From Pseudomonas sp. GM78 (lineage in GTDB: Bacteria; Pseudomonadota; Gammaproteobacteria; Pseudomonadales; Pseudomonadaceae): DNA of 55,327 nucleotides. The translations under genes and the position numbers were made by a program. The DNA is taken from assembly GCF_000282475.1 (NCBI RefSeq), contig NZ_AKJF01000068.1, positions 1-55,327 of the forward strand, written 5' to 3'. Below the pieces are notes generated by a model, which did not search any database, was not told the DNA's origin, and saw nothing but the letters and a program-made list of their open reading frames with translations. This document shows positions 1 to 55,327 of this stretch, in pieces (within the stretch, counting starts at the first letter, position 1; each line of letters begins with the position of its first letter).

Positions 1-249
1 CGGCATAATCGGCGGCCGCCGTGACCCGCGCAATGCGGGCATCGGCCTCGACCTGATCGATGCGTTCCTGCCGAACACTGTGGGCATAGGTGTCCGCCAC
101 GGTGACCAGTGCCTGTTCAAGCATCTGCGGATTGTTATCGACCCATTGCACCGCCACCCCGGCGTTGGCCAGGCACATGACGATACCTCGACCCATGGTG
201 CCCGCGCCGATGACGGCTGCGCGCTGAATATGAACGGTGTCTGGCTCAT
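1..249 (-). CDS. 3-hydroxyacyl-CoA dehydrogenase, N-terminal part, with apparent frameshift
   Basis: The gene runs off the left edge of the window, so only the N-terminal NAD-binding part is visible. The minus strand encodes a Rossmann start AAVIGAGTMGRGIVMCLANA, typical of FadB-type 3-hydroxyacyl-CoA dehydrogenases, which oxidise 3-hydroxyacyl-CoA in beta-oxidation. The best start is ATG at 249, with an AGAG-type ribosome site 8 bases upstream, giving MSQTPF. The Rossmann motif lies in another frame: after TTC, one base appears to be missing before ATT CAG CGC (IQR). The only in-frame alternative is a GTG at 304 with no good ribosome site, which would add an unlikely N-terminal tail. Family and frame are clear over about 70 codons. 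Whether the shift is a real mutation or a sequence error cannot be decided here. Confidence 0.65.
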   Translation of the reverse strand, partial: MSQTPFIFSAQPSSARAPWVEVSSCAWPTPGWRCNGSITIRRCLNRHWSPWRTPMPTVFGRNASIRSRPMPALRGSRRPPIMP

Positions 250-371
250 ACTTTGTTCTCTTGTTGGCGATCCAAAGACAGCCCTCACCATAGTCAGCCG
301 CCACGCCTTTTTGAAATTTATTCCTGTGATGAGCAACATTCAGCGGATGGATGCGCTCCGCCAGACTCCGA

Positions 372-2300
372 TTAGAGGTGTGCCTGGGCCCACCCTCGCA
401 CCTCGGCATACGGATAATCCTCCAAGACCGCAAACCCCGAAATAGTCCGCACCTTGAGCTTGGTAAACAGCGGCATACTGATTCCGCACAGAAACCGCGT
501 CACGCGTTCGGCCGACGGCACCTCCCCAGTGTGCTGTTGATGCCTGTGGATAAAACCGCTGCACAATGCCTCGAAGTTTTTATCCACAAGCGCCGGTAAT
601 GCCGGCGGTTCAGGCAGCCGCGCCACCTGCCCGTGGCAAACCGAGCAATGCCCGCACTGGCGAGGCACATTTTCGTCACCGAAATACTCGGCCAGGCGAT
701 AGCCCAGGCAGCGATCAGTGGCGAATAAATCCAGCATGGCGTGAATCCGCGCAACCTCGGTCTGTTCATGCCGAGTGAAACCGGCGTGCAGCTCTTCACT
801 CAACGCGGCACTGTCCAAACCGCTTTGCAGCAGGCTGTAGACCTCGGTCATCTGCTTGCTTTCCAGCTCGACCCAGCCCTTTTCCTGGAAATAATCCAGC
901 GCCTTGACCACCCGACTGCGCTCGGCCCGGTGCTGTTCATACAGCGCTTCGAAATTCACCGTGGCCCAGGTACGTGCGCGGCTGGACGTCTGGATGATCG
1001 CCGCGACGAAATCCCTGCGCTCGCCCTCGAAGCGGGCCAGCAATACCTCTGGCTCCTGCAGGTATTTGAACCGGTATTCGGCGTAATAGGCGTAACGCGG
1101 AGCGATCAAGCCACGAAGCTCCAACTGAACCAGCAAGGTCTTGAGCGGCAGCTGGCGGATGTTGCTCTGGTCTGCCAGAGGCCCCAGCAGAAACTCCCAT
1201 TGCCCTTCGGGCACGGCGGCCTGCATCTCGTCGAGCACGTAGCGGATACCGTCCCGTTCAGGCGTGTCACCGTAGACGAAGTTTTCCAGCACGTTGAGGC
1301 TGTCGCGATTGGCCAGCACCAGGCAGTCCGATGGCTGCCCATCCCGCCCGGCACGGCCGATTTCCTGGCTGTAGTTTTCGATGGATTTGGGCAGGTCGAA
1401 ATGCACCACGTTGCGGATGTCGCTCTTGTCGATGCCCATGCCGAAAGCGATGGTGGCGACGATGCAATTGGACTGCCCACCCATGAAACGCTTCTGAATG
1501 CCTTCGCGCTGCTCGTGGGGCAAGCCGGCGTGATAAGCCTCGGCCTGGATGCCATTGCGCTGTAGATGCTCAGCTATGTGCTCGGCGGTTTTCTGTAGGG
1601 TGACGTAGACAATGCTCGGCTGGCCGGGCCGCTGGCTCATCCACTCCACCAGGCGTCGGCGCTTGTCCTGGCCGCGAACCGGCTCCACCCACAGATTGAG
1701 GTTCGGCCGATAGAAACCGGTGGTCACCACGTCGCCAGGTTCGATGGCGAATTTCGCCTGCATGTCGGCGATCACTTTCGGAGTCGCGGTGGCGGTCAGC
1801 AATAACGCCTGGGGGATGTTGAACTGGCGCTGATAGTCCGGAAGCTTGAGGTAGTCCGGGCGAAAGTTATGCCCCCATTCCGAAATGCAATGCGCCTCAT
1901 CCACCACCAGCAGCGAGATGGGCACCTGCTGCAGGAAATTTCGAAAACGCTCGTTCTTCAGGCGCTCCACGGAGACCATCAGGATTTTCAGTTCGCCGGA
2001 CCTGGCGCGGGCCATGACATCGCTCGCGTCGTCACGACCCTGGGTCGAATCGATACTGCCCGCGGCAATGCCGTGTCGCTCCAGGAACGCCAACTGATCC
2101 TGCATCAGCGCCAGCAATGGCGAGACCACCAGCGTCAAGTGCGGCAGCAATACCGCCGACAGCTGATAACAAAGGGACTTGCCGGAACCGGTGGGGAAAA
2201 TAGCAGCCGCCGAGCGCCCCGCCAGCACCGCACTGACCACCGCCTCCTGACCGGGCCGAAACTGTGGATAACCGAAAACCTGTTCCAGGGTGTTGTGCAT
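372..2300 (-). CDS. recQ: RecQ-family ATP-dependent DNA helicase
   Basis: This 642-residue superfamily 2 DNA helicase should unwind DNA 3'-5' at the expense of ATP during recombination and fork repair. The Walker A motif GSGKS has its lysine at residue 41, followed by the DEAH box in VVDEAHCISEWGHNFRPDYL, the SAT-like LLTATATP, and motif VI QEIGRAGRDGQ. A zinc-binding subdomain near residue 550 carries the cysteines of TDRCLGY and CGHCSVC. The last 80 residues do not look like a clear HRDC domain, so this may be a RecQ paralogue rather than the main recQ. The ATG at 2300 has GGAG ten bases upstream. It is transcribed divergently from the S8 peptidase gene. Confidence 0.85.
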   Translation of the reverse strand: MHNTLEQVFGYPQFRPGQEAVVSAVLAGRSAAAIFPTGSGKSLCYQLSAVLLPHLTLVVSPLLALMQDQLAFLERHGIAAGSIDSTQGRDDASDVMARARSGELKILMVSVERLKNERFRNFLQQVPISLLVVDEAHCISEWGHNFRPDYLKLPDYQRQFNIPQALLLTATATPKVIADMQAKFAIEPGDVVTTGFYRPNLNLWVEPVRGQDKRRRLVEWMSQRPGQPSIVYVTLQKTAEHIAEHLQRNGIQAEAYHAGLPHEQREGIQKRFMGGQSNCIVATIAFGMGIDKSDIRNVVHFDLPKSIENYSQEIGRAGRDGQPSDCLVLANRDSLNVLENFVYGDTPERDGIRYVLDEMQAAVPEGQWEFLLGPLADQSNIRQLPLKTLLVQLELRGLIAPRYAYYAEYRFKYLQEPEVLLARFEGERRDFVAAIIQTSSRARTWATVNFEALYEQHRAERSRVVKALDYFQEKGWVELESKQMTEVYSLLQSGLDSAALSEELHAGFTRHEQTEVARIHAMLDLFATDRCLGYRLAEYFGDENVPRQCGHCSVCHGQVARLPEPPALPALVDKNFEALCSGFIHRHQQHTGEVPSAERVTRFLCGISMPLFTKLKVRTISGFAVLEDYPYAEVRGWAQAHL

Positions 2301-2485
2301 AAGCTGTCACTCCGTTGACTGCTGCGATGAGCAAAGCCTAGCCGGCGATCGCAGCGAGTCGAGAAAAGGTCGGGGGCAAAAACGATACGGGATGATACAG
2401 CGTTCCATCCACCGATCCTTGGCCACAGGTTGAAACACACGAGGCACTTTGCCAACTGACGCCAAGCTTCCCTCAGCCGGTATGG

Positions 2486-2499
2486 TTGATCTCCATCAA
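2486..2499. promoter_or_regulatory. Perfect Anr/FNR-type box upstream of the S8 peptidase
   Basis: The sequence TTGATCTCCATCAA matches the symmetric Anr/Dnr/FNR consensus TTGAT-N4-ATCAA exactly and extends to GGTTGAT/ATCAACC. It lies in the divergent region between recQ and the peptidase, centred 70 bases before the peptidase ATG, a workable distance for an activator site. No convincing -10 hexamer is visible at the expected spacing. The site is symmetric, so it could also act towards recQ. Confidence 0.55.
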
Positions 2500-2562
2500 C
2501 CTCCGTCAGGTGTTCATCATGCAGAAAGCCTGAGATACGCGGATCTATATCAAGGAACGATC

Positions 2563-3627
2563 ATGTCCCAAACATCCTGTTCACCATTCGCCCTCGTCCT
2601 GGTGTTTCCCGTGCTGTTGAGCGGATGCCTGACCGTCCCGGAACGACCTTCCCCTGACACTGCTGCATTCGAAACGCCGGAGTATCAAGCCCAAAAAGGT
2701 CTGGCGATTGTCAAAGCATCAAGTCTTTATGCCCGCGGCGGAACCGGCCAGGGTGTGGCTGTCGCACTGATCGACTCGGGCCTGAACAGCAGCTTGCCGG
2801 AGTTTCAAGGACGGCTCCGTGATCCGGGTTTTGATTATGTCGAGAATCAGGTCGGCACCATTGACCGGGTCGGACATGGCACCCAGATGGCCGGCATTCT
2901 CGCAGCTAACAAGGATGACCAAGGCATGCACGGCGTCGCGTTCAATGCACAGCTGATTCCCTATCGTTTTGGCGACGACAACGAACCGTTTTTCTTCGAC
3001 AGTGAAATCGCTCAGTCCTGGCAAGCAGGTTTCGACAAGGGCACGCGCATTTTCAACAACTCGTGGGCCAACGCCATTCCAGCGACCGAAATCAACGAGG
3101 CGCGCTACAAGCAGGTCATGCCGCAATCAATGGTTACCGCGCGAAAACTGGTTGAGGACGGTGCTGTATTTGTTTTCCCTACCGGCAATGAGCTGAAACG
3201 AGAACCCTTGGCTGAACCCGGCTTACCTGTCGCCATACCCGAACTGGAAAAAGGCTGGATTGCGGTGGTTGCGTTGAAAAACGACGGTAGCGCCATCAAT
3301 GCCAAATCCAATTATTGTGGCGTGGCGGCAGCTTGGTGCATCGCCGTACCGGGCGGCGACTCCGGTGCAGGGCAAGGCTTGCTAACCACCAGCAAGGATG
3401 GCAAATATACCCAGACGGCAGGCACCTCACCTGCTGCCGCGCTGGTCAGCGGTGCATTGGCGGCATTGCAAAGCCGTTACCCCGAACTCACCGCGCAGCA
3501 AGTACGCGAGCGTCTGCTGTCGACGGCAAACCGGACTGGCATCTATGCCAACAGTGAGGCGTACGGTAGAGGATTAATGGATCTCGATGCGGCATCGCGC
3601 CAGGTGCCAAAGGTTTTGGCCAAGTAA
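2563..3627 (+). CDS. S8 (subtilisin-like) serine peptidase, predicted lipoprotein
   Basis: The 354-residue product is a subtilase. The catalytic triad is visible as Asp71 (VALIDSG), His105 (VGHGTQMAG) and Ser289 (AGTSPAAALVSGAL), with the oxyanion Asn in FPTGNE. The N-terminus is a lipoprotein signal with lipobox LLSGC (Cys22), so the enzyme is probably anchored to a membrane facing the periplasm or exposed on the surface. The chosen ATG has AGGA nine bases upstream and gives a clean signal peptide; an in-frame start at 2449 would bury it. Compared with secreted subtilases it has only a short prodomain-like stretch (residues 23-60). It stands alone in its operon. An Anr-type box 64 bases upstream suggests induction at low oxygen. 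The substrate is unknown. Confidence 0.85.
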   Translation: MSQTSCSPFALVLVFPVLLSGCLTVPERPSPDTAAFETPEYQAQKGLAIVKASSLYARGGTGQGVAVALIDSGLNSSLPEFQGRLRDPGFDYVENQVGTIDRVGHGTQMAGILAANKDDQGMHGVAFNAQLIPYRFGDDNEPFFFDSEIAQSWQAGFDKGTRIFNNSWANAIPATEINEARYKQVMPQSMVTARKLVEDGAVFVFPTGNELKREPLAEPGLPVAIPELEKGWIAVVALKNDGSAINAKSNYCGVAAAWCIAVPGGDSGAGQGLLTTSKDGKYTQTAGTSPAAALVSGALAALQSRYPELTAQQVRERLLSTANRTGIYANSEAYGRGLMDLDAASRQVPKVLAK

Positions 3628-3928
3628 GTCGTATGGGTTGTTCAGCACGCAATAGCGAAACGCCCTACGGTTTATGACACGCCCTCTGTCGAAGTCTGCC
3701 TCGCCGTAGCCAACATCTCTGTAGGCTTTTTTACCAACAGCAGGTCCACAGCAAAAAACTCAAACAACCTGTAGGGCACGTCCTCAAAAACAATAAAAGC
3801 CCTACAAAACCTGTCCATCACAGCCGTCTTGTCGCACGGTAATACGCGCCTCTATAGTTTCCGGCGCAGCTGAAAAAGTGTCTCTGAATGCCGGGCGCAC
3901 TTGCCGATTTCGCACAGGACCCACCTCG
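3628..3928. other. Intergenic stretch with an 8-bp inverted repeat
   Basis: No gene is seen here. TGTAGGGC (3770-3777) and GCCCTACA (3799-3806) could form a hairpin with a 21-base loop, but there is no T-tract after it. A CTATAG hexamer at 3852-3857 is a plausible -10 for the following small gene. The structured leader found upstream of its paralogue at 4624 is absent here. Confidence 0.4.
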
Positions 3929-4219
3929 ATGAACAACGCCGATCCACTGACCGACCGCTATCACCTGCTCAAGTCCAGTAACAGCGAAACCCCAGTGCTG
4001 GTAATCGACACCGAGGCTGACCCCCTGGAAATCCTCGACGCCGCCCGTCAACGCATCCGCGCCGCCAGTGACCTTCTGGAAACCTTGTACTGCCTGTGCT
4101 TCAAACAGGCCGACGCCAGCGACATCCCCAACATCGTCAACGCGCTGTACCTGCTGACCCAGGATGGTAACGACCTGCTCGACATCGCCCGGCAACGCCT
4201 GACGAAACTCACCGACTGA
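3929..4219 (+). CDS. Small helical protein, paralogue of the 4624-4923 product
   Basis: This 96-residue protein of unknown function is rich in amphipathic helix and has no signal peptide or membrane segment. Its central part (VIDTEADPLEILDAARQRI, then ASDLLETL) and C-terminal part (IPNIVNALYLLTQDGNDLL) match the product of 4624-4923 nearly position by position, so the two genes arose by duplication. The layout resembles the small DUF3077/DUF6124-type proteins common in Pseudomonas, but that assignment is tentative. The ATG at 3929 is preceded by AGGA; a longer in-frame start at 3878 is less likely because the paralogue aligns only from here. Function is not known. Confidence 0.7.
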   Translation: MNNADPLTDRYHLLKSSNSETPVLVIDTEADPLEILDAARQRIRAASDLLETLYCLCFKQADASDIPNIVNALYLLTQDGNDLLDIARQRLTKLTD

Positions 4220-4242
4220 AGAACACCAAAATCCCGTGCAAG

Positions 4243-4262
4243 AGCGAGCCTGCTCGCGATGA
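4243..4262. repeat. Single REP unit
   Basis: GAGCGAGCCTGCTCGCGATG is one unpaired copy of the REP core found in paired form at 16741 and 32194. It lies between the two paralogous small genes. Confidence 0.6.
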
Positions 4263-4390
4263 ACGATAACGCGGTGCACTGTGGACAAGTCCGTCAGCAA
4301 TGCCCTATCAAAGCTTCGGCAAGGTCCTACAAAAGAAGATGCCTTGTCTCCTATCGCTGCCGGGAGACTCAAATCTATAGTCCGAACTGT

Positions 4391-4587
4391 CGCTGCCAAA
4401 TCAGCGGCTCGGGTTTGGTCACCTGAAAATGAGAGAAAACTTACGCATGCGCTTGTATGCTGTCGACATCTTTTTGTCGGCACACTTTATGGCGGCTGTG
4501 TTTGGGACGCTTCGGCGTGCCCGGGTTATCTCTCCCTGGTTTGACCAACCTGAACACAGTCCGCCTCCCAATCGCTTGGTCACGATT
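4391..4587 (+). ncRNA. Structured leader RNA, copy B (upstream of small protein gene)
   Basis: The element lies in the 404-base gap before the gene at 4624. Its stems, in order, are H1 CGCTG/CAGCG (4391-4406), H2 with loop TTGGTC (4410-4425), P0 CGACA/TGTCG with a 6-base T-rich loop (4464-4479), a long P1 GGCGGCTGTGTT (4491-4502) closing with 4553-4565, an inner P2 capped by a cTTCGg tetraloop (4504-4522), and P4 AATCG/CGATT (4570-4587). The same order of elements with compensatory base changes occurs at 44997-45190, also just before a small protein gene. TTGGTCA occurs in the loops of H2 and P4, and its complement TGACCAA lies at 4542-4548. I infer a cis-acting leader; a free sRNA is possible. 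Confidence 0.7.
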
Positions 4588-4623
4588 ACGGCGGTTCATC
4601 GGCTACTAAAAGAGAAAATCCCA

Positions 4624-4923
4624 ATGAACAAATGGAACCCGTTCAACAACGAACGCTACCTCCCGCTCCACACCAACCTCACCGACACCATTCCGCTAGT
4701 CATCGACACAGAAGCCAACCCCCAACACATCCTCGAAGCCGCTCTCCAGCGCATTCGGGCTTCCAGCGAGCTCCTGCAAACCCTGCACTGCCAAAGCTTC
4801 CATGACGGCGACGTCGAAGACATCCCGCACATCACCCACGCGCTCTACCTTCTGACACAGGACGGCTGCGACCTGCTCAAAGTCGCTCAGCAACGCATGC
4901 TCAACTGGAAAGCTCCGGTTTAA
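4624..4923 (+). CDS. Small helical protein with structured RNA leader
   Basis: This 99-residue protein of unknown function is a paralogue of the 3929-4219 product; the shared cores are VIDTEANPQHILEAALQRI, SSELLQTLHC and ITHALYLLTQDGCDLL. It is predicted to be soluble and mainly alpha-helical. The N-terminal 25 residues differ from the paralogue. The start is ATG at 4624, after an AGAGAAAATCCCA stretch with a weak purine-rich ribosome site, 37 bases after the last leader hairpin. That spacing would let the leader influence translation. The resemblance to the Pseudomonas DUF3077/DUF6124-type families is in length and helix pattern only. Its job is unknown. Confidence 0.75.
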   Translation: MNKWNPFNNERYLPLHTNLTDTIPLVIDTEANPQHILEAALQRIRASSELLQTLHCQSFHDGDVEDIPHITHALYLLTQDGCDLLKVAQQRMLNWKAPV

Positions 4924-4934
4924 CGTCAGTTGCA

Positions 4935-4965
4935 GATCGCTCCCACGCACTGCGCAGGAGCGATC
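4935..4965. repeat. 9-bp inverted repeat after the small gene
   Basis: GATCGCTCC (4935-4943) pairs perfectly with GGAGCGATC (4957-4965) across a 13-base loop, starting 12 bases after the stop codon of the small protein. There is no T-tract, so a Rho-independent terminator is doubtful. It may be a degenerate REP unit or a transcript-end stabiliser. Confidence 0.45.
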
Positions 4966-5172
4966 AAGAAACAAGATTTGGTTCGATTGAAAACAATGCG
5001 CATCGAAAGCCACCATCGAACATTGGTGATAGCAATGAACAGATTTTTTGATGAGCTAATGGAAAGCGTTCAACAGATGAACGAGATTCTGCGGGATGAA
5101 TGTCGATACGAATTCTTCCCCTCCAGTCCAACGCCCAATAAGATCTGTCCAAGCCCACCCGGACACCCCGCA

Positions 5173-5526
5173 ATGAACCTCGCCCCCAACCTCCCCGACG
5201 ACCCCACCCTCCAACTGCTCATCCAGCTTCTACACGAAGAACTCGGCCTCCCCGAACGCAAAACCATCAGCCTCAACACCTCGATCAACTTCGACCTGAA
5301 CTGCAACGGTGTCGATGCACAACACTTGATCGAAACCCTGGAAGATCACTTCGCCATCGATTTCGTGGATTACGACAGTTATCGCTATTTCCACCCCGAA
5401 GGCTACGATGTATTTCTCAAACGCAAAGCCAAGGGTCGCGGCGTCAAGGAACCATTGACCATCGGCATGCTCTACCGAGCAATCAAAGCTCAACGCTGGG
5501 ACACCCGGGAGCTCGAAGGCCTGTAG
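5173..5526 (+). CDS. DUF1493-family protein
   Basis: The 117-residue product has the DUF1493 layout: an acidic N-terminal helix with EELGLPERKTISLNTSINFD, a central VDAQHLIETLEDHFAIDFVD, and a basic C-terminal part ending LTIGMLYRAIKAQRW. The family resembles small acyl-carrier-like folds, but its function is not known. Reading is open in frame back to 4930, and ATGs at 4996, 5035 and 5080 have no better ribosome sites. I chose 5173 because family similarity begins there; the start remains uncertain. The next gene begins 33 bases downstream and could be co-transcribed. Confidence 0.65.
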   Translation: MNLAPNLPDDPTLQLLIQLLHEELGLPERKTISLNTSINFDLNCNGVDAQHLIETLEDHFAIDFVDYDSYRYFHPEGYDVFLKRKAKGRGVKEPLTIGMLYRAIKAQRWDTRELEGL

Positions 5527-5559
5527 CGCGTCCGCGGCGCATAACAATAAGGAAATTGC

Positions 5560-6426
5560 GTGGACGTATTGATGGGCTTGTTGGCCGCCTTGCTGTGGGG
5601 CGGTACGGATTTTCTGGTGGGTTTGAACGCCCGTGCGGTTGGTGTCAAACGTGCCGTGTATTTCGGTCAGGCACTGGGCTTTACCATCATGAGCCTTCTG
5701 CTGATCGCCTTCCCCGTGTTCATTCTCAGGTCCATGGCCGCGCCGCTTGATGTCTGGTTGATCGGCGTCGCTGCCGCCGTGCTGACCGTGTCTGGTGCGC
5801 TGGCCTTGTCCAAGGCCTTCGCCCTGGGTAAAGCCTCCATTGTGGCGCCGCTGGTGACCTCCTACGGCGTAGTGACCACGTTGTTGTCCTGGGCTGGCGG
5901 TGAGCAGATCAGCCTGCTGCAGTTGCTGTGCATCGCGCTCTGCGTCATAGGCGTGGTCCTCTCCAGCATTCATTCCGACCCAAAGGTGCCACACACCACG
6001 CAGGCGAGCAGCTCCATTGCCTATGCGCTGCTGGCGGCGCTGTTCTACGGCACCAGCTTCTGGTTGCAAGGTCGCTTTGTGTTGCCCGTGCTGGGGCCGG
6101 TGACGATGCTCTGGCTCGCGTACCTTGTCGGACTGATCGTGCTGGTGGGCATCGTGCTTAGGATCGACGACGGCCTGAAATTCCCGCCGCTGAAAAATTG
6201 CCTGACACTAACCGGTGCCAGCCTGATGAACCTCGGCGGGTTTTCATCCTTTGCCTGGGGTGCGGTGGCGGGATCGGTTTCGGTGGTGACGGTGATCAGC
6301 ACGTTGTCAGGCGGGATTGCGGCAATTCTGGGGTATGTGTTTTTCAAGGAGCGCCTAGGCAAGGTGCAGGTGCTGGGGGTTGTACTGGTGTTGGTCGGGG
6401 CGTTTGTCCTGCATCTGAAAACCTGA
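5560..6426 (+). CDS. DMT-family (EamA) membrane transporter
   Basis: This 288-residue inner-membrane protein has about ten hydrophobic segments arranged as two EamA repeats, the layout of drug/metabolite exporters. The first repeat covers residues 1-135 and the second about 145-285. It starts with GTG at 5560, five bases after AAGGA in AATAAGGAAATTGC. The substrate cannot be read from the sequence; members export amino acids, nucleotides or drugs. The gene is convergent with pckA and shares a terminator with it. Confidence 0.8.
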   Translation: MDVLMGLLAALLWGGTDFLVGLNARAVGVKRAVYFGQALGFTIMSLLLIAFPVFILRSMAAPLDVWLIGVAAAVLTVSGALALSKAFALGKASIVAPLVTSYGVVTTLLSWAGGEQISLLQLLCIALCVIGVVLSSIHSDPKVPHTTQASSSIAYALLAALFYGTSFWLQGRFVLPVLGPVTMLWLAYLVGLIVLVGIVLRIDDGLKFPPLKNCLTLTGASLMNLGGFSSFAWGAVAGSVSVVTVISTLSGGIAAILGYVFFKERLGKVQVLGVVLVLVGAFVLHLKT

Positions 6427-6444
6427 AATGCCGTGCACAAAAAA

Positions 6445-6467
6445 GCCGCCCCGAAGGGCGGCTTTTT
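6445..6467. terminator. Bidirectional Rho-independent terminator between the DMT gene and pckA
   Basis: GCCGCCC-CGAA-GGGCGGC (6445-6462) is a perfect 7-bp stem with a 4-base loop. T5 follows on the plus strand and an A-run precedes it, so it works for both convergent genes. Confidence 0.9.
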
Positions 6468-6486
6468 CATGGCTTCAAACCAACAC

Positions 6487-8028
6487 TTACAACTTAGGAC
6501 CCGCAGCCTTGATCGCGTCGCTCACTTCGAACTTCTTGAAGTTCTCGATGAACAGGCCGGCCAGTGCTTTGGCGGCTTCGTCGTAGGCGGCTTTGTCAGC
6601 CCAGGTGTTGCGTGGGTTCAGCAGGCCAGTTTCAACGCCCGGCACGGCCAGTGGCACGTCGAGGTTGATGGTGTCCAAGTGCTCGGTTTCGGTGCCGATC
6701 AGCGCGCCGCTCTGGATCGCAGCGATCACCGCACGGGTGGTCGGGATGTTGAAGCGCTTGCCGACGCCGTAGCCACCGCCGGTCCAGCCGGTGTTGACCA
6801 GGTAGACCTTGGAGCCGAAGCCGCGGATGCGCTTGATCAGCAGCTCTGCGTATTCGCCAGCCGGACGCGGGAAGAACGGTGCGCCGAAGCAGGTGGAGAA
6901 GGTCGACTTGATGCCGCTGCCCGAACCCATTTCAGTCGAACCCACCAGAGCGGTGTAGCCGGACAGGAAGTGGTAGGCCGCTTGTTCTTCGTTGAGGATC
7001 GACACTGGCGGCAGCACGCCGGTCAGGTCGCAGGTCAGGAAGATTACAGCATTCGGCTCGCCACCCAGGTTCTTCTCGGAACGCTTGGCAACGTGCTCCA
7101 GCGGGTACGCGGCGCGGCTGTTCTGGGTCAGGCTGACATCGGCGTAGTCGGCGTGCTTGGCATCGTCGATCACGACGTTTTCCAGGACCGCACCGTGCTT
7201 GATGGCTTTCCAGATAACTGGCTCGTTCTTCTCGGACAGGTCGATGCACTTGGCATAGCAACCGCCTTCGATGTTGAACACCACGCCTTCGCCCCAGCCG
7301 TGTTCGTCGTCACCGATCAGGTAACGGCTTTCGTCGGCGGACAGGGTGGTCTTGCCAGTGCCGGACAGACCGAAGAACAGGGTCACGTCGCCCTCTTCGC
7401 CGATGTTGGCAGCGCAGTGCATTGGCAGTACGTCGGCAGCCGGCAGCAGGAAGTTCTGCACCGAGAACATGGCTTTCTTCATTTCACCGGCGTAACGCAT
7501 GCCGGCGATCAGCACTTTCTTCTGCGCGAAGTTGATGATCACGCAACCGTCGGAGTTGGTGCCGTCACGCTCTGGATCACATTCGAAGTTGGCAACGTTG
7601 AGCACTTGCCACTCTTCACGGCCAGCCGGGTTGTACTGGGCCGGGTTGATAAACAGGCAACGACCGAACAGGTTCTGCCAGGCAGTCTGGGTGGTCATCT
7701 TCACGGCCAGGTAGTGCTCGGAAGCCGCACCTACATGCACGTGGGAAACGAAGTGCTCTTGCGCGTTGTTGAACGCCTCAACGCGGTTCCACAGGGCATC
7801 GAACTTGTCGGCCGGGAACTTGCGGTTGATCGGGCCCCAGGCGATGGCGCCTGTGGTGGTCGGCTCATCAACGATGAAACGATCGACTGGCGAACGGCCG
7901 GTACGGTGACCGGTGCGAACAACCAGTGCGCCGGTATCGGCAAGCTCGCCTTCACCGCGGTTGAGGGCTTCTTTAACCAGATCATCAACACTCAGATCGG
8001 TGTACACGGCGTTATTGGCTTGCGTCAT
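6487..8028 (-). CDS. pckA: Phosphoenolpyruvate carboxykinase (ATP)
   Basis: PckA converts oxaloacetate and ATP to phosphoenolpyruvate, CO2 and ADP, the entry to gluconeogenesis from TCA intermediates. The 513-residue length is normal. The kinase P-loop GLSGTGKTT spans residues 220-228. Other signatures are HRTGRSP near residue 41, [20 protein letters not shown] near 177, and [13 protein letters not shown] near the C-terminus. The ATG at 8028 has GGGGAA seven bases upstream. It is a single-gene unit, closed by the terminator at 6445. Its upstream region holds a plausible extended -10. Confidence 0.97.
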
Positions 8029-8114
8029 GAGGTTCCCCGTCGGCCAGTGGCCGAGTGCTCCAAACGTTTTGTAGTAGAAAGTCGTGCACTACTACCGCGA
8101 AAAAAGTGGGCCGG

Positions 8115-8122
8115 ATTATGCC
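8115..8122 (-). promoter_or_regulatory. Candidate extended -10 of pckA
   Basis: On the minus strand this reads TGGCATAAT (one further T at 8123), an extended -10 (TGN plus CATAAT, five of six bases) 87 bases before the pckA ATG. No clear -35 is seen, which is tolerated with an extended -10. The untranslated leader that follows contains a small GTAGT/ACTAC inverted repeat. Confidence 0.35.
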
Positions 8123-8207
8123 AGAAAAGCCCAAAAAGAGTAGGGCCCTCCCGTCGTAACGGCGCTATTGCGGTACTTTCCAGTGAATTTACCTGCGCTG
8201 AACCGTT

Positions 8208-9110
8208 TTAGTGCCGGGTATCCGACGGCGTCTCGACACCCGCTCCGGCGAACAATTGGGTGACATCGGCGGCGTCGAACAGGTACTGCTGGTTGCAGAA
8301 CTGGCAATCGATCTCGATGTTACCACCGTGTTCGAGCACAAGATTTTGCGCATCTTCCATACCCAGACTGACCAGCGCATTGGCTGAACGTTCGCGCGAG
8401 CAGCTGCAACGGAAGCGTAATTTCTGTACATCGAACAGCCGGACCTGCTCTTCGTGATAAAGGCGATGGAGCACGGTTTCGTTGTCCAGGCCCAGCAATT
8501 CATCGGTCGTCAGGGTGGTGGCCAGTGCCGTGAGGTGTTGCCAGCTGGCGGCACGCTCTTCCTCGTCTTTCAGGCGATCGGCGGGCAACTGCTGCAGCAA
8601 CAGGCCACGGGCACGGCGACCGTCGGCGCAGAGTTTGATGCGAGTGCCAATCTGCTGGGACATGACGAAGTAGTTGGTGAAGCAATCGGACAAGGTTTCG
8701 CCGTCCAGATCGACGACGCCCTGGTAGCGCTGACCCTGCTTGGGGTCGATGGTCAATGTCAGCGAGCCGTCCGGCATCAGGTCGGCCAGGGTGGCGTCGG
8801 GGGCAATCCGGTCAGCCTCGTAACGGGCCAGGCCACGAATGTCGCGCTCGCTGGAGCACTCGATCATCAGCAACGGGATCGGGCCTTCGGAGCGGGCCTG
8901 AAGGATCAGCAGGCCATCGAACTTCAAGGTGCCGACCAGCAACGCCGCAGCCGCCATCAGTTCGCCGAGCAGTTGCGCAACCGGCTCCGGATAGGCGTGT
9001 TTGGCCAGGACTTCAGCGTAGCTGAGTTCCAGCGAAACCATCTCGCCACGGGTGTCGCTGTCATCGAAGATGAAGCGTTGGGTGAAGTCGTTATCCGGTA
9101 AGTCGGTCAT
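8208..9110 (-). CDS. hslO: Hsp33 redox-regulated holdase chaperone
   Basis: Hsp33 is a cytoplasmic chaperone that unfolds and binds client proteins under oxidative stress. The redox zinc centre is intact: Cys235 and Cys237 (CSC) and Cys269 and Cys272 (CQFC). The 300-residue length is typical. The ATG at 9110 has no strong Shine-Dalgarno sequence, but the family N-terminus ([14 protein letters not shown]) begins here. hslR lies upstream on the same strand, 213 bases away; that gap holds no other gene. Confidence 0.95.
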
Positions 9111-9323
9111 AAGTCTGGTATCTGAATGGGTGACAAAAGTGGTTACAGAACGAGGTTACGCCTTGGCTATAGCGTATGGCTGCCGGGTTGTGGCCTGAAG
9201 ACCGGTGGCTGTGCGCGCTTTACGACGAATGGCACATGCACGGCAGACTAATTACCTCATATGGCTACGCACAGGTGCAATTGCAAGTCCTGGCCTGATT
9301 GGCGCGATCGGTGGCCCGGTCAA

Positions 9324-9728
9324 TCATTCGTTGCTGCTGCCACGAAACTTGAACAGATCCCGCCGCTGTTTCTTGCTCGGTTTGCCATCGGTGCTCACGC
9401 CCAGGGCACCGGCCTTGCGCTCGGCCGCGGCATTTTCGCGCTTAGAGATGCTGGCTTCGGTTTCGGCATACAGCGTCTGCGCTTCGGGAGCTCCACGACG
9501 CACGATCGACAGCGCCTGAACCACCACCGTGCGCTCCTCGAAACCGGTGCGAATCACGAATTCATCGCCAATGTGCGGCTCCTTGCCGGGTTTGCAGCGT
9601 TCACCCCGGCAGTGCACCTTGCCGCTTTCGATCGCCGCCTTGGCCAAGGCACGGGTCTTGTAAAAGCGCGCCGCCCACAACCATTTATCGAGCCGGACTT
9701 TGTCATCCTCTTCGTTTTTTTGTGCCAT
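9324..9728 (-). CDS. hslR: Hsp15, S4-domain ribosome-associated heat-shock protein
   Basis: Hsp15 binds stalled 50S subunits that carry nascent-chain tRNA and helps recycle them. The 134-residue product has the S4 RNA-binding domain at residues 10-60 (VRLDKWLWAARFYKTR), followed by a basic C-terminal tail (KPSKKQRRDLFKF) typical of HslR. The ATG at 9728 has GAGGAAA upstream. It precedes hslO on the same strand and may share heat-shock control, although the 213-base gap allows separate promoters. Confidence 0.92.
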   Translation of the reverse strand: MAQKNEEDDKVRLDKWLWAARFYKTRALAKAAIESGKVHCRGERCKPGKEPHIGDEFVIRTGFEERTVVVQALSIVRRGAPEAQTLYAETEASISKRENAAAERKAGALGVSTDGKPSKKQRRDLFKFRGSSNE

Positions 9729-9806
9729 GGGATTTCCTCGTTCTGAAATATTGGTGAACTGTACTACCGTTCTCTCGTACCAAGAATTACGTCGTCTCGG
9801 ATTACA

Positions 9807-9947
9807 ATGCAGACATTCCAGAACCTCCCCGTTGGGCTGGAAATCCGGGCCGTAGATATCTGTCGCCTTTTAACCATTATTCTGCGTGAATACCGCGAAT
9901 TCGGCCGCTTGCGGCCAGAGCGGTTTCTACCGGTTGAGCAACTTTGA
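9807..9947 (+). CDS. Small ORF translationally coupled to rimB
   Basis: A 46-codon frame (starting MQTFQNLPVGLEIRA and ending [11 protein letters not shown]) begins with ATG at 9807, preceded by GGA five bases upstream. Its stop TGA overlaps the TTG start of rimB as TTGA. Such an overlap with a weak TTG start points to translational coupling, so the frame is probably expressed. The predicted peptide is basic and partly helical with no known motif. The published P. fluorescens rim operon has a rimA gene before rimB; I cannot tell whether this ORF corresponds to it. Confidence 0.5.
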   Translation: MQTFQNLPVGLEIRAVDICRLLTIILREYREFGRLRPERFLPVEQL

Positions 9948-10423
9948 AGACATTTGACCATTTGACCGTTGTCGGTCTGCGCGAGTGGGTGGCGCTCCCT
10001 GATTTGGGAGTCGCGGGCCTTCGGGCAAAAATCGACACCGGTGCCAGCACCTCCAGCCTGCATGCCACCGACATCGAGACTTTCGATCGCGATGGCGAGC
10101 AGTGGGTGCGCTTCACCGCGCACCTGGGCACGGTGGTGCAACTGCGTCATCGTCGCTGCGAAGCACCGCTGGTGACGAGAAAAACCATTAAGAGCTCCAA
10201 CGGTCATGCGCAGGTGCGATACGTGATCAGCACCACCCTGGCCCTCGGCGATCGGGTCTGGCGGGTCGAGTTCACGCTCGCCTGCCGCAAATCCATGCGT
10301 TATCGCCTGCTACTCGGGTCAAAAGCCCTGATTGATGGCCAGTTGGTCGTCAATCCGGGTATCAAATATGTACAAGACAAGCCGGTGTTCCCGGTATCTA
10401 CCTCCTCCACAGGTGTTGCATGA
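9944..10423 (+). CDS. rimB: Retropepsin-like zinc/aspartyl protease of the rimK operon
   Basis: This 159-residue protein has a retropepsin-type active-site motif, [14 protein letters not shown], with Asp31. It belongs to the RimK-associated 'ATP-dependent zinc protease' family. In P. fluorescens RimB is reported to act with RimK on glutamylated ribosomal protein S6, which fits its place here. The start is TTG at 9944, overlapping the stop of the preceding small ORF. Its stop overlaps the rimK ATG as ATGA. The chain of overlaps implies one operon with coupled translation. Confidence 0.85.
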
Positions 10424-11325
10424 AGATCGCTGTGCTGTCGCGGAACCCGCGTCTGTATTCCACCCGTCGCCTGGTCGAAGCCGGTACCGAACGCGGCCAT
10501 GAAATGGTGGTGGTCGACACCCTGCGCGCCTATATGAACATCGCCAGCCACAAGCCGCAGATTCACTATCGCGGCAAACCGCTGGAGGGTTTCGATGCAG
10601 TGATCCCGCGGATCGGTGCGTCGGTCACGTTTTATGGCTGCGCGGTGTTGCGCCAGTTCGAAATGATGGGGGTTTTTCCGCTCAACGAATCGGTCGCTAT
10701 TGCTCGCTCGCGGGACAAACTGCGCTCGCTGCAGTTGCTGTCTCGTCGCGGGATCGGCTTGCCGGTCACCGGTTTTGCGCACTCCCCCGATGACATTCCC
10801 GACCTGATTGCAATGGTCAACGGCGCCCCACTGGTGATCAAGGTGCTGGAAGGCACCCAGGGTATCGGCGTGGTGCTGTGCGAAACCGCCACGGCGGCGG
10901 AGTCGGTGATCGAGGCATTCATGGGCCTCAAGCAGAACATCATGGTTCAGGAGTACATCAAGGAGGCTGGCGGCGCCGACATTCGCTGCTTCGTGGTGGG
11001 TGACAAAGTCATTGCAGCCATGAAGCGCCAGGCCAAACCCGGGGAGTTCCGCTCCAACCTGCATCGCGGTGGCAGCGCCAGCCTGATCAAGATCACCCCG
11101 GAAGAACGCATGACGGCATTACGCGCGGCGAAGGTCATGGGGTTGGCCGTGGCAGGGGTGGATATCCTGCGCTCCAATCATGGGCCGCTGGTGATGGAGG
11201 TGAACTCGTCGCCGGGCCTGGAAGGGATCGAGACCACGACCAGCAAGAACGTGGCGGGGATCATCATCGAGCACCTGGAGAAGAATGGCGGGCCGAACAT
11301 GACGCGGACCAAAGGCAAGGGCTAA
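10420..11325 (+). CDS. rimK: Ribosomal protein S6-L-glutamate ligase
   Basis: RimK is a cytoplasmic ATP-grasp ligase that adds glutamates to the C-terminus of ribosomal protein S6 and so alters translation. The 301-residue length is standard. Visible family features are [17 protein letters not shown] at the N-terminus, the ATP-grasp segment [35 protein letters not shown], and the metal-binding [13 protein letters not shown]. It overlaps rimB by four bases (ATGA). A large inverted repeat follows the stop codon. Confidence 0.96.
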
Positions 11326-11331
11326 CACACT

Positions 11332-11442
11332 GATCGTTCCCACGCTCTGCGTGGGACTGCCTCAACGGACGCTCCGCGTTCGGCTCTGGAAGGGACGCGG
11401 AGCGTCCCGGGCTGCATTCCCACGCAGAGCGTGGGAACGATC
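11332..11442. repeat. Long palindromic repeat between rimK and envZ
   Basis: Two perfect 25-base arms (11332-11356 and 11418-11442, core TTCCCACGCTCTGCGTGGGA) flank an inner imperfect inverted repeat with cores GGACGCTCCGCG and CGCGGAGCGTCC. It sits between the convergent genes rimK and envZ. This is a third repeat family, different in core from the other REP pairs, and could terminate or stabilise both transcripts. Confidence 0.85.
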
Positions 11443-11445
11443 GGG

Positions 11446-12759
11446 CTAGACCGCATCCCGGGGCAACATCAGGCCAAGCGGCAAGCGCACCCGCGCTTCC
11501 AGGCCGCCGCCAGAACGGTTGCGCAATTCAACATTGCCACCATGCATCGAAGCAATTCGCTTCACGATCGCCAACCCCAACCCCGTGCCCTTGCCGCCCC
11601 GGGCGCGATCGCCCCGGGTGAACGGGTTGAAAATCGCTTCCAGCTCCGATGGATCTATCCCGGCGCCGCGGTCCATGACACTCAGAACGACATAAGGCGC
11701 ACTGGTGTCCCCCGACACATACGCTGCCACTTCAACGCCACTGCCCGCGTGATTCAACGCGTTGCCAATCAGGTTGTTCAACAGCCGCTTCATCGACACC
11801 CGACGTAACGGGAAGGGTTGAATCGGTTCAAGACGTAAGCGCACCTTTTCTTCGTTCTGGTTGTACGGCGCGGCGACTTCACGGACGAGATCGCTCAGGT
11901 CCACCTCCTCCACCGACTCGTCACGCCCATCGCGAATGAACGCCAGGAACTGATCGAGAATGGCGTCCATGTCCTCGATATCGCGCACCATGGCGTCCGT
12001 CAGGTCGTTATGGTCGCCCATCAGCTCCAGCGACAGGCGCAACCGGGTCAACGGCGTGCGCAGGTCATGGGAAACCCCGGCCAGCATCAGTTCGCGTTCG
12101 CGGCCGGCCTGTTCGACGTCTTCGGCCATCTGGTTGAAGGCGCGATAGACCTCGGTCATTTCACTCGGTGTATCACTGATCGGCAAGCGCACGCTGCGCC
12201 CCTGGCCGAGTTGCCGCGCGGCATACACCAGGCGCTTGAGGGGCTGGTTGAGCTGGCTGACGAAGATCCACGCCGAGGCAGTGGACAGCAGGCCGATGGC
12301 GAGAAACCAGCCGAGCACATTCCAGATTTTCTGGCCACGCAACGGGTGCGGATACAGCGGCACTTTCAGCCAGCCATCGCCCAGGCTGGGCGCCCGCACC
12401 CACAACGCCGGTGGCGAGTGCATGCGCAAGCGCACCTCGGTATCAGCCCCCAGTTCGGCTTGCATCTGCCGCTGATAGATCTCGCTGTAGGGCCAGTGTT
12501 GTTCGCCCTCAGGCACACCGGCGCCCACCACCCGGATCAGGGTTGCGGCTTCGGCGATCTTTTCGCGATTGTTTTCATCGGCCGCCCAGTAGGCGCGCAG
12601 CGTCAGGGCGACGCCATGGCTGTATTGGCGATCCACCAGCACGTCTTCGTTCATCAGCAGATAAACCAGGGTCAGCGCCTTGGAAAACAGGACAACGATC
12701 AGCACCAGCCAAAGGGTGCGGGAGAAGAAACTCTGGGGGAACCAAACCGGGGTTTTCAT
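11446..12759 (-). CDS. envZ: Osmosensing sensor histidine kinase EnvZ
   Basis: This inner-membrane histidine kinase phosphorylates OmpR. Of its 437 residues, TM1 lies at about 14-36, a periplasmic loop at 37-145, TM2 at 147-168 and a HAMP domain at 169-220. The DHp H-box AGVSHDLRTPLTRL carries His231, and the catalytic domain has NLIGNALNHAG, DRGAGI and GKGTGLGLAIVKRI. It lies downstream of ompR on the same strand with a gap of about 116 bases containing REP-like sequence. The ATG at 12759 has a weak ribosome site. Confidence 0.95.
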   Translation of the reverse strand: MKTPVWFPQSFFSRTLWLVLIVVLFSKALTLVYLLMNEDVLVDRQYSHGVALTLRAYWAADENNREKIAEAATLIRVVGAGVPEGEQHWPYSEIYQRQMQAELGADTEVRLRMHSPPALWVRAPSLGDGWLKVPLYPHPLRGQKIWNVLGWFLAIGLLSTASAWIFVSQLNQPLKRLVYAARQLGQGRSVRLPISDTPSEMTEVYRAFNQMAEDVEQAGRERELMLAGVSHDLRTPLTRLRLSLELMGDHNDLTDAMVRDIEDMDAILDQFLAFIRDGRDESVEEVDLSDLVREVAAPYNQNEEKVRLRLEPIQPFPLRRVSMKRLLNNLIGNALNHAGSGVEVAAYVSGDTSAPYVVLSVMDRGAGIDPSELEAIFNPFTRGDRARGGKGTGLGLAIVKRIASMHGGNVELRNRSGGGLEARVRLPLGLMLPRDAV

Positions 12760-12784
12760 GGGTAACCGTTAAACACGTGCAGGA

Positions 12785-12799
12785 GCGAGCGATGCTCGC
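12785..12799. repeat. REP-like palindrome in the ompR-envZ gap
   Basis: GCGAGCGATGCTCGC is a small perfect palindrome within AGGAGCGAGCGATGCTCGCA. It resembles a degenerate unit of the REP family that has the GAGCGAGCCTGCTCGCG core. Confidence 0.45.
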
Positions 12800-12875
12800 A
12801 CATTGCCGGCCGCGAGTCTGCGGGCAAGGCCATCTGGCCCGTTACCCGCACAAACCCGCGCCTACAAATCGCCGA

Positions 12876-13616
12876 TCACTTGGTGGCGGCGCCATCCGGA
12901 ACAAATACGTAGCCCACACCCCAGACAGTCTGGATGTAACGCGGCTTGGACGGATCGGGCTCGATCATCCGGCGCAAACGGGAAATCTGCACGTCGATGG
13001 AGCGCTCCAGGGCATCCCACTCACGACCACGGGCCAGGTTCATCAGTTTGTCCCGGGTCAGTGGCTGACGGGCGTTCATCACCAACGCCTTGAGCACCGC
13101 GAATTCACCGGTGGTGAGCATGTGCACTTCTTCACCACGCTTGAGTTCGCGGGTGGCCAGGGACAGCTCGTAGTCACCGAAGGTCACGCTTTCGTCTTCG
13201 CTGCCTGGTGCGCCAGGCACTGGAGCCGACTGACGACGCAGCACGGCTTTTACGCGGGCCATCAGCTCGTCCGGGTTGAACGGCTTGGCCAGGTAATCGT
13301 CGGCGCCCAGTTCAAGGCCCTTGATCCGGCTCAGCTCATCGCCCTTGGCGGTCAGCATGATGATTGGAATCTGGTTGTTTGCGCCACGCAGGCGGCGACA
13401 GGCGGTCAGGCCGTCTTCGCCAGGCAGCATCAGGTCGAGAACGACCAGGTTGAACACCTCACGCGCCAGCAGGCGGTCCATTTGTTCAGTGTTCGGTACG
13501 GCGCGGGCGCGGTAGCCCTTGCTGACGAAAAAACGCTCCAGCAGGCTGCTGAGGCCCGGATCGTCGTCAACAATAAGAATTTTTTCGCCTTCAGCATTGT
13601 TTGCAGTGCTGCTCAT
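12876..13616 (-). CDS. ompR: Response regulator OmpR
   Basis: OmpR is the cytoplasmic DNA-binding partner of EnvZ and controls outer-membrane and osmotic-response genes. Of 246 residues, the receiver domain (10-130) has the acidic pair Asp17-Asp18 and the phosphoacceptor Asp61 in VVLDLMLPG. The winged-helix DNA-binding domain ends with ISRLRRMIEPDPSKPRYIQ and WGVGYVFVPDG. The ATG at 13616 has a strong AAAGGAG seven bases before it, so the longer frame from 13640 is rejected. It is divergent from tex. Confidence 0.96.
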   Translation of the reverse strand: MSSTANNAEGEKILIVDDDPGLSSLLERFFVSKGYRARAVPNTEQMDRLLAREVFNLVVLDLMLPGEDGLTACRRLRGANNQIPIIMLTAKGDELSRIKGLELGADDYLAKPFNPDELMARVKAVLRRQSAPVPGAPGSEDESVTFGDYELSLATRELKRGEEVHMLTTGEFAVLKALVMNARQPLTRDKLMNLARGREWDALERSIDVQISRLRRMIEPDPSKPRYIQTVWGVGYVFVPDGAATK

Positions 13617-13977
13617 TGGATGCTCCTTTGATCTCGGCACGCATTATGGCGTAGCTACCGATATACGTACCGTGTGCATTGTTAGCAGATTTTTCCTTCA
13701 CCGCCAGGAATCCGGGGATTATGCCTACAACCTGCGATGCCCCCCGAAGCGCGCAACGCTGGTTATAATGTGCGGCCTTTTGTGTCAGGCAACGTCTGAT
13801 CGTTACGCTGGTTGGCCGCTTTTTATTTTCATGGCGCCGGCAGTAATTGTTCGATTTCACGGGTCAACGGGATACCTTTGATCCAGGTAGCGGCGCAGGC
13901 CAGGCCGCTCAACCAGACTCGCCAAGGCCTCATCGTTGCGCCTGCGAGCCTGCTTTCACAATTTGTCAGGTGGTTTT
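13617..13977. promoter_or_regulatory. Divergent ompR-tex intergenic region
   Basis: No gene is recognised in these 361 bases. A perfect TATAAT at 13764-13769 on the plus strand is a plausible -10 for tex, giving a leader of about 200 bases; its -35 is poor. Minus-strand promoter elements for ompR must also lie here but are not obvious. Confidence 0.35.
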
Positions 13978-16302
13978 ATGGACAGCATCAACAGCCGCAT
14001 CGCCGAGGAACTCGGTGTACGCCCACAACAGGTCGAAGCGGCCGTCGCGCTACTCGATGAAGGCTCTACCGTTCCCTTCATCGCCCGTTACCGGAAAGAA
14101 GTGACCGGCAGCCTCGATGACACTCAGCTGCGTCACCTGGAAGAGCGTCTGCGCTACCTGCGAGAACTCGACGAACGGCGCATCAGCATCCTTGCCAGCA
14201 TTACCGAGCAAGGCAAGCTGACCCCGCAGCTGGAACGCGACATCAAGCTCGCCGACACCAAGACCCGCCTCGAAGACTTGTACCTGCCGTACAAGCAGAA
14301 GCGCCGCACCAAGGGCCAGATCGCCCTGGAAGCCGGCCTCGGCGAATTGGCTGACGGCCTGTTCAACGACCCGACCCTGAGTCCGGAAACCGAAGCCGCC
14401 CGCTTCATCGACGCCGAAAAAGGCGTGGCCGATGTGAAAGCCGCCCTCGAAGGCGCCAAGTACATTCTCATGGAGCGCTTCGCCGAAGACGCCGGTCTCC
14501 TGGACAAGCTGCGCAATTACCTGAAGCAGGAAGCCACCCTCAGTGCCCGCGTGATCGCCGGCAAGGAAGAGGAAGGCGCCAAGTTCCGCGACTACTTCGA
14601 ACACGACGAACCGCTCAAAAGCATGCCGTCGCACCGCGCGCTGGCGATTTTCCGTGGCCGCAACGAAGGCATTCTCAGCTCCGCGCTGAAGGTCGGCGAT
14701 GAACTGCCGGGCACCATGCACCCGTGCGAGGGCATGATCGGCCAGCAATTCGGCATCCAGAACCAGAACCGTGCCGCCGACAAATGGCTGGGCGAAGTGG
14801 TGCGCTGGACCTGGAAGGTCAAGCTCTACACCCACCTGGAAACCGACCTGTTGGGCGAGCTGCGCGACGGCGCGGAAACCGAGGCGATCAACGTGTTCGC
14901 CCACAACCTGCACGACCTGCTGCTGTCGGCCCCGGCCGGCCCGCGCGCGACCCTGGGCCTCGACCCGGGCCTGCGCACCGGTTGCAAAGTCGCGGTGGTC
15001 GATTCCACCGGCAAGCTGCTCGATCACGCCACGGTTTACCCGCACGTGCCGCACAACAAGTGGGACCAGACTCTCGCCGTGCTTGCCGCCCTGTGCGCCA
15101 AGCATGCGGTGGACCTGATCGCCATCGGTAACGGTACCGCCAGCCGTGAAACCGACAAGCTGGCCGCTGAGCTGATCAAAAAATACCCAGCCATGAAGAT
15201 GACCAAGGTCATGGTTTCCGAAGCCGGTGCCTCGGTTTACTCGGCATCGGAACTGGCTTCCAAGGAATTCCCGGACCTGGATGTGTCGATCCGCGGCGCC
15301 GTCTCGATTGCCCGTCGCCTGCAGGACCCGTTGGCGGAGCTGGTGAAGATCGATCCGAAATCCATCGGTGTCGGCCAGTACCAGCACGACGTGTCGCAGC
15401 TGAAACTGGCGCGAGGCCTGGATGCCGTGGTCGAAGACTGCGTGAACGCCGTGGGCGTCGACGTCAACACCGCCTCCGTGGCGCTGTTGGCGCGGATCTC
15501 CGGCCTCAACGCGACCCTGGCGCAGAATATCGTCAGCCACCGCGACGAACACGGTGCGTTCAAGACTCGCGCTGCGCTGAAGAAAGTCGCACGTCTGGGC
15601 GAAAAAACCTTCGAACAGGCCGCCGGTTTCCTTCGCGTCATGAACGGCGAAAACCCGCTGGATTCGTCAGCGGTGCACCCGGAAGCCTATCCGCTGGTAC
15701 AGCGAATCGCCGCGGAAACCGACCGTGACATCCGCTCGCTGATCGGCGATGCCGCGTTCCTCAAGCGCCTGGACCCGAAAAAGTACACCGACGAAACCTT
15801 CGGTCTGCCAACGGTCACCGACATCCTGCAAGAACTGGAAAAACCAGGTCGCGACCCGCGTCCCGAGTTCAAGACCGCCGAGTTCCAGGAAGGCGTCGAA
15901 GACCTCAAGGACCTGCAGCTGGGCATGATCCTCGAAGGCGTGGTGACCAACGTGACCAACTTCGGTGCATTCGTCGATATCGGCGTGCATCAGGACGGTT
16001 TGGTGCACATCTCCGCGCTTTCGGAGAAGTTCATCAAGGATCCTCGCGAAGCGGTCAAGGCCGGTGACGTGGTGAAGGTGAAGGTCATGGAAGTCGACAT
16101 CCCGCGTAAACGCGTGGGCCTGTCGATGCGCATGAGCGACACCCCGGGCGAGAAAATCGACGGCGCCCGTGGTGCGCGTCCTGGCTCGGCGCCACGCCAA
16201 TCCCAGAACACCGCTCCGCGCAAGGAAACCACGGCCGCCGCGCCGAGCAACAACGCCATGGCGTCGCTGTTCGCTAACGCCAAACAGCTGAAGAAGCGTT
16301 GA
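13978..16302 (+). CDS. tex: Tex, S1-domain RNA-binding transcription accessory protein
   Basis: Tex is a conserved cytoplasmic nucleic-acid-binding protein linked to transcription and stress tolerance. The 774 residues show the Tex N-terminal helical domain, a YqgF-like RNase H fold at about 325-440 ([26 protein letters not shown]), helix-hairpin-helix repeats near 500-560 ([34 protein letters not shown]) and a C-terminal S1 domain ([20 protein letters not shown]). A low-complexity Ala/Pro/Thr-rich tail follows. The ATG at 13978 has AGGTGG upstream. Its stop overlaps the next ATG (TGATG), so the thioesterase gene is coupled. Confidence 0.96.
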
Positions 16303-16685
16303 TGGAGATCCCTGCCGGGTACACCGAAAGCGCTTTTTTCAAGCTGCTGGGCTGCCGTTTGCACAGCCTGGAAACCGGGGTGGCGCAAGTCGCCCTGGCG
16401 CTTGAGCCGCAACTGCGCAATCGCGCCAACAAGCTGCACGGCGGGGCCTTGTTCAGCCTGGTGGACATTGCCATGGGGCTGGCCTGTTCCAGCACCCACG
16501 GCTTTGACCAGCAGAGCGCGACCATCGAGTGCAAGATCAACTACATCCGCGCCGTCGAAGGCGGCGAGGTGATGTGCACGGCGCGGGTGATCCACCCGGG
16601 CCGCCGCACGCTGGTGGTCGAGGCCGACGTGATGCAAGGCGACAAACTGGTCGCAAAAGCACAAGGCACGTTCGCTGCCCTGTAG
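16302..16685 (+). CDS. PaaI-type hotdog-fold thioesterase
   Basis: The 127-residue protein has the hotdog core LHGGALFSLVDIAMGLACSS with the general-base Asp, followed by the strand pattern IECKINYIRAVEGGEV and RTLVVEADVM. PaaI-family enzymes hydrolyse acyl-CoA thioesters, often aryl-CoA; the substrate here is unknown. The start overlaps the tex stop by one base (TGATG), so it is expressed from the tex transcript. A REP pair follows. Confidence 0.85.
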   Translation: MEIPAGYTESAFFKLLGCRLHSLETGVAQVALALEPQLRNRANKLHGGALFSLVDIAMGLACSSTHGFDQQSATIECKINYIRAVEGGEVMCTARVIHPGRRTLVVEADVMQGDKLVAKAQGTFAAL

Positions 16686-16740
16686 CTAGATGTCATCGAT
16701 TTGAGGTAATTTCGGCGCTGTGACCGCAGCGCCGGAGTTT

Positions 16741-16834
16741 CCTGTGGGAGCGAGCCTGCTCGCGAAGGCGGTGTATCAGGCGACTTCAATGTCGACTGAG
16801 ACTCCCTCTTCGCGAGCAGGCTCGCTCCCACAGG
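16741..16834. repeat. Inverted REP pair
   Basis: Two inverted copies of the core GGGAGCGAGCCTGCTCGCGA face each other across about 40 bases downstream of the thioesterase gene. They probably stabilise or end the tex transcript. Confidence 0.85.
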
Positions 16835-16958
16835 GAATTGCGACGATCAGTACGTGCACGGCTCCAAAACCAGGCGAAAACGCCAGTTTTAACTTCACCC
16901 TTGTAGACCGTCTTGCCCACCCCCATATTGGGGCGACTGACGCGTGAAGGAATCCAAC

Positions 16959-18542
16959 TTGAGCGAACTTCTCAACCGCCGCCTGGCCCTGCTCGGCGAG
17001 CGCGCTAACCTCTCTCTGCTCGAACAGTGCCTTCACGGCATCGAACGTGAATGCCTGCGCGTGACCGATGAAGGTCGCCTGGCGCAAACGCCGCACCCCG
17101 AAGAATTGGGTTCCGCGCTGACCAACGAACAGATCACCACCGACTATTCCGAGTCGCTGCTGGAGTTCATCACCCCGGCCCTGCCCGACCCGGCCGATAC
17201 GCTGGCGAGCCTGGACAGCATTCACCGTTTCGCCTACAGCAAGCTCGGCACCGAGTACCTGTGGAGCCCCTCGATGCCGTGCCCATTGCCGGCCGAGGAA
17301 GACATCCCGATCGCCTACTACGGCACGTCCAACATCGGTCAGCTCAAGTATGTCTACCGCAAGGGCCTGGCGCTGCGCTACGGCAAGACCATGCAGTGTA
17401 TCGCCGGCATTCACTACAATTTTTCCCTGCCGGAAAAACTCTGGCCACTGCTCAAGCAGGCCGAAGGCTTTACCGGCACCGACCGCGATTATCAGTCGTC
17501 GGCCTATATCGCGTTGATCCGCAACTTCCGCCGCTACAGCTGGCTGTTGATGTACCTGTTCGGTGCGTCGCCGGCGCTGGACGCCGGGTTCTTGCGCGGG
17601 CGTTCGCACCAGCTGGAACAGCTGGACCCGGACACCCTCTATTTGCCGTACGCCACCAGCCTGCGCATGAGCGACCTGGGTTACCAAAGCAACGCCCAGG
17701 CCGGCCTGACGCCGTGCTACAACGACCTGAACAGCTACACCGATAGCCTGCGCAAAGCGGTGGCGACACCCTATGCGCCGTATGTCGAAGTCGGCACCCA
17801 CCAGGACGGTGAGTGGGTCCAGCTCAATACCAACATCCTGCAGATCGAAAACGAGTACTACTCCAACATCCGCCCGAAACGCGTGACCTACACCGGCGAG
17901 CGGCCAATCCAGGCGTTGGTGGCGCGCGGTATCCAGTACGTCGAAGTGCGCTGCCTGGACATCAACCCGTTTCTGCCGATGGGCATTGACCTCACCGAAT
18001 CGCGTTTCCTCGACGCCTTCCTCCTGTACTGCGCGCTGAACGACAGCCCGTTGCTGACCAACACCAGCTGCACCAATGCCACCTCCAACTTCCTCAGCGT
18101 GGTCAAGGAAGGCCGTCGCCCGGGCCTGCAATTGCAACGCGACGGGCACCCGGTCGACCTGAAAGAGTGGGCTGGCCAATTGCTGGAGCAGATTGCCCCA
18201 CTGGCCGCGCTGCTTGATCAGAGCCATGGCGGCGATGCCCACAGCAAAGCGCTGGACGCGCAGATGGCCAAGGTCCAGAACCCTGCCCTGACGCCATCGG
18301 CCCAGGTACTGGCGGCAATGGCCGAGCACAAGGAAAGCTTTGCCCAATTCTCCCTGCGTCAGAGCCGGGTACACGCGGAGTTTTTCCGCAGCGAGCCATT
18401 GCCAGCAGAGCAACAGGCCAGGTTTGAGGAGCTCGCGCGTTCGTCGCTGGCCCAACAGGCTGAGCTTGAGCAGAACGAAGTCGGTGATTTCGATGTGTTT
18501 GTCGGGGCGTACCAGGCGAGCATTCTGGCGATTAGTAATTAA
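16959..18542 (+). CDS. gshA: Glutamate-cysteine ligase
   Basis: GshA joins glutamate and cysteine in the first, rate-limiting step of glutathione synthesis in the cytoplasm. The family start is [20 protein letters not shown], with further signatures [22 protein letters not shown] and [10 protein letters not shown] chose TTG at 16959: it has AAGGAA upstream and gives 527 residues, the usual length. A GTG at 16944 would add five residues and would place that ribosome site inside the gene. A CCCCATATTGGGG palindrome (about 16921-16933) sits just upstream. As a cysteine consumer it suits the sulfur-rich neighbourhood but is a housekeeping gene. Confidence 0.95.
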
Positions 18543-18554
18543 TCACCGTCTGTA

Positions 18555-18632
18555 AAAAGATCGCAGCCTGCGGCAGCTCCTACAGGGGAACGCATAGCCC
18601 CATGTAGGAGCTGCCGCAGGCTGCGATCTTTT
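18555..18632. repeat. Inverted REP pair (second family)
   Basis: Inverted copies of a core GCAGCCTGCGGCAGCTCC flanked by AAAAGATC and TACA lie just after gshA. With the A and T runs at the ends, the long hairpin could also act as a gshA terminator. Confidence 0.88.
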
Positions 18633-18695
18633 GATCCTTTAGAATTTTCCGCTCATAAGCTAATTCGAAAAAGTTATTTATTTTCGTATTCTTAT

Positions 18696-18709
18696 ATCAT
18701 TTAGTCTCC
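18696..18709 (+). promoter_or_regulatory. tauA promoter core shared with tcyJ
   Basis: ATCATTTAGTCTCC lies 41 bases before the tauA ATG. It matches ATCATATAGTCTCG upstream of tcyJ (34558-34571) at 12 of 14 positions, and both follow A- and T-rich tracts containing TTATTTTC or similar. It probably includes the -10 hexamer (TTTAGT) and a start region used by a common sulfur-starvation regulator, plausibly CysB. Confidence 0.5.
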
Positions 18710-18749
18710 TGTCACGCCGACTCTCGGTCGCCTGACAAGGAGCTTCTCG

Positions 18750-19727
18750 ATGAAACTGAATTTCCCCCTTCGCTTGCTGGCGGCCGCCTCCCTGGCGGCG
18801 GCGAGCTTTCTTGCCCAGGCAGCCGACGTGACTGTCGCTTACCAGACCACCGTAGACCCGGCGAAAGTCGCCCAGGCCGACGGCGCGTATGAAAAAGCCA
18901 CCAAGGCCGACATCAACTGGCGCAAGTTCGACAACGGTGCTGACATCATCGCCGCCATCGCCTCGGGTGACGTGCAGATCGGCTACCTCGGTTCCAGCCC
19001 GCTGACAGCAGCGATCACCCGCAAAGTGCCGGTGGAAACCTTCCTGATCGCAACCCAGATCGGCGCCGCCGAAGCCCTGGTGGCCCGCGACGGTTCCGGG
19101 ATCAAGACGCCCCAGGACCTGATCGGCAAGAAAATCGCCGTACCCTTCGTTTCCACCGGCCACTACAGCCTGCTGGCCGCGCTGAAGCACTGGAACATCG
19201 ACCCATCGAAAGTCACGGTGCTGAACCTGGCGCCACCCGCGATCATTGCCGCCTGGAAACGCGGTGACATCGACGCCACTTACGTATGGGACCCAGCCCT
19301 GGGTGTGGCCAAGGAAAACGGCAAAGTGCTGATCACCTCCGGCGAACTGGCCAAGTTCGGTGCGCCAACCTTCGATGCCTGGATCGTGCGCAAAGACTTC
19401 GCCGAGAAGCACCCGGAAATCGTCACCGCATTCGCCAAAGTGACCCTGGATGCCTATGCCGAGTACCGCAAAGACCCACAAGCCTGGCTCGCCAATCAAG
19501 GTAACGTCGACAAGCTGGTAAAACTGTCCGGCGCCAAGGCCAGCGATATTCCGCTGCTGCTGCAAGGCAACGTCTACCCGCTGGCCGCCGATCAAGTGAT
19601 TACGCTGGGCGCACCGACCACCAAGGCCATCACCGACACCGCCGTGTTCCTCAAGGAGCAAGGCAAGGTCGATGCTGTGCTGCCGGACTACGCGCCGTAC
19701 GTCAGCGCCAAGTTCATCACGGATTGA
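18750..19727 (+). CDS. tauA: Taurine ABC transporter, periplasmic binding protein
   Basis: TauA captures taurine and related sulfonates in the periplasm for import as a sulfur source. The 325-residue product has a signal peptide cleaved near AQA|ADV. The mature protein has the SsuA/TauA fold, with [20 protein letters not shown] at the start and [14 protein letters not shown] and [16 protein letters not shown] further on. The ATG has AAGGAG upstream. It is the first gene of tauABCD; sulfate limitation is the expected inducer. Confidence 0.95.
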
Positions 19728-19743
19728 TAGGGAGTTAATGGCG

Positions 19744-20538
19744 ATGGCTTTGCTACAGCTGGAGCGCATCAGCGCACAGTACCCCGGTAGCCCTACACCG
19801 GTACTGGCGGATATTTCCCTGACCCTCGGGCCCCAGCAGTTGCTGGTTGCCCTCGGCCCGTCCGGCAGTGGCAAGACTTCGCTGTTGAACCTGATTGCAG
19901 GTTTTGTCGAGCCCAGCGCCGGGCGCATTACCCTCGACGGCGTGCCGGTCAAAGGCCCGAGCGCCGAGCGCGGCGTGGTGTTCCAGGACGACGCCCTGCT
20001 GCCCTGGCAGGACGTGCTGGCCAACGTCGGCTTTGGCCTGGAACTGGCCGGCGTTGCTCGGAACAAACGCGAAATCCGCGCAAGGGAAATGCTTGCACTG
20101 GTGGACCTTGCCGGTTTTGAAAGCCGCCGGATCTGGCAACTCTCGGGCGGCCAGAAACAGCGTGTCGGCCTGGCCCGCGCACTCGCTGCCGATCCGCGTG
20201 TATTGCTGATGGACGAACCCTTCGGGGCCCTCGACGCCTTCACCCGCGAACAGATGCAAGAGCTCCTGTTGCAAGTCTGGCGGCGCACCGCCAAGCCGGT
20301 CTTCCTGATTACCCACGACATTGAAGAAGCGGTGTTTCTCGCCACGGATCTGATTCTGCTGGCACCCAATCCCGGGCAGATCGTCGAGCGTCTGCATCTG
20401 GATTTCGGTCAGCGTTATGCCGCTGGTGAATCGGCACGGTCGATCAAGTCCGATCCGCGCTTTATCGAAACCCGCGAACACGTGCTCGCCAAAGTGTTCT
20501 CCCAACGCAGCGCCGCCCAGCGGCAGGAGCGCGCATGA
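19744..20538 (+). CDS. tauB: Taurine ABC transporter, ATP-binding protein
   Basis: TauB powers taurine import. The ATPase has Walker [10 protein letters not shown], signature [15 protein letters not shown], Walker [12 protein letters not shown] and the switch histidine in [14 protein letters not shown]. Two ATGs lie close together; the second (19744) sits at proper distance from GGGAG and gives the family start [15 protein letters not shown] (264 residues). Reading is open further upstream into tauA, which is not meaningful. Its stop overlaps tauC as ATGA. Confidence 0.94.
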
Positions 20539-21368
20539 GCAGCTACGAAATTCCCGCCGCGGCGGTTAAACCAGGAACTACGGTCATTCCACTGCGCCGC
20601 AGCTTGAGCACTCGCTGGATCAGTGTACTGACATTGATCGCGCTGATATTCATTTGGTGGGCCGTCACGGCGACTGGCTTGATCGAACCCCTGTTCCTGC
20701 CGCCACCGTCCGCCGTGCTGCAAAAAGGCTGGCTGTTGGTCACCAGCGGCTACATGGATTCGACCTTGTGGCAGCACTTGGGCGCGAGCCTCAGCCGCAT
20801 TGGCCTGGGCCTCGGCTTTGCGGTGCTGACCGCCGTACCGGTTGGCATTGCCATCGGTGCCAACCGTATTGCCCGCGGCGTGCTGGATCCGTTGATCGAG
20901 TTCTACCGCCCTATTCCACCGCTGGCTTACCTGCCGCTGATCGTGATCTGGTGCGGTATCGGCGAATTGTCGAAAGTGTTGCTGATCTACCTGGCCATTT
21001 TCGCCCCGATCGCCATCGCCACCGCCACGGGTGTGCGAACCGTCGACCCGGCCAAATTGCGCGCAGCGCAGTCACTGGGCGCGACCCGCGCACAACTGAT
21101 CCGCCACGTGATTCTGCCGAGCGCCTTGCCGGACATCTTGACGGGTGTGCGCATTGGCTTGGGCGTGGGTTGGTCGACGCTGGTAGCCGCCGAATTGATT
21201 GCCGCCACCAGCGGCCTGGGTTTCATGGTGCAGTCGGCTGCGCAGTTCCTGGTTACCGACGTGGTGGTGCTGGGGATTCTGGTGATCGCACTGATTGCCT
21301 TCGTCATGGAGATGGGCCTGCGAGCCCTGCAACGCAAACTGGTGCCATGGCACGGCCAGGCTCACTAA
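20535..21368 (+). CDS. tauC: Taurine ABC transporter, permease
   Basis: TauC is the inner-membrane channel subunit. The 277 residues contain about six hydrophobic segments and the EAA-type loop near residue 180 ([20 protein letters not shown]) that docks with TauB. The start overlaps the tauB stop by four bases, so translation is coupled. A REP pair and about 145 bases separate it from tauD. Confidence 0.94.
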
Positions 21369-21375
21369 GAATCAA

Positions 21376-21466
21376 TGTAGGAGCTGAGCTTGCTCGCGAT
21401 TGCGGTGTATCTGTCAGAGCAAATCTGCCTGACCTATCGCCATCGCGAGCAAGCTCGGCTCCTACA
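21376..21466. repeat. Inverted REP pair inside the tau operon
   Basis: TGTAGGAGCTGAGCTTGCTC faces its inverted near-copy across the tauC-tauD gap. In such a position REP pairs usually tune relative transcript levels, so TauD could be made in different amount from the transporter. Confidence 0.8.
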
Positions 21467-21513
21467 GACTGACTACGCCGACAAATCGGCGCCCCGAATT
21501 GAAGAGAAAGACC

Positions 21514-22356
21514 ATGAGTAATCTGACCATCGTCCCTTTGAGTTCAGCACTCGGCGCGCAAATCAGCGGCGTCGACGTCAGCCAGCCGCTGAACCTGGAA
21601 CAACGCGACGCCATCGAGCAGGCGCTGCTCAAGCACCAGGTGCTGTTCTTCCGTGACCAGCCGATCACCCCACAACAGCAGGCACGATTCGCCGCCAATT
21701 TCGGCGACCTGCACATCCACCCGATCTACCCCAACGTGCCGGAACAACCGGAGGTCCTGATCCTCGACACCGCCGTCACCGACGTGCGTGACAACGCGAT
21801 CTGGCACACCGACGTGACCTTCCTGCCGACCCCGGCCATGGGCGCGGTGCTCAGTGCCAAGCTGCTGCCGGAGTTTGGCGGCGATACCCTGTGGGCCAGC
21901 GGCATCGCGGCGTATGAAGCGTTGTCGGCGCCCTTGAAAAGCCTGCTCGAAGGGTTGACCGCCACCCACGACTTCACCCGTTCGTTCCCGCTGGAACGCT
22001 ATGGCAACACGCCTGAAGCGTTGACCCAATGGGAAGAGACACGGCGCAAGAATCCGCCGCTGTCGCACCCGGTGATCCGCACACACCCGGTGAGCGGACG
22101 TCGCTCACTGTTCGTCAACGAGGGCTTCACCTCGAAGATCAACGAGTTGTCGGAAACCGAGAGCGAGGCGATCCTGAAGTTCCTGTTCGCCCATACGACC
22201 CGGCCGGAATTCACCATTCGCTGGCGCTGGCAGAAAGACGACATCGCCTTCTGGGACAACCGCGTGACCCAGCATTACGCGGTGGATGATTACCGCCCGG
22301 CGCGGCGGGTGATGCAGCGGGCGACGGTGTTGGGGGATGTGCCGTTCTTCCGCTGA
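21514..22356 (+). CDS. tauD: Taurine dioxygenase (2-oxoglutarate/Fe(II))
   Basis: TauD hydroxylates taurine with O2 and 2-oxoglutarate, releasing sulfite and aminoacetaldehyde in the cytoplasm. The facial triad is visible as His98 and Asp100 (IWHTDVTF) and His254 ([16 protein letters not shown]), with the 2-oxoglutarate-binding arginine just after. The 280-residue length is normal. The ATG at 21514 has GAAGAGAAAG upstream; a start at 21499 adds only five residues. It completes tauABCD. Confidence 0.95.
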
Positions 22357-22390
22357 TCAGTCAGTTTTGTACTGACTCTGATGGCCCCAT

Positions 22391-22475
22391 CGCGGGCAAG
22401 CCCGCTCCCACAGGCTCAGCAGTGTTCACAGACTTTGTGTACGACTCAGACACTGTGGGAGCGGGCTTGCCCGCG
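22391..22475. repeat. Inverted REP pair
   Basis: Arms 22391-22413 and 22453-22475 (core GGGCAAGCCCGCTCCCACAG) are perfect inverted copies between the convergent genes tauD and the aldo-keto reductase gene. This is the 'GGGCAAGCCCGCTCCC' variant of the REP family. Confidence 0.85.
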
Positions 22476-22515
22476 AAGAGGTCGGAACAGGCACCAGAAA
22501 TCCAGTGCCGATCAC

Positions 22516-23553
22516 TTACTCAGCGGTAGAAGGCTTCTCCCAAAGATTGATTCCACCCTCCTGGGCAAACCGGTCAATCTCCGCCAACTCTTCTGCGCTA
22601 AAGCTCAAATTCTTCAACGCCCCGACGTTCTCGATGATCTGCTCCGGCCGGCTCGCGCCGATCAGCGCAGAGGTCACCCGAGGGTCGCGCAGGGTCCAGG
22701 CCAGCGCCAGTTGCGCCAGGCTCTGACCGCGACGCTTGGCGATCTCATTGAGCGCGCGCACCTGGGCAATGTTGCTCTCGGACAAATGCGCGGCCTGCAA
22801 CGAACCACCGCCCGGACGGTTGACTCGCGCATCGGCCGGCACGCCGTTGAGGTACTTGTCCGTCAGCAGCCCCTGAGCCAGCGGTGTGAAGGCAATCACG
22901 CCGGTGCCGAGCTCGTCGGTGGTGTCCAGCAGGTCCTTTTCCACCCAGCGATTGAGCAGGTTGTAGGCCGGTTGGTGAATCAACAACGGGACTTTCCATT
23001 CTTTGAGCAACGCCGCTATTTCGCGGGTTTTCACCCCTGAATAAGACGAGATACCAATGTACAACGCCTTGCCCTGCTGTACGGCGCTGGCCAGCGCGCT
23101 GGCGGTTTCTTCCAGCGGGGTGTCCAGGTCGAAACGGTGGGAATAAAAGATGTCCACATAGTCGAGGCCCAGGCGTTGCAGGCTCTGGTCAAGGCTGGCG
23201 AGCACGTACTTGCGTGAACCACCGCCCTGACCATAAGGGCCAGGCCACATGTCCCAACCGGCCTTGCTGGAAATGATCAACTCGTCGCGGTACTGCTTGA
23301 AGTCTTCACGCAGCAAACGCCCAAAGTTGGTTTCGGCACTGCCGTACGGCGGGCCGTAGTTGTTGGCCAGGTCGAAATGGTTGATGCCCAGGTCGAACGC
23401 CGTGCGCAACAGCGCACGCTGGGTGTCGATCGGCGTGCTGTCGCCGAAGTTGTGCCACAGGCCCAGTGACAGAGCCGGCAGCACCAGCCCGCTGCGGCCC
23501 ACGCGGCGGTAAGGGATGGAGTCGTAGCGGTTTTCGGCAGCGGTGTAAGTCAT
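22516..23553 (-). CDS. Aldo-keto reductase, L-glyceraldehyde-3-phosphate reductase type
   Basis: The 345-residue NADPH-dependent reductase has the aldo-keto catalytic residues Asp (NHFDLANNYG, with Tyr), Lys (IISSKAGWDMWPGPYG) and His (FYSHRFD). The long loop GPYGQGGGSRKYV marks the YghZ/GprA subgroup that reduces L-glyceraldehyde 3-phosphate and other aldehydes. The NADP-binding C-terminal ALIGASRPEQIIENVGAL is intact. It is the last gene of a three-gene minus-strand operon (TonB receptor, monooxygenase, reductase), 20 bases after the monooxygenase stop. In that setting it may reduce an aldehyde produced by the monooxygenase. Confidence 0.85.
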   Translation of the reverse strand: MTYTAAENRYDSIPYRRVGRSGLVLPALSLGLWHNFGDSTPIDTQRALLRTAFDLGINHFDLANNYGPPYGSAETNFGRLLREDFKQYRDELIISSKAGWDMWPGPYGQGGGSRKYVLASLDQSLQRLGLDYVDIFYSHRFDLDTPLEETASALASAVQQGKALYIGISSYSGVKTREIAALLKEWKVPLLIHQPAYNLLNRWVEKDLLDTTDELGTGVIAFTPLAQGLLTDKYLNGVPADARVNRPGGGSLQAAHLSESNIAQVRALNEIAKRRGQSLAQLALAWTLRDPRVTSALIGASRPEQIIENVGALKNLSFSAEELAEIDRFAQEGGINLWEKPSTAE

Positions 23554-23573
23554 CGAATCCTCTCTTGTCTGTT

Positions 23574-24917
23574 TTATCTGAAATCTTCAACCGGTTTTGT
23601 CGCAAATCTATTGGAAGGCCTTGCCAGTCCAAGGTTCTGGCGCAGCGTGCGACCTTCGTATTCGGCTCGGAACAATCCACGTCGTTGCAGCTCCGGTACA
23701 ACGCCGCGGGCAAAATCCTCCAGACCGTCGGGCAAGTGCGGTACCAGCACATTGAAGCCATCCGCCGCGCCGTGTTCGAACCACTCCTGCAAGTGGTCGG
23801 CAATCTGCGCCGGCGTTCCCACCAGGCTGTAATGCCCGCGACCGCCGGCAATCCTGCGCCCCAGTTCGGCGAGGCTGAGGTGCTCCTGGCCCGCCAGCTC
23901 CGTCAGCAACTTTTGTCGGCTTTGCTGACCGCTTTCAGTCAGCGGCAAGTCGGGTAACGGCCCGTCCAGCGGATACTTCGACAAATCGAAGTTGCCCAGC
24001 ATACGCCCAAGCAAGGCCACGCCAACCTCCGGTTCGACTAATTGCTGAAACGTTTCATTTTTTTCCCGGGCTTCGCTTTCAGTTTGCCCGACGACCACGA
24101 AAACACCGGGCATGATCTTCAGCGAGTCGTCGCTGCGACCGTATCGACTCAAACGTCCTTTCAGGTCGCGATAAAACGCCTGGGCACTGGTCAGCGACGT
24201 CTGCGCGGTGAACACCACTTCGGCCGTCTGCGCCGCCAGCTCACGACCGGCCTCGGAAGAACCGGCCTGCACGATCACCGGTTGGCCCTGAGGCGAGCGC
24301 GCTACGTTCAGCGGGCCTTTGACCCGGAAGTGTTCGCCGAGGTGATCCAGCGTGTGGACTTTTTCCGGGTGGTAGTACGTACCACTGGCCTTGTCGCGGA
24401 TAAAGGCGTCATCTTCCCAACTGTCCCAAAGCCCGCTGACCACCTGATGAAACTCTCGCGCCCGGCTGTAACGCTCGGTATGCCCAAGATGCTCGGTGCG
24501 GCCAAAGTTCAACGCCTCGGCGGCATTGTCGGACGTCACCAGGTTCCACCCCGCGCGTCCTCCTGAGAGATGATCCAGGGAAGCGAACTTGCGCGCGACA
24601 TGGTACGGCTCGTTGTAGCTGGTGGTGGCCGTGGCGATCAGCCCGATATGTTCGGTCACCACGCTCAACGCCGAGAGCAGCGTCAGCGGTTCAAAATGGT
24701 CGGAACGGGCCATGCGACTGGCGATTGCCCCGGTCGCTGCCGCCACGCTGTCGGCGATGAACAAGGCATCGAATTTCGCCGCTTCGGCGATCTGCGCCAG
24801 GCGCTTGTAGTGGGCGAAATCCAGGCCGGCATCGGCCGGCACTTGCGGATGGCGCCAGGCGGCGACGTGGTGCCCGGTCGCCATCAGGAAAGCGCCAAGC
24901 TTGAGCTGTCGGGTCAT
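23574..24917 (-). CDS. NtaA/SnaA/DszA-family FMN-dependent monooxygenase
   Basis: The 447-residue luciferase-like enzyme has the N-terminal family features LKLGAFLMATGHHVAAWRHP and FDALFIADSVA and the signature HLSGGRAGWNLVTSDNAAEALNFG. Members use reduced FMN and O2 to cleave C-S or C-N bonds, as in nitrilotriacetate or dibenzothiophene sulfone breakdown. A flavin reductase would be needed and is not encoded nearby. The ATG at 24917 lies just after the receptor gene stop, so the two genes are tightly coupled. The substrate is unknown; a sulfonate or sulfone is plausible from the neighbours. Confidence 0.82.
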   Translation of the reverse strand: MTRQLKLGAFLMATGHHVAAWRHPQVPADAGLDFAHYKRLAQIAEAAKFDALFIADSVAAATGAIASRMARSDHFEPLTLLSALSVVTEHIGLIATATTSYNEPYHVARKFASLDHLSGGRAGWNLVTSDNAAEALNFGRTEHLGHTERYSRAREFHQVVSGLWDSWEDDAFIRDKASGTYYHPEKVHTLDHLGEHFRVKGPLNVARSPQGQPVIVQAGSSEAGRELAAQTAEVVFTAQTSLTSAQAFYRDLKGRLSRYGRSDDSLKIMPGVFVVVGQTESEAREKNETFQQLVEPEVGVALLGRMLGNFDLSKYPLDGPLPDLPLTESGQQSRQKLLTELAGQEHLSLAELGRRIAGGRGHYSLVGTPAQIADHLQEWFEHGAADGFNVLVPHLPDGLEDFARGVVPELQRRGLFRAEYEGRTLRQNLGLARPSNRFATKPVEDFR

Positions 24918-24919
24918 GG

Positions 24920-27166
24920 TCAGAAATCCTTGCGCAGTTGCACGCCGAAGTAGCGCTCGTCGTCCCGTGGCACGGCGCGGTAGATGTAGTTGCCGCCACT
25001 GGCCAGCAGCGGTGAGTAGGACTTGTCCGCGAGGTTCTTGCCCAGCAGAGCCACGCTCCAGCCGTTGTTGTAGTCGGCCAAAGCGACGCTGGCGTTCCAG
25101 ATGCCGTAAGCGCCCTGCTTGGTGTCGACGTTCTGGCTGATGTCGTATTGCACTTCGCTCTGCCAGCTGAAGTCGGTGCCCAGTTCGATATCCAGGCCGT
25201 TATCCAGGGGGATGCTGTAGTCGGCACGCACGTAGCTTTTCCAGTCCGGGCTGAACGGCAGTGGCTTGCCGTTGACGTTGCACGACGCCGCCGCACCTGC
25301 CGGGCAGGCGAATTCGTCGATGCGTGCGCGGGTGTAGGCCAGGGCGCCGGAGAACTTCAGTTGTTGGGTGGCCTGCAAGGCGTAATCGAGTTCGACGCCT
25401 TCGGTGCTGACACTGCCGGCGTTGATCAGGCGGGTCACCACTTGTCCCGCCACGGTATCGAAGAAGTTCGCCTGGTAGTTGTCGTAATCGCTGTGGAACA
25501 CCGCGACGTTGGTGGTCAGGCGATTGTTCCAGCTTGTGGCCTTGATACCGGCTTCCCAGGTGTTGGAGGTTTCCGGTTTGAGCGCCTCGGTGTCCCGTGG
25601 CTGCATGTTGAAGAACACGTTGTAGGCCGGGCCTTTGTAGCCACGCGAGTAGGTCAGGTACGTGGTGACGGCATCACTCAAGTCGTACTGCACGCCAAGA
25701 CGTCCGGACCAGCCATCTTCATCCACCGAACCGGAGCTGCTGGTGCCTGGCTGAATGCCGCTGACGGCGGTGGCCGACGTCGATACCCGGCGGTGATCGT
25801 ATTCCAGTTCATCGTGGGTGTAGCGCAGGCCGGCGATACCGCGAAAATCCGGGGTGAAATTGAGGGTACTTTCACCGAACGCCGCGTAGCTGTCGCTGCT
25901 GGTGCTGTAATCGGCGACGCCACGGTTGACGCTGGTGGGCGTGGTCAAGGTGCGCTGATAGGTCTCGTCGTCCTTGCCGTGCATGTAGAACAGACCACCC
26001 ACGTATTCGAGGAACTCGCCTGTCGGTGAAGCCAGGCGCAGCTCTTGCGAGTATTGGTCGAAAGCCAGGTCGCCCTTGTCGGCAGTGCCGGGGAACGCCG
26101 CGGTCACCGTGCTCAAGCGGTCGCCATCCTGATACTGGGTGTTGTCCCAACCGCGCCAGGCGGTGATCGAGGTCAGGGTGTAATCGCCCAGTTGCCAGTC
26201 GAGTTGGCCAGATAGGCCTTTGTTGATGTCTTCGACGTGGGTGCGGGTTTGGGTGTTGATGTCGCGGTTGTCACTGGACGCCCGCACCGGGCTCAAGGCA
26301 TTGGCGAACGCAGGCGTCAGGGATTTGCTGACCACGCCATTGGGCGCATCGTCGTGGGACTGCATGTAGTCGGCAATCAGCGTAAAGGTGAGGTCTTCAT
26401 TCGGGGTGAATTGCAGTTTGCCGCGCGCGCCCTTGTGGTTGTAACCGTTGACCTCCTGGCCGTTGTAGCGGTTATCGACGTTGCCGTCGTAGGTGCCGAA
26501 CAGCGTGGTGATCGAGCCTATGAGGGTGCCCGGAACCAGACTGCCGCCGAGGCCGAAGCGGGTACGGCTTTCGTTGCCGCTGTAGTACGACTGATCGATG
26601 TGGCCTTGGGTTTCGGCGGTCGGGGCCCGGCTGGTGATGTTGAGCACGCCGGCCGAGGCGTTCTTGCCGAACAGCGTGCCCTGCGGCCCGCGCAGCACTT
26701 CGACGCGCTCCAGATCCAGCAGGTCCAGGGTCGATTGGCCCGGACGGGCATAGACCACGCCGTCGATCACCGTGGCCACGGTCGGCTCGACGCCCGGTGA
26801 GGTGGAAATGGTCCCGACGCCGCGAACGAATAGAGAAGTGTCCTTGTTCGACGCGCCGGTACGGAAGTTCAGCGATGGCACTTGCTGGACAATGCTCGAC
26901 ACGCTGGTGCGGTTATCGCGCTCCAGTTGCTCGCCATCGAGCACGGTTACCGCTACCGGGATTTTCTGCAGCGACTCTTCGCGGCGAGTCGCGGTGACCG
27001 TCACGGACTTGAGGGTCGGCTCCTGTTCGGCGTTGTCGGCGGCGAAAGCGCCCGGCACGGGCAACGCCGCCAATCCGGCGAACAGCCAGCCAAGGTACGT
27101 GCGACGTGGTGTGGCGGCGCGAATCGATTGCGCCAGTTTTTGTGATTCCCCAAAGGTGAAGTGCAT
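24920..27166 (-). CDS. TonB-dependent outer-membrane receptor
   Basis: This is a 748-residue outer-membrane transporter. A signal peptide (hydrophobic LGWLFAGLAALPVPGAFA) is followed by the plug domain with TVTATRREESLQKIPVAVTV, LFVRGVGT and LRGPQGTLFGKNASAGVLNI, and a long beta-barrel ending in Phe (VQLRKDF). I chose ATG at 27166 because it starts a normal signal peptide; the longer frame from 27310 would run through the LacI-type operator at 27272. The ligand is unknown. Linkage to a flavin monooxygenase and a LacI-type repressor, not to siderophore genes, argues for an organic substrate rather than iron. Confidence 0.88.
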   Translation of the reverse strand: MHFTFGESQKLAQSIRAATPRRTYLGWLFAGLAALPVPGAFAADNAEQEPTLKSVTVTATRREESLQKIPVAVTVLDGEQLERDNRTSVSSIVQQVPSLNFRTGASNKDTSLFVRGVGTISTSPGVEPTVATVIDGVVYARPGQSTLDLLDLERVEVLRGPQGTLFGKNASAGVLNITSRAPTAETQGHIDQSYYSGNESRTRFGLGGSLVPGTLIGSITTLFGTYDGNVDNRYNGQEVNGYNHKGARGKLQFTPNEDLTFTLIADYMQSHDDAPNGVVSKSLTPAFANALSPVRASSDNRDINTQTRTHVEDINKGLSGQLDWQLGDYTLTSITAWRGWDNTQYQDGDRLSTVTAAFPGTADKGDLAFDQYSQELRLASPTGEFLEYVGGLFYMHGKDDETYQRTLTTPTSVNRGVADYSTSSDSYAAFGESTLNFTPDFRGIAGLRYTHDELEYDHRRVSTSATAVSGIQPGTSSSGSVDEDGWSGRLGVQYDLSDAVTTYLTYSRGYKGPAYNVFFNMQPRDTEALKPETSNTWEAGIKATSWNNRLTTNVAVFHSDYDNYQANFFDTVAGQVVTRLINAGSVSTEGVELDYALQATQQLKFSGALAYTRARIDEFACPAGAAASCNVNGKPLPFSPDWKSYVRADYSIPLDNGLDIELGTDFSWQSEVQYDISQNVDTKQGAYGIWNASVALADYNNGWSVALLGKNLADKSYSPLLASGGNYIYRAVPRDDERYFGVQLRKDF

Positions 27167-27271
27167 GGTCTGCCCGCTCGAAAATTGCCCTGAACCGCTG
27201 CCGTTCTGCGACGACAGTGCGAGTGAAGTTGTCTTGGGCATTCGCTCGAGCGAGTAGCAGACAGAACGCTT

Positions 27272-27285
27272 TGTTAGCGCTAACA
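27272..27285. promoter_or_regulatory. LacI-family operator
   Basis: TGTTAGCGCTAACA is a perfect 14-bp palindrome with the central CG typical of LacI/GalR-family operators. It lies 106 bases before the receptor ATG and 88 bases before the divergent LacI-type gene, so it can control both. Confidence 0.75.
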
Positions 27286-27290
27286 TCATC

Positions 27291-27325
27291 AGTATTGGCA
27301 ACCCCCACATAGAGCGTCCAATACT
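27291..27325. repeat. 8-bp inverted repeat next to the LacI operator
   Basis: AGTATTGG (27291-27298) and CCAATACT (27318-27325) are perfect inverted copies 19 bases apart, six bases from the operator. It could be a second regulator site or a transcript hairpin; the function is unknown. Confidence 0.4.
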
Positions 27326-27372
27326 GAAAAATTACTTTTATATGCCTTTTTGTTTTTAAGAGGGGTCGCCCG

Positions 27373-28413
27373 TTGAGTGAAGACAAGCCCCGCAAACGCC
27401 GTGGCGCCGGACGCGTCACCCTGAACACCGTGGCTCGCCAGGCGGGTGTTTCGGCGATCACAGTGTCGCGCTACTTCAATCAGCCAGACCAGGTGTCACC
27501 GGAACGCCGCGAGCGCATCGCCGCCGTCGTCGCGGCACTGGGTTACGTACCCAACCTGGTAGCCGGGGGGCTGGCGTCGGCCCGTGGCAGGATCGTCGGC
27601 ATGGTGATCCCGAACATCTCCGGGCCGATCTTCGCCAACACCATCCAGGGCTTCAGCGACACCCTCAGCCGCCACGGTTACCAGCTGTTATTGGCATCGA
27701 GTTACTTCGACGCCACACAGGAAGAAAGCGCGGTGCGGGCGTTTCTCGGCTGGTCGCCGGCAGCGTTGGTGCTGACCAGCCACTTCCATAGTGCCGGCAC
27801 CGAAAAGCTGATCGCCGAAGCGGACATTCCAGTGATCGAAACCTGGGACTACCAACCCGAGCGCGAGCCGCTGCAAATCGGTTTTTCGCATTTCGAGGTG
27901 GGCGTGGCAGCCGCGCGCTACCTGCATGGCAAGGGTTATCGGCGCATTGCATTCGTACAGAACAGTGCACCGGGAGACTTCAGTGCGCTGGAACGGCGTG
28001 ACGGCTACGCGGCCACCGTGCGTGAGTTTGGGCTCGAGCCCTGGGTGTTCGCCCCGGATGCCGATCGCGCCCCGTTCGAAGCCGGCAAGCAAGCCATGCA
28101 AGCCTTGATGAACGTCTCACCACGACCCGACGCCATCATTTTCGCCAACGACAACCTCGCCGCCGGCGGCTTGCTGGCCGGACAACGGGCCGGCCTGAGC
28201 ATTCCCCAGGACTGCGCGGTACTCGGCTTCGGAGATTACCCCTTCGCCGAAATGCTCCTGCCAAGCTTGAGCACCATCAAGCCACCGGCGCTGGAGATCG
28301 GCGTACTCGCCGCAACCCGGGTGCTGGAGAGCCTGGGCGTGCTGCCGGTGGAGAATGAGGTCAAGCGCTTGAATCTGCTGGAGTGTCGGGTGATCGAGCG
28401 CGAGAGTGCTTGA
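27373..28413 (+). CDS. LacI-family transcriptional regulator
   Basis: The 346-residue regulator has a LacI helix-turn-helix near residues 17-40 (VTLNTVARQAGVSAITVSRY), the hinge helix SPERRERIAAVVAALGYVPN and a periplasmic-binding-protein-like ligand domain (GRIVGMVIPNISGPIFANT). A short basic N-terminal tail (KPRKRRGAGR) precedes the motif, as in gluconate-repressor relatives. It starts with TTG at 27373, eight bases after GAGGGG. It faces the receptor-monooxygenase-reductase operon with the operator between them, so it is the probable local repressor, responding to a sugar-like or sugar-acid-like ligand. Confidence 0.88.
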   Translation: MSEDKPRKRRGAGRVTLNTVARQAGVSAITVSRYFNQPDQVSPERRERIAAVVAALGYVPNLVAGGLASARGRIVGMVIPNISGPIFANTIQGFSDTLSRHGYQLLLASSYFDATQEESAVRAFLGWSPAALVLTSHFHSAGTEKLIAEADIPVIETWDYQPEREPLQIGFSHFEVGVAAARYLHGKGYRRIAFVQNSAPGDFSALERRDGYAATVREFGLEPWVFAPDADRAPFEAGKQAMQALMNVSPRPDAIIFANDNLAAGGLLAGQRAGLSIPQDCAVLGFGDYPFAEMLLPSLSTIKPPALEIGVLAATRVLESLGVLPVENEVKRLNLLECRVIERESA

Positions 28414-28449
28414 GCGACAGGCGTCCTTTACGGATCTGCCCCGCTCCTG

Positions 28450-28851
28450 TCAGGCCGATAACTCGCGCAGAGCTGCAGCCGCCAAAAAACCCGACCTTGA
28501 GCTGTAGCGCCGGTCCCGCCTGACAGTCTGATCGATGCGTTCAAGCAATTGCTCAGGTAGCGTGGCGTTGAAGCGCACTGACTTGCCGAAGTAAGGCGTG
28601 ACATCGAACTCCACCACACCCCACACGCCACCAGCGTAATCGGGGTTATCGATATGGACGTCGATCTCGCGAACCTGAGGCAGTGGATCGCCATCGGCAA
28701 CCAGACCTTCATAGTGCAGGGACAATGCTTCTTTCACATTTTCAAATGCCTCGGCAACTGTAGTGCCTGCGGAGAAACAACCCGGTACGTCCGGGATGAT
28801 CACTCCGTAGTCTGAGTCGGCATCCTTGTGCAGAACGACCGGGAATTTCAT
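28450..28851 (-). CDS. hicB: HicB antitoxin
   Basis: The 133-residue antitoxin of a type II HicAB system has the HicB fold (FPVVLHKDADSDYGVIIPDV, PGCFSAGTTVAEAFENVKEA) and a C-terminal ribbon-helix-helix part (ATLPEQLLERIDQTVRRD) that should bind the operon's own promoter. I chose ATG at 28851, which has AGGA upstream and matches the family start. A start at 28914 overlapping the hicA stop as ATGA would add 21 residues and cannot be excluded. hicA lies directly upstream. Confidence 0.88.
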   Translation of the reverse strand: MKFPVVLHKDADSDYGVIIPDVPGCFSAGTTVAEAFENVKEALSLHYEGLVADGDPLPQVREIDVHIDNPDYAGGVWGVVEFDVTPYFGKSVRFNATLPEQLLERIDQTVRRDRRYSSRSGFLAAAALRELSA

Positions 28852-28910
28852 TTGGATGAATCCTTCCTGTGACAAGTCCGCATCGGGACTCTCGTATCCA
28901 ATGACAGGCC

Positions 28911-29093
28911 TCATTTCAGACCCGCCTGTTTCAATATGCTGTTGATCGTTCCCTTTGGAAGATCAGAGTCTGGGTGCTTGATCGTCACCCTACCTGGCTT
29001 GTGCGAATGCTTGTATTGATGGTGACTGCCTTTCACAGCCACCAGATACCAACCATCCTCCTCGATCATCCTGATCATCTCCCGACTCCGCAT
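28911..29093 (-). CDS. hicA: HicA toxin (mRNA interferase)
   Basis: This 60-residue dsRBD-like toxin, when free, cleaves mRNA. Family features are the MRSREMIRMIEEDGWYLV start, the catalytic-histidine segment KGSHHQYKHS and the end TINSILKQAGLK. The ATG at 29093 gives the usual length, though its purine-rich site is very close; an ATG at 29117 is the alternative. It is followed by hicB. The catalytic His is present, so the toxin looks intact. Confidence 0.86.
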   Translation of the reverse strand: MRSREMIRMIEEDGWYLVAVKGSHHQYKHSHKPGRVTIKHPDSDLPKGTINSILKQAGLK

Positions 29094-29152
29094 TCCCTTC
29101 GCCCTGTTCGTCAGCAACTGCGACGTAATGTAGGCGGTGGAGCAGGGATCGA

Positions 29153-29169
29153 ATACACACCATACACAC
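29153..29169. promoter_or_regulatory. Direct repeat in the hicAB promoter region
   Basis: ATACACAC occurs twice (29153-29160 and 29162-29169), nine bases apart, upstream of hicA. Tandem short repeats near a promoter are a usual target for ribbon-helix-helix antitoxins such as HicB. This is an inference only. Confidence 0.35.
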
Positions 29170-29190
29170 TATGCAAAATATTAGTCGATT

Positions 29191-29559
29191 TTGTTACGCC
29201 GATTTCTCGCCCAGACCAGCGGTTACTGCGCCCCCGCAAACAGTACCGTGGGCCTGAACCTGCCGGGCTACGCCGTGTACATTGCCAGCAGGGCCGCGGT
29301 GGAATCGTTAACCCAGGTGTTTGCCAAGGAAATGCCCGAGCACAACATCACGGTCAATGCCGTGGCGCCGGGGCCGGTGGCAACCGATTTGTTCCTGCAC
29401 GGCAAGAGCGAAGAACAGATCCAGACTTTCGCCAAAATGGCGCCGCTTGAGCGTCTCGGGCAACCGGAGGATATTGCCCGTGTCGTGTCGTTCTTGGCCG
29501 GACCGGAGTCGGCGTGGGTCAATGGGCAGATTCTGCGGGTGAATGGTGGGCTGGTTTAA
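29191..29559 (+). pseudogene. C-terminal remnant of an SDR-family oxidoreductase
   Basis: About 105 codons match the C-terminal half of a classical short-chain dehydrogenase: YAVYIASRAAVESL, NITVNAVAPGPVATDLFLHG and the closing ILRVNGGLV. The N-terminal NAD(P)-binding glycine motif and active-site Ser strand are missing, and the first 15 codons are unrelated to the family. The catalytic YxxxK has become YxxxR. It is therefore a truncated, inactive remnant, and the adjoining hicAB genes may mark the event that removed its 5' part. Confidence 0.75.
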
Positions 29560-29590
29560 CTAAGCTCACATTGAAACCGCAGCGACGCCA

Positions 29591-29615
29591 ATCGCGAGCA
29601 GGCTCGCTCCTACAG
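29591..29615. repeat. Single REP unit
   Basis: The stretch with core GCGAGCAGGCTCGCTCC, ending TACAG, is one unpaired REP unit after the SDR remnant. Confidence 0.6.
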
Positions 29616-29665
29616 TGATCGCGGTGAACCTTGTGGCAGCACACACCTGAAGGGAGGCACACACC

Positions 29666-29926
29666 ATGCACACCACCATCATCATCTCGTTTGGCCTGAT
29701 CCTGCTCGCGCTGATGCTGTACATCGGCGAAAAAATCGGCTTCCCCCGCCAGGTCCTCGCCTACAGCTTTATCGTGCTGTGGCTGGCCCTGACGCTGATC
29801 AATGGCGCGGTGGGCATCGTGCATGCCCGCCAGCCATTAGGCACGGAGGTGATGGTCGGCAGCGCCGTGTTCGGTATCCCGGTGGCGGCGCTGGTGTTGT
29901 TCATGGTGTTGACCACCGAGACCTGA
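29666..29926 (+). CDS. Small inner-membrane protein of unknown function
   Basis: The 86-residue protein has three hydrophobic segments: ILLALMLYIG and its preceding strand, LAYSFIVLWLALTLINGAVG, and VFGIPVAALVLFMVL. It has no charged catalytic motif. The ATG has GGGAGG eight bases upstream, so expression is likely. It is convergent with betT (8 bases between stops). No family is recognised with confidence. Confidence 0.7.
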   Translation: MHTTIIISFGLILLALMLYIGEKIGFPRQVLAYSFIVLWLALTLINGAVGIVHARQPLGTEVMVGSAVFGIPVAALVLFMVLTTET

Positions 29927-29934
29927 AGACCTGC

Positions 29935-31929
29935 TCAACGCACCAGGTGCAGGAACTGCATGTGCCTTTCGTACTGATCAAGGATGTCGTTGATGATCTG
30001 CTCCTTGGTGTATCCCACCAGGTCGTAGTTCTGACTGCCCTCGCTCAAATGCACTTCGGCCCGGTAATAACGACGATTATTGAGCTCCTTGGCGCCCATG
30101 CCACCCCGGGCAAACGACGGCGTGAAGTAACCGCGCATTTGTACCTGATAGATGAATGGGTGTTCGTCGCCGTGACCGATTTCCAGGCTGACGCTGTCAT
30201 TGACCGGCTCCGGGTGAGTCACGACGCTCAGGCCCTTTTCGATGAACACCGCCGACACCTCTTCGATGGCCGGGCGCACCGTCGAATCGAGGAAGCGATA
30301 AACCTCGTCCCGCGACGGGAAATGCACCGCCTGGCCCAAGCGCTGACGCCAACCACCGCGCCGCGAGCCGGACACTGGCGCCAGGGAATGCATCTGCGCA
30401 ATCTGCTTCTGCGATTCCAGATAAAACGCTTTATGCAGCCCCCACATCATCAACAGCAAAATCAGCGAGAACGGCAGCGAAGTCAGGACCACGGCTGACT
30501 TCAACGCATCGATGCTGCCGGAAAACAGCAACGCACTGGTCACCAATGCGGTCATCGCGCCCCAGAACACCCGCAGCCATTTCGGCCCGTCTTCATCCGG
30601 GTTGCCACCCTTGGCGGACAGCGTCGACAACACCACGGTGCCGGAATCGGCGGAGGTGACGAAGAACACGAAGCTGATGAACACCGTGACTGCGATCACG
30701 GTTTTGCTCCAGGGGTAGGTTTCCAGCAGCAGGTAGAGGGTCATCGACGGATTCTCGATGGCCGACAAGCCCAGCGCCGACATGCCGTGGTTGAGCACCT
30801 GGTCGATGGCGCTGTTGCCGAAGATCGACATCCACGCCAGGGTAAAACCCAGCGGAATCAGCAGCACGCCGAAGACGAACTCGCGGATGGTCCGGCCACG
30901 GGAAATCCGCGCAATGAACAGGCCCACGAACGGCGACCAGGCGATCCACCAGGCCCAGTAGAACACCGTCCAGCCACCCAGCCAGTCGCTGGGCTTGTCG
31001 TAGGCGTAGAGGTCAAAACTCTTCATCGGCAAGGCGCCAAGGTAGTCGCCAACGTTCTGGATCAGGGTATTGAGCAGATGCTGGGTAGGCCCGGCGAACA
31101 ACACGAACAGCAGCAGCGCACAGGCCAGCAGCATGTTGATGTCGGACATCACCCGCACGCCCTTGTCGACCCCGGACACCGCCACAATGATCGCCGCGCC
31201 CATCATCAGCGTGATCAGCCCGACCTGGATCCACTGGGTGTGAGCGATGCCGAACAGGTAGTCCAGGCCCGAGTTGAGGTGCAACACGCCAAAGCCCATG
31301 TCCGCGCCGAGACCGAAGACCGTGGCGATGATGCCGAAGCCGTCCACCGCGTAACCGATGGGGCCGTTGATGCGTTTGCCGATCAGCGGGTACAGCGCCG
31401 AGCGCAAGGCCAGCGGCAGGTTATGCCGGTAGGCGAAGTAGGCCAGCGCCATGCCGACAAAGGCGAACACGCCCCAGCCATGCAGGCCCCAGTGCAGGAA
31501 CAGAATCTGCATCGCCTGGCGCGCCGCATCCGCCGTGCCCGCCTCGCCCTGAGGCGGTTGCAGCATATGGGTCAGGGGCTCGGACACACAGAAGAAAAAC
31601 AGCGTAATGCTGATCCCGGCGGCGAACAGCATGCCGGCCCAGGACAGATAACTGAATTCGGGCTCGTCGTGGTCGGCACCGAGTTTGATCTTGCCGTAGC
31701 CCGATAACGCGGTGACCACCACGAAGACCAGATACAGGGTCATCGCCAGCATGTAATACCAGCCAACCGTGTTGGCTGCCCAGTTTTGCGCCGCCAGCAA
31801 CCAGGCGCCGGCCTGTTCGGGCATGGCCATGACCACGACACCGAACAGCAGAATGAACGTCGCCGCGAAGTAGAACACCGGCGGATTCATGCGGATCAGG
31901 CCGCTTGGGGGAATAGACGATGCACTCAT
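29935..31929 (-). CDS. betT: BCCT-family choline transporter BetT
   Basis: This 664-residue secondary transporter takes up choline for glycine-betaine synthesis during osmotic stress. Twelve hydrophobic segments are visible. The BCCT signature WTVFYWAWWIAWSPFVGLFI and the helix rich in G and A (GLGADMGFGVLHL) are present. The long cytosolic C-terminal tail (from about residue 510) matches BetT rather than shorter BCCT porters. No betIBA genes are in the window, but a palindrome 92 bases upstream looks like a BetI site. Confidence 0.88.
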   Translation of the reverse strand: MSASSIPPSGLIRMNPPVFYFAATFILLFGVVVMAMPEQAGAWLLAAQNWAANTVGWYYMLAMTLYLVFVVVTALSGYGKIKLGADHDEPEFSYLSWAGMLFAAGISITLFFFCVSEPLTHMLQPPQGEAGTADAARQAMQILFLHWGLHGWGVFAFVGMALAYFAYRHNLPLALRSALYPLIGKRINGPIGYAVDGFGIIATVFGLGADMGFGVLHLNSGLDYLFGIAHTQWIQVGLITLMMGAAIIVAVSGVDKGVRVMSDINMLLACALLLFVLFAGPTQHLLNTLIQNVGDYLGALPMKSFDLYAYDKPSDWLGGWTVFYWAWWIAWSPFVGLFIARISRGRTIREFVFGVLLIPLGFTLAWMSIFGNSAIDQVLNHGMSALGLSAIENPSMTLYLLLETYPWSKTVIAVTVFISFVFFVTSADSGTVVLSTLSAKGGNPDEDGPKWLRVFWGAMTALVTSALLFSGSIDALKSAVVLTSLPFSLILLLMMWGLHKAFYLESQKQIAQMHSLAPVSGSRRGGWRQRLGQAVHFPSRDEVYRFLDSTVRPAIEEVSAVFIEKGLSVVTHPEPVNDSVSLEIGHGDEHPFIYQVQMRGYFTPSFARGGMGAKELNNRRYYRAEVHLSEGSQNYDLVGYTKEQIINDILDQYERHMQFLHLVR

Positions 31930-32020
31930 TGAAGGTGCACCTCGAAGGGGTCGAACGTGGCTGTAGAAATCAGACTCAGCAAAGGCAAGCCTCCTGTTGT
32001 GAGCGGGCAGCGAACCACCG

Positions 32021-32050
32021 GTTTAACTTGAATGAACGTTCAAGTTAAAC
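32021..32050. promoter_or_regulatory. Candidate BetI operator of betT
   Basis: Perfect 12-base arms GTTTAACTTGAA (32021-32032) and TTCAAGTTAAAC (32039-32050) flank TGAACG. The centre TGAACGTTCAA resembles the known TetR-type BetI target with TTGAACGTCCAA. It lies 92 bases before the betT ATG, so choline-dependent repression of betT is the simplest reading. Confidence 0.65.
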
Positions 32051-32193
32051 ATGAATAGGGTGCTAAGGACTAATCGCAGGGCTCGGCGGTCGTGCTCGAA
32101 CAGTAGCTCAAGGAGCGATATAACGCGGGGCTTGGGGGGATTCGTTCAGGGGAGAAGGGGTGAAAGCCAATATCTCGATATGGCTTGAAAACA

Positions 32194-32258
32194 TTCGCGA
32201 GCAGGCTTGCTCCCACAATTGAAATGCATTTCCTTGTGGGAGCGAGCCTGCTCGCGAA
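32194..32258. repeat. Inverted REP pair
   Basis: TTCGCGAGCAGGCTTGCTCC and its inverted near-copy are separated by about 15 bases, 33 bases downstream of the epsC stop. It probably ends or stabilises the epsC transcript. Confidence 0.85.
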
Positions 32259-32290
32259 GAGGCCCGCTCAGTCAGCGAGGATTTGAGACC

Positions 32291-33217
32291 TTACTTCTGC
32301 GCCCCATCATCAAGCTGCAAATTCGCCTGGGTCAGGTTGCTGCCCGCCGGTACGCTGCGGGTCAGCCAGACATTACCGCCAACGGTCGAGCCCTTGCCGA
32401 TGGTGATCCGCCCCAGAATGGTCGCGCCCGCGTAAATCACCACGTCATCCTCGACGATCGGATGCCGCGGTTGGCCCTTCTGCAACTGGCCGTCTTCGTC
32501 CGCTGGAAAGCGCTTGGCACCCAGGGTCACCGCCTGATAAATCCGCACTCGCTCGCCGATGATCGCGGTCTCGCCGATTACCACACCGGTCCCGTGGTCG
32601 ATAAAGAAACTGCGGCCGATCTGCGCGCCCGGGTGAATGTCGATGCCCGTGGCCGAATGGGCGATTTCCGCGCTGATCCGGGCCAGCAGCGGCAACCCGG
32701 CGCGGTATAAATGGTGAGCGAGACGATGGTGAATCACCGCCAGAATACCGGGATAGCACAGCAGCACTTCATCGACGCTACGTGCCGCCGGGTCGCCGTG
32801 ATAGGCCGCCAGAACGTCGGTGTCCAACAGGCTGCGCAGCGCTGGCAACGCAAGGGCGAAGTCCTGGATGATCTGAATGGTCTTGTCCTCTACCTCAGTG
32901 TCGGCCTGGGCGCTGTGGCGGGCGGCGTAGCGCAACTCAAGTCGCGCCTGAGCCAGCAACGCATTCAACGCCACATCGAGGGTGTGGCCAACGTAGAAGT
33001 CTTCACTCTCTTCGCGCAAGTCCACCGGCCCCAGGCGCATCGGGAACAGCGCACCGCAGAGCGCTTCGAGAATGTCCGCCATGGCCGCCCGCGACGGCAA
33101 CTCGCGACCACCCTGCTCACCGCTGGCGCGGCCGTTTTGTGCGCGCCACTGCTCACGCGCCGTGCGCAGTTGGCTGACGATGGTTTGCAATTGCCAATGG
33201 CTGGAACGCTCACTCAC
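32291..33217 (-). CDS. epsC: Serine O-acetyltransferase EpsC
   Basis: This enzyme makes O-acetylserine from serine and acetyl-CoA, the carbon acceptor for sulfide in cysteine synthesis. The 308 residues have an N-terminal helical domain and a C-terminal left-handed beta-helix with hexapeptide repeats ([47 protein letters not shown]). The catalytic His-Asp pair sits in FFIDHGTG. It is divergent from dcyD with 190 bases between them, which places two cysteine-metabolism promoters side by side. Confidence 0.9.
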
Positions 33218-33407
33218 GGTAAAAACTCCTCACGGGCGGCCGGACTGTCGGGCCGCACTGACGGCGATTACTTTACGGCAAGGCCCGCAAGCCAAATTAA
33301 GAACCAATTGTGCTGTCGTAAGCACAATCGGCTATAAGCGATTGGCGGTTGCCGCGACAAAGTGGCGTGCCTATAGTCCAGAGACCTTCCACCGCCAGTA
33401 CGGACCC

Positions 33408-34400
33408 ATGATCAAACAACAGCTTGCCCGCTTCAATCGTCTCGACCTGCTCGGTCAGCCCACCGCCCTGGAAAAACTCGAACGCCTGTCGGCCTGGCTG
33501 GGGCGCGACGTCTACGTCAAACGCGATGACCTGACCCCACTGGCCATGGGCGGCAACAAGCTGCGCAAACTTGAATACCTGGCAGCCGATGCCCTGGCCC
33601 AGGGCGCCGATACATTGATCACGGCGGGCGCGCTGCAGTCCAACCATGTGCGCCAGACCGCTGCCATTGCGGCCAAGCTGGGGCTTGGCTGCGTGGCCCT
33701 GCTGGAAAACCCGCTGGGCACCGACGACGCCAACTATGTCGGTAACGGCAATCGGCTGTTGCTGGACCTGTTCGATGCCAAGGTCGAGCTGGTAGAAAAC
33801 CTGGATAACGCCGACGAGCTATTGCAAGCTTTGGCCGCCCGCCTGCGCAGCAATGGCAAGAAGCCGTACCTGGTGCCGATCGGTGGCTCGAATGCACTGG
33901 GTGCACTGGGTTATGTGCGAGCCGGGCTGGAACTGGCCGAGCAGATCAAGGACACCGGGCTGAACTTTGCCGCCGTCGTCCTGGCCTCGGGCAGCGCCGG
34001 AACACACAGCGGACTGGCATTGGCATTGAGCGAAGCGTTGCCGGATTTGCCAGTCATCGGCGTCACGGTTTCTCGCAGCGATGAAGATCAGCGGCCAAAA
34101 GTACAGGGCCTGGCTGAGCGTACCGCCGAGTTGTTGGGGGTGCCATTGCCGGCGAGCTTCAAGGTCGAGTTGTGGGACGAATATTTCGCGCCGCGCTATG
34201 GCGAGCCCAATGCCGGGACGCTGGCCGCGGTGAAGCTGGTGGCCGGTCAGGAAGGCCTGTTGCTGGACCCGGTCTACACTGGCAAGGCCATGGCGGGGTT
34301 GCTGGACGGGATTGGACGCCAGCGTTTCGATGAGGGACCGATCATCTTCCTGCACACCGGTGGGGCTCCGGCGTTGTTTGCCTACACGAGCTTTCTGTAA
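33408..34400 (+). CDS. dcyD: D-cysteine desulfhydrase
   Basis: DcyD is a PLP enzyme that splits D-cysteine to pyruvate, H2S and ammonia. The 330-residue protein has the PLP lysine Lys51 in [15 protein letters not shown], the [20 protein letters not shown] segment and the phosphate-binding [17 protein letters not shown]. The family resembles ACC deaminase, but the dcyD-tcyJLN arrangement favours the desulfhydrase. The ATG at 33408 matches the family start; a longer frame from 33072 is ruled out as it runs back through epsC. A CTATAGTCC element lies 36 bases upstream. Confidence 0.88.
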
Positions 34401-34412
34401 GAGCTAAAGATC

Positions 34413-34487
34413 AAAAGATCGCAGCCTTCGGCAGCTCCTACAGGATACGCCGATCCATGTAGGAGCTGCCGCAGGCTGCGATCTTTT
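34413..34487. repeat. Inverted REP pair (second family)
   Basis: AAAAGATCGCAGCC... faces its inverted copy between dcyD and tcyJ. It has the same core as the repeat at 18555, and likewise sits directly before a sulfur-transport promoter. Confidence 0.87.
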
Positions 34488-34499
34488 CAACAGACAACA

Positions 34500-34571
34500 C
34501 ATATTCCTTTAAGAAATAACAAAAATAGAATTTATTATTTTCTAATCTAAAAGCGTCATCATATAGTCTCG
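34500..34571 (+). promoter_or_regulatory. tcyJ promoter region with candidate CysB elements
   Basis: An AT-rich region starts with CATATTCCTTTAAG (34500-34513), a motif that recurs at 38167 and 55276. It ends with ATCATATAGTCTCG (34558-34571), which contains a good -10 (TATAGT) and matches the tauA promoter. These shared elements before sulfur genes suggest one regulator; CysB is the obvious candidate. Confidence 0.5.
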
Positions 34572-34692
34572 CCGCAGGCGAATTTGTAACGCGACGCGTA
34601 CGTTGCTTTAAGGCAGGATAACGCAGTCGTCAAAATCCCGAATTTGCCAACTTTCCTTAAGCGTCTTCCATAAGAAAACACAGGGGCTTGTC

Positions 34693-35493
34693 ATGAATTT
34701 TTCCGCACTACGTCGCAATCTGCTGGTGGGTTCGCTGGGCCTGGCACTCAGTGCCGGCCTGATCGGCCAGGCAGTGGCCGGTGAGCAACTGCAACAAATC
34801 AAGGACAAAGGCGTGATCAACGTCGGCCTGGAAGGCACCTACCCACCGTTCAGTTTCGTCGACGCCGACGGCAAGCTGACCGGCTTCGAAGTCGAATTTT
34901 CCGAAGCCCTGGCCAAAGAGCTGGGTGTGAAGGTCAAACTGCAACCGACCAAATGGGACGGCATCCTCGCGGCACTGGAATCCAAGCGCCTGGACGCCGT
35001 GGTCAACCAGGTGACCATCTCCGAAGAGCGCAAGAAGAAGTATGACTTCTCCGAGCCCTACACCGTTTCCGGGATTCAGGCGCTGGTACTGACCAAGAAA
35101 GCCGCCGAACTGAACATCAAGTCCGCTGCCGACCTGGGTGGCAAGAAAGTCGGTGTGGGCCTGGGCACCAACTACGAGCAGTGGGTCAAAGCCAATGTGC
35201 CGACCGCTGACGTGCGCACCTACGAAGATGATCCGACCAAATTCCAGGACCTGCGTGTCGGCCGTATCGACGCCATCCTGATCGACCGCCTGGCCGCGCT
35301 GGAATACGCCAAGAAAGCCAAGGACACCACCGCTGCCGGCGACGCGTTCTCCCGTCAGGAAGCCGGTATTGCCCTGCGCAAAGGCGAGCCTGAACTGCTG
35401 GCAGCCGTGAACAAGGCCATCGACAAGCTGCGCGCCGACGGCACGCTGAAAAAGCTTTCGGAAAAATACTTCAGCGCTGACGTCACCCAATAA
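34693..35493 (+). CDS. tcyJ: Cystine ABC transporter, periplasmic binding protein
   Basis: TcyJ (FliY type) binds cystine in the periplasm. The 266-residue product has a signal peptide ending near QAVAG. The family-3 solute-binding signature is GTYPPFSFVDADGKLTGFEV, with WDGILAALESKRLDAVVNQV and the ligand-site VGLGTNYEQW further on. The start ATG has ACAGGGG upstream. Its TAA overlaps the next ATG (TAATG), giving a coupled tcyJLN operon. Confidence 0.93.
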   Translation: MNFSALRRNLLVGSLGLALSAGLIGQAVAGEQLQQIKDKGVINVGLEGTYPPFSFVDADGKLTGFEVEFSEALAKELGVKVKLQPTKWDGILAALESKRLDAVVNQVTISEERKKKYDFSEPYTVSGIQALVLTKKAAELNIKSAADLGGKKVGVGLGTNYEQWVKANVPTADVRTYEDDPTKFQDLRVGRIDAILIDRLAALEYAKKAKDTTAAGDAFSRQEAGIALRKGEPELLAAVNKAIDKLRADGTLKKLSEKYFSADVTQ

Positions 35494-36158
35494 TGGAAGA
35501 AGCTTTTCAACTCGCACTGGACTCCCTGCCCTTTCTGCTCAAGGGGGCGTACTACACGGTCATCTTGAGCCTGGGCGGGATGTTCTTCGGCCTGGTGATG
35601 GGCTTCGGCCTGGCACTGATGCGCCTTTCACGCTTCAAGCTGGTGAGCTGGATCGCCCGCATCTACGTGTCGTTTTTTCGCGGCACGCCGTTGCTGGTGC
35701 AACTGTTCGTGATCTATTACGGCTTGCCGCAATTGGGCATGGAACTCGATCCACTGCCGGCGGCCCTGATCGGCTTCTCGCTGAACATGGCGGCCTATGC
35801 CTGCGAAATCCTGCGTTCCGCGATCAGTTCCATCGAGCGCGGTCAGTGGGAAGCCGCTGCCAGTATCGGCATGACCCGTGCGCAAACCCTGCGCCGGGCC
35901 ATCCTGCCGCAGGCGATGCGTACCGCATTGCCGCCACTGGGCAACAGCTTCATCTCGCTGGTCAAGGACACCGCGCTGGCCGCCACCATCCAGGTACCGG
36001 AGCTGTTCCGCCAGGCGCAACTGATTACCGCCCGCACCTTCGAAGTGTTCACCATGTACCTTGCCGCCGCGCTGATCTACTGGGTCCTGGCCACGGTGCT
36101 GTCGCACCTGCAGAACCAGCTGGAAGCACGGGTCAACCGGCACGACCAGGAGTCCTGA
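35493..36158 (+). CDS. tcyL: Cystine ABC transporter, permease
   Basis: This 221-residue inner-membrane subunit of the His/Glu/Gln/Arg-type permease family has about five membrane segments. The EAA loop near residue 130 (WEAAASIGMTRAQTLRRAIL) contacts the ATPase. It overlaps tcyJ by one base and is followed by tcyN after four bases, so all three are made together. Confidence 0.92.
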   Translation: MEEAFQLALDSLPFLLKGAYYTVILSLGGMFFGLVMGFGLALMRLSRFKLVSWIARIYVSFFRGTPLLVQLFVIYYGLPQLGMELDPLPAALIGFSLNMAAYACEILRSAISSIERGQWEAAASIGMTRAQTLRRAILPQAMRTALPPLGNSFISLVKDTALAATIQVPELFRQAQLITARTFEVFTMYLAAALIYWVLATVLSHLQNQLEARVNRHDQES

Positions 36159-36162
36159 CCCC

Positions 36163-36918
36163 ATGATTGTCGTGGAAAAACTGACAAAGCAGTTCAAGGG
36201 TCAAGTCGTGCTCAACGGCATCGATCTGCAAGTGAAGGAAGGTGAGGTGGTGGCGATCATCGGGCCTAGCGGCTCGGGCAAGACTACCTTCCTGCGTTGC
36301 CTGAACTTCCTCGAGGAACCCACCAGCGGCCGGATCAAGGTCGGCGACATCGAAATCGATACCAGCCGCCCGTTGAACCAGCAACAGAGCCTGGTGCGCC
36401 GTTTGCGCCAGCACGTGGGCTTCGTGTTCCAGAACTTCAACCTGTTCCCCCACCGCACCGCCCTGGAAAACGTTATCGAAGGCCCGATCATCGTCAAGAA
36501 GATCGCGCACGCCGACGCCGTTGCCCTGGGTAAAAAACTGTTGGCCAAGGTTGGCCTGGCAGGCAAGGAGGACGCCTACCCGCGCCGCCTTTCGGGGGGG
36601 CAGCAACAGCGTGTGGCGATTGCCCGCGCGCTGGCGATGGAACCGGAAGTGATTCTGTTCGACGAACCGACCTCGGCGCTCGACCCGGAGCTGGTGGGTG
36701 AAGTGCTGGCGACCATCCGCGGCCTGGCCGACGAAAACCGCACCATGGTGATCGTCACCCACGAAATGGCTTTCGCCCGTGACGTGGCCAATCGCGTGGT
36801 TTTTTTCGACAAGGGTGTGATCGTCGAACAAGGCGAAGCAAAGGCGTTGTTTGCCAACCCCAAGGAAGAGCGCACCAAGCAATTCCTCAGCAAGTTCCTG
36901 AACAACGCACACAACTAA
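36163..36918 (+). CDS. tcyN: Cystine ABC transporter, ATP-binding protein
   Basis: This 251-residue ATPase has Walker [14 protein letters not shown]-loop FVFQNFNLFPH, signature LSGGQQQRVAIARAL, Walker B VILFDEPTSALDPE and switch histidine VTHEMAFARDVAN. It closes the tcyJLN cystine-uptake operon. A 7-bp inverted repeat CTTCCATGGATGGAAG lies 22 bases after the stop but has no T-tract. Confidence 0.93.
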   Translation: MIVVEKLTKQFKGQVVLNGIDLQVKEGEVVAIIGPSGSGKTTFLRCLNFLEEPTSGRIKVGDIEIDTSRPLNQQQSLVRRLRQHVGFVFQNFNLFPHRTALENVIEGPIIVKKIAHADAVALGKKLLAKVGLAGKEDAYPRRLSGGQQQRVAIARALAMEPEVILFDEPTSALDPELVGEVLATIRGLADENRTMVIVTHEMAFARDVANRVVFFDKGVIVEQGEAKALFANPKEERTKQFLSKFLNNAHN

Positions 36919-37377
36919 ATCCCTTGTAACACCTGTCAACTTCCATGGATGGAAGTGACACCCTCCGCGTAAAACCACCTACTCTTACATAATTAAATAT
37001 ACGTGTATGACAAGCACACTTTGTCAGCACCCTCGATACATATATGTATTGCGCAACAGTTTTACCGACTGAACATCAGTCGCTACCAAACTGCGCAAAA
37101 CCCTCAAAAAATGGCGCTCCGAGCAGGTAGATTCGACGCACGGGGACAGTTTATTAACTTCAATGCGTAGGATTATTCTGAATAACAGCCAACTTCCCAC
37201 TTAACCAACTCACTCTATTGACACCTACTCCGACTAACTCTTATCTAGTCTCCTTCCAGCGGCACCCTTCACGCTCAATCATTATTTAAAAATCAAAGTA
37301 ATGAACTGTTTTGCTGTTCGAACTCACGTTTTATTTTTCCGAAACGGACTTCAATGCAAAACATCAAGGAGACCTCC
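36919..37377. other. AT-rich gap before the orphan protein gene
   Basis: These 459 bases are clearly more AT-rich than the surroundings and hold no convincing gene. They contain the CTTCCATGGATGGAAG inverted repeat after tcyN (36940-36955), and a TTGACA at 37218-37223 with TATCTA 18 bases later, a possible promoter. CTAGTCTCC at 37245-37253 again resembles the tauA and tcyJ promoter ends. The base composition suggests acquired DNA. Confidence 0.45.
37218..37247 (+). promoter_or_regulatory. Candidate sigma-70 promoter of the orphan gene
   Basis: A perfect -35 TTGACA (37218-37223) is followed by 18 bases and a weak -10 TATCTA (37242-37247). The transcript would have a leader of about 125 bases before the ATG at 37378. 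Confidence 0.35.
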
Positions 37378-38136
37378 ATGACAAGCACCTCAAATAAAAC
37401 CGGACTTGCCGCCCCGACTCTGGCGCAATCGCACAAGGCCGGAATCAACCTCGCCTCGGCGACGCACTTGCTGATCGAGGTGCCGCCCTACCCCGCGATG
37501 GACGAAGGCGACCTGATCGAACTGTTCTGGGACAACTGCTACGTCGCCTCCAGGGTCCTGATGGCCGATGAGATTGGCCACCCCGTCCAGCTTCGGGTAC
37601 CCGAGAGCTTCATCACCAGTGGTTCCTCTCGCGTCCACTATCGAATCATGCAGATAGGGCAAGCACCGATCGTATCGCCCGCCAGGCGCGTGCAGTCCAA
37701 ACTCGAGTGTCCCGGCGGCCAGGTGTCTGCGCTGAGTGGCGACGAGAACCAGAGCCTGGCCCCGGTAAACATTCCCGGAACGATTCGCCGCCAGGGCGTG
37801 AACCCCAACCAGGTCAAGCGCGGTGTGCCGGTGACCATCGAGCCGTACCTGAACATGGCCGCCGATGACGAAATCACCCTGCGCTGGGGCGATGCCCGCA
37901 TGGACCTGCCCCCACTCAAGGAAAGTGATGTGGGCCAGCCGGTTCAGGTCTGGGTGCCACCGGCGATCATCCTTGAAGCCGGCGAAGACCTGCGACTGGA
38001 GGTGACTTACTGCATCCTCGATCGCGTAGGCAACAATTCGCGCTGGGCGCCAGCACGGACGTTGAAGATTGGTTGTACCAACCCGTATCTCAAGATTCCG
38101 AAAAAGGAACACCTCCAGGCCGCGGAACGTCGTTAG
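37378..38136 (+). CDS. Orphan protein with two Ig-like repeats
   Basis: This 252-residue protein is not assigned to a family. It contains two similar units of about 95 residues. The first has YPAMDEGDLIELFWDNCYV, then IGHPVQLRVPESFI and a closing VHYRIM. The second has LNMAADDEITLRWGDARM, then VGQPVQVWVPPAIILEAGED and LRLEVTYCILDRVGN. The pattern is that of beta-sandwich (Ig-like) modules as found in Pseudomonas surface proteins, but no signal peptide or adhesin parts are present. The start has a perfect AAGGAG seven bases upstream. It lies between two sulfur operons after an AT-rich gap. Confidence 0.7.
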   Translation: MTSTSNKTGLAAPTLAQSHKAGINLASATHLLIEVPPYPAMDEGDLIELFWDNCYVASRVLMADEIGHPVQLRVPESFITSGSSRVHYRIMQIGQAPIVSPARRVQSKLECPGGQVSALSGDENQSLAPVNIPGTIRRQGVNPNQVKRGVPVTIEPYLNMAADDEITLRWGDARMDLPPLKESDVGQPVQVWVPPAIILEAGEDLRLEVTYCILDRVGNNSRWAPARTLKIGCTNPYLKIPKKEHLQAAERR

Positions 38137-38166
38137 CGAAGGCTGCGATTTTTTTGACCTTCTATG

Positions 38167-38174
38167 CATATTCC
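38167..38174 (+). promoter_or_regulatory. CATATTCC element upstream of the sfnB operon
   Basis: CATATTCC followed by TAAAAGTTAG resembles the element at 34500 before tcyJ. It lies in an AT-rich tract 123 bases before the coupled small ORF. A role as a CysB-type site is inferred from its repetition. Confidence 0.4.
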
Positions 38175-38289
38175 TAAAAGTTAGTTCAAAAAGTATTTAT
38201 ACACGTTTAGGGTATATAAACCGGACCACCGGACATTCTTGTTTTCGTTCGCCGCACCCCGCGGCGTTTTCATGAGATGTGAGGTAGGT

Positions 38290-38358
38290 ATGGTCCGGAA
38301 CACAATCACCCCAGTGCAGATCGCCAGGGCATTGCGTGTAGCCAAGGAGTGGCACTGA
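38290..38358 (+). CDS. 22-codon leader ORF coupled to sfnB
   Basis: A short frame (MVRNTITPVQIARA..., ending KEWH) starts with ATG at 38290 behind a strong GAGGTAGGT. Its TGA overlaps the next gene's ATG as TGATG. The AAGGAG that serves sfnB lies inside it. This arrangement suggests that translation of the short ORF controls or couples sfnB translation. It has no run of Cys or Met codons, so classical attenuation is not indicated. Confidence 0.5.
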   Translation: MVRNTITPVQIARALRVAKEWH

Positions 38359-39599
38359 TGTCCAGTCTGGCTGATGCAATCGTCCAGAGTGACCTGGACA
38401 TCGCCCCATTGTTGTTGCCCGCGCAAGTGCTGCGCAACGACGCCCAAGCCATCAAGGCCGCACACGAACTGGCGCAAGTCGCGCGCCTGCAAGCAGCCAG
38501 GCGCGACCGGCAGCGCAAGCTGCCGTGGTCGGAAATCGAACAATTCACCCGAAGCGGTCTGGGCAGCATCGCCATTCCCCGCGAGTACGGTGGCCCACAG
38601 GTTTCATTCGTCACCCTGGCCGAGGTCTTCGCGATCATTTCCGCGGCGGACCCGGCCCTGGGGCAGATTCCACAGAACCAGTTCGGCATCCTCAACCTGG
38701 TGCTCGGCAGCGCCACCGAGGTGCAGAAAAAACAGCTGTTCAAGAGCGTTCTGGAAGGCTGGCGAATCGGCAATGCCGGACCCGAACGCGGCGCTAAAAA
38801 CACCCTGGAACTCAAGGCCCGCATCACCGCCGACGGCGATGGTTTTGTCCTCAACGGACAGAAGTTTTATTCCACCGGCGCGTTGTTCGCGCACTGGGTC
38901 GCGGTCAAGGCGCTCAATGACGACGGCAAGCAAGTGCTGGCCTTCGTTCGTCGCGGTACGCCGGGGCTGCGCATCGTCGATGACTGGTCCGGTTTCGGCC
39001 AGCGCACCACCGCCAGCGGCACCATCTTGCTGAACAACGTGCGGGTCGACGCAGAGTGGGTGGTGGATAACTGGAAGATCAACGACACGCCCAATACTCA
39101 GGGTGCGGTTTCGCAGTTGATCCAGGCCGCCATCGATGCCGGCATCGCCCGGGGCGCCCTTGATGACGCCATCGAGTTCGTGAAAACCCGCGCACGGCCA
39201 TGGGTCGACGCCAACGTTGAACGGGCCGGCGATGACCTGTACGTCATCGCCGATATCGGCAAGCTGAAAATCGAATTGCACGCTGCCGAAGCGTTGCTGC
39301 GCAAGGCCGGGCAGGTGCTCGACCAGGTGAGCGCCGCGCCGCTCACCGCCGAGTCCGCCGCCCGCGCTTCGATTGCCGTCGCCGAAGCAAAAGTGTTGAC
39401 CACCGAGATCTCGTTGCTGGCCAGCGAAAAGCTGTTCGAGCTCGCCGGCAGTCGCGCCACCCTCGCCGAATTCAACCTCGACCGCCACTGGCGCAACGCC
39501 CGGGTGCACACCCTGCACGACCCGGTGCGCTGGAAGTATCACGCGGTTGGCGCCTATTACCTGAACGGCACTTTGCCGGCTCGTCATTCCTGGATTTAA
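38358..39599 (+). CDS. sfnB: SfnB-family sulfur-acquisition oxidoreductase (first copy)
   Basis: The 413-residue acyl-CoA-dehydrogenase-fold flavoprotein belongs to the SfnB/DszC group, which uses reduced flavin to oxidise organosulfur compounds. Visible features are SGLGSIAIPREYGGPQVSFV, a FAD-binding central domain with GFVLNGQKFYSTGALFAHW and WSGFGQRTTASGTILL, and a C-terminal helical domain ending DRHWRNARVHTLHDPVRWK. The ATG at 38358 has GGAG nine bases upstream. The following gene is a paralogue, and a flavin monooxygenase comes next. The substrate is not determinable; sulfones or dialkyl sulfides are usual for the family. Confidence 0.85.
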   Translation: MSSLADAIVQSDLDIAPLLLPAQVLRNDAQAIKAAHELAQVARLQAARRDRQRKLPWSEIEQFTRSGLGSIAIPREYGGPQVSFVTLAEVFAIISAADPALGQIPQNQFGILNLVLGSATEVQKKQLFKSVLEGWRIGNAGPERGAKNTLELKARITADGDGFVLNGQKFYSTGALFAHWVAVKALNDDGKQVLAFVRRGTPGLRIVDDWSGFGQRTTASGTILLNNVRVDAEWVVDNWKINDTPNTQGAVSQLIQAAIDAGIARGALDDAIEFVKTRARPWVDANVERAGDDLYVIADIGKLKIELHAAEALLRKAGQVLDQVSAAPLTAESAARASIAVAEAKVLTTEISLLASEKLFELAGSRATLAEFNLDRHWRNARVHTLHDPVRWKYHAVGAYYLNGTLPARHSWI

Positions 39600-39622
39600 C
39601 GACCAGACATCTGGAGAAACTT

Positions 39623-40816
39623 ATGACTTTTTCTCACCCCGTCGCGGTCATTACCAGCGATGAGCAAGCCCTGATTGTCGCCAGCGACCTGGCCGAAGAT
39701 TTCAAACGCGACAGCGCCCTGCGCGACCGCGAACGCCGTTTGCCGCACCCGGAGCTGGAAGTGTTTTCCCGCTCGGGCCTGTGGGGCATCAGCGTGCCCA
39801 AGGAATACGGCGGAGCCGGTGTTTCCAACGTCACCCTGGCCAAGGTCATCGCACTGATCGCCCAGGCGGATGGCTCCCTCGGGCAAATCCCGCAGAATCA
39901 TTTCTACGCGCTGGAAGTGTTGCGCGTGAACGGCAGCGAAACGCAGAAAAAGCGCCTGTACGCCGAAGTACTGGCTGGCCAGCGCTTCGGTAATGCGCTG
40001 GCAGAACTGGGGACTAAAACCGCCCATGATCGCGTCACCAGCCTGAAAAGCGATGGCAGCGGTTATCGCATCAACGGCCGCAAGTTCTACGCCACCGGGG
40101 CGATTTACGCCCAGCGCATTCCGACCTCGGTGATCGATGAAAACGGTGTGCAGCAATTGGCGTTCGTTGCGCGCGACAGCAAAGGCCTGACGGTAATCGA
40201 CGACTGGAGCGGCTTCGGCCAGCGCACCACCGGCAGCGGCTCGGTGGTATTCGAAGATGTCTACGTTGCTGCCGAAGACGTGATCCCGTTCCAGACAGCC
40301 TTCGAGCGTCCGACACCTGTCGGCCCGCTGGCGCAGATTCTCCACGCCGCTATCGACACCGGTATCGCCCGCGCGGCCTATGAAGATGCGCTGCATTTCG
40401 TGCGCAGCAAAACCCGGCCGTGGATCGACGCCACCCATGAAAAAGCCACCGACGACCCACTGACCCTCAAGAGTTTCGGGCACTTGAGCATTCGCCTGCA
40501 CGCCACCGAAGCCTTGCTCGAACGCGCCGGTGAATTCCTCGACAAGGCCCAGGCCGACACCAGCGCCGAGAGCGTTGCCGCCGCGTCGATCGCCGTCGCC
40601 GAAGCGCGCGCTATCAGCACCGAAGTCTCCCTCGCCGCCGGCACCACCTTGTTCGAACTGGCCGGCAGCCAGGCCACCCTGATCGAGCACGGCCTGGATC
40701 GCCATTGGCGCAACGCCCGGGTGCACACCCTGCACGACCCGGTTCGCTGGAAATACCACGCGGTCGGCAACTACTACCTCAACGATGAAAACCCGCCACT
40801 GCGGGGGACCATCTGA
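39623..40816 (+). CDS. SfnB-family sulfur-acquisition oxidoreductase (second copy)
   Basis: This 397-residue paralogue of the preceding product shares the same motifs: SGLWGISVPKEYGGAGVSNV, YRINGRKFYATGAIYA, WSGFGQRTTGSGSVVF and the end DRHWRNARVHTLHDPVRWK. The N-terminus is shorter by about 18 residues. It starts 24 bases after the first copy and its final base overlaps the ATG of the next gene, so the genes form one operon. Two diverged copies side by side suggest different substrates or a hetero-oligomer. Confidence 0.85.
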   Translation: MTFSHPVAVITSDEQALIVASDLAEDFKRDSALRDRERRLPHPELEVFSRSGLWGISVPKEYGGAGVSNVTLAKVIALIAQADGSLGQIPQNHFYALEVLRVNGSETQKKRLYAEVLAGQRFGNALAELGTKTAHDRVTSLKSDGSGYRINGRKFYATGAIYAQRIPTSVIDENGVQQLAFVARDSKGLTVIDDWSGFGQRTTGSGSVVFEDVYVAAEDVIPFQTAFERPTPVGPLAQILHAAIDTGIARAAYEDALHFVRSKTRPWIDATHEKATDDPLTLKSFGHLSIRLHATEALLERAGEFLDKAQADTSAESVAAASIAVAEARAISTEVSLAAGTTLFELAGSQATLIEHGLDRHWRNARVHTLHDPVRWKYHAVGNYYLNDENPPLRGTI

Positions 40817-42174
40817 TGGCCGAGGCGAAAAAGAAGATTCTGCTCAACGCGTTCAACATGAACTGCATCGGGCACATCAACCATGGCTTGTGGACGCATC
40901 CACGGGACACCTCGACCCAGTACAAGACGATCGAATACTGGACCGAACTGGCACAGTTGCTGGAACGCGGGCTGTTCGACGGCTTGTTCATCGCCGACAT
41001 CGTCGGCGTCTATGACGTGTACCAGAACTCGGTGGACGTGCCGCTCAAAGAGTCGATCCAGTTGCCGGTCAACGACCCGTTGCTGCTGGTTTCGGCGATG
41101 GCTGCGGTGACGAAAAACCTCGGCTTCGGCCTCACCGCCAACCTCACCTACGAGCCGCCGTACCTGTTCGCCCGGCGCATGTCGACGCTGGATCACCTGA
41201 GTCGCGGTCGCGTGGGCTGGAACATCGTCACCGGCTACCTCGACAGCGCGGCCAAGGCCATGGGCCTGAGCGAACAAGTCGAGCATGACCGCCGCTACGA
41301 CCAGGCCGATGAATACCTGGAGGTGCTCTACAAACTCTGGGAAGGCAGTTGGGAAAACGGCGCGGTACTCAACGATCCGCAGCAGCGCATCTACGCTGCG
41401 CCGGAAAAAGTGCACAAGGTCGCGCACAAGGGCGAATTCTATCAGGTCGAGGGTTACCACCTGTGCGAACCGTCACCGCAGCGCACGCCGGTGCTGTTCC
41501 AGGCGGGCAGTTCCGATCGCGGTTTGCTGTTCGCCGGGCGCCATGCCGAGTGCGTATTCATCAGCGGCCAGAACAAGCCGTCGACCAAGGTTCAGGTGGA
41601 CAAGGTCCGCGCCAGCGCCGTCGAGGCCGGGCGTAATCCTGAGGACATCAAGGTGTTCATGGGGTTGAACGTGATCGTCGGCGCCACTGAAGAACTCGCC
41701 TGGGCCAAGCACGCCGAGTACCTGAGCTACGCCAGCGCCGAGGCCGGCGTGGCGCATTTTTCGGCGTCTACCGGCATCGACTTTTCCGAATACGCCATCG
41801 ACGAACCGATCCAGTACGTCAAGAGCAATGCGATCCAGTCGGCGACCAAAAACCTGCAAAACAACGACTGGACCCGACGCAAATTGCTGGAACAACACGC
41901 CCTCGGTGGGCGCTACGTCACCGTGGTCGGTTCGCCCGAACAGGTGGCCGACGAGTTGGAGTCCTGGATCGCCGAAACCGGCCTGGACGGCTTCAACCTG
42001 ACGCGCATCGTTACGCCGGAAAGCTATGTGGATTTCATTGATCTGGTGATTCCGGAGTTGCAGCGGCGTGGGTCGTACAAGACCGCTTACGACGATGGCT
42101 CTTTGCGCGAAAAACTGTTTCACGAAGGGGCGCATTTGCCTGAGCAACATACGGGGTCGGCGTTCAGACGCTAA
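40816..42174 (+). CDS. NtaA/DmoA-family FMN-dependent monooxygenase
   Basis: This 452-residue luciferase-like enzyme has ILLNAFNMNCIGHINHGLWT near the N-terminus, DGLFIADIVGVYDVYQNSVD, and the signature LDHLSRGRVGWNIVTGYLDS. Relatives include dimethyl-sulfide monooxygenase and nitrilotriacetate monooxygenase. It overlaps the second SfnB gene by one base. Together the three enzymes form a flavin-dependent C-S cleavage operon; as at the first locus, no flavin reductase gene is adjacent. It differs clearly from the monooxygenase at 23574. Confidence 0.85.
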   Translation: MAEAKKKILLNAFNMNCIGHINHGLWTHPRDTSTQYKTIEYWTELAQLLERGLFDGLFIADIVGVYDVYQNSVDVPLKESIQLPVNDPLLLVSAMAAVTKNLGFGLTANLTYEPPYLFARRMSTLDHLSRGRVGWNIVTGYLDSAAKAMGLSEQVEHDRRYDQADEYLEVLYKLWEGSWENGAVLNDPQQRIYAAPEKVHKVAHKGEFYQVEGYHLCEPSPQRTPVLFQAGSSDRGLLFAGRHAECVFISGQNKPSTKVQVDKVRASAVEAGRNPEDIKVFMGLNVIVGATEELAWAKHAEYLSYASAEAGVAHFSASTGIDFSEYAIDEPIQYVKSNAIQSATKNLQNNDWTRRKLLEQHALGGRYVTVVGSPEQVADELESWIAETGLDGFNLTRIVTPESYVDFIDLVIPELQRRGSYKTAYDDGSLREKLFHEGAHLPEQHTGSAFRR

Positions 42175-42177
42175 AAG

Positions 42178-42253
42178 CATCGCTGGCAAGCCAGCTCCCA
42201 CAGGGTTCTCGGGTGCTCACACAATCTCTGTGGGAGCTGGCTTGCCAGCGATG
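42178..42253. repeat. Inverted REP pair
   Basis: CATCGCTGGCAAGCCAGCTC and its perfect inverse flank a 24-base spacer between the monooxygenase and MetQ-type genes. It may separate expression of the enzymes from that of the transporter. Confidence 0.87.
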
Positions 42254-42302
42254 AGGCCCGACCAAACACCAAATATCTTATGCACTGACTGGAATAACCA
42301 AC

Positions 42303-43112
42303 ATGACCAAGAAACTCCTGACCCACCCAGTCAAAGCACTGGCCCTGGCCCTCGGCCTGTTCAGCTCCGCGGTGTTCGCCGCCGACGCGCCCCTGAAAAT
42401 CGGCACCACCGCCGCCTTCGCCATTCCTCTGGAAGCGGCCGTAGAAGAGGCAGGCAAACAAGGCCTGAAAGTTGAACTGGTGGAATTCACCGACTGGATC
42501 GCGCCCAACGTCAGCCTCGCCGCCGGCGACATCGACGTGAACTACTTCCAGCACATCCCGTTCCTGGAAAACGCCAGGAACGCCTCCGGGTTTGACCTGG
42601 TGCCCTTCGCGCCGGGGATCATCAACAACGTCGGTCTCTACTCGAAGAAATACAAAAGCTTCGACGAGCTGCCCCAAGGCGCCAGCGTCGCCATCGCCAA
42701 CGATCCGATCAACAGCGGGCGTGGCTTGCAGCTGTTGGCCAAGGCCGGCTTGATCACCCTCAAACCGGGGGTTGGCTACAAAGCCACCGAAGAAGACATC
42801 ATCGCCAACCCGAAGAAAATCAAAATCCTCCAGGTCGAAGCCGTGCAACTGGTCCGTGCCTATGACGACGCCGATCTCGTCCAGGGCTACCCCGCTTACA
42901 TCCGCCTGGCGAAAACCTTCGACGCCGGTTCTGCCCTGCTGTTCGACGGCCTCGACCACAAGGAATACGTGATCCAGTTCGTGATCCAGCCGAAAAGCAA
43001 AACCGACCCGCGCCTGATCAAGTTCGTCGACATCTACCAGCACTCGCCGGCCGTTCGCGCCGCCCTGGATAAAGCCCACGGCAAGCTGTACCAAGCCGGT
43101 TGGGAGAGCTGA
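42303..43112 (+). CDS. MetQ/NlpA-family substrate-binding protein
   Basis: The 269-residue periplasmic binding protein of the D-/L-methionine family has a signal peptide ending near VFA|AD and no lipobox cysteine. Family features are [33 protein letters not shown] and [20 protein letters not shown]. The next two genes are its ATPase and permease. The operon context with C-S-cleaving enzymes suggests the cargo may be another organosulfur compound rather than methionine, so the symbol metQ is withheld. Confidence 0.87.
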
Positions 43113-43114
43113 GC

Positions 43115-44236
43115 ATGACGGCCGCGATCCAACGGCGACTGGATATTCCAGAGCCTCAGAAAGCCGAACAGACCGAACTGCATCCGGACCTGAACCGTGC
43201 TCACGTGCGCTTCATCGGCCTGGGCAAAACCTACGATGGCAAGCAAGGACCGGTGGCGGCGCTGCAAGGCATCGACCTGGCGATCCAACGCGGTGAAGTG
43301 TTCGGCATCATTGGCCGCAGCGGCGCCGGCAAGTCGTCGCTGATCCGCACCATCAACCGCCTCGAGCAACCGACCTCGGGTCGAGTGCTGATCGATCAAG
43401 TGGACATCGGCGAGTTCGATGAAGACCGTCTGGTGGCGTTGCGTCGGCGCATCGGCATGATCTTCCAGCACTTCAACTTGATGTCCGCCAAGACGGTTTG
43501 GCAGAACGTCGAGTTGCCGCTGAAAGTCGCCGGCGTACCCAAGGAAAAGCGCGAGCAAAAGGTTCGTGAACTGCTGGAACTGGTTGGCCTGCAAGCCAAG
43601 CACAAGGCGTACCCGGCGCAACTGTCGGGCGGTCAGAAACAGCGCGTCGGCATCGCCCGCGCGCTGGTTCACGACCCGGCGATCCTGCTGTGCGACGAAG
43701 CCACTTCGGCACTGGACCCGGAGACCACGCAGTCGATCCTCGGCCTGCTGCGCGAGATCAATCAGCGCCTGGGCCTGACGATCATTTTGATCACCCATGA
43801 AATGGCGGTGATCCGCGAGATCTGTGATCGCGTCGTGGTCCTTGAACATGGACGAATCGTTGAACAGGGGCCCGTCTGGGAAGTCTTCGGCAACCCGCAG
43901 CATGAGGTCAGCAAGACCTTGCTCGCGCCCTTGCAACACGCCCTGCCGCCAGAACTGCAAAGCCGTTTGCATCCACAACCGCAGTCCACGGAAGACGCGG
44001 TGGTACTGCGCCTGCAATTCACCGGAACGGCCCACGCCGAACCGGACCTTGCCGCGCTGTTCAGTGCACTCGGTGGCCGCGTGCGCTTGCTGCAGGGCGG
44101 CGTGGAGCGGATTCAAGGGCACGTCCTTGGGCAATTGCTGCTGGCCGTGACGGGCTCACCCCTGGGCGTGGAAGAATTGCGTCAACGCGCCGGCCACTGG
44201 GCGCAACAGGTAGAGGTGTTGGGTTATGTGGTTTGA
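43115..44236 (+). CDS. MetN-type ABC transporter ATPase with C-terminal NIL domain
   Basis: The 373-residue ATPase has Walker [13 protein letters not shown], signature [15 protein letters not shown], Walker [17 protein letters not shown] and switch histidine [13 protein letters not shown]. After residue 280 a regulatory NIL/ACT-like domain follows ([20 protein letters not shown]), which in MetN binds methionine and shuts transport. The ATG at 43115 has GGGAGAG upstream and lies two bases after the binding-protein stop. A 25-residue N-terminal extension is longer than in typical MetN. It overlaps the permease gene by 11 bases. Confidence 0.88.
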
Positions 44237-44870
44237 TCGCTTGCTGCAAGGCTTCATCGACACCTTTCTCATGGTCGGCGTGTCGTCGTTGATCGCACTG
44301 CTGGCGGGCATTCCGCTGGCGGTGATCCTGGTCACCAGCTCCAAGGGTGGCATCTACGAAGCCCCGGCGCTGAACCGTGCGTTGGGGGCCTTCGTGAACC
44401 TGTTTCGCTCGATTCCGTTCCTGATCCTGATGGTGGCGTTGATTCCGTTCACCCGGTTGATCGTCGGCACCACGTACGGCGTTTGGGCGGCGGTGGTGCC
44501 GTTGACCATCGCTGCCACACCGTTCTTTGCACGCATCGCTGAAGTCAGCTTGCGCGAGGTCGATCACGGCTTGATCGAAGCGGCGCAAGCCATGGGCTGC
44601 CGGCGCGGGCATATCGTCTGGCATGTGTTGTTGCCTGAGGCTCTGCCGGGGATTGTCGGAGGATTTACGATTACGCTGGTGACGATGATCAACTCATCGG
44701 CCATGGCCGGGGCGATTGGCGCGGGTGGATTGGGGGACATTGCCTATCGGTACGGGTACCAGCGCTTTGATAGCCAGATCATGCTGACGGTGATTGTGTT
44801 GCTGGTGGCGTTGGTGGCGGTGATTCAATTGGGTGGGGATCGGTTGGCTCGGGGATTGAACAAACGCTAG
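44226..44870 (+). CDS. MetI-type ABC transporter permease
   Basis: This 214-residue permease has five hydrophobic segments and the EAA loop ([20 protein letters not shown]). The start lies within the end of the ATPase gene, so translation is coupled. It completes the MetQNI-type importer behind the sfnB operon. No terminator is seen in the following 120 bases. Confidence 0.88.
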
Positions 44871-44996
44871 CTCTTGGCGACATTTCGTACAAGAAAATCG
44901 GCAATTCTGAAGGCTCAATCCCTTTCCTTTGCAGGACGTTTCCTAGATTATTCCGCTCGCTTGCGCCTGCCAAACTCCGTGGTTAGTCTCGGTCCG

Positions 44997-45190
44997 TCAC
45001 TGTTCAACAGTGATCGGGTTTAGTAGCCCGGAACAATAGGCGCATAGCGATTCCATGCTCATGTCCGGCATTTTTTTGCCGAGTGTGAAATATGGTGGCT
45101 GTGCGTGGGGTACCTTCGGGTGCACCGGTTTCTCCTATTGACCGGCCTACTAACCTGCGTACAGCCGCCACCCAATCGTTTAGTAGGCGA
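44997..45190 (+). ncRNA. Structured leader RNA, copy A (upstream of small protein gene)
   Basis: This element is homologous in layout to 4391-4587. It has H1 TCACTG/CAGTGA (44997-45013); H2 CGGG/CCCG with loop TTTAGTAG (45015-45030); P0 CGGCA/TGCCG with a T6 loop (45066-45081); P1 GGTGGCTGTGCG (45094-45105) closing with 45158-45172; P2 with a cTTCGg loop (45107-45126); P3 CCGGT/ACCGG (45125-45145); and P4 TCG/CGA with loop TTTAGTAGG (45176-45190). Stem bases differ from copy B in compensating pairs (CACTG/CAGTG against CGCTG/CAGCG; CGGCA/TGCCG against CGACA/TGTCG). TTAGTAG occurs in both H2 and P4 loops, and its complement CCTACTAA lies at 45146-45153. The protein start is 36 bases downstream. 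Confidence 0.72.
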
Positions 45191-45226
45191 GAAGTGTCGG
45201 CTCCCATGCAGCAATAGGAGCAACAC

Positions 45227-45568
45227 ATGGAAAGATCAGTCCCCGATCCACCCCCCGAAACCTCCACCGAAGACCCACTCAGGGATCGATCAGCGCTCTA
45301 CCGCGCCATTGATTTCTACCTCACCGGCGATCAACCCTCCCCGCCCGACGAACTACGGTTCTACAACGTCAGCAAAGACGTGAGCTTCGAAGACACCCTA
45401 CTCTACATTGCCGACCTGCTGCGCTGCGCCTCGGTCACGGCGTATCAATGTGGCGACCATCTCAAGGGCGCCGACCGTGCAATGGTGTTCTCGGTTTGGC
45501 ATTTGCTGGAGATCGCCAAGGCGATGGTGGATCACTCCATCGAGTGCCTGGGGATGAAAAAGGGTTGA
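45227..45568 (+). CDS. Small helical protein with structured RNA leader (DUF6124-like)
   Basis: The 113-residue soluble protein has a proline-rich acidic N-terminus (PDPPPETSTEDPL) and helical segments SALYRAIDFYLTG, FEDTLLYIADLLRCASVTAY and VFSVWHLLEIAKAMVDHSIE. The arrangement resembles DUF6124-type proteins that are multi-copy in Pseudomonas; this is a pattern match only. It is less similar to the 3929 and 4624 products than they are to each other, but it has the same kind of leader RNA as 4624. The ATG has AGGAG seven bases upstream. Function is unknown. Confidence 0.75.
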   Translation: MERSVPDPPPETSTEDPLRDRSALYRAIDFYLTGDQPSPPDELRFYNVSKDVSFEDTLLYIADLLRCASVTAYQCGDHLKGADRAMVFSVWHLLEIAKAMVDHSIECLGMKKG

Positions 45569-45579
45569 GTCAGTGAAAT

Positions 45580-45666
45580 CGCCTTCGCGGGCAAGTCGGA
45601 TCGCCGCCCGCTCGCTCCTACAGATGACCGCGTGATCCGTAGGAGCCAGGCTTGCCGGCGAATGGC
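45580..45666. repeat. Imperfect inverted REP pair
   Basis: Two diverged, inverted units (TTCGCGGGCAAGTCGG... and ...GGAGCCAGGCTTGCCGGCGAA) lie between the small gene and the methyltransferase gene. Arms are broken by several mismatches. Confidence 0.6.
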
Positions 45667-45704
45667 GTATATTTGGCGGACTCACATCAGACGCGCAGCC
45701 GACC

Positions 45705-46331
45705 ATGAAACAGACTCCCGCCGACCTCGAGCAGATCACTTCCACGACTCTGGGGCATTACGACTCGGTGGCCGAAGGTTTCCGGGAAGGGACCCGCGAT
45801 CACGATGTCAGCCAGAATATCGATGCCCTGTTGCGCCACATTCAAGGCCAGCCACCGTTCGACATTCTCGATTTTGGCTGTGGTCCCGGTCGTGACCTGC
45901 AGACCTTTACGCGCTTGGGCCACACGGCAGTCGGCCTCGATGGCTCGCAAAAGTTTGCGCAGATGGCCCGGGAGGACAGTGGTTGCGAGGTCTGGCAGCA
46001 GGATTTCCTGAAGCTGGATTTGCCGAACGAGCGCTTCGACGGGATTTTTGCCAATGCGGTGTTGTTTCACGTCCCGCGCCAGGAGTTGCCCCGGGTCTTG
46101 AAGGAGTTGCGCGCGGCGTTGAAGCCCGGTGGTGTGCTGTTCAGTTCCAATCCCCGTGGCGAGAACCAGGAAGGCTGGAACGGGCCTCGGTATGGGGCGT
46201 ATCACGATCTTCACACGTGGCAGCAGTTGCTGACTGAAGCGGGGTTTGTGGAGCTGGAGCATTACTACCGGCCGGCGGGGCTGCCGCGCGAGCAGCAGCC
46301 TTGGTTGGCGAGTGTTTGGCGTAAGGTATAA
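45705..46331 (+). CDS. Class I SAM-dependent methyltransferase
   Basis: The 208-residue protein has SAM-binding motif I in ILDFGCGPGRDLQTF, the acidic end of strand 2 (VGLDGSQKF), and motif post-I to IV FDGIFANAVLFHVP. The C-terminal part (AYHDLHTWQQLLTEAGF) fits the UbiE/Coq5-like group. The substrate is unknown. It is a single gene between REP pairs, so no partner is suggested. Confidence 0.82.
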   Translation: MKQTPADLEQITSTTLGHYDSVAEGFREGTRDHDVSQNIDALLRHIQGQPPFDILDFGCGPGRDLQTFTRLGHTAVGLDGSQKFAQMAREDSGCEVWQQDFLKLDLPNERFDGIFANAVLFHVPRQELPRVLKELRAALKPGGVLFSSNPRGENQEGWNGPRYGAYHDLHTWQQLLTEAGFVELEHYYRPAGLPREQQPWLASVWRKV

Positions 46332-46362
46332 AGCCTTGAATTTGTACTGTGCTAACTGACGC

Positions 46363-46444
46363 CATCGCCAGCAGGCTGGCTCCCACAGGGATCGAGTTGT
46401 GTGTACCAACGCGGTCAACTGTGGGAGCCAGCCTGCTGGCGATG
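46363..46444. repeat. Inverted REP pair
   Basis: Perfect arms 46363-46388 and 46419-46444 (core CCAGCAGGCTGGCTCCCACA) lie between the convergent methyltransferase and triC genes, where they could serve as a shared transcript end. Confidence 0.87.
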
Positions 46445-46461
46445 AGCGCGCAGCGCTCGCC

Positions 46462-49400
46462 TTACCGCCCTTCTTTCTTCGGTTCGCGAATCCTGTACCA
46501 GGCCACATACAACGCCGGCAAAAACAGCAGCGTCAGCAAGGTGGCGACAATGATCCCGCCAATCATCGCGTAAGCCATCGGCCCCCAGAACACCTCCCGG
46601 GCAATCGGGATCATGCCCAGGCTCGCCGCCGCCGCGGTCAGCAGGATCGGCCGCCGACGATGTTCGGTGGCTTCCACCACGGCATCCCAGGGTGAAGAAC
46701 CTTCGGCTATGAATGCGTCGATCTGGGTCACCAGGATCACCGAGTTGCGGATGATGATGCCGATCAGCGCCAGGATGCCAAGGATCGCCACGAAGCCCAT
46801 CGGCGTTCCGGTCGGCACCAGTGCCAGCACCACGCCAATCAGGCCCAGCGGCGCAACGCTGGCCACCAGGAACATCTTCTGCACGCTGTGCAACTGAATC
46901 ATCAGGAAGGTGGCCATCAGGAACACCATCAACGGCACGACCTTGTTGATCGGCCCTTGGGCCTTGGCGCTTTCCTCCACCGTACCGCCCGTGGCGACCT
47001 TGTAACCGGCGGGCAATGTGGCGGCGAACTTCACGATGTCCGGCTTGAGCTGTGTCACCAGGTCGGTTGGCTGGATATCTCCGACTACCGCCGTCTTGAT
47101 GGTGATCGTCGGTTTGCGGTCGCGACGCCACACCAGCGGTTGCTCGAGTTCGTAGCGCACCGAGGCAAACGCCAGCAGTGGGATCGAGGTGCCGCCCGGA
47201 GAGAGGATCTGCAGGTTCTGCAGGGTATCCGGTGTACCCCGCTCGGCGTCCACGGCGCGCCCGACCACGTTGATCAGGTAAATGTCGTCGTCGACCTGGG
47301 TCACCGTCGAGCCGCTGACGATGCTGTTCATCAGGTTCGCCACGTCTTCGGACGACAAGCCGAGCTGGCGCGCCTTGTCCTGGGCGATGTCGACGCGCAG
47401 CACCTTGCCGGGCTCGTTCCAGTCGAAAATGATTTCGCCGATGTGCGGGTTCTTGTCCAGTTGGCTGGCCAGATCGATGGCGTGCTTGCGCACCTGGTCG
47501 ATGTCCGGACCGCTGACACGGTACTGGATCGGCCGCCCCACGGGTGGGCCCATCTCCAGCGCCTGGACGAAACTGCCGATGCCGACGAAGTCCTTGCGCA
47601 GGCGTTCGCGCAGGCGGTCACTGAGGGCCGCACGCGTCTCGAAGTCTTTACTCACAATCACCAGCTGTGCGTAGTAAGGGTTCTGCAGTTGCTGGTCGAG
47701 GGGCAGGTAGAAACGAATCGCGCCCTGGCCGATGTAGGTACTCCAGCGCACGATGTCCGGGTCACCCTTGAGCGTCGCTTCGAGCTTGTCCACGGCTTTG
47801 CGGGTTTCATCGATCGAGGCGTTTTGCGGCAGGTTCAGATCCACGAGGATTTCCGGGCGATCCGAGGCCGGGAAGAACTGGTTCTGCACGAAGCGCATGC
47901 CAACCACCGACAACCCGAACAGCAGCGCCGTAATGCCGATCGCCCACCAGCGATTGCGCATGCTCCACAGCAGGCCGCCATTGAAGGCCCGCCCGAGGCG
48001 CCCGGGCTCTGCCGAGTGCGGCTTCACATTGGTGCTGAGGATGTGCACGCCGATCACCGGGGCGAACAACACTGCGACAACCCACGAGACCAACATGGCC
48101 ACGGCAATCACCGCAAACAGGGTGAAGGTGTACTCACCGGCCGAGCTGCCATTGAGGCCAATGGGTACGAAACCCGCCACCGTCACCAGTGTACCGGTGA
48201 GCATCGGGAAGGCGGTCGAGGTGTAGGCGAAGGTCGCGGCCTGGTCCTTGGTTTCGCCCAGTTCCAGGCGCGAGACCATCATCTCTACGGTGATCATCGC
48301 GTCATCCACCAAAAGTCCGAGGGCGATGATCAATGCGCCGAGGGAGATCCGCTGCATGGTGATGCCGCTGTATTCCATGAACACAAACACCATCGCCAGC
48401 ACCAGCGGGATCGAGCACGCCACCACCAGACCCGCGCGCACGCCGAGGCTGATGAAGCTGACCACCAACACGATCACCACGGCTTCGAACAGCGCACTGG
48501 TGAACCCGCCAACGGCCGCTTCCACCACGACAGACTGATCGGACACGTTGTGCACGCCGACGCCTACCGGCAGATCGGCTGTCAATTCGCTCATGCGCTG
48601 GTGCAGGGCCTTGCCGAAGTCCTGGATGTTGCCGCCCGTTTGCATGGCAATGGCCAGGCCAATGGCTTGCTGGCCATTGAAGCGAAACTCCGGGGTCGAC
48701 GGGTCGACGTAACCGCGGCGGATGTCGGCAATGTCGGCCAGTCGATAGAAGCGGTCATTGAGCCGCAAGTTGACGTTGGCCAGGTCCTGCTCGGAAATGA
48801 ACTGCCCGGAGGTGCGCACGGAGATCCGCTCGGGACCCGCTTCGATCACCCCGGCCGGGGTCACGGCGTTCTGGGTCTGCAGGCTTTGTACGACTTGCTG
48901 TTGGTCGATGCCCAGCGCCGCCAGTTTGCGAGTCGAGAAATTCAGGTAGAGCACTTCGTCCTGCTGGCCGACCATCTCGATCTTGCCCAGTCCTGGCACA
49001 CCGCGGATATCGGCGCGCGCCTGCTCGACGTAGTCGCGCAACTGGCGCAACGACAGGCCGTCGGCGGTAAAGGCGTAGATCGAACCGAACACGTCACCGA
49101 ACTCGTCGTTGAACGACGGGCCCTGAATGCCTTGGGGAAACGAGTAGCGAATATCGCCGATCTTCTTGCGCACCTGATACCAGATTTCCGGAATGTCCTT
49201 GGCCTTGGTGGTGTCGCGCAAGTACACGTAGACCGTGGATTCGCCGGGGCGGGTGTAGCTTTTCACGTAGTCGAGGGAATCAAGCTCTTCGAGTTTTTTC
49301 TCGATGCGGTCGGTGATCTGCTTGAGGGTTTCTTCCTGGGTCGCGCCCGGCCAGCGGGTCTGGATCACCATGGTCTTGATGGTGAATGACGGGTCTTCCT

Positions 49401-49515
49401 CGCGACCCAGGTTCAGGTACGAGAACACGCCCATCAATAACGAGACAAACATCAAGTACCAGACGAACGACTGATGCTTGAGGGCCCATTCGGATAAGTT
49501 GAAACTCCCTTTCAT
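46462..49515 (-). CDS. triC: RND efflux transporter, TriC type
   Basis: This 1017-residue inner-membrane proton-driven efflux pump has TM1 near residues 16-36, a large periplasmic loop, and a second half repeating the layout. The proton-relay pair is in GLLVDDAMITVEMM (two adjacent Asp). The start FNLSEWALKHQSFVWYLMFV and the GREEDPSFTIKTMVIQ segment fit the TriC/AcrB-like group 'efflux RND permease'. Two membrane-fusion proteins precede it, the hallmark of TriABC. The ATG overlaps the triB stop. An outer-membrane channel is not encoded here; TriABC uses OpmH/TolC from elsewhere. Confidence 0.88.
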   Translation of the reverse strand: MKGSFNLSEWALKHQSFVWYLMFVSLLMGVFSYLNLGREEDPSFTIKTMVIQTRWPGATQEETLKQITDRIEKKLEELDSLDYVKSYTRPGESTVYVYLRDTTKAKDIPEIWYQVRKKIGDIRYSFPQGIQGPSFNDEFGDVFGSIYAFTADGLSLRQLRDYVEQARADIRGVPGLGKIEMVGQQDEVLYLNFSTRKLAALGIDQQQVVQSLQTQNAVTPAGVIEAGPERISVRTSGQFISEQDLANVNLRLNDRFYRLADIADIRRGYVDPSTPEFRFNGQQAIGLAIAMQTGGNIQDFGKALHQRMSELTADLPVGVGVHNVSDQSVVVEAAVGGFTSALFEAVVIVLVVSFISLGVRAGLVVACSIPLVLAMVFVFMEYSGITMQRISLGALIIALGLLVDDAMITVEMMVSRLELGETKDQAATFAYTSTAFPMLTGTLVTVAGFVPIGLNGSSAGEYTFTLFAVIAVAMLVSWVVAVLFAPVIGVHILSTNVKPHSAEPGRLGRAFNGGLLWSMRNRWWAIGITALLFGLSVVGMRFVQNQFFPASDRPEILVDLNLPQNASIDETRKAVDKLEATLKGDPDIVRWSTYIGQGAIRFYLPLDQQLQNPYYAQLVIVSKDFETRAALSDRLRERLRKDFVGIGSFVQALEMGPPVGRPIQYRVSGPDIDQVRKHAIDLASQLDKNPHIGEIIFDWNEPGKVLRVDIAQDKARQLGLSSEDVANLMNSIVSGSTVTQVDDDIYLINVVGRAVDAERGTPDTLQNLQILSPGGTSIPLLAFASVRYELEQPLVWRRDRKPTITIKTAVVGDIQPTDLVTQLKPDIVKFAATLPAGYKVATGGTVEESAKAQGPINKVVPLMVFLMATFLMIQLHSVQKMFLVASVAPLGLIGVVLALVPTGTPMGFVAILGILALIGIIIRNSVILVTQIDAFIAEGSSPWDAVVEATEHRRRPILLTAAAASLGMIPIAREVFWGPMAYAMIGGIIVATLLTLLFLPALYVAWYRIREPKKEGR

Positions 49516-50579
49516 TGTGGGCTGCCCTCGTCGACTTTCACTTTTTGCCCCGGCTTGAGGCTGTTCACTCCGGCACTGACGACTCGGTCGCCGGCCTTGA
49601 TATCGTCAGCCAACACCACGGTGCTGTCCGTGCGGCTGATGATGCTGACATCTCGCGGGGACACCGTTTGCGTCTGCGCATCGATGACCCAGACGCGGTT
49701 TTTGCCGTCGACCTCCTGCAATGCACTCAGGGGCAGCTCGATGCGCGGCTTGACCGCGCTTTTCAAGGTCACGCTGATCGCCGTCCCGAGGCGAAACGCG
49801 GGCGGTGTCTCGGCCAGCGTCAAGCGGGCGCGCCGGGTGCGGGTTGCACTTTCGGCCTGGGGTTCGATTTCACGCACAATGGCCGTGGTGGCAATACTCG
49901 GGCTCAGTTGCGCGGCGACTTGAAACACCACGTCGGCGGGCAACTGGTCGACCAGGGTGTCAGGCAGGTCGATCACCGCTTCCTTGATGTCCGGCTGCGC
50001 GAGGGTGACCACCTGCTGACCCGCAGTGACAACCTGCCCGGCTTCGGCACTCCACGCCGTGACCACCGCCTTGTGATCGGCGCGCAACTCGACATAGTTG
50101 AGCTGATCCCTGGCCTGACTGACCGCAGCCTTGGCCTGGTCGAGCGAGGCCTGGGTGGTTTTCAGGTCGGTGATTGCACTGTCGAGCTGCGCCTGTGAGC
50201 CCACCCCGCGATCGAACAATTGCTGCTGCCGACGGGCGTTGGCCTGGGCGTTGATGAGTTGAGCCTGGACACTCGCCAGGTTGCCCTCGGCCGAGCGCAG
50301 CTGGTTCTGCTGGTCGGTGGGATCGAGCGTGGCGAGCAAGGCCCCTTTGTCGACTTCGGCACCGACATCGACGCTGCGACTGGCAATGCGCCCCGGCACA
50401 CGGAAGCCGATATTGCTTTCATAACGGGCCTGGATGCTGCCGGCGAAACGCCCGAGATTTTCCTCATCCAGCGCCTTCACCATGATCGACAGCACCGGAC
50501 GTACCATTTCCGGGGCGGGCTCTTCTTTAGAGCAGGCCGTCAGCATCACACCGGCGAATACCAGTAACAGACGCTTCAT
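49512..50579 (-). CDS. triB: RND periplasmic adaptor (membrane fusion protein), TriB-like
   Basis: This 355-residue adaptor lipoprotein (lipobox LTAC, Cys16) joins the pump to the outer-membrane channel. It has the lipoyl-like half motif IGFRVPGRIASRSVDVGAEV, a long coiled coil (about residues 95-150, rich in Q and A: LINAQANARRQQQLFDRGVG) and a C-terminal beta-barrel. Its start overlaps the triA stop and its stop overlaps the triC start, both by four bases. It is a diverged paralogue of the upstream adaptor. Confidence 0.86.
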   Translation of the reverse strand: MKRLLLVFAGVMLTACSKEEPAPEMVRPVLSIMVKALDEENLGRFAGSIQARYESNIGFRVPGRIASRSVDVGAEVDKGALLATLDPTDQQNQLRSAEGNLASVQAQLINAQANARRQQQLFDRGVGSQAQLDSAITDLKTTQASLDQAKAAVSQARDQLNYVELRADHKAVVTAWSAEAGQVVTAGQQVVTLAQPDIKEAVIDLPDTLVDQLPADVVFQVAAQLSPSIATTAIVREIEPQAESATRTRRARLTLAETPPAFRLGTAISVTLKSAVKPRIELPLSALQEVDGKNRVWVIDAQTQTVSPRDVSIISRTDSTVVLADDIKAGDRVVSAGVNSLKPGQKVKVDEGSPQ

Positions 50580-51679
50580 GGCGCAACCCCCACGGACAAG
50601 TCCTTGTAGGTGTTTTCGGCGATTTCCACCGTCACACCGGGGTGCAGCAGCTGGCCGCCGGCGATGACGACTTTTTCACCGCCGGTCAGCCCGGCGCTGA
50701 TGATGACTTTACCGGTCAAATAGCGGCCAACCTTGACGTTGTGCAATTGCGCCTTGCCCTCGCCATCCACCAGCCACACCGCCGGCTCGCTGATGTTTTT
50801 GGTCAGCGCCGACCACGGTAGCTCGACGGCGGATTTTCCCCGGGTATTGGCGGTGGCACTCACCACCGAACCCAATTGCATCCCTGGCGGCAAGGCGCCT
50901 AGAGTGACTTTGACTTGCACCGTACCCGTTTGCTCGGAGACGGCCGGGGTGACTTCCCGCACGGTCCCGGTGGTCTTGATCTGCGGATTATCCAGCAGGC
51001 TGACCACCACGGACCTATCCGACGGTGGCTCCGCCAGTAGCGATTCAAAGACGTTGAATACCGCATCCCGATCCCCGTCCCGGGCCAGGCTGAAAATCGG
51101 TACCGTGGCCTGCACCACCTGGCCGACTTCGGCCTGGCGCGCCGTGATCACGCCCGGCGCATCGGCGATCAACGCGGTGTAGCTCAATTGTTCACGGGCG
51201 TTGGCCAGTTCCGCCTGGGCTGCCGCCAACGAACTTTGGGAGCTGCGCAAGGCCGCCTGGGCGGAGTCGTATTCACTTTGGCTGGTATAGCCCTTGGGCA
51301 GCAGCTTTTGCTGGCGCACAAAGGACGCAGCGTTCTGAGTGACCTTGGCCTGCTCGGCGACGACCTGGGCCTGGGCCGAGTCCACGTTGGTCTGCAGGTC
51401 CTTGGGATCGAGCCTGGCGAGCACCTGCTTGGCCGAAACCCGGTCACCGACATCCACCATACGCTGGATGATCTTGCCCCCGACACGGAACGACAACTCG
51501 GTCTGCACCCGGGCCTGGACGTCGCCGGTCAACGTGATGTTGACGGCGTAGTCGGCCAGTTTCACCTCTTGCACGAAAACCCGGGGCCGGTCCTTCTCGA
51601 CGGGCTTCTCTTTGTCGCAAGCGCTCAGCAAAGCCAAGAGGCTCAGGCCAAGCGCTATTTTCAATCCGGGACCAGCCAT
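50576..51679 (-). CDS. triA: RND periplasmic adaptor (membrane fusion protein), TriA-like
   Basis: This is the first gene of the triABC operon. The 367-residue lipoprotein has lipobox LLSAC (Cys21), the half-lipoyl segment LSFRVGGKIIQRMVDVGDRV, a coiled-coil hairpin (AQAQVVAEQAKVTQNAASF) and a barrel domain with PPGMQLGSVVSATA. In P. aeruginosa both TriA and TriB are required for triclosan efflux with TriC. No regulator gene is adjacent; the upstream gap to the divergent ATPase gene holds a REP pair. Confidence 0.86.
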   Translation of the reverse strand: MAGPGLKIALGLSLLALLSACDKEKPVEKDRPRVFVQEVKLADYAVNITLTGDVQARVQTELSFRVGGKIIQRMVDVGDRVSAKQVLARLDPKDLQTNVDSAQAQVVAEQAKVTQNAASFVRQQKLLPKGYTSQSEYDSAQAALRSSQSSLAAAQAELANAREQLSYTALIADAPGVITARQAEVGQVVQATVPIFSLARDGDRDAVFNVFESLLAEPPSDRSVVVSLLDNPQIKTTGTVREVTPAVSEQTGTVQVKVTLGALPPGMQLGSVVSATANTRGKSAVELPWSALTKNISEPAVWLVDGEGKAQLHNVKVGRYLTGKVIISAGLTGGEKVVIAGGQLLHPGVTVEIAENTYKDLSVGVAP

Positions 51680-51766
51680 GCAGACTCCTTTGCGTTCAAC
51701 GGGCGCGATTCGTCTGTGAGCTTAGAACAGGGATTAACCTTCGCCCACGCAAATTCAGCATTTACT

Positions 51767-51848
51767 CTGTAGGAGCTGCCGAAGGCTGCGATCTTTTGTA
51801 TTTAAATGATCAAGATCAAAGGATCGCAGCCTGCGGCAGCTCCTACAG
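51767..51848. repeat. Inverted REP pair (second family)
   Basis: CTGTAGGAGCTGCCGAAGGC faces an inverted near-copy between the divergent triA and ATPase genes. This is an unusual place, since most REP pairs here follow stop codons. It ends 20 bases before the ATPase ATG. Confidence 0.85.
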
Positions 51849-51868
51849 GACCACAGAGAACGTCCTTC

Positions 51869-53065
51869 ATGCTCAATACCCTCGCGGTGGCCAACTACCG
51901 TTCGATCAATAAACTGGTCATCCCGTTGGGTCGGCTGAACCTGATTACAGGCCCCAACGGCAGTGGCAAATCCAATCTCTACCGCGCGCTACGCCTGTTG
52001 GCGGAAACAGCCCAAGGCGGCGTGGTCAATGCGTTGGCCCGCGAGGGTGGGCTCCACTCGACCTTCTGGGCCGGCCCGGAAACCATCAGCCGACGCATGC
52101 GCAATGGCGAGGTGCCGGTCGAGGCGACGGTGAGGCAGGGCGTGAAGCGCCTGCGACTGGGCTTCTCCGGAGAAAATTTCGGTTACTCGATCAGCCTGGG
52201 GCTGCCCGACTCCAACGGCCATTTCATGCTGCCCGGGCACAGCACCCCTATCCCGTCGCGTTTCAGCCTCGACCCGCAAATCAAGCGCGAGTGTCTGTGG
52301 GCCGGGCCGTTCTACCGTCCGGCGAGCCTGCTGGTGGATCGCGATGGCCCGCTGATCCGCACTCGGGCCAACCGCAGTTGGGACGTGTTGGCGCAACACA
52401 CGCCGAATTTCGACAGCCTGTTCGATCAGGTCGGCAGCCTGCGTACTTCGCCGGAGGTATTGGAGACCCGCGAGTTCATCCGACGCTGGCGCTTCTACGA
52501 TCACTTTCGCAGCGACGCCGACGCCCCGGTGCGTCAACCACAACTGGGCACACGTACCCCGGTGCTGCACCATGACGGCAGAGACTTGGCGGCAGCGTTG
52601 CAGACCATTATCGAAATCGGCGACCCCGAGGCATTGCGTAACGCGATCAGCGACGCATTTCCCGGCGCACGATTGCACATTGAACCGCTGGCCGGTGGTC
52701 GCTTTGCTATCGAGTTTTATCAGGAGGGATTGTTGCGGCCGTTATCGGCAGCTGAGTTGTCGGACGGGACGTTGCGTTATTTACTGCTGGTGGCGGCGCT
52801 ATTGACGCCCCGGCCGCCGACGTTGATGGTGCTGAACGAACCGGAAACCAGTCTGCATCCGGATCTGCTGCCAGCGCTGGCGAGGCTGATTATCCGTGCT
52901 TCGGAGCAGTGTCAGGTTTGGGTAGTATCCCATGCGCGGCGCCTGATTTCTGCGTTGCAGGAAGATCCTGAGTGCAATTGCGTCGTGCTGGAGAAAAACC
53001 TCGGGCAAACCGGGATTGTCGGGCAGCGGATGCTGGATGAGCCAGCGTGGTATTGGCCGGATTGA
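51869..53065 (+). CDS. AAA-family ATPase (RecF/SMC-like)
   Basis: This 398-residue ABC-type ATPase starts LNTLAVANYRSINKLVIPLG and has Walker A GPNGSGKSNLYRAL. The signature-like AAELSDGTLRYLLLVAALLT, Walker B LMVLNEPETSLHPDLLPALA and switch VVSHARRLI sit in the C-terminal third. The middle part is variable. This is the layout of OLD-like or RecF-like ATPases without an attached nuclease (no TOPRIM domain). Such proteins occur as single genes and as parts of defence systems; no partner gene is seen here. The ATG at 51869 is preferred because the longer frame from 51806 would encode a REP unit. Confidence 0.8.
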   Translation: MLNTLAVANYRSINKLVIPLGRLNLITGPNGSGKSNLYRALRLLAETAQGGVVNALAREGGLHSTFWAGPETISRRMRNGEVPVEATVRQGVKRLRLGFSGENFGYSISLGLPDSNGHFMLPGHSTPIPSRFSLDPQIKRECLWAGPFYRPASLLVDRDGPLIRTRANRSWDVLAQHTPNFDSLFDQVGSLRTSPEVLETREFIRRWRFYDHFRSDADAPVRQPQLGTRTPVLHHDGRDLAAALQTIIEIGDPEALRNAISDAFPGARLHIEPLAGGRFAIEFYQEGLLRPLSAAELSDGTLRYLLLVAALLTPRPPTLMVLNEPETSLHPDLLPALARLIIRASEQCQVWVVSHARRLISALQEDPECNCVVLEKNLGQTGIVGQRMLDEPAWYWPD

Positions 53066-53083
53066 GGCTTCTGAATGAGAATC

Positions 53084-54184
53084 TCAGGTCTGCCGAATTT
53101 CCTCGTTCGAGTTCACGGTTGCAATCCGACGCTTGGCCTTCAAAATTGGCCGGTCAATTTCCGGTCGAAACCTCTCGGCGTATGTTCGTTTACCCCTAGG
53201 CGCGAATTGGTTTCGTGGCGGGGCCGAGGGCTCGGGAGACAGGGAGGCACGACGGGATGCCGCAGGCGGTGTCGGTGGGAATATCTGCCCCTTATTCTTC
53301 ACAAAATCCCTCAAGGCCCTCTCAGTCCCGGGGTCTTTCGCAGCCCAATAAGTCCCTCCTCTCGATACGAACGCCAACACAGTCAGCCCTAAAACGATAT
53401 ACCCCAATATTGCGGCCACCTCAGTGTCCTCGGTGATTACCGCAACGGCACTGCCAACCCCAATCACAGATGTAGTGAGTATCGCACCACTTGCCACGAC
53501 CGTGCTTAGTGCCGCAAAGGACTGTTTGGGAGACAATTTCTTCATTGCTCCCAATATCAAAGCATCCTTGGATAAATTAAAGGAGGGGATGACACGGGAC
53601 ATGCCTAGCCCTGTGTTCCACAGACTCAAGCCGCTCTGGGCTAGACGGAGAATATCGCCAAACTGCCCCGTCGGATCACTGAAATTTACCGGGTCGCCCA
53701 AACAGTATGTATAAGGATTAAGCCCACCCCGCCCAAACGGGCTCAAACTGTCAGGGCTGTTGAAGCGCATCAACAACGGGTTGAATGCCCGGTGGCCATT
53801 GCCCAGCAAATAATGACCGGTCACCGGATCAAGTACTTCGCCGGTAAATCCCAGCAGACTGCCAGAACCACCTTCAACCCGCCGGTTACCGTAGGGGGAA
53901 TAGGTCTGCTGCACCGATCCGGCAGCCTCGGTGACTTGCAAGACAGAACGCTGTGGATCAGTGGTCAGTAGCTGGCAGTTGACGGCATCCAATTCGCGCG
54001 ATTGCAGGGCAAGCAGTTGCGCACCGTTCTGCAATACGCTCTGGCTGGAGCCGCCCTGAAGCTCGCTCACCAGATGGTCGCGACAGTAAAAACGCTGAAG
54101 GTTTTCTTGCCCGGCACGGTCAAGACCAGTCAACTGGTCCAGAGCATCGTAGCGGTAGCGACACATCGTTGTGTTTAATGTCAT
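53084..54184 (-). CDS. Compact RHS-core protein with hydrophobic C-terminal part
   Basis: The 366-residue protein has one RHS/YD repeat (YRYDALDQLTGLDRAGQENL) and an RHS core: GFTGEVLDPVTGHYLLGNGH, RFNSPDSLSPFGRGGLNPYT and YCLGDPVNFSDPTGQ. After residue 190 the sequence is variable, with two hydrophobic stretches (ALSTVVASGAILTTSVIGVG and AAILGYIVLGLTVLAFVS) and a basic Pro/Arg-rich tail. The ATG has GAGGGGG upstream, so this is a complete short gene and not the end of a broken large rhs. The variable tail sits where RHS toxins carry their effector domain. No immunity or T6SS gene is adjacent. Confidence 0.8.
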   Translation of the reverse strand: MTLNTTMCRYRYDALDQLTGLDRAGQENLQRFYCRDHLVSELQGGSSQSVLQNGAQLLALQSRELDAVNCQLLTTDPQRSVLQVTEAAGSVQQTYSPYGNRRVEGGSGSLLGFTGEVLDPVTGHYLLGNGHRAFNPLLMRFNSPDSLSPFGRGGLNPYTYCLGDPVNFSDPTGQFGDILRLAQSGLSLWNTGLGMSRVIPSFNLSKDALILGAMKKLSPKQSFAALSTVVASGAILTTSVIGVGSAVAVITEDTEVAAILGYIVLGLTVLAFVSRGGTYWAAKDPGTERALRDFVKNKGQIFPPTPPAASRRASLSPEPSAPPRNQFAPRGKRTYAERFRPEIDRPILKAKRRIATVNSNEEIRQT

Positions 54185-54292
54185 CAGAACCCCCTCTGCG
54201 TACCGTGCTTAGATTGCACCTGCCGTGGGGTTCGCACACCTAGCAGAACTGCTAGCCCAGGCCGCTCGTATGCCACGGAAAAAGGCGGACGC

Positions 54293-54328
54293 AAAAAAAA
54301 CGCCGACGCTATTACTAGCCGTCGGCGC
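54293..54328 (-). terminator. Rho-independent terminator of metQ
   Basis: On the minus strand GCGCCGACG pairs with CGTCGGCG across an 11-base loop, followed by a run of eight T. It lies about 30 bases after the metQ stop. Confidence 0.9.
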
Positions 54329-54358
54329 TCGAAACCTTGAAGAGGTTTACCTCGCGAA

Positions 54359-55141
54359 TCAGAACGCCGGCAGAACCGCGCCGCTGTACTTCTTCTCGAT
54401 GAATGCTTTCACTTCCGGGCTGGTCAGGGCCTTGGCCAGTTTCTGGATGGCGACGCTGTCCTTGTTATCAGGACGAGCCACCAGGAAGTTCACGTAAGGC
54501 GAATCGGCACCTTCGATCACCAGTGCGTCCTTGGCCGGGTTCAGGCCCGCTTCCAGCGCGTAGTTGGTGTTGATCATGTCCAGGTCAACCTGATCCAGCA
54601 CACGCGGCAACATGGCAGACTCAAGCTCCTTGAACTTGAAGTTGTGCGGGTTCTTGGCGATGTCTTTCGGCGTGGCCAGGGCGTTTTTCGGGTCTTTCAA
54701 CTCGATCAGGCCAGCCTTCTGCAGCAGGATCAGCGCACGACCGCTGTTGCTGCCTTCGTTAGGAATGGCAATGGTCGCGCCATCTTTCAGCTCGGCCAGG
54801 GTTTTGACTTTCTTCGAGTAGCCGCCGAACGGTTCAACGTGAACACCGACCACGGTTTCCAGGTGAGTGCCTTTGCCTTCGTTGAAGCTTTTCAGGTACG
54901 GCAGGGTCTGGAAGTAGTTGGCGTCCAGACGCTTCTGGTCGACCTGTACGTTCGGCTGAACGTAGTCGGTGAAGACTTTGATTTCCAGGTCCACGCCTTC
55001 TTTGGCGAGGGTTGGCTTGATCAGCTCAAGAATCTCGGCGTGTGGAATCGGAGTTGCCGCTACCACCAGTTTCTCGCCAGCCTGGGCCAGGCCCGCAGTC
55101 AGGGCAGCCGCCAGTGCGGTGAACAACAGAACCTTTTTCAT
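54359..55141 (-). CDS. metQ: D-/L-methionine-binding protein MetQ (solitary)
   Basis: The 260-residue periplasmic binding protein has a signal peptide ending LAQA|GEKL (no lipobox cysteine). NlpA-family features are AATPIPHAEILELIKP, LDANYFQTLPYLKSFNE and TIAIPNEGSNSGRALILLQK. It should feed a MetNI importer. No metN or metI adjoins it in the window: 186 bases of non-coding sequence lie upstream and the right edge begins a REP unit, so it appears to be transcribed alone. It is clearly different from the MetQ-type protein at 42303. Confidence 0.9.
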   Translation of the reverse strand: MKKVLLFTALAAALTAGLAQAGEKLVVAATPIPHAEILELIKPTLAKEGVDLEIKVFTDYVQPNVQVDQKRLDANYFQTLPYLKSFNEGKGTHLETVVGVHVEPFGGYSKKVKTLAELKDGATIAIPNEGSNSGRALILLQKAGLIELKDPKNALATPKDIAKNPHNFKFKELESAMLPRVLDQVDLDMINTNYALEAGLNPAKDALVIEGADSPYVNFLVARPDNKDSVAIQKLAKALTSPEVKAFIEKKYSGAVLPAF

Positions 55142-55327
55142 GCAGTGTCCTTATCGAAAATCACGGTCGCTTGTGGCGACGGCTAGATATTTAAGTGCCA
55201 GCGAAGTGCTATCGCTGGCGTGACGCGGACAATACCGGGATTTTTTATTCCCGAACAATATCTTTTATTCACTTTCATATTCCATTTTATTCATACATAC
55301 CCACAACCCATGTAGGAGCTGCCGCAG
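55142..55327. promoter_or_regulatory. metQ upstream region and start of a REP unit
   Basis: The AT-rich sequence contains CATATTCC (55276-55283), the element also seen before tcyJ and sfnB, and an inverted repeat CGGGA...TCCCG around 55242-55253. A REP unit of the second family starts at about 55309 and is cut by the window edge. Confidence 0.45.

Follow-up and report, generated by a model that had tools for sequence, protein, structure and literature searches.

Two places in a 55,327-nt contig of Pseudomonas sp. GM78 (NZ_AKJF01000068.1, hereafter the window) raise the question of why a short word should stand twice ahead of a small gene, on either side of its own complement. At the first of them (copy A), TTAGTAG occurs at 45020-45026 and again at 45180-45186, with the complementary CCTACTAA at 45146-45153; at the second (copy B), TTGGTCA occupies 4415-4421 and 4576-4582, and TGACCAA lies at 4542-4548, all on the forward strand and exactly where a sequence-only reading had located them. 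That reading took the element for a two-state pseudoknot switch that controls access to the following ORF or, alternatively, for a contact between RNAs. Triples of this kind (a 7-mer, its complement, and the 7-mer again) appear in 40 of 20,000 dinucleotide shuffles of the copy A stretch and in 50 of 20,000 of the copy B stretch; each is thus a chance event of about 0.2%, and both copies share one arrangement. In copy A, the match on the 3′ side is longer, GCCTACTAA (45145-45153) pairing with TTAGTAGGC (45180-45188), and there is a second triple that had been missed: CTCCTATTG (45132-45140) is complementary to CAATAGG (45034-45040) and to CAATAGGAG (45212-45220), which is the Shine-Dalgarno region, six bases before the ATG at 45227, of an ORF (45227-45568) for a 113-aa protein of the DUF6124 family (Pfam PF19619, E 3.8e-11). 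The second triple of copy B is weaker, as TCTCTC (4529-4534) matches GAGAGA (4431-4436) but merely the 5 nt of AGAGA (4611-4615) near the start codon of the next ORF (4624-4923), which has a poor Shine-Dalgarno sequence and encodes a 99-aa protein without a Pfam family; we refer to this protein and the members of its BLAST cluster as the copy B family.

An Rfam scan of the window returned two matches above the gathering threshold (45 bits), both to RF01695: copy A at 45088-45175 (73 bits, E 2.2e-12) and copy B at 4485-4571 (49.3 bits, E 1.7e-06). The element is the core of a C4 antisense RNA unit, the immunity RNA of phages P1 and P7 and akin to the CI RNA of P4, and this identifies the three segments as a1 (leader), a′ (inside C4) and a2 (behind C4), with b1, b′ and b2 as their counterparts in the second triple. 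In both copies a′ is complementary to a1 and a2, as it is at 6 nt for both sites in 20 of the 22 units of the host genome, and b′ matches the ribosome binding site ahead of the following gene over 9 nt in copy A, where it is an anti-Shine-Dalgarno sequence, and over a weak 5 nt in copy B. The order of the sites is antiparallel on both flanks, C4 reading 5′-b′..a′-3′ and its targets 5′-a..b-3′, so that C4 could touch either flank through two short helices. Copy A is predicted to fold into a long closing stem with two hairpins (-45.8 kcal/mol, z -5.75) and copy B into a closing stem with two inner hairpins (-38.7 kcal/mol, z -4.29), and in the minimum-energy folds of both b′ occupies a hairpin loop and a′ an unpaired junction. 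The stem starts with GGT in copy A and GGC in copy B, both of them motifs named in PMC5320573.

Ahead of C4, the copy A leader is predicted to form two hairpins (44996-45014 and 45015-45030), similar by eye in other units, the second of which presents a1. This a1 hairpin is presumably the c4-a1b1 motif. A logo built from 106 of the 143 units, with the leader hairpin as its anchor, has conserved promoter-like positions and ends just before the a1 hairpin; in copy A these positions correspond to a candidate -35 element (TTGCGC, 44961-44966) and, after 17 nt, a candidate -10 element (TAGTCT, 44984-44989), while a consensus promoter scan of the copy A leader found no promoter. An intrinsic terminator between a1 and C4 was considered as a general part of the unit and rejected. 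A simple rule finds one in 5 of the 22 host units, 1 of the 43 in a second Pseudomonas genome (G097), and 18/78 and 33/80 units of two collections, which is above mononucleotide shuffles (means 0.05 to 0.25), and we make no claim for its formal match in copy A, a 5-pair stem over a long loop. The nearest neighbours of copy A are genes for an ABC-transporter permease and a methyltransferase, the next gene being that for DUF6124, and a phage immunity context of the immI or P4 type (downstream antirepressor or replication genes, a prophage) was not found there. Behind the DUF6124 gene lie inverted repeats around CTGTGGGAGCCAGCCTGCTGGCGATG and a relative (45575-45670 and 46360-46450), which are presumably ordinary Pseudomonas REP sequences, and behind copy B lies a DUF1493 gene (5038-5526).

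The unit resembles the C4 of P1 and P7 in its covariance match, in its stem with two hairpins, in the pairing of a′ and b′ with flanking a and b sites and in having b2 on the ribosome binding site of the ORF that follows; compared with it in model and layout, it differs in lying between ordinary chromosomal genes, in preceding DUF6124 instead of icd/ant, and in being one of 22 copies with different codes in a single genome. The CI of satellite phage P4, a phage in which the name seqB is also used, is similarly one RNA complementary to one upstream and one downstream site of the same transcript, a likeness of arrangement. P4 CI pairs with seqA and seqC, and its action is described as transcription termination (PMC4825925); here, the downstream site covers the Shine-Dalgarno sequence, and a translation block is therefore the likelier outcome. 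RNase P is the processing enzyme of known C4 RNA, whose b′ loop partially masks ribosome binding sites and whose a′ provides specificity (PMC5320573). The same source reports 21 C4-like sRNAs (Group 1) with variable a′ in Acinetobacter baumannii AB5075, 15 of them with a conserved upstream hairpin (Region 1), and states that, with two exceptions among the full-length ones examined, GGW, the phage processing site, marks the start of the high-coverage part (PMC5320573). Compared by description, the Pseudomonas units differ in that their likely targets, which the available part of that account does not name for Acinetobacter, are their own leader and the Shine-Dalgarno sequence of their own gene, and in that we read the upstream hairpin as the a1 target. 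With IsrK of Gifsy-1 and the c4-a1b1 motif, the latter named in a table of Weinberg 2010 (PMC2864571), the unit shares a hairpin RNA that precedes C4 within a single transcription unit, as described for B. cenocepacia (PMC4603805), whereas the Rfam covariance scan of the window gave no gathering-level match to isrK RNA (RF01394).

Units of this kind are abundant in the genus. Genome searches found 22 in the host and 43 in G097 (42 over the cut-off), and in a sample of 99 genomes from the larger group of Pseudomonas genomes, the host included, 92 carry at least one C4 at E 0.001 (91 over the cut-off). The median is 13 per genome, 58 of the 99 have at least 10 and 20 at least 30, counts near 39 being "at least" values. 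Across the order, with the genus included, C4 is present in 29 of the 194 genomes and 17 of the 96 genera sampled.

So many copies in one cell raise the matter of who pairs with whom. We took a′ and b′ from windows at fixed offsets from the C4 ends and compared them with the flanks of their own unit and of all others, counting as a match at least 6 nt of exact complementarity. Given the fixed offsets, single units can be misjudged (in L003, a1 is cut by the search interval, yet present in the sequence); since b2 was accepted anywhere in a 65-nt window, some b2 matches are off-site; and the cross-unit controls are conservative, since some of the units compared there share a code. Besides the two genomes, we used two collections gathered with a strict C4 pattern, one of 80 loci from 87 viral stretches (80 usable places) and one of 80 out of at least 120 stretches from named genomes (78 usable), which removal of identical codes reduced to 41 and 75 units. 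In the host, C4 matches its own a1 in 21, a2 in 21, b1 in 18 and b2 in 20 of 22 units, against 59, 50, 124 and 105 of 462 cross-unit comparisons; for G097, the respective numbers are 43, 40, 32 and 35 of 43 against 288, 268, 407 and 475 of 1806; for the viral contigs, 39, 40, 30 and 36 of 41 against 269, 217, 393 and 353 of 1640; and for the named genomes, 67, 72, 56 and 60 of 75 against 591, 606, 1120 and 1182 of 5550. The own-unit mean was reached in none of 10,000 permutations for any site in any of the four sets. There are 15 distinct a2 words among the 21 host units that have a2 and 25 among the 40 of G097, and of the 20 host units that have both a2 and b2, 15 show a b2 ending 2-14 nt before an ATG. 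The best b2 match that the test gives for copy B is a different 6-mer, AACCCG, which lies within the beginning of the ORF and is probably due to chance.

When a2 and b2 are scored jointly, the cognate C4 ranks alone at the top for 18 of the 22 host targets and 28 of the 43 in G097. A rule demanding at least 6 nt at both sites is satisfied by 19/22 and 33/43 cognate pairs, leaving 3 and 10 units that fail it (2 and 9 with slightly different windows), and by 12/462 and 72/1806 non-cognate ones, so that some cross-talk is to be expected; only 14/22 host and 15/43 G097 C4s are without any non-cognate target by this rule. The codes are therefore mostly, not fully, private, and b adds to a.

The sequence-only reading had claimed, from two copies, that all three sites change together, and this was correct, the pattern surviving a covariation check over homologues. 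Of 161 pairs of units with a protein identity of 80% or more, 79 have no a′ 6-mer in common, and 74 of the 79 retain a1 and a2 in both members. Without the loci of the viral collection, 64 pairs remain, of which 32, involving 34 units, share no a′ 6-mer, and all 32 keep a1 and a2. A looser count in 11-nt windows has 44 of the 64 differing, again all with a1 and a2 kept; we use the stricter count because some of the 44 differ in register alone. In one genome, two units about 4 kb apart (L072 and L076) encode proteins 99.2% identical, and their a1/a2 sites read TTGGTAG in one and TTAGCGA in the other. These pairs are overlapping rather than independent events, and the swapping of whole leaders may explain some of the differing ones; matched sets are kept either way.

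We regard it as very probable that each unit is a self-silencing module of the C4 type, that is, a two-site antisense repressor acting on its own transcript, an explanation that is not mutually exclusive with the four alternatives weighed below. It is directly supported by family membership, by both sets of sites, their order and their co-change, and by the overlap with the Shine-Dalgarno sequence. In such a module, the transcript would start just before the a1 hairpin and run through a1, b1, C4, a2 and b2 into the ORF. C4 would fold independently, its b′ exposed at a hairpin loop and its a′ at the junction, and RNase P would release it from the leader, as in phage C4. The released RNA would pair in trans with further molecules of the transcript from which it came, the a′-a2 helix acting as the address and the b′-b2 helix covering the Shine-Dalgarno sequence and blocking translation of the small DUF6124 protein; that a unit would repress its own gene is proposed by analogy. 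With a and b particular to each unit, units would be expected to silence mainly themselves. For the pairing at a1 and b1, ahead of C4, our guess is early termination or a sink, through which C4 would limit its own supply. Two elements of the sequence-only reading hold in this scheme: one strand can pair with the upstream or the downstream site, to the exclusion of the other, and the contact is a regulatory one between RNA segments, placed where access to the ORF could be controlled.

The presumed targets are small genes of a few families. By BLAST clustering, the ORFs after the host C4s encode 13 DUF6124 proteins, 3 DUF3077 proteins, 4 members of the copy B family, one short protein of 52 residues and one Bro-N protein, the same 13 DUF6124 and 3 DUF3077 genes being over the cut-offs in whole-genome Pfam searches. 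In G097 the corresponding numbers are 32, 3, 4, 1 and 0, with one other, and for 71 ORFs from the named genomes they are 39 DUF6124, 8 DUF3077, 11 copy B family and 10 short, with 3 unassigned. An ORF of at least 40 codons follows 22/22 host and 41/43 G097 units; in two of the three host DUF3077 units (L004 and L013) about 120 nt separate C4 from the start of the called ORF, and a shorter ORF opens at the ATG adjacent to b2. Over the 99 genomes, the copy numbers of C4 and DUF6124 correlate with a Spearman coefficient of 0.886 (uncorrected for kinship), and 14 genomes have C4 without DUF6124. The DUF6124 protein at 45227-45568 is predicted to be a helical hairpin (mean pLDDT 79.8), and helical hairpins are likewise predicted for the cargo. 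In a comparison with the PDB they gave no match at E 0.001 or better, and weak matches to ESAT-6-like, Dps/ferritin-like and LasR-bound Aqs1 structures were not used. Profile comparisons between the cargo families, based on small alignments, gave no support for homology (probabilities of 1.8% or less), and in a PHROGs scan of nine cargo proteins the DUF3077 protein matched two families (E 9e-13 and 0.016) and the other eight none. An N-terminal PxPP motif (P6, P8 and P9; 45227-45253) is nearly invariant in 41 DUF6124-type proteins, and a similar start, PDPPYE, is seen in part of the copy B family, although profile comparison gives no match between the two families. Directly ahead of copy B, an ORF at 3929-4219 encodes an intact paralogue of the copy B protein (53% identity) without a C4 match, and this paralogue offers a natural control for silencing.

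Whether these small proteins might be growth inhibitors held down by C4, in the manner of a type I toxin-antitoxin set, bears on the cargo more than on the circuit, and such a set would be compatible with self-silencing. DUF6124 is absent from all 7 of the 99 genomes that have no C4 match, and in P1 the immI operon, to which icd and ant belong, is under the control of C4 (PMC8198154). Strong toxicity is nevertheless argued against by the 3 of the 16 host DUF6124 genes that are without a C4 and by the C4-less paralogue upstream of copy B, all of them intact, and the cargo has no match of the said significance to a solved structure; we consider this account rather unlikely.

The pseudoknot switch of the sequence-only reading, in which C4 stays in the leader and a′ alternates between a1 and a2 of the same molecule, draws on the same complementarities, and the order of the sites and their distances would permit it. 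Known C4 and CI RNAs, however, work as separate RNAs after processing (PMC5320573, PMC4825925), C4 folds alone with a very stable closing stem, and the second contact between b′ and b2 would be superfluous for a switch. As the studied members of the family are cut from their leader, a repressor acting in trans is the likelier form and an intramolecular switch seems improbable to us; the contact between RNAs that the same reading gave as its alternative comes nearer to the explanation we favour.

Self-silencing modules of this form probably descend from the immunity modules of phage early operons, which would have multiplied in Pseudomonas with small genes that the host retained. One host unit (L003, G000:C9:49075-49161) has the classic phage arrangement, with C4 preceding a Bro-N antirepressor-like gene. 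Outside the genus but within the order, we found 20 loci in nine genomes (one, G266, from the same family), 18 of them with both a1 and a2 of at least 6 nt. Six ORFs that follow C4 in other genera were scanned and proved to encode phage antirepressors (one Rha, one AntA, one KilA-N and three Bro-N proteins), these six loci thus being like P1 in what lies downstream; at L335-L338, also outside the genus, C4 precedes small ORFs. In Pseudomonas, five loci (L043 at 1588-3085, L042, L045, L055 and L062) are prophage-like operons in which C4 is followed by an ORF of 52-57 aa with a ALRANSSLSVRL-like motif and then by small proteins (DUF3077 confirmed in L043, by eye in the others), several of them with a larger, by eye primase-like ORF. 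In L043 the order is C4, a short ORF, a 94-aa ORF, a DUF3077 protein and then a protein with a weak, below-threshold match to the CHC2 zinc finger. These arrangements suggest that the cargo came from phage early operons.

A phage origin would also suit the idea that the units are decaying remnants, whose complementarities were inherited from prophage immunity regions and serve no present function. Some units do look broken: a2 is lost in L073, L112 and, outside the genus, L341 and L344, with a1 and a′ still matching in all four; by our ORF rule no ORF follows L073, L112 or L344; and the ORFs of L082, L102 and L106 look by eye shortened or shifted relative to their family. Yet every one of the 32 non-viral pairs with different a′ keeps a1 and a2, a2 is retained in 21/22 host and 40/43 G097 units, and an ORF of at least 40 codons follows 22/22 and 41/43 of them, which makes decay a very improbable account of the whole. 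Least probable of all is an RNA immunity array, in which chromosomal C4s would silence the early operons of incoming phages with matching a2/b2 sites: although it could coexist with self-silencing, phage contigs bear the same kind of unit with overlapping codes, C4 sets heteroimmunity in P1/P7 (PMC12197685) and such a role has been suggested for Acinetobacter (PMC5320573), we rejected it because C4 matches to 19 phage-type targets are not enriched over reshuffled b′ (19 for the host against 13.9 expected, as high in 315 of 2000 reshufflings; 12 for G097 against 9.8, as high in 600 of 2000) and nearly every C4 has its own target in cis.

Returning to self-silencing, we lean towards a wider reading for the genus, in which Pseudomonas carries, in many genomes, dozens of free-standing, phage-derived C4 units with private two-part addresses, which spread together with their proteins, each silencing its own helical-hairpin protein (DUF6124, DUF3077 and their kin). 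As codes change while all sites stay matched, we propose that selection holds each circuit together and keeps the units from silencing one another. On the same reading, one Pseudomonas cell may contain one of the largest collections of antisense RNA-target pairs working in parallel. C4 RNA and the logic of its flanking sites are known; what is new is their expansion over host genes and many codes in Pseudomonas, and in the open-licence literature, taken without supplements, we found no paper linking C4 with DUF6124 or describing private C4 codes in this genus. The finding offers an explanation for the leaders of an abundant and unstudied Pseudomonas gene family, DUF6124/DUF3077, and predicts that its genes would be kept off by their own leader RNA. 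Dozens of naturally matched antisense and target codes per cell would make a ready system for studying the address specificity of short RNAs, and they hint at where the targets of C4-like RNAs elsewhere, for instance in Acinetobacter, may be sought.
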